37,604 bases of DNA from Sulfurimonas sp. (GTDB taxonomy: Bacteria; Campylobacterota; Campylobacteria; Campylobacterales; Sulfurimonadaceae): assembly GCA_027063745.1 (NCBI GenBank), contig JAMORG010000056.1:1-37604 (forward strand). Reading direction: 5' to 3'. Each line of letters opens with the position of its first letter. Positions within the stretch are counted from its first letter, which is position 1. Positions 1 to 37,604 of the stretch are shown in pieces. The translations under genes and the position numbers were made by a program. The notes under the pieces are model-generated. The model ran no database searches and was not told the origin of the DNA. It was given only the letters and a program-made list of their open reading frames with translations.

Positions 1-567
1 ACCTGAAATATCAATCGGCTTGGATGCATAATAGTTAAGTATACCAAAAGGTTTTGGAATTGTAAACTTATCCCATGAATTTAGCTGCCAATACTTTGTC
101 GGCTTTATCTCTACAAGGATAATCTTTGCTTTTGTCTTTTGTGCCATTACTATGATGCCATCAGCAACCTCGTGACGAGGTCCCTTTGGTCCATCGGGAG
201 TAATGCCGATATCATAACCCTCTTTAATGGTCTTTATGGCCTGAATGAGCACGCGTGCAGGGTTCTTGTCTGATGAACCGGCAAGTGTTCCTAGTCCAAA
301 ATACTTGATAGTGCGTGAGATGAGCTCTCCATCAAAGTGTGGAGAGATAAGAACCTTTGCATGCGGCTTTTTACGATAAAACCTGTACATATACGGCAAC
401 ATCAAAAGCTCTCCGTGCCAACAGGCAAAGATATGAGGCTCTTGCCCTATCGTTTTTGGAGCATGAAAGACTTTTTTGTTTGTAAGGTATAAAAAACGAA
501 TCAGCAGTGCACCTATAAAAGGTACTACTGTAAGTGCAAGCTTTCGAGTAAACTCTTTTTTAGTCAA
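1..567 (-). CDS. Lysophospholipid acyltransferase-like protein (DUF374), C-terminus cut by window edge
   Basis: 189 codons are open from a TTG at 565-567 to the left edge. The start overlaps the end of miaB by 8 bases and has an AGGTGAG ribosome site about 5 bases upstream; an in-frame GTG three codons earlier is an alternative. The protein starts with a short basic stretch and a hydrophobic segment (about residues 9-27). It then shows [18 protein letters not shown] and [10 protein letters not shown], the signature blocks of DUF374 proteins, which belong to the PlsC-like acyltransferase superfamily. Members are thought to acylate lysophospholipid or lipid A-type acceptors at the inner membrane; the substrate here is not visible. 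H. pylori has a similar gene next to miaB (from memory). The family call is firm, the exact reaction is not. Confidence 0.8.
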
Positions 568-1864
568 CGATCTCACCTGTGTATATTGTACGACCAATTT
601 TTGTAATCTTTACATTACGAAACTCGCCTAAAAGCTCCTCTGAGCCTTTTACTTTGACAACAAGGTTGTTATCTGTTCTACCAGATACATATCCGTCAGC
701 ATTGAGATCTTCAAAGTATACTTCATAAACTTTTCCAAGCTGCTCTTTGCTCTTCTCATCTAATAGTTGCGTATAGAGTGCCTGAAGGTATGAGAGACGT
801 TCAGATGCCACTTCAGGATCGACTACATTTGTGTAGTGCTGTGCTTCTGTCTCAGGACGAGGTGAATACTTAAATGAAAATATCTGATCAAACTTAACCT
901 TTTTCATCACATCTATCGTCTCTTCAAAATCCTCATCACTCTCACCTGGAAATGCCACGATAATGTCTGTTGAGATACTCGCCTCGGGACATACGGAGCG
1001 CAGTTTTTCAACACGATTTAAAAACCACTCTTTTGTATAGCCGCGTTTCATCTCTTTTAGCACTTTTGAGCTTCCGCTTTGCAGAGGCATATGCATCGAC
1101 TTGCAGATCTTCGGATTGTTAGCGAACTCTTCAATAAACTCATCATCCATGTGAAACGGATGTGGAGAGGTAAAACGAATACGACGCAGCCCTTCTATCT
1201 TTGAGAGACGGCGTAACAGTTCTGTGAAGTTTACTTTTTCATGATCTGGTGATGAGAAGCGGCGACCGTAGTTGTTAACATTTTGTCCAAGAAGAAAAAT
1301 CTCTTTTGCGCCATTATCTACTGCACGCTTGGCTTCTTGAATGATAAGTGCATCGGGAATGGAAATCTCTTCACCACGAGTCTTTGGAACGATACAGAAT
1401 GTACACTGCTTGTCACACCCTATAGAGATGTTGATGTAAGCTTTATAGGGAGATGTTCGAAAATCATCAAAAGCAAACTCACTCTCATCGTAGTTGATGT
1501 CAACCTCTACTGCTTTGTCTTTATTAACAACTTCAGCGATTTTAGAAACATTTCTTGCCCCTAATACAAAGTTGACATAAGGTGCACGCTTGATGATCTC
1601 TTCGCCAAGGTGTGAAGCTGTACAGCCACACACACCTATCTTTGCACCCTCTTTTTTCTTTTTATTAAAAACTCCAAGCTCAGAAAAGAGCTTAGCTACC
1701 GGCTTCTCACGCACTGAACAGGTGTTGATGATGATAAGATCAGCCTCTGGCATGTTTTTTGTTATCTCATAGTTCTCTTTCTCTTTAAGAGCTGCTATCA
1801 TATGCTCAGAGTCGCGTGAGTTCATTGCACAGCCGAGAGTCTCAATAAAAAGTTTTTTACTCAT
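560..1864 (-). CDS. miaB: tRNA-2-methylthio-N6-dimethylallyladenosine synthase MiaB
   Basis: Radical-SAM methylthiotransferase that converts i6A37 to ms2i6A37 in tRNAs reading UNN codons. At 434 aa it has the normal length. The N-terminal UPF0004 domain carries the auxiliary-cluster cysteines C12 (ETLGCAMN), C49 (NTCSVRE) and C81 (GCTAS). The radical-SAM cluster is C150-x3-C154-x2-C157 ([10 protein letters not shown]), followed by PKTRGEE. The last ~65 residues fit the TRAM RNA-binding domain. It lies between the HP0268-family gene (upstream, 11-base gap) and the DUF374 gene (downstream, 8-base overlap), so the three are probably one transcript from the promoter near 2156. The start ATG gives the expected [13 protein letters not shown]-terminus. 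Confidence 0.97.
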
Positions 1865-1875
1865 AATAGCTCCGC

Positions 1876-2121
1876 TTAGCTCATAATGTGAACTTGGTAC
1901 ATATAGTCATTATCTGCTAGACCATACTTTACCTCGCTCATATAAAAACTTTTGCCCTCTGCTTCAAAATGGTCTTGAAGTGCCAGAAGATCTTTGTGAG
2001 AATTTTCTCTGTCAAAGTAAAAAATAATACTGTTGTTTTTTGCAACTTTCTCTTCAATTTTAGCTAAATCAACTTTTTTTGGTTTTGCGTTTAAGTCTGT
2101 TCTTGCAAGTTTTAAATCCAT
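1876..2121 (-). CDS. HP0268-family small protein (Smr-like nuclease family)
   Basis: An 81-aa soluble protein with no signal peptide, resembling the conserved campylobacterial HP0268 family. The H. pylori member has been described as an Smr-like nuclease with DNA-nicking and RNase activity. Here the recognisable parts are a basic N-terminus rich in Lys, the stretch [17 protein letters not shown] (about 32-48), and a C-terminal beta-type segment ending YMYQVHIMS. It is the first gene after the minus-strand promoter at 2156-2161 and has an AAAGGAT ribosome site 7 bases before the ATG. The order HP0268-miaB is also found in H. pylori, which supports the assignment. Nuclease activity in this homologue is inferred by family only. 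Confidence 0.8.
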
Positions 2122-2155
2122 GCCTATAATCCTTTGCGTTTTTTAAAAGTTTTGC

Positions 2156-2161
2156 ATTATA
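2156..2161 (-). promoter_or_regulatory. -10 box for the HP0268-miaB-DUF374 operon
   Basis: TATAAT read on the minus strand, 35 bases upstream of the HP0268-family start. It is preceded by TTTTAAG and an A/T-rich stretch, as is usual for sigma-70 promoters of Campylobacterota, which often lack a clear -35. It forms one arm of a 13-base inverted repeat with the nusA promoter. Confidence 0.6.
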
Positions 2162-2211
2162 CTTAAAATCTACTAAAACTTGGGTTAAAGATGCTTTTAG
2201 CAGTTTTTAAG

Positions 2212-2217
2212 TATAAT
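2212..2217 (+). promoter_or_regulatory. -10 box for nusA
   Basis: TATAAT preceded by TTTTAAG, about 79 bases upstream of the nusA ATG. The predicted leader is roughly 70 bases. It is divergent from, and sequence-symmetric with, the promoter at 2156-2161. Confidence 0.6.
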
Positions 2218-2295
2218 ACTCTACTTCGATTAAGAAATCCCCCAAACACATTACTATTGTCGCAAAGATTTCTTAAAAATTTTAAGGAAATAATT

Positions 2296-3429
2296 ATGGA
2301 AAAAATATTAGATATTGCAGAAGCTATCGGACACGAAAAAGGGTTACAGCCAGAAAAAGTACTAGAAGCTTTAAAGACTGCTTTTGTTCAAACTGCAAAA
2401 AGAGTTATCAACCCACACTACGCTTTTGAAGCAGTAGTTGATGAAGATACAAAAAACATTAAACTCATTCAAACTATCACAGTAGTCGCAGATGATGATG
2501 AGAGACTTCAAGATGAAGAGACAGCGCCTGCATATATGGCTATCAGTGAAGCAAGAGAGTATGACGACCAGGTAGAACTTGGCGACCAACTTCAATATGA
2601 GCATGACTTGGAAGACTACGGTCGTACTGGTGCATCACAGCTTCACCGTGAGATAGAGTACCATATTCAGCGTCTTGTAGAAGATGAAGTATATAACAAA
2701 TACAAATCAAAAGTGGGCACACTTGTAAGCGGTCGTGTAACACGTGTTGATGCACAAAACGCAACTTACATTGAAGTAGATGAGATTCGTGCTGTTCTTC
2801 CGATGAAGAGCCGTATAAAAGGTGAGGTCTTTGAAGTGGGTGATCACATCAAAGCAGTTGTTCGCCGTGTAAATATGGACAAGGAGCATGGCATCCAGAT
2901 AGAGCTCTCACGTACTAGTCCTAAGTTCTTAGAAGCACTCTTAGAGCTTGAAGTACCAGAGATCGCAGAAGGTACTGTTATCATCGAAAAATCAGCACGT
3001 ATTCCTGGTGAGAGAGCTAAAGTAGCAGTGCTCTCAACGCATCCACAAGTTGATGCTGTCGGAGCTACTGTTGGTGTAAAAGGTGTGCGTATCAATGCAG
3101 TAAGTGCTGAGCTTATTGGTGAAAATATCGACTGTATCGAGTACACTGATATTCCAGAGCTTTTTGTATCTCGTGTTATGAGTCCGGCTATCATCTCTCA
3201 TGTAGAGATCATTAAAAACGAAGAGGGTGAGAATGAAAAAGCGATCATCACACTTCCAAGTGACCAAAAATCAAAAGCAATCGGTAAGAGCGGTATAAAC
3301 ATCCGTTTGGCTTCAATGCTTACTGGTATGCAGATAGAACTTATTGAAAACGACGCAGTTACAAATGAAAATGGTGAAGTTGAAGAGAAAAAAGAGAGTG
3401 TAGATGCACTTGAGGCACTCTTTAGCTAA
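2296..3429 (+). CDS. nusA: Transcription termination/antitermination factor NusA
   Basis: A 377-aa RNA polymerase-binding factor that modulates pausing, termination and antitermination. The start is the ATG at 2296: AAGGAA sits 6 bases before it, and MEKILDIAEAIGHEKGL is the normal NusA N-terminus. The frame stays open back to 2191, but that stretch contains the promoter box. Domains in order: N-terminal RNAP-binding domain (1-~125), S1 (about 138-205, GTLVSGRVTRVD), KH1 (about 225-290), KH2 with AIGKSGINIRLAS (328-340). It lacks the C-terminal acidic repeats of E. coli NusA, as most bacteria do, and ends in an acidic tail. No rimP, rbfA or infB lies beside it, so it stands apart from the classic nusA-infB operon. 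It is monocistronic and converges on the permease gene. Confidence 0.96.
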   Translation: MEKILDIAEAIGHEKGLQPEKVLEALKTAFVQTAKRVINPHYAFEAVVDEDTKNIKLIQTITVVADDDERLQDEETAPAYMAISEAREYDDQVELGDQLQYEHDLEDYGRTGASQLHREIEYHIQRLVEDEVYNKYKSKVGTLVSGRVTRVDAQNATYIEVDEIRAVLPMKSRIKGEVFEVGDHIKAVVRRVNMDKEHGIQIELSRTSPKFLEALLELEVPEIAEGTVIIEKSARIPGERAKVAVLSTHPQVDAVGATVGVKGVRINAVSAELIGENIDCIEYTDIPELFVSRVMSPAIISHVEIIKNEEGENEKAIITLPSDQKSKAIGKSGINIRLASMLTGMQIELIENDAVTNENGEVEEKKESVDALEALFS

Positions 3430-3438
3430 ACTTACTTT

Positions 3439-3463
3439 TTAAGAGGAGCATCTCTCCTCTTAA
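3439..3463. terminator. Stem-loop between the convergent nusA and permease genes
   Basis: A 10-bp perfect inverted repeat, TTAAGAGGAG / CTCCTCTTAA, with a 5-base loop, placed just after the nusA stop. Neither strand has a proper T tract right after the stem, so its strength as an intrinsic terminator is uncertain. Confidence 0.4.
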
Positions 3464-3485
3464 TACCCTATAGACATCCTTCTCT

Positions 3486-4445
3486 TTAACCCCTATTCAT
3501 ATATGGGTTTAACTTCAATAAAATCAAATCAGCCAACATATTTCCAAGCAGTGTCAAAAATGCTGTTATCATCAGTATGCCCATAATCACCGGATAGTCG
3601 CGTGAGAGTGCAGAGATGTAAAAGAGCTGTCCCATTCCCTCTATACCAAAGATAGACTCTAAAATAACACTCCCTCCAATAAGTCCAGGCAGAGAGAGAC
3701 CTAAGAGTGTGATAATAGGAGGTAAGAGATTTGGCAGAATATAATAACGCAAAAGTCTCTTCTCATCTAGTCCGCGTGAGCGTGCAAAGTAGTAGTAGTC
3801 ACTTTTGAGTATCTCTAATGTCAGTGAACGGATGTAGATTATCATACTGCCAAGTCCTGTAAAGACCATAACAGTAATAGGCAGTGTTAAGTGCCATGCC
3901 ATATCCAAGATATTTGCAACACCCTCTTTTGCTTCTATGGAGTGAAGACCTGCTATAGGAAAAAGTGAAAGTTTAATAGAGAAGAGTATGATAAAAAGCA
4001 GGGAGAGATAAAATGAAGGCATAGAGAAAGAGACCAAAGAGAGCTGGCGAATAAAATAGTCACTCTTGGCTTCATAATGCAGTGCTGCTTTTATGCCAAG
4101 CCACAAAGAGAGCACAAAGACACTCACAAGTGCTACAATGTTCATCCAGAGTGTAACGGGCAGGCGTTTGAGTATCTCACTGCTGACATCTTGCCCAGAA
4201 ACAAAAGATATGCCAAAATTAAGTGTCAGGATGTTTTTCATCCAGTCAATGTATTGCTGAAAAAGTGGCTTATCGAGTCCATAGACAGACTTGAGTTTCT
4301 CTAACGCCTCTTTAGTCATATTCGGGTTAAGCTCCCCTGCTCCAAAAAAGCTGTTTGGTGCGGCATGAATCGCTAAAAATGAGATAAGAGATATCAAAAA
4401 GAGCATAAAAAGTATGTAGAAAAGTTTGCTGAGTAATAATTTCAT
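3486..4445 (-). CDS. DppB/OppB-type ABC transporter permease, solitary
   Basis: A 319-aa integral membrane protein of the peptide/nickel-type permease family (BPD_transp_1). It has an N-terminal membrane segment (about 8-28), a periplasmic region containing YGLDKPLFQQYIDWM, and about five further membrane segments from residue 100 on. The EAA-type loop that contacts the ATPase is recognisable as FARSRGLDEKRLLRYYILP. In the family this is one half of the membrane channel (DppB/NikB/SapB-like), normally encoded with a DppC-type partner, ATPases and a binding protein. None of those is next to it: a porin gene lies upstream and nusA converges downstream. The substrate cannot be told from the sequence. 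The ATG start has no strong ribosome site. Confidence 0.85.
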   Translation of the reverse strand: MKLLLSKLFYILFMLFLISLISFLAIHAAPNSFFGAGELNPNMTKEALEKLKSVYGLDKPLFQQYIDWMKNILTLNFGISFVSGQDVSSEILKRLPVTLWMNIVALVSVFVLSLWLGIKAALHYEAKSDYFIRQLSLVSFSMPSFYLSLLFIILFSIKLSLFPIAGLHSIEAKEGVANILDMAWHLTLPITVMVFTGLGSMIIYIRSLTLEILKSDYYYFARSRGLDEKRLLRYYILPNLLPPIITLLGLSLPGLIGGSVILESIFGIEGMGQLFYISALSRDYPVIMGILMITAFLTLLGNMLADLILLKLNPYMNRG

Positions 4446-4493
4446 AGAAAAATTATAGCATAAGTTAAGAAGTTATAAAAAAAGAGGAAGTAT

Positions 4494-4519
4494 AACTAGC
4501 TCCCAAAAGGGAGTTAGTT
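4494..4519 (-). terminator. Terminator of the porin gene
   Basis: An 11-bp stem, AACTAGCTCCC / GGGAGTTAGTT (one G-T pair), around an AAAA loop. On the minus strand it is followed after about ten bases by a run of seven Ts. It lies just downstream of the porin stop codon. Confidence 0.65.
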
Positions 4520-4543
4520 AAAGTTTCTAGTCTAAAGGTTAGA

Positions 4544-5854
4544 TTAGAAGTTTAATGTTAAGTAAGCTTGAACCATATTTGATGTTTCGTCATCATCATG
4601 ATCGTTAGGAGTTTTAACATCTGCATAAACATATGCTAAAGTTGCATCTAAAGGACCAAATGATTTGCTTGCAGTAACTGCAACTTCAGTTAAGTCATTA
4701 TCTAGTTTATCTTGATCAGCATCTGTATAGTAAAGACCTAAATCAAACATACCTTGAACAGGAGAAGTGATAGATACTTTATAAGCATCAGTATCTAACT
4801 GAGTAACTTTACCATAGTTCCACCATGCTTCAGTATAAAGTTTTGATTTACCAGTAGAAGTTGCAGTATTTGCAGCTCCTAATACACCGTCATCATCTAC
4901 AGAAGAGTAAGCAACTTTGATTGTAACTAAATCTTTTACTTCATAACCTAACATTAAAGCATATGTTGAAGAGTCATCAGTATTAGTAATACCTAAATTA
5001 TTATTACTTTTTACTTCTACTGAAGCATACTGAGCACCTGCAATAAGACCATCAACGCCTAATGTGCTAGCATCTAAATCAGCTTGTAACCAATATGCAT
5101 CTGCTAAGCTTGTTAGATCAAAATACCATGCCTGTACAGTAAGTGGTTTAAAAGAGTTGTTGATAACACCAACTGCATATGCTCCATTTGTACCATAAGT
5201 TGTAAAGTCACCGCTTTCATTTACAACAGCACCTGCAGCTAGATCAAGTGTTGTTACAGCACCTCTTTCATCCTGACCAAGTACTTCATTACCATTACCG
5301 TTACCAACATAAGCACCTACTAATGTAGTATCTGGAATATCTTGGTTAACTACAACAGCAGCTTCAAAAGTATTTTTCTCAATTGACCATGTTTCAGTAA
5401 ATACTAATGGCGTATCTAGTTCCATACGACCAAGTTTTACAGTAGTTTTGCCAGCAGTTGCTGCGATCCATGCTTCTGTCATCCAGTTTGCATTTTCAAC
5501 TTTTGCACCACCAAGACCTTTGCCATAACTAGCTTTAGTTCCGGTTGTAGCACCATGCGCACCACCCCATACATTAGATACCAAGTTATTTTCTAAACCA
5601 AGTGTAGAAAGAACAGTATAACCAGCACCAGCACTGATTGCTACTAAGTCATTTTTTACAAGATCTGCAGTAACATTTAAGTTTAAAGCAGCATCAGCAG
5701 CTGAGCTAGCTTTATCAAAAAGATCACTATCTTTACCTTCATCTGATGTCGCATAGAAAAGTTTAGCGTCACCGCTTACTTTAACATTATCAATAGCAAA
5801 CGCACTTGAACCAATTAGTAGCGCTGCTACTAAACTCATTTTTGTAAATTTCAT
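4544..5854 (-). CDS. Major outer-membrane porin
   Basis: A 436-aa outer-membrane beta-barrel. A Sec signal peptide (residues 1-20, ending SSAFA with cleavage before IDNVKV) is followed by alternating hydrophobic/polar strands, many Gly, Asn, Asp and Thr, only two Pro-rich turns, and a terminal Phe (YLTLNF) typical of BAM substrates. It resembles the OprD/MOMP-like porins that dominate outer membranes of Sulfurimonas, Arcobacter and Campylobacter. It has a strong ribosome site (AAGGAG, 6 bases before the ATG), a clear promoter, its own terminator and strongly A/T-ending codons, all consistent with very high expression. The pore substrate is not predictable. It is monocistronic. Confidence 0.88.
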   Translation of the reverse strand: MKFTKMSLVAALLIGSSAFAIDNVKVSGDAKLFYATSDEGKDSDLFDKASSAADAALNLNVTADLVKNDLVAISAGAGYTVLSTLGLENNLVSNVWGGAHGATTGTKASYGKGLGGAKVENANWMTEAWIAATAGKTTVKLGRMELDTPLVFTETWSIEKNTFEAAVVVNQDIPDTTLVGAYVGNGNGNEVLGQDERGAVTTLDLAAGAVVNESGDFTTYGTNGAYAVGVINNSFKPLTVQAWYFDLTSLADAYWLQADLDASTLGVDGLIAGAQYASVEVKSNNNLGITNTDDSSTYALMLGYEVKDLVTIKVAYSSVDDDGVLGAANTATSTGKSKLYTEAWWNYGKVTQLDTDAYKVSITSPVQGMFDLGLYYTDADQDKLDNDLTEVAVTASKSFGPLDATLAYVYADVKTPNDHDDDETSNMVQAYLTLNF

Positions 5855-5887
5855 ATATTCTCCTTGTTTTTTACAAATTTCACCTGC

Positions 5888-5893
5888 AGTATA
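5888..5893 (-). promoter_or_regulatory. -10 box of the porin gene
   Basis: TATACT on the minus strand, preceded by TATATGC, 33 bases before the porin ATG; it gives a leader of roughly 27 bases carrying the AAGGAG site. Confidence 0.5.
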
Positions 5894-5949
5894 GCATATA
5901 AAAGTCTTAAGTTTAGATTAATTCACTAGTTTTTCCCTTAATATTTGGC

Positions 5950-5955
5950 TATAAT
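5950..5955 (+). promoter_or_regulatory. -10 box implying a leaderless lipoprotein mRNA
   Basis: GGCTATAAT with T-rich sequence upstream. Only six bases (TCCCTT) separate the box from the ATG at 5962, so initiation about 7 bases after the box would fall on the A of the start codon. No ribosome site fits between them. Confidence 0.6.
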
Positions 5956-5961
5956 TCCCTT

Positions 5962-6375
5962 ATGAAACAGCTTATAATAATAACAAACACACTAACAGCC
6001 CTCTTACTTTTGAGTGGCTGCGGATCAAGTACAACAGTTGCACCTTCTCAAAACAGTGCCTTAAACAGTATAAGTAAATCTAGTGCTGCTAAAGAAGAAA
6101 AAGGCATGATACAAAGCTCTTTAGACAACTGGCTGGAGACAGACTGGGAGCCTACCGTCTCTAAAGATAAAGAGATACAAAAAAAGTATATGCAAAAAGC
6201 TACAAATGATAAAAAAGAAGTTGGTAGTAAAGTTACTTATGTAGAAAAAGAAGATAGAAACTTTACACTCCAAGAGTATGTTGATAAGGCAGAGGCATAT
6301 ATGAAAGCTAAGCCAAATGACTACGAGCACTCAAATGTAAAAAAAGTTGAGTCACTTCCTGTTATAGGAAAGTAA
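5962..6375 (+). CDS. Small lipoprotein of unknown function
   Basis: A 137-aa protein with a lipoprotein signal peptide: MKQ, a hydrophobic core, then the lipobox LLSGC with the acylated Cys at position 20. The mature part begins with a Ser/Thr/Ala/Asn linker (GSSTTVAP...) and continues as a highly charged, Lys/Glu-rich segment with no recognisable domain, including WLETDWEPTVSKDKEIQ and a Tyr-rich EYVDKAEAYMKAKPNDY stretch. A periplasm-facing membrane anchor is likely. The next in-frame Met (position 49) would delete the signal peptide, so the first ATG is right even though it lacks a ribosome site. It converges on fabI with a 20-base gap. I do not recognise a named family. Confidence 0.75.
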   Translation: MKQLIIITNTLTALLLLSGCGSSTTVAPSQNSALNSISKSSAAKEEKGMIQSSLDNWLETDWEPTVSKDKEIQKKYMQKATNDKKEVGSKVTYVEKEDRNFTLQEYVDKAEAYMKAKPNDYEHSNVKKVESLPVIGK

Positions 6376-6395
6376 CTCATTTTATAAAAGAAGGA

Positions 6396-7229
<834 letters not shown>

Positions 7230-7232
7230 TCA

Positions 7233-7943
7233 TTATTTGTTTTCATTTTCAAGTTCATCTGCATACTCTATCATCGTACAGAAATGCTCAGCATAGAGTG
7301 CTGCACTGCCTACGAGCACACCATCTACATTATCAAGTGCCAAGAAATCTTTTGCATTTGTTATCTTTACACTTCCGCCATAAAGCAGTGGTGCCGTTGA
7401 CTTCTTTTTTAACTCAGCGTGAATCGTTTCAATATCTTTGAGTGTCGGTGTAAGTCCAGTACCAATCGCCCAAACCGGCTCATATGCAATAATAAGCTTG
7501 TCATATGTAGTGTCAATACCCTCATACTGCTTAGCAATGTACTCTAAAGTAGCTTCACTTCCAGCCTCACGCACCTCTTTTGGTTCACCTACACAATAAA
7601 CTATCTCAAAGCCCTGATCTTTAAAGTACTCAAATTTTTGGGCTATAAAAGCCTGTGACTCACCCAAGATATGGCGACGCTCACTGTGTCCTATCAAAAT
7701 GGTCTTTATCTCGAACTCTTGAAGCTGCTCTAAGCCTATCTCTCCGGTAAATGCACCATTTAATGTAGGATATGCATTTTGTGAACCGATTGTAAGCGGT
7801 GTAAGATAGTTGTCCAAAGATGTCATTGCAGGAAATACCATAACTTTTTGAGCACTCTTTTGGGCATATTTTCCTACTTCTTCTATGTATGAAGCTGTCT
7901 CTTTTCTTGTAAAGTTGGTCTTTAAATTCGCTGCAATAATCAT
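7233..7943 (-). CDS. tpiA: Triosephosphate isomerase
   Basis: Interconverts dihydroxyacetone phosphate and glyceraldehyde-3-phosphate in the cytoplasm. It is a TIM barrel of 236 aa, shorter than the ~250-aa E. coli form, as is usual in Campylobacterota. Active-site residues are N6/K8 (AANLKTN), H86 (IGHSERR) and E155 (AYEPVWAIGTG). The phosphate-binding YGGSVK is also present. It lies 10 bases after pgk and 18 before fabI, third in the glycolysis/gluconeogenesis operon. Confidence 0.97.
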   Translation of the reverse strand: MIIAANLKTNFTRKETASYIEEVGKYAQKSAQKVMVFPAMTSLDNYLTPLTIGSQNAYPTLNGAFTGEIGLEQLQEFEIKTILIGHSERRHILGESQAFIAQKFEYFKDQGFEIVYCVGEPKEVREAGSEATLEYIAKQYEGIDTTYDKLIIAYEPVWAIGTGLTPTLKDIETIHAELKKKSTAPLLYGGSVKITNAKDFLALDNVDGVLVGSAALYAEHFCTMIEYADELENENK

Positions 7944-7953
7944 CTTTTTATCC

Positions 7954-9159
7954 TTACTCTTGGTCTTTTTTTACTAAAAGCGGTTCAACTCCAGGAAGAA
8001 CTTTACCTTCAAGAAGCTCTAGTGATGCTCCACCGCCTGTTGAGATAAATGTCATCTCTTCATCAACACCAACACGTTGTACTAGGTCAGCAGTATCACC
8101 GCCACCTACAACCGTTGTAGCATATGAGTCAGCTACGAAGTGGGCTATCTTTGAACTACCACGTGCAAATTTTTCCATCTCATAAACACCCATCGGACCG
8201 TTCCACAGAACTGTTTGGACATCATTAAGCCCTTCACGGTAGAGTCTTACAGTTGCCGGACCAATGTCTAGTCCCATCCAGCCATTAGGAATCTCTTGCG
8301 CTGTTACTATCTTACTGACTGCATCTTCTGCGAACTTATCTGCTGCAATAACATCGACAGGTATGTAAAACTTCACACCAAGTTTTTTCGCTTCATCCAT
8401 AATGCGCTGCGCTTCATCAAGTAAATCATCTTCAACCAAAGATGCTCCGATGTCATAACCGAGCTGCTTTAGGAATGTAAATGCCATTCCTCCACCGATA
8501 AAGATCTTATCTACTTTTGGCAGAAGATTTACCATAGCTTCGAGTTTACCCGAGACTTTACTACCACCAACAATGGCAGCAAAAGGACGAACAGGGTTGT
8601 TCATCAGCTTACCAAAGAACGTGATCTCTTTTTCGAGCAAGAAACCAGCTGCCTTATGCTCATTGTCAAAAAACTTTGTAATTCCGTGAACAGATGCGTG
8701 AGCACGGTGACTTACACCAAAAGCATCATTTACATAGTACTCTGCCATTGAAGCGAGTTTTTCTGAAAGCACAGGATCATCTTTTGTCTCACCCGGTTCA
8801 AAACGAAGATTTTCAAGTAGGAGTACTTCGTGACGAGGAAGTTCCTGTGCCATTTTTAGTGTTGCATCATCTACAACACCGGGAGCAAGTTCAACATGAC
8901 GCTTGAGCAGTTGTTGCAAACGGCGCGCAACCGGAGCTAAAGAGTACTTCTCAACCACTTCACCTTTTGGGCGACCAAGGTGTGATGCAAGTATAACTGC
9001 ACAGTCAAGGTCTAAACAGTAGTTGATCGTAGCAATAGCTGAACGGATACGTCTGTCATCAGTAATGTTTCCAAACTCATCCATCGGAACATTAAAGTCA
9101 CAACGGATAAATACTTTTTTATCTTGCAGGTCTAACTTTTTTAAGTGTAGTAGTTCCAA
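7954..9159 (-). CDS. pgk: Phosphoglycerate kinase
   Basis: Transfers phosphate between 1,3-bisphosphoglycerate and ADP. It has 401 aa with both Rossmann-like lobes: N-terminal RCDFNVP (substrate-binding Arg/Asp/Asn) and HLGRPKGE, and central [12 protein letters not shown]-terminal parts are the nucleotide site WNGPMGVYE and the glycine-rich GGGDTADL. Spacing of 9 and 10 bases to gap and tpiA shows a single operon. In an autotroph or gluconeogenic organism the three enzymes would mostly work toward hexose synthesis; that is inference. Confidence 0.97.
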
Positions 9160-9168
9160 GATGCCTTC

Positions 9169-10170
9169 CTATTTTGAGATGTGTAGAGCCATGTCAAGCA
9201 GACGCATAGAGTATCCCCACTCATTGTCATACCATGCCATAACCTTAACCATATCACCACCGATAACCTGCGTGAGATCCTCTGCTACGATTGAACTGTA
9301 CTCACACCCTACAAAGTCCTGAGATACTCTCATCTCTTTATCAACTAACAAAAGACCTTTAAGGTGACCCTCTGCAGCTTCGTTAAATACTGCATTTACT
9401 TCTTCTTTTGTTGTTCCTTTTTTCACTACAACATTCAAGTCAACCATAGAGACATCCGGTGTAGGAACACGAACAGACTGACCGTGAAGTTTTCCTTCAA
9501 GTTGTGGAAGAACAAGGCTGATAGCTTTTGCAGCACCTGTTGTTGTTGGAATCATATTGATAGCACCTGCACGAGCACGGCGCTTGTCTTTATTATGTTT
9601 TACATCAAGAATATTTTGATCATTTGTATATGAGTGAATAGTTGTCATGAGACCTTTCTCAATACCAAATGCATCATCAAGTACACGAGCTACAGGACCT
9701 AAACAGTTCGTAGTACATGAAGCATTTGATACGATTCTTTGACCATCATATTTGTCTTCATTTACACCCATTACAAATGTTGGAGTGATTTTGTCTTTTG
9801 CAGGAGCTGAGAAAAGTACTTTTTCTACACCTTTGTCAATATGTACCTGAGCAGACTCTTGTGTCAAGAAAACACCTGTACACTCCAAAACCATCTCTGC
9901 ACCACAATCCGCAAAACCAAGATTTTTTGGATCTCTGTCAGAAAATACTCTGATTTTATTTCCGTCTATGCTGATGTAGTTCTCATCAACCTGCTCAACT
10001 TCACTGTCAAATGTTCCATGAACAGAATCATTTTTAAGAAGATAAAGCATCATATCCATACTTGCCATATCATTGATAGCAACTATCTCTACATCATCTC
10101 TCTTTGCTGCTATGCGAGCAACACAACGACCGATTCTACCAAACCCGTTAATTGCAATTTTGAGTGCCAT
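9169..10170 (-). CDS. gap: Glyceraldehyde-3-phosphate dehydrogenase, NAD-type
   Basis: Oxidises and phosphorylates glyceraldehyde-3-phosphate, or the reverse. It has 333 aa, with the Rossmann motif NGFGRIGR (8-15), D34 after beta-2 (AIND), which favours NAD over NADP, catalytic C152 in SNASCTTNC and H179 in TTIHSYT. It is the first gene of gap-pgk-tpiA-fabI. The ATG is preceded by GGATATAGA. The intergenic region with nadD (61 bases) must hold divergent promoters. On the minus strand the best -10 is TAAAAT near 10195-10200, which is weak evidence. Confidence 0.97.
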   Translation of the reverse strand: MALKIAINGFGRIGRCVARIAAKRDDVEIVAINDMASMDMMLYLLKNDSVHGTFDSEVEQVDENYISIDGNKIRVFSDRDPKNLGFADCGAEMVLECTGVFLTQESAQVHIDKGVEKVLFSAPAKDKITPTFVMGVNEDKYDGQRIVSNASCTTNCLGPVARVLDDAFGIEKGLMTTIHSYTNDQNILDVKHNKDKRRARAGAINMIPTTTGAAKAISLVLPQLEGKLHGQSVRVPTPDVSMVDLNVVVKKGTTKEEVNAVFNEAAEGHLKGLLLVDKEMRVSQDFVGCEYSSIVAEDLTQVIGGDMVKVMAWYDNEWGYSMRLLDMALHISK

Positions 10171-10216
10171 TCTATATCCTAATAGTAAAAATTGGCTTAT
10201 TTTATCGAAAATTAGT

Positions 10217-10222
10217 TATAAT
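10217..10222 (+). promoter_or_regulatory. -10 box of nadD-rsfS, near-leaderless
   Basis: TATAAT with T-rich upstream sequence. Nine bases separate it from the nadD ATG, so the predicted 5' leader is only about 2-3 bases and no ribosome site is present. Confidence 0.55.
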
Positions 10223-10231
10223 TCGCATTAA

Positions 10232-10780
10232 ATGAAAAGCATAGCACTTTACGGAGGCTCATTTGATCCTCCTCATATCGGTCATAAGGCAGTTGTAGAA
10301 GCTTTAGAGAAGTTGGATTTTATCGATAAAATCATTATAATGCCAACTTTTTTGAATCCGTTTAAGGATTCATCTACTGCTCCGTCTTCCTTACGACTAA
10401 AATGGCTTCAAGAGATATTTTCAGATAATGAAAAACTTGAAGTAAGTGCTTTTGAAGTCACGCAGGCAAAAAAGATACCGACCATTGAGACGGTAAAGAT
10501 GCTCAAAAAGAAGTACGAAAAAATCTATGTCGTTATTGGTGCGGACAATCTACAGAGTTTAAAAAAATGGTACAAATTCAATGAGCTTAAAAAGCTTGTT
10601 ACTTTTATAGTGGCAACTCGAGATGCCATTGAAATACCTGATGATTTTTTAAAACTTTATGTAGATGTAGATGTATCGTCAACTGCTTTGCGTGAGCATA
10701 TGGACATTTCAAAACTACCAAAACAATGTGCTGATGAAATAGCACAATACTATAAGGAACACAATGCAAAACAGAATTGA
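10232..10780 (+). CDS. nadD: Nicotinate-nucleotide adenylyltransferase
   Basis: Adenylates nicotinate mononucleotide to deamido-NAD in NAD synthesis. It has 182 aa. The nucleotidyltransferase motif YGGSFDPPHIGHK (8-20) contains the HxGH-type ATP site. The C-terminal SSTALRE (about 150-156) corresponds to the ISSTxIR motif, with Ala-Leu in place of the usual residues. The start cannot lie further downstream because the catalytic motif begins at residue 8. nadD overlaps rsfS by 17 bases, a pairing common across bacteria. Confidence 0.94.
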   Translation: MKSIALYGGSFDPPHIGHKAVVEALEKLDFIDKIIIMPTFLNPFKDSSTAPSSLRLKWLQEIFSDNEKLEVSAFEVTQAKKIPTIETVKMLKKKYEKIYVVIGADNLQSLKKWYKFNELKKLVTFIVATRDAIEIPDDFLKLYVDVDVSSTALREHMDISKLPKQCADEIAQYYKEHNAKQN

Positions 10781-11084
10781 AAACATTACAAAGATACTAG
10801 ACAAGCATAAAGCAGAAGCGATTGAGGCATTTGATCTGCGTGAGAAGAACTACTTCGTAGATTATGCCATCATCGCTTCATCACTCGGACAGAAACATAC
10901 TCTGGCACTTTTAGACCATCTCAAAAAAGAGCTCAAACCCCAGGAGTCTTTTAACAATGTAGATGAGAGCGGTGATTGGGTTGTTATTGACCTTGGTGAT
11001 ATTCTCATACATATTATGACTCCAGAATATAGAGTCAAATACGATATGGAAGCCTTTTTAAGCGAACTGGGACGTGCAGAGTAG
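10764..11084 (+). CDS. rsfS: Ribosome silencing factor RsfS
   Basis: A 106-aa member of the RsfS/YbeB/Iojap family, which binds ribosomal protein L14 and blocks subunit joining when nutrients are scarce. Characteristic parts are AIEAFDLREKNYFVDYAIIAS, the Trp-containing WVVIDLGDILIHIM, and the C-terminal YDMEAFL helix. The start lies 17 bases inside nadD, so translation is probably coupled. It converges on the transglycosylase gene with only two bases between stop codons and no evident terminator. Confidence 0.93.
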   Translation: MQNRIENITKILDKHKAEAIEAFDLREKNYFVDYAIIASSLGQKHTLALLDHLKKELKPQESFNNVDESGDWVVIDLGDILIHIMTPEYRVKYDMEAFLSELGRAE

Positions 11085-11086
11085 CC

Positions 11087-12550
11087 TTACTCTTGTACTT
11101 CCTTCGTTACATTGCTATCTACTTTCTCTTTATCTATTACTTTTTCAACCTCGTCCTCTTTTTCACTCTTATCTAAGATGTCTTTATAGTTGTAAATTGC
11201 TTCTACATATTTTACCGGTTCACTACCACGTGCATAGCCATATTTCAAAGTTCTATAGTACCGTTTTTGTGAAAGCAGCGGTAATACAATTTTAAGATCT
11301 CTCCATGAATTTGGATTGAGCCCCAGTTTTATTGCCAACTTTTGTGCATCATGAATATGTCCCATACCAATGTTATAAGCAGCAAGTGCGAACTTGAGTC
11401 TATCTTCACCCTCAAGCTCTTTTGGAACAAATTTTATCATCTGTTTTAAGTGACGTGTTCCTCCAATGATACTCTGCTTTGGATCGAGTCTGTTCTTAAC
11501 ACCTAGAATTTTTGCTGTCTTTTTTGTAAGCATCATAAGTCCACGTACCCCTGTAAAACTTTTTGCCTTAGGGTTCCAGTGAGATTCTTGATATGAGAGT
11601 GATGCTAAAAGTGTCCAAGGTATATCAAATCTCTCTGCAGCCTCTTGAAAATATTTTTTATACTTTGGCAGTCGTGATTTTATACGTTTGTAAAACATTT
11701 TTGTATTGTAGTAGTCAAAAAAGAGTACATACGAATAGTAGTGATCTTTAAGCTGAGTCATTTTTCCTTTTTGATTAAAATCATTAAGCCATGTGTACAT
11801 ATCGGCTTCTAACTCTTTTGCATCTTTTGGCAGCAACCATGCAAGCTGCTCACGCCCGCTGATAGAAAAGGCCAAAGAGATCTCTGGAAAAAACTTTAGA
11901 TTTAAAGCATATATATTTGAATCTGCCACAGTACAGTCAATCTCATGCTTGGCAACCATCTCTAAAAGTTCTTCTGTAGAGTATTCAGATGTTGTGGTAA
12001 AGTTGATGTCAAAACCATCATTTTTCAGTTTTTGCAGGTTCTCACTGTAACTTGTATCTTCTCCGACCATAATAGAGAGCCCTTCTAGGTCTTCGACATC
12101 ACGAGGAAATTTTGAAGAACCCAGCATTCCTCTGTTACATATGACCTGTTCTTGGACCTCAAAATATGATGGCCCGAAATGATACTTCTTTTGTCTTGAA
12201 GGAGTTTTTGCCAAAGCAGCCGAAGTGATATGAATCTCTTTATTTTTACTTAGCTGCAAAGCCTCTTTTACAGTATGTGCAGGAGTGATCTTTAGAGCAA
12301 CTCCCAGATGATCTGCATAGGCTTTTAAGAGGTCATACTCAAAACCCTGTGGCCCTTCTGTGCCGATATAGTATGTTGATGGGGCATTGAGCAGGACTAC
12401 ATGCAGTTCTTTGTTCTTTTTGATTTTTTCCAGCAATGTAGGTTGTTTAATGCGGTTAGATGGGTTGTATGCACTGTGACTAAACCAGCCAAAGAGGAAA
12501 AAAGAGAGTGCAAAAGCAAAAGATATAACAACTAAGGGTACTTTATTCAT
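11087..12550 (-). CDS. mltF: MltF-like membrane-bound lytic murein transglycosylase
   Basis: A 487-aa periplasmic enzyme with an N-terminal membrane anchor or uncleaved signal (5-22). A solute-binding-protein family 3 domain (about 45-275, with [21 protein letters not shown]) is followed by a C-terminal SLT transglycosylase domain (about 300-455). The catalytic Glu is E322 in [20 protein letters not shown] and TRHLKQM are the usual SLT motifs. It cleaves peptidoglycan to 1,6-anhydromuropeptides. The binding domain may sense muropeptides, by analogy with E. coli MltF. It ends in a charged Lys/Glu/Val tail. It follows the histidine kinase gene by 23 bases and has no good ribosome site, so it may be expressed by read-through. 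Confidence 0.9.
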
Positions 12551-12573
12551 TACTATAGTTTACATATTTAAAC

Positions 12574-13851
12574 TTATGCAAAAATAAAGCGATTTACTCC
12601 ATTTTCATACTCATGTGCCAGTACCTGTCCATGTGCCTTTAAGATAGAATCTACAAGATACAGACCTAAACCAAAACTGTTTTTAGAAGGGTTGTCTTTT
12701 GTAAAAGGCTCTATATAGTACTGAAGCGGGTGCTTCAGACACTCCCCTTTACTCTCAAAGCAGAGCTCACCATTTTCATTGACACAGATAGTTATCTTAT
12801 GATCACTTGAGTACTTCATTGCATTGTCTATCATATTTTTGATGGCCGTTGTATAGAGTCTGTAGTTTGCATGTATCTTTTTGTCTGCCGGCACATCAAC
12901 GATAACATCTTTTTTATCTACCATAGCCATATCAACTGCACCATCAATGATATCAATAAGTCTGTACTCAGCAAAATCTTTTTTATCATCAAGACTTGTC
13001 ACTTCTTCAATGAGCGCAAACTCATTCACAAGAGTCTCAAGTCTTTTAAAAATAGATGTAAATCGGTCTCGCTGTTTTGGAGACTCCAACATCTGTGTTG
13101 CAATAGTGCCTTTGGCAATAGGTGTCTTTAGCTCATGCATTAAATTACGCAAAAAAAGTGTGCGTGAGCTTAGGACATTGTTAATTCTTTCTCTGGCATG
13201 CTCAAGCCCGTTGGATATAGCGCCTATCTCATCTTCACTTTTTGTCTTAAAAGAGACTTCCATATCTCCTTCACCATAACGTTCTATTTTTTTACGCAAG
13301 CGAATCAGAGGGCGTAATTTTTGCAGTACCAACACAAAAGAGAGACTGATTATGGCAAAAACCATTGCAAATGTGTAGAGTATATTGATATAGCTGTAAG
13401 GTTTGAGTTCATTGTCTTTTATAAGGATTTTACCATTTGGTGTCTCGATCATAAAGTATATCTTGCCCTTATACTGCACCATAATGGCACGCAGATTTGA
13501 GACTGTGTTTTTGGTGTACATTCCTTTTTCGCTGATAAGCAAAGAGGTATTAAAGCTTTTAAAGCCTTTTTGTTTTAATACCTTGCCTTTAGTTAAAATC
13601 TGCTCACGCAGCTTCTCATCTTTAATAAGTTCAAGATTATACACTGCAAGATTTGCCTCAAGCATAATCTCAGAGCTTTGACGCTGCTGATGTTCACGAT
13701 AGATTTGGGTAATAACGGTGTATTTTGTAAAGATATGATTAATATATTGTTCTTTATTGAGCTTGTAAAACTCCCAAAAAACAGCACTCACACTAACAAG
13801 AGAGACTGTTAGTGCAAAGAGTACTGTTATTAAAACGGCATGACGTTTCAT
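12574..13851 (-). CDS. ArsS-family sensor histidine kinase
   Basis: A 425-aa membrane kinase. It has TM1 (about 6-27), a ~125-residue periplasmic sensor, TM2 (154-177), HAMP (about 178-230) and a dimerisation/phosphoacceptor domain with H239 in MHELKTPIAKG. The ATPase domain has the N box NMIDNAMKYSS and a glycine box FGLGLYLVDS. The HELKTPIxKG block is characteristic of campylobacterial ArsS (H. pylori acid response) and CprS (C. jejuni). The signal in this organism is unknown. The gene starts 6 bases after the response regulator stop. Its catalytic domain is short, with a compact end after the G box. Confidence 0.88.
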   Translation of the reverse strand: MKRHAVLITVLFALTVSLVSVSAVFWEFYKLNKEQYINHIFTKYTVITQIYREHQQRQSSEIMLEANLAVYNLELIKDEKLREQILTKGKVLKQKGFKSFNTSLLISEKGMYTKNTVSNLRAIMVQYKGKIYFMIETPNGKILIKDNELKPYSYINILYTFAMVFAIISLSFVLVLQKLRPLIRLRKKIERYGEGDMEVSFKTKSEDEIGAISNGLEHARERINNVLSSRTLFLRNLMHELKTPIAKGTIATQMLESPKQRDRFTSIFKRLETLVNEFALIEEVTSLDDKKDFAEYRLIDIIDGAVDMAMVDKKDVIVDVPADKKIHANYRLYTTAIKNMIDNAMKYSSDHKITICVNENGELCFESKGECLKHPLQYYIEPFTKDNPSKNSFGLGLYLVDSILKAHGQVLAHEYENGVNRFIFA

Positions 13852-13857
13852 AGAAGC

Positions 13858-14520
13858 TTATTTGAGAAGTTTATAGCCAACACCGCGTACTGACTCAATA
13901 AGTGACTTGTCTCCAAGTTTGTTTCTGATTCTTCCAACCATAACATCGATGCTCTTGTTTGAAGAGTCTTCATTGATGGCATTTACATTATGGATAAGAT
14001 CTTCACGTGAGACAACAAGCCCCTGTTTACTTATCATGTATGAAAGAATCCCAAACTCTGCATTTGTCAGGTCGATATTGCGCCCTTTATATGTGATGGT
14101 CATTGTTGACTTGTCACATTTGAAGTCACTTTTATTCTCCTCTTTTGCAGAGGTTTTTGCCTCATAACGGCGAAGTACTGAGTGTATGCGAGCTTCAAGC
14201 TCACGCGGATCATATGGTTTAGGAAGGTAGTCATCTGCTCCGAGCTCAAGTGCTTTTATCTTGTCTGTGACATCTGAGCGCGCACTTGAGATGATGATGG
14301 GAATATCTTGACGCTCACGTATCGCTTCACAAACTTCTAGTCCATCCATTCCCGGAAGAGTAAGATCTAAAATGACCAGATCAAAAGGTTCAAGCTTTAA
14401 GATACTTACTGCCTTAAAAGGGTCATCTTCGGTAATCACTTTAAAATCAAACTGTTCTAAATACTCTGTTAAAATCTCAGCAAGTTCTAAATCATCTTCA
14501 ATCATTAATATTTTTTTCAT
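13858..14520 (-). CDS. OmpR-family response regulator, partner of the downstream kinase
   Basis: A 220-aa two-domain regulator. The receiver domain has the acidic pair D9/D10, phosphorylation site D52 (LVILDLTLPGMDG), Ser/Thr ISS and K101 (LPKPYDPRE). A winged-helix DNA-binding domain follows (about 130-218: LTNAEFGILSYMISKQGLVVSR... VRGVGYKLL). I chose the ATG at 14520 because the AAGGG ribosome site directly abuts the upstream in-frame ATG at 14526 but lies 6 bases before this one. It resembles H. pylori ArsR/C. jejuni CprR. It precedes the kinase by 6 bases and follows feoB by about 47, so it may share the feo transcript. Confidence 0.88.
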   Translation of the reverse strand: MKKILMIEDDLELAEILTEYLEQFDFKVITEDDPFKAVSILKLEPFDLVILDLTLPGMDGLEVCEAIRERQDIPIIISSARSDVTDKIKALELGADDYLPKPYDPRELEARIHSVLRRYEAKTSAKEENKSDFKCDKSTMTITYKGRNIDLTNAEFGILSYMISKQGLVVSREDLIHNVNAINEDSSNKSIDVMVGRIRNKLGDKSLIESVRGVGYKLLK

Positions 14521-14567
14521 TTTCATCCCTTCATGCTCAATTTTAACAAATATGCACTAATAAAGAG

Positions 14568-16724
14568 TTAACCTCCAACAAGAACACGTGTCACATTGTA
14601 GGCAATAAATGCTAACACATATGCAACTACAGAAGTAAAGATGAAAAGATAAAATGCATACTTCCAACTACCGGCCTCTTTTGCAAATACCGTTGTCGCC
14701 GCAAGACATGGCAGATAAACCATCACAACAACAATAAATGATACTGCTGATGCAAAAGGAATATGCTTGCGGATATTTTCTGCTAAAGAGTGTGATGTCT
14801 CATCAACATCCCCACCCATTGAGTAGAGTACTCCGAGTGTTGAGACAACAACCTCTTTTGCTGCCAGACCTGCCTGTAGGGCAACATTCATCTTCCAGTC
14901 AAATCCAAGCGGCTCAAAAAGCGGCTCTGTGAGTTTTCCGATACGTCCAAGATAACTCTGCTCTAACTGCATTTCAGCCAATTTATTCTCATACTCTCTC
15001 TTTTGCTCAGATGTAGCTGCCTGTTCAATTTTTACACTGTACTCCTGATCTAAAAGTTCATTATGAGGATAATTACTTAAAAACCATATCAGCATTGCTG
15101 CACCGGCGATAAAAGTACCCGCTTTTTTAAGATACATAATAGTCTGCGTGAGCACTGTATGCCAAATAAGTTTAAATGACGGCAGTCTATACTTTGGCAT
15201 CTCCATAACAAAAGGCTCATCTACTCCCTTAAAGGCAGTCATTTTTAAAACTTTTGCAGCGATAAGCCCTAAAATAGCTCCACTTACATAGATGATAAAG
15301 AGAACTGTTCCTGCCATATCTTGCCCAAAAAAGGCACCGGCAAAAAGAACATATACAGGAAGACGTGCACCACAGGACATAAAACCAATAATAAAAAGTG
15401 TCAAAAGTCTGTCTCTGTCATTTTTGAGTATTCTTGCACTCATATAAGCAGGTATAGAACAACCAAAACCGGTGACCAAAGGAATAAAGCTCTGCCCGTG
15501 CAGACCGAACTTATGGAAAAATCCATCAAGTAAAAAAGCAACACGGCTCATATACCCCGTTGTTTCCAACAGGGCAATACCGATAAATAAAATAATAATA
15601 TTTGGAGTAAAAAGCACAACTGCGCCAACCCCGCCAATAATACCGTCAACTACCAAAGAGCGTATATCATCATTGGAAATTGTAGGGGCAATAGTCTCAC
15701 CCAACCAGCCAAAAAAGCCATCGATCCACTCCATTGGAATATTACCAAGGGTAAATGTCAGCTGAAAAAGTCCCCACATAAAGAACAAAAAGATAGGTAT
15801 TCCAAAAACAGGATGGATTAAGATAGCATCTATCTTCTCTGTCAAAGATTTTTTCTCTCGTCTCTCATCAGCTGTATATTTCACAACTTCTGCAACAATC
15901 CCTCTGTTAAAAGAGGCATACTCTTCAGCAAAAGCCTCTTTTATGTCGTCTGTATCATGATGCAATTCTATATGACGGGAAGCTTCTATCAAAATCGGCT
16001 GCAACTCTGTCCAGATTGGATCATCATGGAGTTTTTCATAAGTTTTTTTATTGTTTTTGAGTAAATTAATAGCTACGTTTCTATAGGAATTGACTGCCTT
16101 ATATTTATGTTTTTTCAAATAAGAGACGATTTTTTCTATCTCCTCTTCAACAGCCTCACTAAAGACGAGTTTTGGTTCTTGCTTTGGTTTTTCATAAACT
16201 TCTATAACAGTATCAATAAGCTCTTCTATTCCCATCTTTGTAGCAGCAGAGACTTTTACACAAGAAACACCTAAAAGCTCAGACATATACTTTTCATCTA
16301 TTAATATGCCCTCTTTCTCGGCTTCATCACTCATGTTAAGAGCGATGACAATTTTTTTACTCATTGTAAGGAGCTCTGAAGTGAGTTGAAGATTTTTTTC
16401 TATGTTGGTAGAATCTACAACATTGATAATGATGTCATAATCTTCTGCACACAGATACTCATGTGTTACTCTCTCTTCTATCGTATAATCTGTAAAAGCG
16501 TATGTTCCGGGCAAGTCAACTACTGTAAAGTGGTAATCTTTATAATCAAACAGCACTTCTGTCTTGTCAACTGTCACACCGGAAAAGTTACCGACATGCA
16601 AGTGAGCATTACTTATAGAGTTTATAAGCATACTCTTACCGACATTTGGCTGCCCAACCAACGCCACTTTTATATGTTTAGCCGTTACAGGACAAGCTTC
16701 AGGGTTAATGTTTTGCTGTTTCAT
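14568..16724 (-). CDS. feoB: Ferrous iron transporter FeoB
   Basis: A 718-aa inner-membrane Fe(II) importer. The cytosolic G domain has G1 GQPNVGKS (24-31), the switch region GNFSGVTVDKT, G3 DLPG (70-73) and G4 NMSD (130-133). A helical GDI-like region follows. The membrane part from about residue 305 holds the conserved Gate-type segments, including the GFGCSIPAYMSARIL and GAAMLIWFLS stretches, a cytoplasmic loop (about 565-605) and VPACLAAT-like VYLPCLAATTVFAKE near the C-terminus. Its ATG overlaps the feoA stop as ATGA, so translation is coupled. No FeoC is seen. It is probably Fur-repressed through the sites upstream of feoA. Confidence 0.96.
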   Translation of the reverse strand: MKQQNINPEACPVTAKHIKVALVGQPNVGKSMLINSISNAHLHVGNFSGVTVDKTEVLFDYKDYHFTVVDLPGTYAFTDYTIEERVTHEYLCAEDYDIIINVVDSTNIEKNLQLTSELLTMSKKIVIALNMSDEAEKEGILIDEKYMSELLGVSCVKVSAATKMGIEELIDTVIEVYEKPKQEPKLVFSEAVEEEIEKIVSYLKKHKYKAVNSYRNVAINLLKNNKKTYEKLHDDPIWTELQPILIEASRHIELHHDTDDIKEAFAEEYASFNRGIVAEVVKYTADERREKKSLTEKIDAILIHPVFGIPIFLFFMWGLFQLTFTLGNIPMEWIDGFFGWLGETIAPTISNDDIRSLVVDGIIGGVGAVVLFTPNIIILFIGIALLETTGYMSRVAFLLDGFFHKFGLHGQSFIPLVTGFGCSIPAYMSARILKNDRDRLLTLFIIGFMSCGARLPVYVLFAGAFFGQDMAGTVLFIIYVSGAILGLIAAKVLKMTAFKGVDEPFVMEMPKYRLPSFKLIWHTVLTQTIMYLKKAGTFIAGAAMLIWFLSNYPHNELLDQEYSVKIEQAATSEQKREYENKLAEMQLEQSYLGRIGKLTEPLFEPLGFDWKMNVALQAGLAAKEVVVSTLGVLYSMGGDVDETSHSLAENIRKHIPFASAVSFIVVVMVYLPCLAATTVFAKEAGSWKYAFYLFIFTSVVAYVLAFIAYNVTRVLVGG

Positions 16725-16945
16725 ATCTCTTCTACCTCTATCTGTTGTGCTTCTTCTGCTCTTAGTGCCAAGCGCATTTTACCTACTCTTACCTCTATGG
16801 TTTTTTTACGAGGTGCATGTTCTAGTACCTCTATAACCGCATCTTTCATAATGCCAAAAGAGATAAGCCGTTGCTTTAGTTCATAAGAAGCATTCAGTTT
16901 GATAACTTTTACCTTTTTGGATTTTTCTACTTCATATAGGGTCAT
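16721..16945 (-). CDS. feoA: Ferrous iron transport protein FeoA
   Basis: A 74-aa SH3-like small cytosolic protein that supports FeoB. It contains the family pattern of an N-terminal strand, KQRLISFGIMKDAVIEVLEHAP (mid-region) and a C-terminal RVGKMRLALRAEEAQQIEVE. The start ATG has AGAGAGA upstream. The 4-base overlap with feoB and the two Fur-box-like sequences 43-95 bases upstream mark this as the iron-regulated operon head. Confidence 0.93.
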   Translation of the reverse strand: MTLYEVEKSKKVKVIKLNASYELKQRLISFGIMKDAVIEVLEHAPRKKTIEVRVGKMRLALRAEEAQQIEVEEI

Positions 16946-16987
16946 AAATTTTCTCTCTTTTTATAAAATTTAATATATTTTAAGAAA

Positions 16988-17002
16988 TGATAATCTATAT
17001 CA
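16988..17002. promoter_or_regulatory. Fur-box-like site 1 upstream of feoA
   Basis: TGATAATCTATATCA is a 7-1-7 imperfect palindrome. The surrounding 19 bases match the E. coli Fur consensus GATAATGATAATCATTATC at 14 positions. It lies 43 bases upstream of the feoA start, overlapping where a -35 element would be expected, so iron-loaded Fur would block feoAB. Confidence 0.6.
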
Positions 17003-17024
17003 ACTTACAAAGGACTTAATAATT

Positions 17025-17120
17025 ATGATAATGTATATCGTTTTCAGTTTATCTATAAATTCTCTCTTACTATCTATCTGCTATAATAACGAAAAATTAG
17101 CCAAAGGGTCTTTTTTATGA
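17025..17120 (+). CDS. Possible 31-aa hydrophobic small protein overlapping the next gene
   Basis: ATG-to-TGA ORF of 31 codons plus stop. AAAGGA lies 10 bases before the start, and the stop overlaps the next gene's start as ATGA. The predicted peptide is hydrophobic at its N-terminus (MIMYIVFSLSINSLLLSICY) with a short charged tail, as in small membrane proteins. Against it: a good TATAAT box lies inside the ORF, at 17082-17087, and the downstream gene has its own ribosome site. Function unknown; it could be chance. Confidence 0.25.
   Translation: MIMYIVFSLSINSLLLSICYNNEKLAKGSFL
17026..17040. promoter_or_regulatory. Fur-box-like site 2
   Basis: TGATAATGTATATCG is nearly the same sequence as site 1 and also matches 14 of 19 Fur consensus positions. 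Its centre is 38 bases from that of site 1. It overlaps the start of a possible 31-codon ORF and lies 42 bases before the -10 box of the phosphatidyltransferase, so it could control genes on either side. Confidence 0.5.
17082..17087 (+). promoter_or_regulatory. -10 box of the CDP-alcohol phosphatidyltransferase gene
   Basis: GCTATAAT with T-rich sequence 5' to it, 30 bases before the ATG at 17117; the predicted leader contains AAAGGG 8 bases before the start. Confidence 0.5.
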
Positions 17121-17674
17121 AGTTTTTATGGACACCGTCTTCACACTTTAACTTAGCAAATCTCTTTACATTTGTAAATATCACAGCAGGTCTTCTTGCT
17201 ACATACTTTATAACACAAAATAACTTTACATTAGCAATTGTTTTAGCATGGATTGGAGGAGCAGCAGATATATTTGACGGTAAGATTGCCCGAAAATACA
17301 ATCTTTCAAACGAATTTGGTGTACAGCTTGACAGTTTTGCAGATTTTTTGAGTTTTGTGCTTGTGCCGGTCTTTTTAATTTTTCAGGCATCCTATGCACC
17401 GGCACTTCATGGCTTTGAGCTTGTTATGGCAGCCATTGTAAGTATTTACTATGTTATATCCGGACTGCGAAGACTTATACAGTTTAACATCAATGCAGAT
17501 GCAGGTGAAGTGGAGAACTACTTTACAGGTGTTCCAACACCTCTTGGAGCAATCCTTTTATGGCTTGTCTATCTCTTAAATGCCTATGATATTTTGCCGG
17601 CATATGGTGTTATGTTTGCAATGCTTCTTATCGGATGGAGTCTAAACTCCACCATAAAAGTAAAACACCCCTAA
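17117..17674 (+). CDS. CDP-alcohol phosphatidyltransferase, PssA-like
   Basis: A 185-aa inner-membrane enzyme with the full CDP-alcohol phosphotransferase signature between residues 51 and 76: D51-x2-D54-G55-x2-A58-R59-x8-G68-x3-D72-x3-D76. Four further membrane segments follow. The N-terminus FNLANLFTFVNITAGLLAT resembles CDP-diacylglycerol-serine phosphatidyltransferases (PNxLTLxNxxxGxxA) more than PgsA, but the family does not settle the alcohol from sequence alone. It is short compared with the ~240-aa PssA of related bacteria, which usually sits elsewhere, so a second CDP-alcohol transferase is possible. It faces doxX with one base between stop codons. Confidence 0.82.
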   Translation: MKFLWTPSSHFNLANLFTFVNITAGLLATYFITQNNFTLAIVLAWIGGAADIFDGKIARKYNLSNEFGVQLDSFADFLSFVLVPVFLIFQASYAPALHGFELVMAAIVSIYYVISGLRRLIQFNINADAGEVENYFTGVPTPLGAILLWLVYLLNAYDILPAYGVMFAMLLIGWSLNSTIKVKHP

Positions 17675-17675
17675 A

Positions 17676-18062
17676 CTACTTCGAATTAACTGCGTACTTG
17701 CCACTTCCTAAAAAGATGATAGAGAGAGCCAACACAAGATAAAGGAGTGGTGTCTCCCACACAAGACCACCATGCCCTCCCAGGGTCCATGCAAATCCAT
17801 ATGCCAGATAGATGGCCATAAGCATATTTATAACAACAACTCCGGATGCAAAACGCCCATAGAGACCAAGCAGTATAAATATTGGTGCAATAAGTTCACC
17901 AAGATAGACCCCATATGCCAAAAACTCAGGCAAACCATGCGAGAGTACAAGAGATTTCACGCCTCCTATGCCATGAATAAGCTTATGCACTCCGTGAAAG
18001 AGTAAAAGTACTGCAAGTGTGACACGCAAAAGCAGTTTTGCCAGATCTGTCTGTATCAACAT
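17676..18062 (-). CDS. DoxX family membrane protein
   Basis: A 128-aa protein with four membrane segments and the DoxX pattern: LLLRVTLAVLLLFHGVHKLIHG (10-31), then AYGVYLGELIAPIFILLGL, and a GHGGLVWETPLLYLV segment before the last helix. DoxX proteins are linked to thiosulfate:quinone oxidoreductase in archaea and to redox or sulfur stress complexes elsewhere; the role here is not shown. The ATG directly follows the stop of the upstream 64-aa gene, whose end supplies the AAGGAT ribosome site. Confidence 0.85.
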   Translation of the reverse strand: MLIQTDLAKLLLRVTLAVLLLFHGVHKLIHGIGGVKSLVLSHGLPEFLAYGVYLGELIAPIFILLGLYGRFASGVVVINMLMAIYLAYGFAWTLGGHGGLVWETPLLYLVLALSIIFLGSGKYAVNSK

Positions 18063-18257
18063 CTACTTATCCTTTTTCTTACGAAATTTACATGAGCCTA
18101 CGCTTATCTCTTTACCATTTTCAATGCTCTCTTTTACATAAGAGAGTGTACCCTGCGGGTCAATATCACCAACTTCTTCAGAGATAATCTTTAGTAAATC
18201 TTTTTCACCTGTTAACTGCCAGATTTTTTCATAATTATAGCGAGTCTCTATTTTCAT
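18063..18257 (-). CDS. 64-aa conserved-looking protein of unknown function
   Basis: I chose the ATG at 18257 rather than the in-frame one at 18275. GAGGAG, formed by the last codons of rmuC, lies 7 bases upstream, and the earlier ATG would lie inside rmuC ahead of that site. The product is soluble and charged (MKIETRYNYEKIWQL... SCKFRKKKDK) with one Cys near the C-terminus. The segment WQLTGEKDLLKIISEEVGDIDPQ suggests a small alpha/beta fold. It is embedded between rmuC and doxX with no spare bases on the doxX side, so it is translated from the same message. I do not recognise the family. Confidence 0.7.
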   Translation of the reverse strand: MKIETRYNYEKIWQLTGEKDLLKIISEEVGDIDPQGTLSYVKESIENGKEISVGSCKFRKKKDK

Positions 18258-18261
18258 ATTA

Positions 18262-19548
18262 TCACTCCTCTTCACTGCTCTTTAAAGGCAGCTCTTTTTT
18301 TGTTTTGATACCTAGCTCCATAATATTTTTTGCCCGTTTGATAACATTGCCTCGACCACTTGAGAGTCTGTTCATCGCTTTATCATACGACTCTTGCGTT
18401 TTTTGCAGTTGATTTCCTACATTTTTCATCTCATCGACAAAGAGTATCAGCTTGTCAAGCATTGCCTCAGCCTCTTTGGCTATCTTTTTGGCATGTTCTT
18501 CTTGATGTTTTGTTCGCCATATATGCTCTATTGTTCTGAGAGTTACTAAGAGTGTTGAAGGAGAAACAACTAAAATATTGTTCTCAAACGCATTTTTGAA
18601 AAACTCGCCGTCTTTTTCTAAAGCAAGTAAAAATGCCCCCTCAATAGGTAAAAACATCAAAACAAAATCCAGACTGTTTATACCCTCTAAATCTTCATAT
18701 TTTTTAGCCTTGAGCTCTTTGATATGAGATGCAATGCTTTGTAAATGTTCTTTAAGATAACGCTCACGCTCTTTTTCATCTTCTGCATTTACAAAACGCT
18801 CATACGCAGAGAGTGAAACTTTTGAGTCAATAATGACATCTCTTCCCTCAGGCATATGAATAATAACATCGGGACGGTATGTTTTACCCTCCTCTGACTT
18901 GCGTGAGGCTTGCAGTTCATATTCAACCCCCTCACGCAGTCCTGACTGTTCAAGTATGCGTTCTAAAACAAGCTCTCCCCAGTTTCCCTGTATTTTGTTT
19001 TCACCTTTAAGTGCTTTTGTAAGATTGAGCGCTTCGGTTGCAAGTTGCTGGTTAAGCTCTTCAAGGCGTTTGAGCTCATTTTTAAGCAGATGTCTCTCTT
19101 TTAGCTCTACTTCAAACTGCTCTTGTGAACTTTTGGCAAAAGATGCAACCTGTTCGCGAAAAGGTTTTAAGAAAAGTTCCAACTGCTCTTTGTTCAAAGA
19201 GCTGAACTGTTTTGATTTTTCATCAAATATTTTAGAGGAGAGATTTGTAAACTCGCGTGAGAGTTCCTCTTTTGCATTTTGTAAAAGTTGCAGTTTCTCT
19301 TGTGAACTTTGTATCTCCTGCTCATATCTACTCTCTAAAACAGCCCTCTGTATCTCAAGATCTTTTAACTCCTCACGCAGGCGCTCTTTTTGATTGTTTG
19401 TAGCCTCAAGCTCCTCTTGCAACTCTAAAATCACTGCATCTTTATGACGGAGCTGTTTTGAAAAGAAAAAAAGAAGAAAAAGGGCAATAAGAAAAAATAT
19501 AATCGATGCTATCTGATAAATCTCAATACTGTTTAGATCAATGTTCAT
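18262..19548 (-). CDS. rmuC: DNA recombination protein RmuC homologue
   Basis: A 428-aa protein with an N-terminal membrane segment (about 10-28), a long coiled coil rich in Glu/Leu/Lys (about 30-190) and the conserved RmuC nuclease-like domain (about 190-370). That domain has KGENKIQGNWGELVLERILEQSGL, YRPDVIIHMPEGRDVIIDSKVSL (the PD-(D/E)xK-like D...DSK core) and FLPIEGAFLLAL. In E. coli RmuC limits inversions at short inverted repeats; biochemical activity is not established. It is first in the rmuC-64aa-doxX unit. Confidence 0.93.
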   Translation of the reverse strand: MNIDLNSIEIYQIASIIFFLIALFLLFFFSKQLRHKDAVILELQEELEATNNQKERLREELKDLEIQRAVLESRYEQEIQSSQEKLQLLQNAKEELSREFTNLSSKIFDEKSKQFSSLNKEQLELFLKPFREQVASFAKSSQEQFEVELKERHLLKNELKRLEELNQQLATEALNLTKALKGENKIQGNWGELVLERILEQSGLREGVEYELQASRKSEEGKTYRPDVIIHMPEGRDVIIDSKVSLSAYERFVNAEDEKERERYLKEHLQSIASHIKELKAKKYEDLEGINSLDFVLMFLPIEGAFLLALEKDGEFFKNAFENNILVVSPSTLLVTLRTIEHIWRTKHQEEHAKKIAKEAEAMLDKLILFVDEMKNVGNQLQKTQESYDKAMNRLSSGRGNVIKRAKNIMELGIKTKKELPLKSSEEE

Positions 19549-19570
19549 AAAAACTCCAACTTTTTTTACT

Positions 19571-19576
19571 ATTATA
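19571..19576 (-). promoter_or_regulatory. -10 box of rmuC
   Basis: TATAAT on the minus strand within TGTATAATAG, 22 bases before the rmuC ATG. The GGAG ribosome site lies between it and the start. Confidence 0.5.
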
Positions 19577-19693
19577 CAGCCTTTGCTTGTAAATTATATA
19601 AAACATGACAAAATGAAATATCATAAAGTAGCAATATAAACTTAAGTAATTAAAAAAATTTGTAACTTTAATAAAAACTTAGAAAAATTCAGG

Positions 19694-19699
19694 TATAAT
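19694..19699 (+). promoter_or_regulatory. -10 box of the DEAD-box helicase, with a ~95-base leader
   Basis: GGTATAAT following about 70 bases of A/T-rich sequence (a probable UP-like region). Transcription would begin near 19706, leaving a leader of about 95 bases. It ends in an AAAGGA ribosome site and can fold (AGATG at about 19722 with CATCT near 19770). Confidence 0.55.
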
Positions 19700-19800
19700 T
19701 CCACAAATATTTTTAAGGGGAAGATGCCCTGATAGACCTGAGTATTCGTAGTAAAGTTCAATGCAAGCGTCATCTCCTTGAAAGATTATAAAGGATTTAG

Positions 19801-21324
19801 ATGCAAGAAAATGCACAAACAAACGAAACAACAAACGAAGAAAAAGTCATGACCTTTGAAGAATTAGGTCTTAAACCACAACTACTCAAAAGTATCAAAG
19901 AAGCAGGTTTCACTGCTCCATCACCTATCCAGGCAAAAGCTATTCCGGTTATTTTAGCAGGTAAAGACATTGTAGGTCAAGCACATACAGGTACTGGTAA
20001 AACTGCAGCTTTTGCTCTTCCGGCACTTAACAACATGAAACTTGACGGTTCTGTTGAACTTCTCGTTATCACTCCTACACGTGAGCTAGCTACTCAAGTA
20101 AGTGATGAGATCTTCAAATATGGCCGTAACCTAGGTGTTAAGACTGTAACAGTATATGGCGGCAGCTCATACAAACGTCAACTTGACCTTATTAGCCGTG
20201 GGGCTTCTGTAGTAGTAGCAACACCTGGTAGAATGCTGGATATCCTTAAAAAAGGAATGCTTACAGATTTCAAACCAAGTATGGTAGTTCTTGATGAAGC
20301 CGATGAGATGCTTGATATGGGATTTTTGGATGATATCAATGAGATCTTCTCATACCTTCCAACTGATCGCCAAACACTTCTTTTTAGTGCGACTATGCCG
20401 CAGCCTATTAAAACTTTGGCAAACAGAATCTTGAAAGACCCAGTTTTTATCTCTATCACACAGGGTGAGACAACAAACTCTGACATCGAACAACTCTACT
20501 ATGTAATCGATGAGCATGAGCGTGATGATGCTATTATCCGTCTTATGGACTCTGAAGAGACAAAAAAAGCAGTAGTATTTTGTCGTACAAAATCAGAAGT
20601 AGATCGTCTTAGTAATGTACTTAGCAATGCCGGATACCTTGCAAACGGTCTTCACGGAGATATGGAACAACGCCAGCGTGAAAACGTTATCAAGGGTTTT
20701 AAAAACAACTCTGTTTCAGTGCTTGTAGCGACTGACGTTGCTGCTCGTGGTATCCATGTTAATAACATCAGCCACGTTTTTAACTACCATATTCCATTTG
20801 ACCCTGAGAGCTATGTTCACCGTATCGGTAGAACTGGTCGTGCCGGTACAAAAGGAAAAGCTATCACACTTTTAACTCCACTCGAGTTTAAAGAGCTTCA
20901 GCGTATTAAACAAAAAGTCGGTACATCTATGGAGCATGCGTACGTTCCTAGTAAAAATGATCTTCGCCAGACAAATATTGAAAATATTGTTAAAAACATC
21001 GAAGATCAAAAGATCTATGACGAAGCGCATAAAATTCTTGACCGTTTAAAAGAAGATATCGATGAAGAGACAATCATGTTCAAACTCATCTCTATGATTC
21101 TTGACAAACAAGATATCAAAGGGCCAAGCAATATCGGTATTCCTGCTGATAAACTTGCTGCTATTTTAGAGCGTGCAGGTAGACGTAACTCTGGAGGCGG
21201 ACGTGGTGGCAGAGGCGGCCGTGGCGGATACCGTGGAAACAGAAACCGTTCAGGTGGTGGTAGCCGTGACAGAAACAGAAGCGGTGGCGGATACCGTGGA
21301 AACAGAAGCAGAAACAGAGACTAA
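19801..21324 (+). CDS. DEAD-box ATP-dependent RNA helicase with RGG tail
   Basis: A 507-aa helicase. The Q motif FEELGLKPQLLKSIKEAGF...PSPIQ (19-44) precedes motif I AHTGTGKT (61-68), DEAD (165-168) and SAT (196-198). The second RecA lobe contains DVAARGIH and motif VI HRIGRTGR. The C-terminus (about 461-507) is Gly/Arg/Asn/Ser-rich with several RGG/RGN repeats that bind RNA non-specifically. It resembles CsdA/RhlE-type helicases, and H. pylori RhpA, which works in the RNA degradosome. A probable role is unwinding structured RNA in ribosome assembly or decay. The long structured leader suggests post-transcriptional control. Monocistronic. Confidence 0.93.
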   Translation: MQENAQTNETTNEEKVMTFEELGLKPQLLKSIKEAGFTAPSPIQAKAIPVILAGKDIVGQAHTGTGKTAAFALPALNNMKLDGSVELLVITPTRELATQVSDEIFKYGRNLGVKTVTVYGGSSYKRQLDLISRGASVVVATPGRMLDILKKGMLTDFKPSMVVLDEADEMLDMGFLDDINEIFSYLPTDRQTLLFSATMPQPIKTLANRILKDPVFISITQGETTNSDIEQLYYVIDEHERDDAIIRLMDSEETKKAVVFCRTKSEVDRLSNVLSNAGYLANGLHGDMEQRQRENVIKGFKNNSVSVLVATDVAARGIHVNNISHVFNYHIPFDPESYVHRIGRTGRAGTKGKAITLLTPLEFKELQRIKQKVGTSMEHAYVPSKNDLRQTNIENIVKNIEDQKIYDEAHKILDRLKEDIDEETIMFKLISMILDKQDIKGPSNIGIPADKLAAILERAGRRNSGGGRGGRGGRGGYRGNRNRSGGGSRDRNRSGGGYRGNRSRNRD

Positions 21325-21335
21325 TCAGCCTCTAT

Positions 21336-21358
21336 ACTCTCACCTTTTGTGTGAGAGT
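21336..21358 (+). terminator. Terminator of the DEAD-box helicase gene
   Basis: A perfect 8-bp stem ACTCTCAC / GTGAGAGT with a 7-base loop, followed on the plus strand by the pyrimidine-rich TCCCTCCTCTTTACTTTT. It lies 12 bases after the stop codon. Confidence 0.65.
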
Positions 21359-21386
21359 TCCCTCCTCTTTACTTTTAACCTTATGT

Positions 21387-21392
21387 TATAAT
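21387..21392 (+). promoter_or_regulatory. -10 box of the HIT-family gene
   Basis: GTTATAAT, 20 bases before the TTG start at 21413. It gives a leader of about 14 bases that just includes AAAAAGG as ribosome site. Confidence 0.5.
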
Positions 21393-21412
21393 TTGACAAA
21401 AAGGTTACACAC

Positions 21413-21796
21413 TTGCAATCCCAACTTATTTACCAAAACAAAAACTTTTATATAGAAGTAGAACCATCCACTATTCCGTGGCTAAAGATTTTTACAAAAG
21501 AACCCTTTTTAGAGCTAACTGATATGCCGCGTGAGCTGCGTGAGCAACTTTGGAATATCTACTATATAGTTGAACATGAAATGCGCATATACTACCGTCC
21601 TACAAAGATTAACATGGCATCTTTTGCCAATATGCTTCCTCGTGTACACATCCATGTAATGGCACGCTTTGAAAATGACAGCCACTTTCCAAACCCTATG
21701 TGGGGAGAGCAACTGCGTGAGACAAAACTTGATCTTCCTGATGAAGAGGAGTTTTATAAAAGAGTCTTTGAAGCTTTGCAGGGCTTAGAAAATTAA
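21413..21796 (+). CDS. HIT-family nucleotide-binding protein
   Basis: A 127-aa protein of the histidine-triad superfamily, which hydrolyses or transfers nucleotidyl groups. It starts at TTG, with AAGG about 9 bases upstream; no ATG exists before the conserved region. The triad region is RVHIHVMARFENDSHFPNPMWG (about 76-97). The first triad position is Arg-Val instead of His-x, the second and third His are kept, and the PNPxWG tail matches the HIT subgroup that also has a non-His first position. The physiological substrate is unknown (dinucleoside polyphosphate or AMP adducts are typical). It is probably monocistronic and converges on fabH across a structured gap. Confidence 0.8.
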   Translation: MQSQLIYQNKNFYIEVEPSTIPWLKIFTKEPFLELTDMPRELREQLWNIYYIVEHEMRIYYRPTKINMASFANMLPRVHIHVMARFENDSHFPNPMWGEQLRETKLDLPDEEEFYKRVFEALQGLEN

Positions 21797-21876
21797 TTGT
21801 TTAGTTTGTAATGTTTTATTCCCGACGGGGATGTTTGGAATCAGACAAAAGTAGTTTTTGCCTCTAAAATTCTTGA

Positions 21877-21973
21877 TTTTGTTCAAATTCAAGGCGAATT
21901 TTTGTTTTATTGAGGAGCTTACTGAAGTAAGTGACGAAAGAAAAGAAAAGTCCAACGCAGAAGTTGGACAAAA
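21877..21973. repeat. 97-base imperfect long inverted repeat in the HIT-fabH gap
   Basis: The outer arms TTTTGTTCAA (21877-21886) and TTGGACAAAA (21964-21973) pair over 10 bases with one G-T. The inner arms CTTAC (21918-21922) and GTAAG (21927-21931) share the same centre near 21925, and the middle is T-rich on one side, A-rich on the other. The whole gap 21797-21976 has no gene. It also contains a small hairpin ATTCCC-GAC-GGGGAT near 21820. The element may be a dispersed intergenic repeat; copies elsewhere cannot be checked here. Confidence 0.5.
21950..21969 (-). terminator. Terminator of the ndk-fabH operon
   Basis: A perfect 7-bp stem GTCCAAC / GTTGGAC with a 6-base loop. On the minus strand TTTTCTTTTC follows directly. 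It lies 7 bases after the fabH stop codon and within the 3' half of the long inverted repeat. Confidence 0.7.
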
Positions 21974-21976
21974 GCA

Positions 21977-22975
21977 TTATTTTAGTGGTGAAAATGGAAC
22001 GAGTGCACTTCCCCAGGTCAATCCCCCACCAAAAGCATCAAGCAGCATCAACTCACCGGCTTCTAACTCTCCTGATTCATAAAGATCATTAATAGCCATA
22101 GGAATGGATGCTCCTGAGGTATTTCCATATTTATGCACTGTTAGAACCACCTGCTCAGGAGTCATCTTCAATGCATCACCAACTGCTTTAATAATGCGGT
22201 AATTTGCCTGATGTGGAACAAAATGCTTGATATCTTCACTCTTGATGTTGTTTTCAGCCAAAATCTCTTTAACATCATTTGTCAATGTTCTTACTGCAAC
22301 CTTGAAAGTTTCATTACCTTTCATCTGCATATAAGTTCCAGCTGCTTCACCCTCAAGTGCATCATGCGCAGATCCGCTTCCACCGTTTGGTGTCATTAAA
22401 AGATCTGCGTACTCACCGTCAGCACCTGTGTGTACATCAATGATAGCTTCATCTTTGTCCTCAGTCGCAGAGATAACAGCAGCACCTGCACCATCTCCAA
22501 AAAGGATACATGTACCACGGTCACTGTAGTCTGTGATTGCAGAGAGTTTTTCTGCACCGACAATAAGTACATTTTTCTTCATCCCAGACTCTATAAATGC
22601 TTTTGCAACTGAAAGTGCATATACAAAACCTGTACATGCTGCTGAAATATCAAATGCAGTTGCACCCTTGATTCCTAATTTTGTTGCGATTATAGTAGCA
22701 GTTGAAGGCATACAAAAATAATCAGGTGAGATAGTGGCACATACGACCATATCGATATCTTCTTTATTAATGCCACTGCGTTCAATCGCTTTTGTAGCTG
22801 CTTTTACACCCAGGTCACTAGTAAATTCATCTTTAGCTGCAATATGGCGCTCTTTAATACCTGTACGCTTTGTAATCCATTCATCTGAAGTATCAACCAT
22901 TTTTGAAAGATCTTCATTTGTCAAAACTTTTTGTGGTACATAAGCACCAATAGAGCGAAATGCAGCATATGACAT
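21977..22975 (-). CDS. fabH: 3-oxoacyl-[acyl-carrier-protein] synthase III
   Basis: Condenses acetyl-CoA with malonyl-ACP to start fatty-acid synthesis. It has 332 aa and a thiolase fold. The catalytic triad is C114 (SAACTGF), H255 (VPHQANYRI) and N285 (KYGNTSGAS). The N-terminal [14 protein letters not shown] block binds CoA. It follows plsX by one base, the final gene of ndk-DUF177-rpmF-plsX-fabH. FabI is encoded elsewhere in this window. Confidence 0.97.
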
Positions 22976-22976
22976 A

Positions 22977-23972
22977 CTAATCCTTTTGTTTAAGCTCAGC
23001 TAATCTATCTGTAATGTGGTTATTGACACCAGTATCTACATAAGCGATAGCTTGAAAAATTGCATTTTGAATTGCTTTTGCATTACTTTTACCATGCGAA
23101 ACAATTGCACAACCTTTAATACCTATAAGTGGTGCTCCACCTACTTCAGCATAATCAATCTCTTTTTTAAGTAGTTTAAATACACGACGCATCAAAAGTG
23201 CACCTGTAATACGGATAGGAGATTTTTTAATATAATCTTTAATTAGAGTAGAGATAGTTGATGCCACTCCCTCACTCGTTTTTAAAACAAGATTACCAAC
23301 AAATCCATCACAGGTAATTACATCACAAGAACCATTAAAGATGTCTCCACCTTCAACATTTCCTTTAAAACCACGATAACCCTTTAAGAGTTTAAAAGCA
23401 GCTTTTGTAACTTCATTTCCTTTAGAGTCCTCTTCACCATTTGCAAGCAGACCGATAGATGGTTCATCTATACCCAAAACATCCTCTGCATAACAGCCAC
23501 CCATTACAGCAAACTCTGCTAAGTGTTCAGGCTTTGAGTCAACATTTGCACCAACATCAAGTACAACGGAACGACGACCCGTTTTTGTCGGCATCAACGT
23601 TACAAGTGCAGGACGAGAAACACCTTGTAAGCGACCAAGACGAAGAGTGGCGAGTGTCATTGTAGCACCACTGTGTCCAGCACTCACTACACCGTCAGCT
23701 TCACCGTTTCGTACAAGCTCCACTGCTTTGTATATTGTGCTCTCTTTTCGCTTTACCGCATCAGTAGCAGCATCACTCATAGCGATTACGTCATCTGCTT
23801 CAACAATTAAAATCTTATCTCTATAACGTTTTGGTAACAGAGGTAAAATTTCTGATTTTTTCCCTACAAGAATAGGTGTGAAGTTCTTTTTCTTAAGTGC
23901 GTTAATACATCCCTTTACAATTGGTTCGGGACCGAAGTCCCCTCCCATTGCATCAATTGCAATTTTTACCAT
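22977..23972 (-). CDS. plsX: Phosphate acyltransferase PlsX
   Basis: Makes acyl-phosphate from acyl-ACP for PlsY, the first step of bacterial phospholipid synthesis. It has 331 aa. Conserved parts are [18 protein letters not shown] (4-21), [53 protein letters not shown] and [15 protein letters not shown]. It starts 4 bases after the rpmF stop. Its place between rpmF and fabH is conserved in many bacteria, linking membrane lipid supply with ribosome synthesis. Confidence 0.97.
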
Positions 23973-23976
23973 TTAA

Positions 23977-24126
23977 TTATTTATACTCACCAGTAGTTGG
24001 GTTGATGTGGTGTGGTAATCTGTATGTTCCGTCTTTATCTTTAACCGGACGAGCTAAAGAAATTTTATAATGTGTTCTACGTTTTGCCGAACGAGAGTGT
24101 GATACTCTTCTCTTAGGTACTGCCAT
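23977..24126 (-). CDS. rpmF: 50S ribosomal protein L32
   Basis: A 49-aa basic protein read from ATG at 24124-24126 to TAA at 23977-23979. Translation gives [17 protein letters not shown] followed by [11 protein letters not shown] and [13 protein letters not shown], the L32 pattern. It lacks the zinc-binding Cys pairs found in some L32 forms, keeping HH-x-INP at the C-terminus. AAGGAAAAC sits 5-8 bases before the start. It is 4 bases upstream of plsX. The gene is too short for usual ORF cut-offs but is certain from sequence and from the conserved DUF177-rpmF-plsX order. Confidence 0.95.
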
Positions 24127-24164
24127 ACTGTTTTCCTTAATTTAATTTTGTTTCATAAAATAAC

Positions 24165-24300
24165 ATAAAGGGAACCTTCATCTTATTTAATTACGGTACC
24201 GGAAATAATTCCGTTACCTACACTAATACCCCAAGGGTACTTCTTTCAGGGCTCGCAAGTTTTCCTCAGCGGAAGGCTCACGCACCTTGGTGCTTTTTTT
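24165..24300 (+). ncRNA. Candidate structured RNA between DUF177 and rpmF, family not recognised
   Basis: The 200-base gap 24127-24326 holds no ORF but shows four stem-loops: GGTACCGGAA / TTCCGTTACC (24195-24218, one mismatch), TACCC / GGGTA (24227-24239), TTTTCC / GGAAGG (24260-24276) and a terminator-like stem at 24282-24293. GGCTC-C/A-CGC motifs are repeated at 24250 and 24276. The poly-T end is on the plus strand, so a small RNA antisense to the operon is possible; the upstream -10 would be TAAAAT near 24156, which is weak. Equally it could be a leader or processing element of rpmF on the minus strand. It does not show the SRP RNA loop or RNase P, tmRNA, TPP or cobalamin motifs. Confidence 0.3.
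24282..24300 (+). terminator. Terminator-like stem and T tract opposing the ndk-fabH operon
   Basis: The palindrome GCACCTTGGTGC (4 bp stem with a CTTG loop, or 5 bp with an impossibly tight loop) is followed by seven Ts on the plus strand. There is no plus-strand gene before it for more than 2 kb, so the transcript it would end is unexplained. Confidence 0.4.
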
Positions 24301-24326
24301 AGTTAGATAGTAAAGGAGTAAAAATC

Positions 24327-24701
24327 TTAAAATTCAAACTCTTCAATATCTTTACAATTCCCACATGCATGGTAATCATTTTTGATAAGTTCTATCTCTG
24401 AGTGTAATATCTCATCGATATCTGCATATCCGTCAAAAGATTCAACAACATCTATTTCGCCGTTGTTATCATCTTTTTTATAGAGGCCATCACTGATGAA
24501 AAATTCTACTTCTTCATCAATATCAAGCTCAAAAGCTTCTGCGCAAACATCACACTCTCTAGGCATTGAACCAAAGAGGTGAGCTTTTAGCAAAATCAAT
24601 TTGCCCTCATGATACTCCAAAAAACCTTTAAAAGTTATTTCTTCAGATTTTACTTCGAAGTCAAGAGGCGTTTTTGTTACTTTTCTAAGCATTACCTTCA
24701 T
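24327..24701 (-). CDS. DUF177/YceD family protein
   Basis: A 124-aa acidic cytosolic protein with the family layout: an N-terminal beta part, CxxC at C50/C53 (RECDVCAEAF) and a second pair C113/C116 (HACGNCKD) that together could bind zinc. YceD/DUF177 proteins affect 23S rRNA accumulation in E. coli and plants, and the gene almost always precedes rpmF. Here it lies 11 bases after ndk and 200 bases before rpmF. The start ATG lacks a clear ribosome site; a Met three codons in is possible. Confidence 0.85.
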   Translation of the reverse strand: MKVMLRKVTKTPLDFEVKSEEITFKGFLEYHEGKLILLKAHLFGSMPRECDVCAEAFELDIDEEVEFFISDGLYKKDDNNGEIDVVESFDGYADIDEILHSEIELIKNDYHACGNCKDIEEFEF

Positions 24702-24712
24702 ATAGGTAAGCT

Positions 24713-25126
24713 TTAAGAAATTTCTCTCTCAGAGAAAAAGAATGCAATCTCAATAGCAGCATTTTCTAAAGAATCGCTTCCGTGAACTGCATTTGCATCT
24801 ATATTTTCAGCGAAGTCTGCACGGATAGTACCTGGCTCTGCTTCTTTAGGGTTAGTTGCACCCATTAGGTCACGGTTTTTCTTAACAGCGTTTTCGCCCT
24901 CAAGAACTGAAACCACAACTGGACCACTGATCATGAAATCAACAAGATCGTTGAAAAAAGGACGCTCTGCATGAACTGCGTAGAATGCCTCTGCATCTGC
25001 ACGAGAAAGTTGAATCTTTCTTGTTGCTGCGATTTTAAGACCATTGCTCTCAAAACGATCTAAAATTTTGCCTATAACACCTTTTGCAACTGCATCTGGC
25101 TTGATTATTGATAGTGTACGTTCCAT
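24713..25126 (-). CDS. ndk: Nucleoside diphosphate kinase
   Basis: Transfers the gamma phosphate between nucleoside di- and triphosphates. It has 137 aa from the ATG at 25126; an in-frame TTG just before it was rejected because GAGGAG lies 5 bases upstream of this ATG. Active-site H115 is in NAVHGSDS, and the N-terminal [10 protein letters not shown] is diagnostic. It heads the operon ndk-DUF177-rpmF-plsX-fabH, an order I recall from H. pylori and C. jejuni. Confidence 0.97.
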
Positions 25127-25160
25127 CAAATCTCCTCTGAAAATATAAAATTGAAATGGA

Positions 25161-25166
25161 ATTATA
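25161..25166 (-). promoter_or_regulatory. -10 box of the ndk operon
   Basis: GGTATAAT on the minus strand with a T-rich run just upstream, 34 bases before the ndk ATG. Confidence 0.55.
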
Positions 25167-25242
25167 CCGAAAAAAAGATATGTTTTAGTTTAAAATGTAA
25201 ATTTTTGCTATTTGCTTAAAAAGATTGAAGTAGAAAGAGGAT

Positions 25243-25264
25243 AATCAGAGCAAAAGCTCTGATT
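25243..25264 (-). terminator. Terminator after the ferredoxin gene
   Basis: A perfect 9-bp stem AATCAGAGC / GCTCTGATT with an AAAA loop, 17 bases after the ferredoxin stop. A TTATCC tract follows on the minus strand and TTTTGTTG on the plus strand, so it may act in both directions. Confidence 0.55.
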
Positions 25265-25281
25265 TTGTTGTGAGTTAAGAT

Positions 25282-25566
25282 CTACTCTACAACTGGTGTG
25301 TGGTTTTGACGCATTTCGTCAGTAATGTCTTCACGATGTTCTGGAGACTCACCAACTTCAGTCCAAACGATACAACCCTCTGTAGGACATGCAGTAGCAC
25401 ATGCTGGCTCATCATGATAACCAACACACTCTACACATTTGTCTGGATAAACGTAATAAATCTCTTCACCAGTTGGATTATCATCTTCATCAACGATTGC
25501 TTCTACTGGACACTCATCAATACAAGCGCCACAATTAATACATGTATCTGTAATTAATACTGCCAT
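25282..25566 (-). CDS. fdxA: 2[4Fe-4S] ferredoxin, Alvin-type
   Basis: A 94-aa soluble electron carrier. The first cluster motif is C9-x2-C12-x2-C15-x3-C19-P. The second is C44-x2-C47-x8-C56-x3-C60-P, with the enlarged VGYHDEPA insertion between the second and third Cys that marks Allochromatium-type ferredoxins. An extra C65 follows. An acidic C-terminal tail ends the protein. H. pylori FdxA and the C. jejuni gene beside ahpC have the same insertion (from memory). It is preceded by TAGGAGAAG 4 bases before the ATG and by an 11-bp inverted repeat in the promoter region. Monocistronic. Confidence 0.92.
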   Translation of the reverse strand: MAVLITDTCINCGACIDECPVEAIVDEDDNPTGEEIYYVYPDKCVECVGYHDEPACATACPTEGCIVWTEVGESPEHREDITDEMRQNHTPVVE

Positions 25567-25604
25567 TATCTTCTCCTAATTTTTGTTAAAAGTAACTATA
25601 CAAT

Positions 25605-25634
25605 TTAGAGTTTTAAATATAGCTAAAACTCTAA
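25605..25634. repeat. Perfect 11-bp inverted repeat upstream of the ferredoxin gene
   Basis: TTAGAGTTTTA / TAAAACTCTAA with an 8-base spacer, 39-68 bases before the ferredoxin ATG. On the minus strand a TATAGT box (25593-25598) lies just downstream of it and TATACT (25634-25639) at its edge, so it spans the likely -35/-10 area. It may be an operator. A second, weaker 7-bp hairpin (25646-25670) between it and metK may end the metK message. Confidence 0.5.
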
Positions 25635-25684
25635 GTATAGTCTCTAAAGTGTCCCTTTTTGTTACACTTTTCTCACTTTGACGA

Positions 25685-26860
25685 TTAAAGTCCCAAATAA
25701 GCCTTGATTGCATCTGCTTTATCTGTTTTTTCCCAGTTAAAGCCATCTTCTTCGCGACCAAAGTGCCCATATGCTGCAGTTTGTCTATAGATAGGCTTTA
25801 AAAGATCAAGAGACTTGATAATTCCTGCAGGAGAGAGATCAAAAAGCTCTTTTACACACTCTTCTATCTTGCTCTCTGCAACTTTACCTGTTCCATGCGT
25901 ATCTACCATGATAGAAACAGGTTGTACAACACCGATAGCATAGGCTATCTGCATAGTAACTCTGTCACATGCACCAGCAGCTACGAGGTTTTTTGCAACC
26001 CAACGTGCTGCATATGCAGCTGAGCGGTCAACCTTGGTCGGATCTTTTCCTGAGAATGCCCCACCACCATGTGGACAGCTGCCACCATACGTATCTACAA
26101 TAATCTTACGACCTGTAAGACCGGCATCACCTTGTGGACCGCCTATAACAAACTTCCCTGTAGGGTTGATGTGAAAGATCGTCTCATCACTCATCATCTC
26201 AGCAGGAATAACCTTGTTAATAACCTCTTCAATAATATCTTTATGTATCTGCTCTTGAGAAACCTCTGGAGCATGTTGTGTAGAGATAACTACCGTCTCA
26301 ACTGCTACTGGTTTGTCATCTACATACTTTACACTGATCTGTGCTTTGCCGTCAGGACGCAAGTATGGAACTGTTCCGTCTTTTCTTACCTCTGCCAGTC
26401 TTTGCGTGAGGCGGTGTGCCAAATGAATAGGTAGTGGCATAAGCACATCTGTCTCACGACATGCGTAACCAAACATCAAACCTTGGTCACCCGCTCCTGT
26501 TTGCCCATCAGCCTGGTCAACACCTTGATTAATATCAGGAGATTGTTCACCAATACCATTTAAAACTGCAGCAGAACGGTAATCAAAACCATATGTTGCA
26601 TCTGTGTATCCAATACTCTGGATAACCTCTCTAGCAATCTCTTGCATTGGCGCGTACGCCGTCGTCTTCAGTTCGCCTGCAATTACACAAAAACCATTAG
26701 ACACGAGAGTCTCACACGCTACTCTCGCATTTTTATCATTTTCAATAATATAATCCAGAATTGCATCACTGATCTGATCTGCCATCTTATCAGGGTGCCC
26801 TTCTGTTACAGACTCTGAAGTAAATATATACTCTTTGTGAGTGTTGTTAACTTCCGTCAT
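25685..26860 (-). CDS. metK: S-adenosylmethionine synthase
   Basis: Makes AdoMet from methionine and ATP. It has 391 aa with the three-domain MAT fold. H22 is in [14 protein letters not shown] (20-33), the metal/ATP loop is [10 protein letters not shown], and the glycine-rich P-loop is [20 protein letters not shown]. It is preceded by AAGGAAAATCG and a clear promoter, and lies between fdxA and the divergent peroxiredoxin. AdoMet would feed MiaB, among others. H. pylori has metK next to ndk, a related arrangement. Confidence 0.97.
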
Positions 26861-26907
26861 CGATTTTCCTTATTGAAATACAAAGTCAAGCTTCATAAAT
26901 CGTCGCA

Positions 26908-26913
26908 ATTATA
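26908..26913 (-). promoter_or_regulatory. -10 box of metK
   Basis: GCTATAAT on the minus strand, preceded by the A/T-rich TTATAATTTTA, 47 bases before the metK ATG. Confidence 0.55.
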
Positions 26914-26999
26914 GCTAAAATTATAAAATTATTCTTTAATCTTACAATGAGCATAAAACAATTCAGAACTCTATTAATATATTTCAGCTAAAATATCTC

Positions 27000-27005
27000 T
27001 ATAAT
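27000..27005 (+). promoter_or_regulatory. -10 box of the peroxiredoxin gene
   Basis: TATAAT, 26 bases before the ATG at 27032; AAAGGA lies 7 bases before the start. The region from 26900 is very A/T-rich. Confidence 0.5.
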
Positions 27006-27031
27006 TAATTCAATAAACAAAGGACATATAT

Positions 27032-27628
27032 ATGTTAGTAACAAACCCAGCTCCGGACTTTACAGCTGCTGCAGTTTTAGCAGACGGATCAATCGTAGAG
27101 GACTTCAAACTAAGTGAAAACTATGGCGAAAAAGGTACAGTAGTATTCTTTTACCCATTAGACTTCACTTTCGTTTGTCCATCAGAGATCATTGCATTTT
27201 CACACAGATACAATGAGTTTCAAGAGAGAGGCGTAAATGTTATCGGTGTTTCAGTTGACAGCCAATTTTCACACTTCGCATGGAGAGAGACTCCGGTAGA
27301 AAAAGGTGGTATCGGGCGTATTAACTTCCCACTCGTAGCTGACCTTACTAAAAACATCGCACGTGACTATGATGTACTTCTTAACGATGCAGTTGCACTT
27401 CGTGGATCATTTTTAATTGATGATAAAGGAATCGTTCGTCACGCAGTAATTAATGACCTTCCACTTGGACGTAATGTTGATGAGATGTTAAGAATGATCG
27501 ATGCACAACAGTTTACTGATGAGCATGGTGAAGTTTGTCCTGCTGGTTGGCAAAAAGGTGACGAAGCAATGAAACCTGATGCAGAGGGTGTTGCCCAGTA
27601 CTTGGCAAAACACGAAAAAGAGTTATAA
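27032..27628 (+). CDS. ahpC: 2-Cys peroxiredoxin (AhpC/Tpx-like)
   Basis: A 198-aa thiol peroxidase that reduces H2O2 and organic peroxides. The peroxidatic cysteine is C49 (DFTFVCPSE) and the resolving cysteine C169 (GEVCPAGW), the typical 2-Cys arrangement. A GGIG loop is present at 92-95. The usual C-terminal YF motif linked with overoxidation sensitivity is replaced by AQYLAKHEKEL, so this enzyme may be peroxide-robust. No AhpF is nearby; campylobacterial AhpC usually takes electrons from thioredoxin. The gene is divergent from metK, single, and ends at a hairpin shared with the facing lipoprotein gene. Confidence 0.95.
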   Translation: MLVTNPAPDFTAAAVLADGSIVEDFKLSENYGEKGTVVFFYPLDFTFVCPSEIIAFSHRYNEFQERGVNVIGVSVDSQFSHFAWRETPVEKGGIGRINFPLVADLTKNIARDYDVLLNDAVALRGSFLIDDKGIVRHAVINDLPLGRNVDEMLRMIDAQQFTDEHGEVCPAGWQKGDEAMKPDAEGVAQYLAKHEKEL

Positions 27629-27636
27629 GAACTCTT

Positions 27637-27666
27637 TTAGACAGAAGAGTCTTACTCTCTGTCTAA
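27637..27666. terminator. Bidirectional stem-loop between ahpC and the small lipoprotein gene
   Basis: TTAGACAG-A-AGAGT / ACTCT-CTGTCTAA forms a 13-bp stem with one bulged A and a 3-base loop. It starts 9 bases after the ahpC stop, and its right arm encodes the last residues and stop of the facing lipoprotein. T tracts are poor on both sides, so it may work as a stability element as much as a terminator. Confidence 0.45.
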
Positions 27667-27792
27667 CTTATCGAAAGCTTTTTCACTCGCAGCGTTTGAG
27701 CGCTGATACTCATAGTCAGATAGAGACTCTTTTTTAGAACTACATGCACTCATAAGTATCATACTACTGACAATAAATATAACTATTTTCAT
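27652..27792 (-). CDS. 46-aa small lipoprotein, unknown function
   Basis: The ATG at 27792 has AAGGAAAAG directly upstream and gives MKIVIFIVSSMILMSAC, a short lipoprotein signal with the acylated Cys at residue 17. The longer reading frame starting at 27864 runs through the cyclase gene and is not the start. The mature peptide is only 30 residues, SSKKESLSDYEYQRSNAA and a charged end, probably tethered in the periplasm. It begins 11 bases after the stop of the PAS-GGDEF gene and is probably cotranscribed with it. No family recognised. Confidence 0.7.
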   Translation of the reverse strand: MKIVIFIVSSMILMSACSSKKESLSDYEYQRSNAASEKAFDKLDRE

Positions 27793-27802
27793 AATCTTTT
27801 CC

Positions 27803-29065
27803 TTAATTAAAGACAACTCTGTTACGTCCAAGATTTTTAGCGGCATACAAAGCATTGTCAGCACGATTAAGACACTGCTCTTTTGTATCGTTATCTCTAT
27901 ACTCTGTTACACCAACACTGACAGTTATGCAGATATTACCAAAAGATGCTTCAGCGACAAGAGTATTTAGCTTTTGCCCTATACGCATTGCTTCATGCTC
28001 ACCTGTTCCATCTAAGAGCAAAAGAAACTCTTCACCACCCCATCGTCCAAATTTATCAACAAGACGAATATTCTCCATAACAAGTCTGCTAAAAGATTTC
28101 AATACAAAATCTCCCAGTGGATGGCCATAGGTATCATTTATCTTTTTAAAATGATCGATATCAAAGATAAGTACTGAAAAAGGCTGTCCAATACGCTCTT
28201 TTCTTGCAATAAACTCATCAAAACACTCATTTATCTGATAACGGTTTGGAATTTGTGTCAAAGGATCTATGGTTGCCAACTGTTTTAATTTTTCTTCACT
28301 TTTTATACGACTAGTGATATCTCTTGCATTGACAACAAAATACTCTATCTCTTTTGTTGTTTCATTCTCAACAGGAGTAATCTTTGTATCTGCATAGATC
28401 AACTCACCGTTTTTTTTCCTATTGATTATGACCTGATGATAATTTTTACCTGAAAGTATCTTCTCCCATAACTCTTTATAAAAAGCATCATCCTGCTTGC
28501 CCGATTTAAAAACTCGAGGTGTTTGTCCAAGAACCTCTTCTTCTGTGTAACCATAAATATTCACCAAAGCATTATTGACATAGAGGATATTGCCTTGAAC
28601 ATTTGTTATAAAGACGATATCGTCACTTTGAGAAAGGGCCTGGATCAGTACTTTTATTACCTGATTTTTTTTCATAATATCAGAGATATCTATAGCAATA
28701 CCCATCCCCGCATAGCTTTCTTTATAGCGAACGGTTTCTACTGAAATTTTTATATGTAAAAGTTCTTCGTTTTTGCGAATAAGCAGTGCATCATTATGCA
28801 CTGAAGAGAACATCTCTCCTGCTATACGCCTTTGTACAAGCTGTTTAAATTTTATCTTATTTTTTTCATCTACAAGATCCCAAGGATGCATTTTGAGAAG
28901 CTCTTGTATACTATAGCCTGTCATATCAGCAAATGCTTGGTTGACATAGATGAAATACTCTTGATATAAAAACATTCCAAAAAGTGAGTTTTCTGCGATT
29001 ATACGGAACCTTTCTTCACTCTCTTGCACCAACTCCAAACACGATTTGGCATTTTTCACTGACAT
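27803..29065 (-). CDS. Diguanylate cyclase with two PAS domains
   Basis: A 420-aa soluble signalling enzyme with PAS 1 (about 17-130), PAS 2 (about 140-253, with LYVNNALVNIYGYTEEEVLGQTPRV) and a GGDEF domain (about 262-420). The active site is GGEEF (343-347) and the DIDHFKKINDTYGH signature is intact. The product-inhibition I-site R334-x2-D337 precedes it by five residues. It should make c-di-GMP in response to a small-molecule or redox signal at the PAS domains. There is no transmembrane segment. Start supported by CTGGAGA just before the ATG. It is followed closely by a 46-aa lipoprotein. Confidence 0.93.
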   Translation of the reverse strand: MSVKNAKSCLELVQESEERFRIIAENSLFGMFLYQEYFIYVNQAFADMTGYSIQELLKMHPWDLVDEKNKIKFKQLVQRRIAGEMFSSVHNDALLIRKNEELLHIKISVETVRYKESYAGMGIAIDISDIMKKNQVIKVLIQALSQSDDIVFITNVQGNILYVNNALVNIYGYTEEEVLGQTPRVFKSGKQDDAFYKELWEKILSGKNYHQVIINRKKNGELIYADTKITPVENETTKEIEYFVVNARDITSRIKSEEKLKQLATIDPLTQIPNRYQINECFDEFIARKERIGQPFSVLIFDIDHFKKINDTYGHPLGDFVLKSFSRLVMENIRLVDKFGRWGGEEFLLLLDGTGEHEAMRIGQKLNTLVAEASFGNICITVSVGVTEYRDNDTKEQCLNRADNALYAAKNLGRNRVVFN

Positions 29066-29124
29066 TCTCCAGAAATTTCTTACTAGATGATATCTTTTAT
29101 TTGTTATGTTTTAACTTAAAGTCA

Positions 29125-30009
29125 CTATTTTCTACTAACTAAAACCCCGCCAATTACAATAAGTGCAATACCTATAAAAGTTAAAATATCTGGAAAAGCA
29201 TCTCCCAACAGCCAGCCAAAACCAATTGCAAAAGGAATATTTGTATAACTTATCACCCCAACTATACTTAGATTTTTTGCTGAATATGCTTTGGTAAGCA
29301 ACCATTGAGAGAGTGTTGATATCAGGGCCATAAAGCCTATGAGCAAATAGATAAATAAACTATTCGGCAGTACAAAATGAGGAAACAAAAACTCCAAACT
29401 AACGGGAACATCTACATAAGGGGCCACCATAAACAAAAGTGCCGGTAAAAAACTTCCTACCGTAACAAAGGAAAGGACAATCACACGTGAGTCATAGATG
29501 TCTTTTATCTTCTTTATGGTCGTGTAAGCAGCTGCAGCAAAAAAACCACCCAAAACACCCAATATATGGATAAATGAAAAACTCATGCCAAATGGTTTAC
29601 TAATAAGCACTACCCCACTAAAACCAACCAAAAGGGCTATCACCGTTCGCATACGCAGTCGCTCGCCCAAAAGAAAAAAGGCAAGGATTGTAACAAAGAA
29701 AGGTGAAGTTTTATTCAGTGTTATCGCTTCACCTAAAGGAATCGTACCGATAGTATAAAAAAAGAGTATCATAGCCATAAACCCAAAAAGTCCACGAGTA
29801 AAGAGGAGATAGATCTTACCTCCTGTTAGTTTTGGAGGGGTATGTTTTAAGGCATATAAAATGATAAACAGACCCAAGATATTACGAAAAAAGACAACTT
29901 CAAGTGCAGGCATCTCCTGCGTGAGCATCTTTGTCAAAGCACCATTAAGTGCTGATATCAAAGCAGATGCCAGCATAAAAAGTATGCCATTATCAAGATT
30001 TTTCAACAC
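29125..30009 (-). CDS. EamA/DMT-family transporter
   Basis: A 294-aa membrane protein with ten predicted helices in two EamA repeats (about 10-140 and 150-292). LEVVFFRNILGLFIILYAL in the first half and ANLSIVGVISYTNIPFAIGFGWLLG-like sequence in the second half are typical of drug/metabolite transporters. The substrate is not predictable. The start is GTG at 30009, with GAGG six bases upstream, overlapping the end of the Pif1-like gene by 7 bases. Confidence 0.85.
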   Translation of the reverse strand: MLKNLDNGILFMLASALISALNGALTKMLTQEMPALEVVFFRNILGLFIILYALKHTPPKLTGGKIYLLFTRGLFGFMAMILFFYTIGTIPLGEAITLNKTSPFFVTILAFFLLGERLRMRTVIALLVGFSGVVLISKPFGMSFSFIHILGVLGGFFAAAAYTTIKKIKDIYDSRVIVLSFVTVGSFLPALLFMVAPYVDVPVSLEFLFPHFVLPNSLFIYLLIGFMALISTLSQWLLTKAYSAKNLSIVGVISYTNIPFAIGFGWLLGDAFPDILTFIGIALIVIGGVLVSRK

Positions 30010-31268
30010 TCTTCACCTCGCACAAATGCCATCGCTTTTGGGTGCACATAAGCCAGCTCATACCACTGTCTCTGTGGTGCTATAAGTATGAGACTCTTAG
30101 GGTTACAAGAACGCGAAAGTGCAACATAGAACTGCGAAGGTGCGAAGATCTCACGCGTCTCTATTATAAGATTTTCAATACTCATTCCCTGCGATTTATG
30201 AATGGTAATGGCAAAAGCAAGTTTAACAGGGTACTGATAAACACTAAAACGCTCCTCTTCAACAAGCTCTTTTTTCCCTTTTAGCGTTTTTTCTTGCCAC
30301 TCGCTCTTACTCTGTGCCACCTGCTCGAGCTTCACTACCTTACCATCACTCTTTTGCACATAAAGATAGCTCGCATCGACATTGACAATCTCTCCACGCT
30401 CTCCGTTGTAATAGTTCCATGCATTGCGGGTAAAGAGTACAGGTGCACCCACTTTTAGCTCAAGAGTTGCTTCAATACGAGCATCTTGCATAAAGCGTTC
30501 TATCTCTTTGTCACTTACACTCTTTTTATGTTTGACAATCTGTGCCTCTTTATAAAAGTGCTCTCCATCTATCTCTTTTAACTGCTCTTTGTTGTGGTAT
30601 GATGCAGAAATATTTTTTCCAAACAAAAAAGTGTACTCACGCAGCTCATTTGGCAGTGGTTTTATAAAGCCGTTTAGAGCATTATGAATAGACTCATCTA
30701 TAGAGCCAAAACGTACAGCGTGCAGCAGTTCTATAAACTCCTTGTCATCTGTTCTATAAATATGTGTCAACTCAATCTTTACAAATTCACATAACGCCCA
30801 TGCAGCCGACTCAAAGGCGAAGTGTACTTCATTACGCCCACGCACAACAGGCGGCAGCTGTAAAAAATCACCAACCACAAGCAAGGCACCCTTAAACTCC
30901 GACTGCTGAAGTCGTAAAAGTATCATCTCAAAAAGTTTGTCACTTACCATGGATATCTCATCAATAACAATAAGATCCATAGAATATATAAGCTTCTTTA
31001 CTTTTTTCTTTGGTTCAAACTTACCATTTCTCTCCAACGCATCTACATCATCGGCAATCCCAAGATCAAAGAAACTGTGCAGTGTCTGTCCACCGATAAG
31101 TGTCGCAGCCATGCCGGTAGATGCCAGTTTAGCCACCTTTTTAGCTTCAGATTCATATGCAGCTATGAGTTCTCGTGTCAAGGTCGTTTTACCAACCCCT
31201 GCACCACCGGTTAAAAAAACATTACGTCCATTTTGTAAGTGAGATAGAGTTTTCTCTTTGTAATTCAT
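30003..31268 (-). CDS. Pif1-like SF1B DNA helicase
   Basis: A 421-aa helicase. The Walker A motif is GGAGVGKT (21-28), Walker B is VIDEIS (101-106) and motif III is GDFLQLPP (133-140). A C-terminal UvrD-like motif IHKSQGMS and ALSRSCNPKSL close the second RecA lobe. It lacks the extra domains of eukaryotic Pif1 and of RecD. Bacterial Pif1-like proteins unwind 5'-tailed DNA, G-quadruplexes and R-loops. The ATG lies 6 bases after a TACTAT -10 box without a ribosome site, suggesting a leaderless message. It is followed by the EamA gene with a 7-base overlap. Confidence 0.9.
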   Translation of the reverse strand: MNYKEKTLSHLQNGRNVFLTGGAGVGKTTLTRELIAAYESEAKKVAKLASTGMAATLIGGQTLHSFFDLGIADDVDALERNGKFEPKKKVKKLIYSMDLIVIDEISMVSDKLFEMILLRLQQSEFKGALLVVGDFLQLPPVVRGRNEVHFAFESAAWALCEFVKIELTHIYRTDDKEFIELLHAVRFGSIDESIHNALNGFIKPLPNELREYTFLFGKNISASYHNKEQLKEIDGEHFYKEAQIVKHKKSVSDKEIERFMQDARIEATLELKVGAPVLFTRNAWNYYNGERGEIVNVDASYLYVQKSDGKVVKLEQVAQSKSEWQEKTLKGKKELVEEERFSVYQYPVKLAFAITIHKSQGMSIENLIIETREIFAPSQFYVALSRSCNPKSLILIAPQRQWYELAYVHPKAMAFVRGEEC

Positions 31269-31274
31269 AACGCG

Positions 31275-31280
31275 ATAGTA
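31275..31280 (-). promoter_or_regulatory. -10 box implying a leaderless Pif1-like mRNA
   Basis: GGTACTAT on the minus strand, followed by CGCGTT and the ATG at 31268. Initiation about 7 bases after the box would coincide with the start codon. Confidence 0.4.
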
Positions 31281-31313
31281 CCTGCTCTTACTATAATTTT
31301 AGATTAATATTGC

Positions 31314-31319
31314 TATACT
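31314..31319 (+). promoter_or_regulatory. -10 box of the REC-REC-GGDEF gene
   Basis: TGCTATACT, 27 bases before the ATG at 31347, with GGAG 8 bases before the start. A second box, TATAAT at 31292-31297, lies further upstream and could serve as an alternative. Confidence 0.45.
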
Positions 31320-31346
31320 CATTCAATATATTTTGGAGACAATCAT

Positions 31347-32615
31347 ATGCAAAACGAAGAAACACGCCAACGCATTCTTGTTGTTGAAGACAATAAAACA
31401 CTAGCAAAACTAATAGCTAAAAAGATTGAAAATGCTTTAGATATGGATGTTGATGTGGCCTTTTCTCTTGCTGAAACCAAACTTTTTCTAGCTAGATACA
31501 AATACTTCATAACGCTGCTTGACATAAATCTTCCCGATGCCCCGGATGGTGAAGTAGTTGACTATGCAATAAGTAAAAAAAATCACGTTATCGTCTTAAG
31601 TGCAAATATAGACAAAGATTTCCGTAAAAAAATGCTTCAAAAGAGTATTATCGATTATGTCAACAAAGGTGGAACCGGAGATATTGACTATATCATTCAC
31701 ACCATCAAACGCCTCCAAAAAAACAAAAACCATAAAGTTCTTGTAGTTGATGATGCGATGATGTTTCGAAAACAGATGCAGGGTATTTTGGAAAATCTCT
31801 TTTTTGAGGTTATTACTGTTGCTCACGGAGAAGAGGCACTTGGTATGTTACAGGCAAAACCCGACATCTCCTTAGTCCTTACAGACTATAATATGCCTGT
31901 TATGGACGGACTTGAACTCACATATGAGATTCGTAAAACCTACTCAAAAGATGAACTCTCCATTTTGGCACTCTCAGGAAATGATGATGAAGAAGTAACT
32001 GCACTCTTTTTAAAACATGGTGCCAATGACTATATCAAAAAACCCTTTTCAAAAGAGGAGTTTTCAGTTCGTGTAAATAACACTATTGAGGCTTTGGAAA
32101 ACATTCAGACCATTATGCACTATGCAAACCGTGACTACCTTACAGGGCTTTACAATCGCCGCTACTTTTTTGAGTCTATGCAGGAGTATATTGAAGATGT
32201 CAAAGAGAGTGGTGAAAAATTTGCTGTGGCAATGCTTGATATAGACCATTTTAAACAGGTCAATGATACCTATGGACATGACATCGGTGATAAAGTCATC
32301 ATCACACTTGCAGATATTTTACGAAGCTCAACCAATCCTCAAGATGTAGTGGCACGTTTTGGAGGAGAAGAGTTCTGTGTAGTGCTTAAAAATATCAACC
32401 GTTACAGTGCGCTCGATATCCTAGAGCGTATTCGCCAAACTGTAGAGTCTTATACGGTAGATGCGGGAAAAGGACAGTTTATCAACTTTACCATCTCTAT
32501 CGGTGCAGTTATCCATAAAGAAGAAAATGATCTTGAAGAGAGCATAAATGAAGCAGATATGTGTCTGTATAAAGCTAAAAACGGCGGTAGAAATCAGGTA
32601 GTCTTTGAAAGTTAA
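31347..32615 (+). CDS. Response regulator diguanylate cyclase, REC-REC-GGDEF
   Basis: A 422-aa soluble protein. REC1 (about 9-125) has E14/D15 and phospho-acceptor D59 (LLDINLPD). REC2 (about 130-250) has D135/D136, D180 (LTDYNMPVMDG) and the KKPF lysine. A GGDEF domain (about 258-422) has GGEEF at 339-343 and intact DIDHFKQVNDTYGHDIGD. The I-site is missing: the matching residues are NPQD. The family makes c-di-GMP when phosphorylated (PleD-like layout). No cognate kinase is adjacent. Its stop codon shares four bases with that of the facing VWA gene. Confidence 0.93.
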   Translation: MQNEETRQRILVVEDNKTLAKLIAKKIENALDMDVDVAFSLAETKLFLARYKYFITLLDINLPDAPDGEVVDYAISKKNHVIVLSANIDKDFRKKMLQKSIIDYVNKGGTGDIDYIIHTIKRLQKNKNHKVLVVDDAMMFRKQMQGILENLFFEVITVAHGEEALGMLQAKPDISLVLTDYNMPVMDGLELTYEIRKTYSKDELSILALSGNDDEEVTALFLKHGANDYIKKPFSKEEFSVRVNNTIEALENIQTIMHYANRDYLTGLYNRRYFFESMQEYIEDVKESGEKFAVAMLDIDHFKQVNDTYGHDIGDKVIITLADILRSSTNPQDVVARFGGEEFCVVLKNINRYSALDILERIRQTVESYTVDAGKGQFINFTISIGAVIHKEENDLEESINEADMCLYKAKNGGRNQVVFES

Positions 32616-33742
32616 TCTTCTACTAAAACTATCACCTCTCCAAAAGGAGTCTCACTCTCTTTTGGACTCACCCACTTCACACTAAAAGAGGGTTCTTCTT
32701 TTGGAAAAAATCCCTCTAAATCTGTGAAATAGAGCAGCAGTGCTACATCATCCAAGTGCTCCTCAATGTAGCCAAAGACAGGACGAAAGTCAGTTCCTCC
32801 AGCACCTTTGAGCTCAACTTCGAGACTCTCACCACTTAAAAATCTCTGATGGGAGTGAATCTTATCATCACACACAAGCAGATCTATAATGTAGTTTTGC
32901 GTATGCTCCATAATGAAGTTCACTTCACTCAAAAAAGTATCGAGCAGCTCTTTATCTACCGAGCCAGAACTATCAACCGCAATAACAAGCCGAAATGTCT
33001 CTGAGATGGATAAAGGAAGATATATCCCCTTATAGAGCAGTTTTTTTGATGGCGGCATCACTACATAGTTGTCTCTAAAAAAAGGAGCTATCGCCTCACG
33101 CAGCTCCTCTCTCCAGTCTAGCTTTGCAAAACCGCTTATGTCAAAAAAACGCTCTATGGACTCCGGAGCCTCTCCGCTTTGCAGCTTTGACTCAAGCAGT
33201 GCTATGGCCTCCTCTGCAAAGAGCTGTTCTGCCAGTATCTCTTCTTGGAGCTGCTCTTGTGTTTGTTGCCTCTGTTGATTTTCTTGTGGTTCTACATCAT
33301 CACTGCTATTGGCTTCATACTCAAGATCTTCATCATCACGCAGTATGTCACTCTTTAGCTCTGCATATATCTCTTCGGCATACATACCACTGAAACGTTT
33401 TCTATACTGCGCACCATAAGGCATTGTCATACCATTTTGCAGCAGCATATCATTGATGGCAATATCTGTTGCCATCTGCCACAACCAGCCACTTCTATTG
33501 TTTTTACGCTGCTCGTGCACCAAGGCTGCATGCATGGCACCGTTTGCCAAGACAAACTCTAGCTCATCGAGTTCAAGCTCACGCAGATACTCCTCTCGAA
33601 ACTCAAGCTTTTTTCCATCACTTTTAAAGCTCTCCAAATCATCATTGACAACTAACTCCAGTCTTGAGGCAAGTGTACCAAAGTATGGATACTCTACTAA
33701 AAGTTTTGCTTTTGCCTTAGATATTTTCTCTTGTGTTGTCAT
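32612..33742 (-). CDS. VWA-like/DUF2201 protein with degenerate metallopeptidase motif
   Basis: A 376-aa soluble protein, third gene of a three-gene operon. The N-terminal putative metallopeptidase region (about 1-130) keeps H71 and H76, R79 and the downstream A91-x-D93-x3-N97 pattern. But residues 67-71 are NGAMH where HExxH would be expected, so His and Glu are replaced. An acidic Gln/Glu-rich linker follows (about 135-175). The C-terminal VWA domain (about 250-376) has an intact MIDAS: D257-S259-S261, T317 (GGTDF) and D341 (TDLEG). Members pair with MoxR ATPases, thought to remodel or load metal-dependent assemblies. Start: ATG 3 bases after the MoxR stop. A pseudo-peptidase adaptor is the best guess. 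Confidence 0.83.
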   Translation of the reverse strand: MTTQEKISKAKAKLLVEYPYFGTLASRLELVVNDDLESFKSDGKKLEFREEYLRELELDELEFVLANGAMHAALVHEQRKNNRSGWLWQMATDIAINDMLLQNGMTMPYGAQYRKRFSGMYAEEIYAELKSDILRDDEDLEYEANSSDDVEPQENQQRQQTQEQLQEEILAEQLFAEEAIALLESKLQSGEAPESIERFFDISGFAKLDWREELREAIAPFFRDNYVVMPPSKKLLYKGIYLPLSISETFRLVIAVDSSGSVDKELLDTFLSEVNFIMEHTQNYIIDLLVCDDKIHSHQRFLSGESLEVELKGAGGTDFRPVFGYIEEHLDDVALLLYFTDLEGFFPKEEPSFSVKWVSPKESETPFGEVIVLVED

Positions 33743-33745
33743 TTT

Positions 33746-34741
33746 CTATGCAAGCAGATATGCAAACTGCTCCACCCATTTTTTAAATGCTGCCAAGTGT
33801 TCCATCTTCACACCCTCACGCTGCATATCCTGCACAATAAGCACGGCAAACTCACCTTGAAGACCAAGCGTATAGTTAAGGATATTTACCAGCTTTTCAT
33901 CATCTGGATTTTGCAAGTAATGACTTACCACTCCAGAACTTAGCGCATAGAGCACATCTATCTCACTTGGATACTCACGCACGCTACCTGATGCGATGGC
34001 TGTAATATCTGGCAGTCTGTCCATCACCCTGATAAAAGAGAGAAAACTCACAGCCACCTCACGCCCAACAGCTCCGGCAATGACATCAAGTAGTAATGAA
34101 GCCTCGATGCCACTTTGTAAGATGTTATGCACATACTCCCAAGATCTTGGTGTTGCAAAGCTCTTTTGCTGTTTTTTTGCATCGAAGGTAAAGAGGTGCT
34201 CACTTTTGTAGCTAATGTAAGCGATAATGCGTGCATCTATACCAACACCATAAGCCCAGCTACGCCAATCTTCAACACTCACTTCAAGTTCAAAGTGTAC
34301 AAAACGGTTTGCCAAGGGAGCTGGCATCTTGTAAGTAACACCTCTGTCACTCTCTCTGTTTCCAGCAGCAACGATTGCCCAACCATCAGGAAGGCGATAC
34401 TCTCCTATGGCTCTGTCAAGTATGAGCTGATAGGCTGAAGACTGCACAGCAGGAGCAGCGGAGTTGAGCTCATCTAAGAACAAAATCCCCTCTCCCTCGC
34501 GCGGCAAAAATGCAGGTGGTGCCCAAAGAGCCGAATGACTCTCTTTGTCATAAAAAGGAATACCTTTTAAATCGGTCGGGTCCATCAAAGCAAGACGCAG
34601 GTCTATAAAACCGATGCTTCTCTCTTTTGCAATGCTCTTTACAATGGAGGACTTCCCAATACCCGGTGCTCCCCACAAAAATGTCGGAACCTTCTGAACT
34701 ACCAAAGCCTCCAGGGCTTTTGTTACTTCACTTGCTCTCAT
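33746..34741 (-). CDS. MoxR-family AAA+ ATPase
   Basis: A 331-aa ATPase with Walker A GAPGIGKS (24-31), Walker B ILFLDE (86-91), sensor 1 N128 (VAAGNRE) and a likely arginine finger R146 (LANRFVHF). A C-terminal helical lid follows. I chose the ATG at 34741: its ATGA overlaps the stop of the upstream repeat gene, and AGGA lies 8 bases before it. The in-frame ATG at 34750 overlaps that site instead. MoxR proteins act as chaperones together with VWA partners, here encoded directly downstream. It forms an operon with coupled translation. Confidence 0.9.
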   Translation of the reverse strand: MRASEVTKALEALVVQKVPTFLWGAPGIGKSSIVKSIAKERSIGFIDLRLALMDPTDLKGIPFYDKESHSALWAPPAFLPREGEGILFLDELNSAAPAVQSSAYQLILDRAIGEYRLPDGWAIVAAGNRESDRGVTYKMPAPLANRFVHFELEVSVEDWRSWAYGVGIDARIIAYISYKSEHLFTFDAKKQQKSFATPRSWEYVHNILQSGIEASLLLDVIAGAVGREVAVSFLSFIRVMDRLPDITAIASGSVREYPSEIDVLYALSSGVVSHYLQNPDDEKLVNILNYTLGLQGEFAVLIVQDMQREGVKMEHLAAFKKWVEQFAYLLA

Positions 34742-35985
34742 ACTAACCATCCTATATTCTGGCTTTGAATATGTTTTCCAAAAGCGGCATTTGTTCGTAC
34801 AGCCCGCTCAAAACGGCTATCTAGTTGAAGTTGGTAGAGGATATCCACCGGTGTTGCCTCATTGGCTGCCAAGGCTGCTAAAACCATCTCATCTCCCTCA
34901 CTGTAAAGAGCCTCTAAGATATCTGGCGGTGTTGCACTGTTTTGTGCGAGGCTGTAATGCAACTCTTTGTTGGCATATGCCTCACGCAGCTTCTGCTCAG
35001 CCATTGCAGGGTTTTTAAAAAGTAGCGCTTTTATCTCACTGTCTGCTTCTTCTAACATCTCTTCTACAACGCTGCCAAAGAGAGCTTCATTTTGAGCCAG
35101 TCCATGCAATACTTCTTCGCTCTTATTTTCTAAAAGTACTCTTTGCATCGCTTCATCTAAAGAGCTGTTATGTGCCAGATCTGTGCTCCACTCTTGCAGC
35201 TCTTCAAAAAGCTCACTATCAAGTGTTATGTTCTGTGCAATCTGGCGTACATAAGGCTCACCCATTGCTATAAGCTCTTTGGCTATTATCTTATCAAGCA
35301 GGGCATTGGAACTCATCGCTTCTAAAACTGCCTCATCTGCCTCACGCAAGAGTTTTTTAAGTACTTTTTTGGGGCTTTGGGGGTGTTGTGCCAGCAGTAC
35401 TTTTATCTTTGGGTGATAGCCAAGTGGCTCTAACTTGCTAACAGCCTCTAAAAGCTGTGGATTTTGTGTCTGAGAGAGAAGATGAATAAGCCCCGTAGTT
35501 GCATACTGTACATTATGGTTTCGCTCTATGTTTTCATAAAAACGCCCAATGAGTGCTGCTGTCACATCACGGTTGTCATCATTTTCAAAGAAGTCCTCAC
35601 CACTCCACTTGTACATCTCTAAAAGTTTAAAGAAGAGCTCATCAGAGATGGTACTGTTTTGCAAAAAGCTCTTAAGACGCTCTTTGTCATTGGAGAGTTT
35701 GAGACTCATCAAAAGCACATTATCATCAATACTCTTTGCAAGTGCTGCTTCAAAAGTATCTATCTCTAAAAAAACAAAGCCACCCTTTTCATAAAGCTCA
35801 TCTGAGAGATTTTGCTCATAAGGGGTCATCATACGCCCCTCCAAGATGGTATCTATCTCATCGCTTAGCTCTTTTGTTACACTTATGTTCCGGCTTGCTA
35901 GTTGTGCATCGAACTCCTCTTGGCTAAATGCTCGTGGCTTACCTAAGAGGAGTATGGTCTTGTCTTTGTAGCTATCTAAATTCAT
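34738..35985 (-). CDS. BRCT-like and LRV-type helical repeat protein, first gene of the MoxR/VWA operon
   Basis: A 415-aa soluble acidic protein without signal peptide. The N-terminus (about 8-60: TILLLGKPRAFSQEEFDAQL...) resembles a BRCT domain. The C-terminal half (about 192-402) is about eight imperfect repeats of ~24 residues. Examples of the repeat core are LLAQHPQSPKKVLKKL, LFKNPAMAEQKLREA, LAQNSATPPDILEAL and LAANEATPVDILYQL, matching variant leucine-rich/LRV or related alpha-solenoid repeats. Such surfaces bind proteins. The start has no ribosome site and lies 6 bases after TATAAT, so the mRNA is probably leaderless. The gene overlaps MoxR by 4 bases (ATGA). It is likely the recognition or scaffold part of the three-protein module. 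Function unknown. Confidence 0.75.
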   Translation of the reverse strand: MNLDSYKDKTILLLGKPRAFSQEEFDAQLASRNISVTKELSDEIDTILEGRMMTPYEQNLSDELYEKGGFVFLEIDTFEAALAKSIDDNVLLMSLKLSNDKERLKSFLQNSTISDELFFKLLEMYKWSGEDFFENDDNRDVTAALIGRFYENIERNHNVQYATTGLIHLLSQTQNPQLLEAVSKLEPLGYHPKIKVLLAQHPQSPKKVLKKLLREADEAVLEAMSSNALLDKIIAKELIAMGEPYVRQIAQNITLDSELFEELQEWSTDLAHNSSLDEAMQRVLLENKSEEVLHGLAQNEALFGSVVEEMLEEADSEIKALLFKNPAMAEQKLREAYANKELHYSLAQNSATPPDILEALYSEGDEMVLAALAANEATPVDILYQLQLDSRFERAVRTNAAFGKHIQSQNIGWLV

Positions 35986-35991
35986 AAAGTG

Positions 35992-35997
35992 ATTATA
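35992..35997 (-). promoter_or_regulatory. -10 box of the LRV/MoxR/VWA operon, leaderless
   Basis: AGTATAAT on the minus strand, followed by CACTTT and the ATG at 35985. The A of the start codon is at the expected +1. No ribosome site is possible. Confidence 0.55.
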
Positions 35998-36040
35998 CTA
36001 AAGTTTTTAACTTTGTACTATGAAAGATATAAATTATCGC

Positions 36041-36046
36041 TATAAT
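36041..36046 (+). promoter_or_regulatory. -10 box of nhaA
   Basis: GCTATAAT, 28 bases before the nhaA ATG, with AAAGAGG 6 bases before the start. Confidence 0.55.
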
Positions 36047-36074
36047 TAAGAAAGATTTTACAAAGAGGTAAATT

Positions 36075-37415
36075 ATGAAACTTTGTGCACCATGGGAAAA
36101 GGCCTTTAAAAAAGTCTATACTCCATTTGAGCATTTTTTACATGCGCAAACAACTACCGGTCTGGTTTTAATGGGTATGACGATTCTTGCATTGATTGTA
36201 GCCAACTCACCTTTTTATGAGACTTATCAACACATCATACACACAACCATCGAACTTGATATTAATGACCTGCAGATAAAACATCCTCTTCATCACTGGA
36301 TAAACGATGGACTGATGGCAATCTTTTTCTTTTTAATAGGTCTGGAGATAAAAAGAGAGGTTCTTGTTGGGGAACTCTCTAACATCAAAGTGGCAATACT
36401 GCCAATCCTCGCAGCTATTGGAGGAATGCTTATCCCTGCACTGATCTATCTTGCTATTAACAAGGGTGGTGAGGGTGCAAATGGATGGGGAATTCCTATG
36501 GCAACGGATATTGCTTTTGCGATTTCAGCCCTTGTACTCTTAGGAAAACGTGTATCACCTGCACTTGTGACATTTTTAGTCGCTCTTGCCATTGTTGATG
36601 ACTTGGGGGCAGTTTTAGTGATTGCTCTTTTTTATACAGCAGAGATTCAGATGAACTATCTCTTGCTTGCAGGGGCTATGTTCTTAGTGATGATAGCACT
36701 CAATCGTTTTGGTATCCATGCGGTACTGCCTTACTTCATTGTCGGTATTGTCATGTGGTTTTTTATGCTTGAGTCCGGTGTTCACGCAACTATTGCCGGA
36801 GTTATTGGGGCTTTTGCCATTCCATCAAAGCCTAAAATGCCGCCAACTGACCTCACGCAACATACAAAAAACCTTCTTGAAGAGTTTGACAGCTACCCAG
36901 TAGCCACAGACTATACCATGCATGAAAAACAAAAAGCTCTCTTACAAAACATCAAAGATCGCATTGATGCCGTAGGTTCACCTGCTGTCAGACTAGAACA
37001 AGAGCTTCACCTTCCCGTGAGTTTGATTGTTATTCCACTCTTTGCACTTGCAAATGCCGGTATCCGTATTGACTTCTCATCTGTTGGCGATGTTATAATA
37101 CAACCTGTATCTTTAGGCATTATTTTAGGCCTCTTACTTGGAAAGATACTCGGTATCTTTGGAGTTGCCTACCTTGCTATCAAGCTAAAAATAGCAACAC
37201 TGCCACAGAAGAGTTCAATGAGTCAGATCTTTGGAGTCGCAGCTCTTGGAGGGATTGGTTTTACTATGAGTATGTTTGTTGCAGACCTAGCCTTTATCAA
37301 CAATTCTGGGCTTATTTTCCAAGCAAAGATAGGCATTTTAACAGCATCTCTGCTAGCCGGAGCGCTGGGCTTTATCTGGCTGCGTTTTATCGCAAAACCG
37401 GCAACTGCTCTTTAA
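36075..37415 (+). CDS. nhaA: Na+/H+ antiporter NhaA
   Basis: A 446-aa inner-membrane antiporter that exports Na+ or Li+ in exchange for protons. About 12 helices are visible. D145 in MATDIAFA and D175/D176 in AIVDDLGAVLVIA match the functional D133 and D163/D164 of E. coli NhaA. FFFLIGLEIKREVLVGEL and GGIGFTMSMFVADLAF are further family blocks. It is longer than the 388-aa E. coli protein because of a hydrophilic insertion (about 255-320, rich in charged residues) between helices, as seen in other NhaA subgroups. A marine or saline habitat fits, but that is inference. Its 3' end overlaps the facing epimerase gene by 29 bases. Confidence 0.95.
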   Translation: MKLCAPWEKAFKKVYTPFEHFLHAQTTTGLVLMGMTILALIVANSPFYETYQHIIHTTIELDINDLQIKHPLHHWINDGLMAIFFFLIGLEIKREVLVGELSNIKVAILPILAAIGGMLIPALIYLAINKGGEGANGWGIPMATDIAFAISALVLLGKRVSPALVTFLVALAIVDDLGAVLVIALFYTAEIQMNYLLLAGAMFLVMIALNRFGIHAVLPYFIVGIVMWFFMLESGVHATIAGVIGAFAIPSKPKMPPTDLTQHTKNLLEEFDSYPVATDYTMHEKQKALLQNIKDRIDAVGSPAVRLEQELHLPVSLIVIPLFALANAGIRIDFSSVGDVIIQPVSLGIILGLLLGKILGIFGVAYLAIKLKIATLPQKSSMSQIFGVAALGGIGFTMSMFVADLAFINNSGLIFQAKIGILTASLLAGALGFIWLRFIAKPATAL

Positions 37416-37604
37416 AAGAGATAGCTGCACAATTATAGATAAAGTCTAACTCCTCCGGTAGCTTTTCATAAAGCAGTGGGGAGTCAAGATCAACAAACTT
37501 GACAACATCACGGTAAGCAAAAGCAAGATAGAGTGTGATGTTGATAGAGTAAGGCCCCTCTATCATAGAACCAAGCATACACGATATGCCCTCTTCTCTT
37601 GCAT
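37387..37604 (-). CDS. Dipeptide epimerase (L-Ala-D/L-Glu epimerase-like), C-terminal fragment
   Basis: An open frame runs from the right edge to a TAA at 37387-37389. The first readable residues are REEGISCMLGSMIEGPYS, continuing with NITLYLAFAYRDVVKFVDLDSPLLYEKLPEEL. CMLGSMIEG and FVDLDSPLL are C-terminal barrel motifs of enolase-superfamily dipeptide epimerases (YkfB/YcjG type), which recycle murein-derived L-Ala-D-Glu. No internal start is used, because the frame stays open upstream. Only about 72 codons are in the window, so the assignment rests on these two motifs. It overlaps nhaA by 29 bases tail to tail. Confidence 0.7.
   Translation of the reverse strand, partial: AREEGISCMLGSMIEGPYSINITLYLAFAYRDVVKFVDLDSPLLYEKLPEELDFIYNCAAISFKEQLPVLR

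Follow-up and report, generated by a model that had tools for sequence, protein, structure and literature searches.

A conserved three-gene operon in Sulfurimonas and its relatives encoding a BRCT-LRV protein, a MoxR ATPase and a DUF2201 VWA protein, a candidate remodelling chaperone

The window (the whole 37,604-nucleotide stretch of DNA that was analysed) carries three tightly coupled minus-strand genes (35985-32612) for a 415-aa repeat protein, a MoxR AAA+ ATPase and a DUF2201 VWA protein, which constitute a conserved operon of sulfur-oxidising bacteria related to Sulfurimonas. With a probability of roughly 0.6, we read this operon as encoding a dedicated MoxR-VWA remodelling (maturation) chaperone in which the 415-aa BRCT-LRV protein would be a third, client-recognition subunit, based on the invariant MoxR motifs and MIDAS, the co-occurrence of the trio and its shared, conserved leaderless promoter. 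The combination of the three proteins appears undescribed, as no description of it was found in the literature searched; the preliminary description of this DNA had likewise singled out the repeat gene as an unfamiliar third part.

Gene arrangement and promoter

The ORF coordinates (Table 1) confirm the tight coupling and three-part architecture noted at the outset, as the MoxR ATG at 34741 overlaps the stop codon of the BRCT-LRV gene as ATGA and the gap between the MoxR and VWA genes is 3 bases.

Table 1. Features of the operon, with positions in the window.
Feature	Position	Strand	Details and basis
BRCT-LRV protein	34738..35985	-	415 aa; ORF call, profile search, AlphaFold model, fold search
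BRCT fold, residues 1-86 (predicted)	35728..35985	-	order of elements in model and DnlJ BRCT match; G15, R18, E24, P55 invariant
Helical middle segment, residues 87-186	35428..35727	-	MSLKL, NRDV, RNHNVQY motifs
LRV solenoid, residues 187-400	34786..35427	-	LRV profiles, model, 1lrv fold match
MoxR AAA+ ATPase	33746..34750	-	334 aa; 331 aa if ATG at 34741 used
DUF2201 protein, metallopeptidase-like N-terminal domain and VWA domain	32612..33742	-	376 aa
Degenerate metallopeptidase motif N67-G-A-M-H71-AALV-H76	33515..33544	-	alignment
VWA domain, intact MIDAS (D257-S-S259-G-S261, T317, D341)	32624..32989	-	profile, alignment, fold
-10 box TATAAT	35992..35997	-	6 nt before ATG of BRCT-LRV gene; conserved leaderless promoter

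In 65 of the 71 relatives with an ATG start, an exact TATAAT begins between -13 and -11 (shuffles: mean 0.5, maximum 5), the remaining upstream sequence having a mean identity of 33%, and an SD-like motif precedes the gene in 2 of 73 cases. By the same measure most other gene families in these loci score 0-6%; only the PIF1-like helicase (30%) and, at 17-20%, two small families stand out. It was this conservation that served to assess the -10 box, as a consensus scan for sigma-70 promoters and terminators returned no more matches than expected by chance. On upstream sequence conservation, the leaderless promoter ahead of the trio is real and conserved, in agreement with the single leaderless promoter first proposed.

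The three proteins

The ATPase matches Pfam AAA_3 (1.9e-7) and AAA (5.5e-7) and carries all the motifs of a MoxR-type AAA+ protein, namely Walker A (GxPGIGKS), Walker B (LFLDE), sensor 1 (N131) and the Arg finger (R149). Residues G27, G30-S34, D93-E94, N131 and R149 are invariant in 19 aligned MoxR proteins, paralogous types included. Its partner matches DUF2201_N (2.6e-26) and DUF2201 (3.5e-24; PF13203 and PF09967), both above the curated cut-off, and maintains a constant two-domain architecture across 51 relatives. The MIDAS of its VWA domain (DxSxS..T..D) is invariant among relatives, and a fold search with the AlphaFold model (pLDDT 76.7) gave generic VWA folds among the matches listed, with Z up to 13.6; MoxR-linked VWA structures do not figure in the 50 listed. 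An adjacent or co-inherited VWA protein with a MIDAS is what characterizes MoxR-VWA chaperone pairs, and the pairing assigned at the outset is thus upheld by profile matches, adjacency and co-inheritance; none of the literature searched places DUF2201 in a MoxR system.

In the metallopeptidase-like half N67 and H71 are invariant in the 51 relatives, and the catalytic HE of the active zinc metallopeptidase motif HExxHxxxxH is replaced by N[GA] throughout the VWA family of the trio (N[GA]xxHxxxxH; the catalytic Glu is missing). As HE is lost, this half is probably not a protease and is predicted from its residues to be a pseudo-enzyme. The preliminary description of a metal-binding VWA effector accordingly stands for the MIDAS, whose residues are intact, and fails for the degenerate metallopeptidase motif; the effector role is not borne out, as the protein has no variable effector domain.

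The AlphaFold model of the 415-aa protein (pLDDT 94.9) exhibits a beta-alpha-beta-beta-alpha-beta-alpha order of secondary structure (DSSP) at residues 1-86. The top fold match is the BRCT domain of bacterial DNA ligase DnlJ (residues 2-84: Z 9.3, rmsd 2.3 A over 77 residues, 21% identity), and about a third of the 50 matches listed are BRCT domains at residues 1-92, those of RFC1, XRCC1, Rev1 and Pol mu being also among the fold matches. Residues G15, R18, E24 and P55 are invariant in 65 relatives. Pfam BRCT profiles gave zero matches in 20 of 20 members of the family, even at E<=1, and an alignment profile of the family run against PDB sequences returned nothing useful. The claim is thus one of fold and not of Pfam-level membership: structure prediction supports a BRCT fold for the N-terminal domain, as the preliminary description anticipated, and it is this predicted fold alone that suggests that the domain may contact DNA.

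LRV-type repeats, also proposed earlier, are corroborated by the solenoid fold (match to 1lrv: Z 8.8 over 213 residues) and by profile search in relatives; the LRV and LRV_2 matches of the 415-aa protein itself are weak, relatives give values of up to 1e-12 and 6.7e-11, and 18 of 20 members have an LRV_2 match. The number of repeats differs among relatives, with protein lengths clustering near 388, 414 and 448. The middle segment ranks among the two best-conserved parts of the protein (mean column entropy 0.96, as against 1.55 for the BRCT domain and 2.20 for the variable repeats), and together with the C-terminal tail is far better conserved than the repeats, which is the pattern expected of a protein that combines docking and recognition surfaces. 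The Azotobacter vinelandii LRV protein (1LRV), which has a 4Fe-4S domain at its N-terminus, shares the solenoid fold, whereas the BRCT-LRV protein has a BRCT domain and is without any cysteine.

Distribution and alternative readings

Among 200 Campylobacterota genomes the repeat gene occurs in 20 others, and the VWA gene is present in 20 of these 20 (Fisher 1.4e-25, not corrected for phylogeny). A further genome scan, which used a subset of the 20 member sequences, gave 80 named BRCT-LRV loci, and MoxR adjoins in every one where the contig continues. In 5 genomes the VWA gene is not downstream, and in all 5 it is kept elsewhere. The proposal was to fall if the repeat gene proved not to be conserved with the MoxR/VWA pair; the trio does co-occur. 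Synteny is conserved within Sulfurimonadaceae, and in Sulfurimonas the gene order extends well past the trio (AhpC, EamA, helicase, GGDEF regulator, NhaA); the locus is passed on vertically among housekeeping genes and is not a defence island.

In many loci a PIF1-like helicase adjoins the trio, and in Sulfuricurvum-like genomes its gene shares 8 nt with the VWA gene. Together with the DnlJ BRCT as closest fold, the further matches to the RFC1, XRCC1, Rev1 and Pol mu BRCTs and the invariant BRCT residues, this would suit a DNA-directed machine, in which the domain, in the manner of the LigA and RFC1 BRCTs, would attach to nicked DNA, DNA ends or a phosphorylated repair protein, and a nucleoprotein complex would be what MoxR-VWA remodels. 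BRCT domains also mediate plain protein-protein contacts, however, and 114 of the 200 genomes encode the helicase, most of them lacking the trio; it also remains when the trio is lost. This independent distribution indicates that the helicase is not a partner, and it was rejected as a fourth component. We consider such a machine unlikely, and decidedly unlikely the specific proposal that its targets are DNA-bound or phosphorylated, with the ATPase brought by the BRCT domain to a repair or replication protein or to nicked DNA; we know of no MoxR-VWA pair with a DNA- or phosphoprotein-directed mode of action.

A role in biological conflict has been proposed for MoxR-vWA ternary systems, which like the trio have a MoxR, a vWA and a third conserved protein per operon (Kaur et al. 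2020, PMC7159879), and by analogy the LRV repeats could recognise an invader, MoxR-VWA reorganise the complex and an effector act. The repeats are fast-evolving and variable in number, the trio is jointly absent from 2 of 9 Sulfurimonas genomes, and type III RM, Fic, HepT/MNT and Eco57I-like genes are inserted beside MoxR or VWA in several loci. The insertions are mixed, however, with ferritin, UDG-like, TerC-like and thioredoxin-like genes as well, and so look like a permissive spot. The published third components are VMAP, iSTAND, FtsH and beta-propeller proteins (PMC7159879), whereas that of the trio is none of these four types; no effector is fused to its VWA protein, it has no variable module, its bpMoxR score is 14.8 bits (cut-off 27), and it is a vertically inherited locus of single-celled Campylobacterota. 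The best PADLOC match (15.3 bits) covers the P-loop only and does not amount to a known anti-phage system. No full-length LRV gene was found in 72,556 plasmids (one weak repeat-only match), 50,697 phages or the scanned viral contigs, and a mobile or viral origin was rejected. With conserved housekeeping synteny besides, a conflict system is quite unlikely, and the defence role first raised for the trio is not sustained. Least probable is that the three genes are mere neighbours held by vertical synteny with no single complex, as the conserved Sulfurimonas gene order might suggest, given that the three genes remain together in divergent families whose flanks differ, that the VWA gene is kept when unlinked, and that the trio is missing as a block from the two Sulfurimonas genomes while AhpC, EamA and the helicase remain.

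Particular clients were also considered. NhaA is excluded as an obligate client, since trio genomes G133, G176 and G096 lack it and it is common in genomes without the trio, and nitrogenase is unsupported, with nifH in just 8 of 20 other trio genomes. In 5 of 6 genomes the closest paralogous MoxR-VWA pair in the phylum is 14-30 kb away from nifH, a gene that all 6 carry (21 of 200 overall), a weak hint that sister pairs may serve metalloenzymes.

Related systems and proposed mechanism

In NorQ-NorD, CbbQ-CbbO and RavA-ViaA, as in the trio, a MoxR AAA+ ATPase is encoded with a VWA protein of intact MIDAS, and by analogy the ring-and-finger mechanics are likely the same; the trio differs in its DUF2201-class VWA protein with a degenerate metallopeptidase domain and in a third gene, BRCT-LRV, that is always present. 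An ATPase gene followed by one for a DUF2201 VWA protein (22-36% identical to that of the trio) is also found in N4-like and jumbo phages and on plasmids (N4 gp24-gp25, AR9 gp28-gp29, Synechocystis pSYSA, whose ATPase is called MoxR, and Burkholderiales plasmids). These pairs have another third gene or none, and no BRCT-LRV (a weak DUF3150 match occurs in Cupriavidus, E 0.0015), and HExxHxxxxH is intact in 5 of 6 aligned plasmid proteins, whereas it is degenerate in the trio. An analogous three-part plan is seen in other Campylobacterota (loci L094-L096), where a repeat-scaffold gene likewise lies directly upstream of the pair, although BspA-type LRR (LRR_5) repeats replace BRCT-LRV, the VWA protein is 25-29% identical and the metallopeptidase motif is almost wholly lost.

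The mechanism of NorQ-NorD has been published (PMC13036017). In the chaperone that we favour, MoxR would form a hexamer whose ATP hydrolysis turns the VWA domain, in the way that NorQ acts on NorD. Client binding would fall to the BRCT domain and the variable LRV repeats, the conserved middle segment and C-terminal tail may dock this scaffold onto MoxR-VWA, and the dead metallopeptidase-like domain would bind and not cleave. As a result, one particular client complex would be assembled, activated or metallated.

The trio appears, from its residues, to reveal a DUF2201 class in which the protease site is lost and the fold conserved. MoxR-VWA pairs are widespread and, to our knowledge, most have no known client and few a known recognition subunit; a third protein that is strictly co-inherited and confidently modelled offers a handle on how MoxR-VWA machines choose their clients.

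Operon layout and a very likely leaderless promoter

The genes of the trio, encoding a 415-aa BRCT-LRV protein, a MoxR AAA+ ATPase and a DUF2201-VWA protein, lie on a contig from a Sulfurimonas-like genome, whose closest named relative in the genome collection is Sulfurimonas indica. The BRCT-LRV (LRV) gene is joined to MoxR by an ATGA overlap, and 3 bases separate MoxR from the VWA gene. A PIF1-like helicase gene (30003-31268 in the window) is a conserved neighbour of the trio, seen also at loci L066 and L067; in Sulfuricurvum-like genomes it and the VWA gene overlap by 8 nt.

Features of the trio region, and loci of the nearest paralogous pair
Feature	Position	Strand or orientation	Remark
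TATAAT -10 box	35997-35992	-	ends 6 nt 5' of the BRCT-LRV ATG
BRCT-LRV ORF	35985-34738	-	first in trio order
MoxR ORF	34750 or 34741-33746	-	second in trio order
DUF2201-VWA ORF	33742-32612	-	third in trio order
Response-regulator/GGDEF gene	31347-32615	convergent to trio	VWA gene 3' end lies 4 bases inside
NhaA gene	36075	divergent from trio
Nearest paralogous pair, L081-L086	G143:C6, G176:C9, G116:C1:1538358, G060:C15, G191:C1:1555330, G122:C1

The preliminary description placed the operon under one leaderless promoter. No Shine-Dalgarno-like motif precedes the LRV gene in 71 of 73 relatives, and an exact TATAAT begins at -13 to -11 in 65 of the 71 relatives with an ATG start (exactly at -12 in 55), against a mean of 0.5 in shuffled sequences. 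The -55 to -16 region shares just 33% identity between loci, and near the starts of other families at the same loci the hexamer occurs at 0-1% (MoxR, VWA, NhaA, AhpC), 6% (GGDEF), 17-20% (two small families) and about 30% (PIF1-like helicase). Thus, the leaderless assignment is very likely correct and the TATAAT box very likely under selection.

Co-inheritance of the three genes

Among 200 Campylobacterota genomes, the full LRV gene occurs in 20 besides that of the window, and each of the 20 has the VWA gene as well. G060 and G122, the two genomes with VWA but no LRV gene, have paralogous VWA types only. Two of the 20, G047 and G177, have an unlinked LRV gene and a divergent VWA gene, with the adjacent MoxR truncated and inverted in G177. 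At 80 named loci the gene after LRV is MoxR in every case where the contig extends that far. The VWA gene usually comes directly next; inserted sequence of up to about 6 kb sometimes precedes it. At five loci with no VWA gene downstream, the genome carries one elsewhere in every case (57-68% identity), two of these copies having one in-frame stop each within the matched stretch. That the genes are inherited together even where they are not strictly linked argues most strongly for joint action of the three proteins.

Neither the LRV nor the VWA gene was found in two Sulfurimonas genomes, G015 (L193) and G027 (L194), where AhpC/EamA/helicase and EamA/helicase, respectively, are still in place. 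NhaA was found in neither genome, and the GGDEF regulator had no match within the stretches covered at L193 and L194. The PIF1-like helicase was tested and rejected as a partner, as it persists in these genomes without the trio; NhaA was likewise tested and rejected as a client.

In many relatives the MoxR-VWA junction accepts insertions, between or beside the two genes (L107, L108, L113, L126, L131, L139, L141, L142, L170, L174 and L176). These include type III restriction-modification genes, some accompanied by Fic, an Eco57I-like methylase and HepT/MNT, as well as ferritin-like, TerC-like and P-type ATPase-like genes, several of these names coming from sequence only.

The three proteins

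The AlphaFold2 model of the BRCT-LRV protein, built on 65 natural sequences, has a mean pLDDT of 94.9. Its N-terminal part (residues 2-84) aligns structurally with the BRCT domain of the bacterial DNA ligase DnlJ (Z 9.3, 2.3 Å, 77 residues, 21% identity), with the BRCTs of RFC1, XRCC1, PARP4, Rev1 and Pol mu ranking below; for residues 162-403 the match is 1lrv, an LRV protein of Azotobacter (Z 8.8). By Foldseek ranking alone solenoids come top, and no PDB match reaches E < 0.001; Pfam gives only weak LRV/DUF2336 similarity for the window protein, clearer in relatives, and never matched BRCT in either. The predicted BRCT assignment is thus one of fold and topology. The helical middle (87-186) and the C-terminal tail are the best conserved parts and the BRCT domain is intermediate, the LRV repeats being the most variable part in both sequence and repeat number.

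The MoxR protein retains all AAA+ catalytic motifs. The third protein matches the DUF2201_N and DUF2201 profiles, its VWA domain resembles many VWA/I domains in structure searches, and its MIDAS residues are invariant. The metallopeptidase motif, HExxHxxxxH in DUF2201 proteins of Burkholderiales, Synechocystis and Sphaerotilus plasmids, is degenerate in the window family (N[GA]xxHxxxxH), and this half is therefore a predicted pseudo-peptidase.

Related pairs and a possible mechanism

Campylobacterota hold at least three other MoxR-DUF2201 pair types. The nearest paralogous pair (VWA about 40%, MoxR about 53% identical to those of the window; mostly N[ACG]xxH) lies 14-30 kb from nifH in five of six genomes. 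All six have nifH, versus 21/200 overall (hypergeometric 6.6e-7, ignoring phylogeny), and in G116 the stretch to nifH holds genes for a Crp-like regulator, alanine dehydrogenase and oxoacid oxidoreductase, and nifK. This pair is possibly a nitrogenase-related chaperone; nitrogenase as a client of the trio is not supported. The third type (HxxxH without Glu) often has a 230-250-aa gene downstream. The fourth has a BspA-type LRR gene directly upstream and forms an analogous operon in other Campylobacterota (L094:1221-5686, L095, L096), in which a BspA-type LRR protein of about 710-730 aa is joined to MoxR and a DUF2201 VWA protein whose metallopeptidase motif is almost completely lost. ATPase-DUF2201 pairs also occur in phage N4 (gp24-gp25, L185), Bacillus phage AR9 (L187) and many plasmids, among them Synechocystis pSYSA (L181) and Burkholderiales plasmids (L179, L183); in phage records, 'HNH endonuclease' labels often sit on proteins matching VWA/DUF2201.

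In NorQ-NorD, ATP-driven turning of the VWA protein in the MoxR ring remodels the client (PMC13036017). By analogy, the VWA protein of the trio would rotate within its MoxR ring to remodel a client. The uneven conservation of the scaffold suggests that the BRCT domain and LRV repeats may choose this client and that the conserved middle segment and C-terminal tail may dock the scaffold to the motor. The one pointer to DNA targeting by the trio is the modelled BRCT fold. A defence role has little support, as the trio has no PADLOC match of substance, lacks an effector and its synteny is vertical.

Text searches of the open-access literature turned up neither an account that links DUF2201 to MoxR nor a paper in which BRCT, LRV and MoxR come together, although a subscription-journal account could be missed; four other MoxR-vWA ternary types have been described (Kaur et al. 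2020, PMC7159879). The trio is thus a variant of an already known plan, a MoxR-VWA machine joined by a third component, in which BRCT-LRV as the third part is apparently undescribed. With LRR or other third genes beside several pair types, the third-gene plan recurs, BRCT-LRV being seen only with the trio pair.
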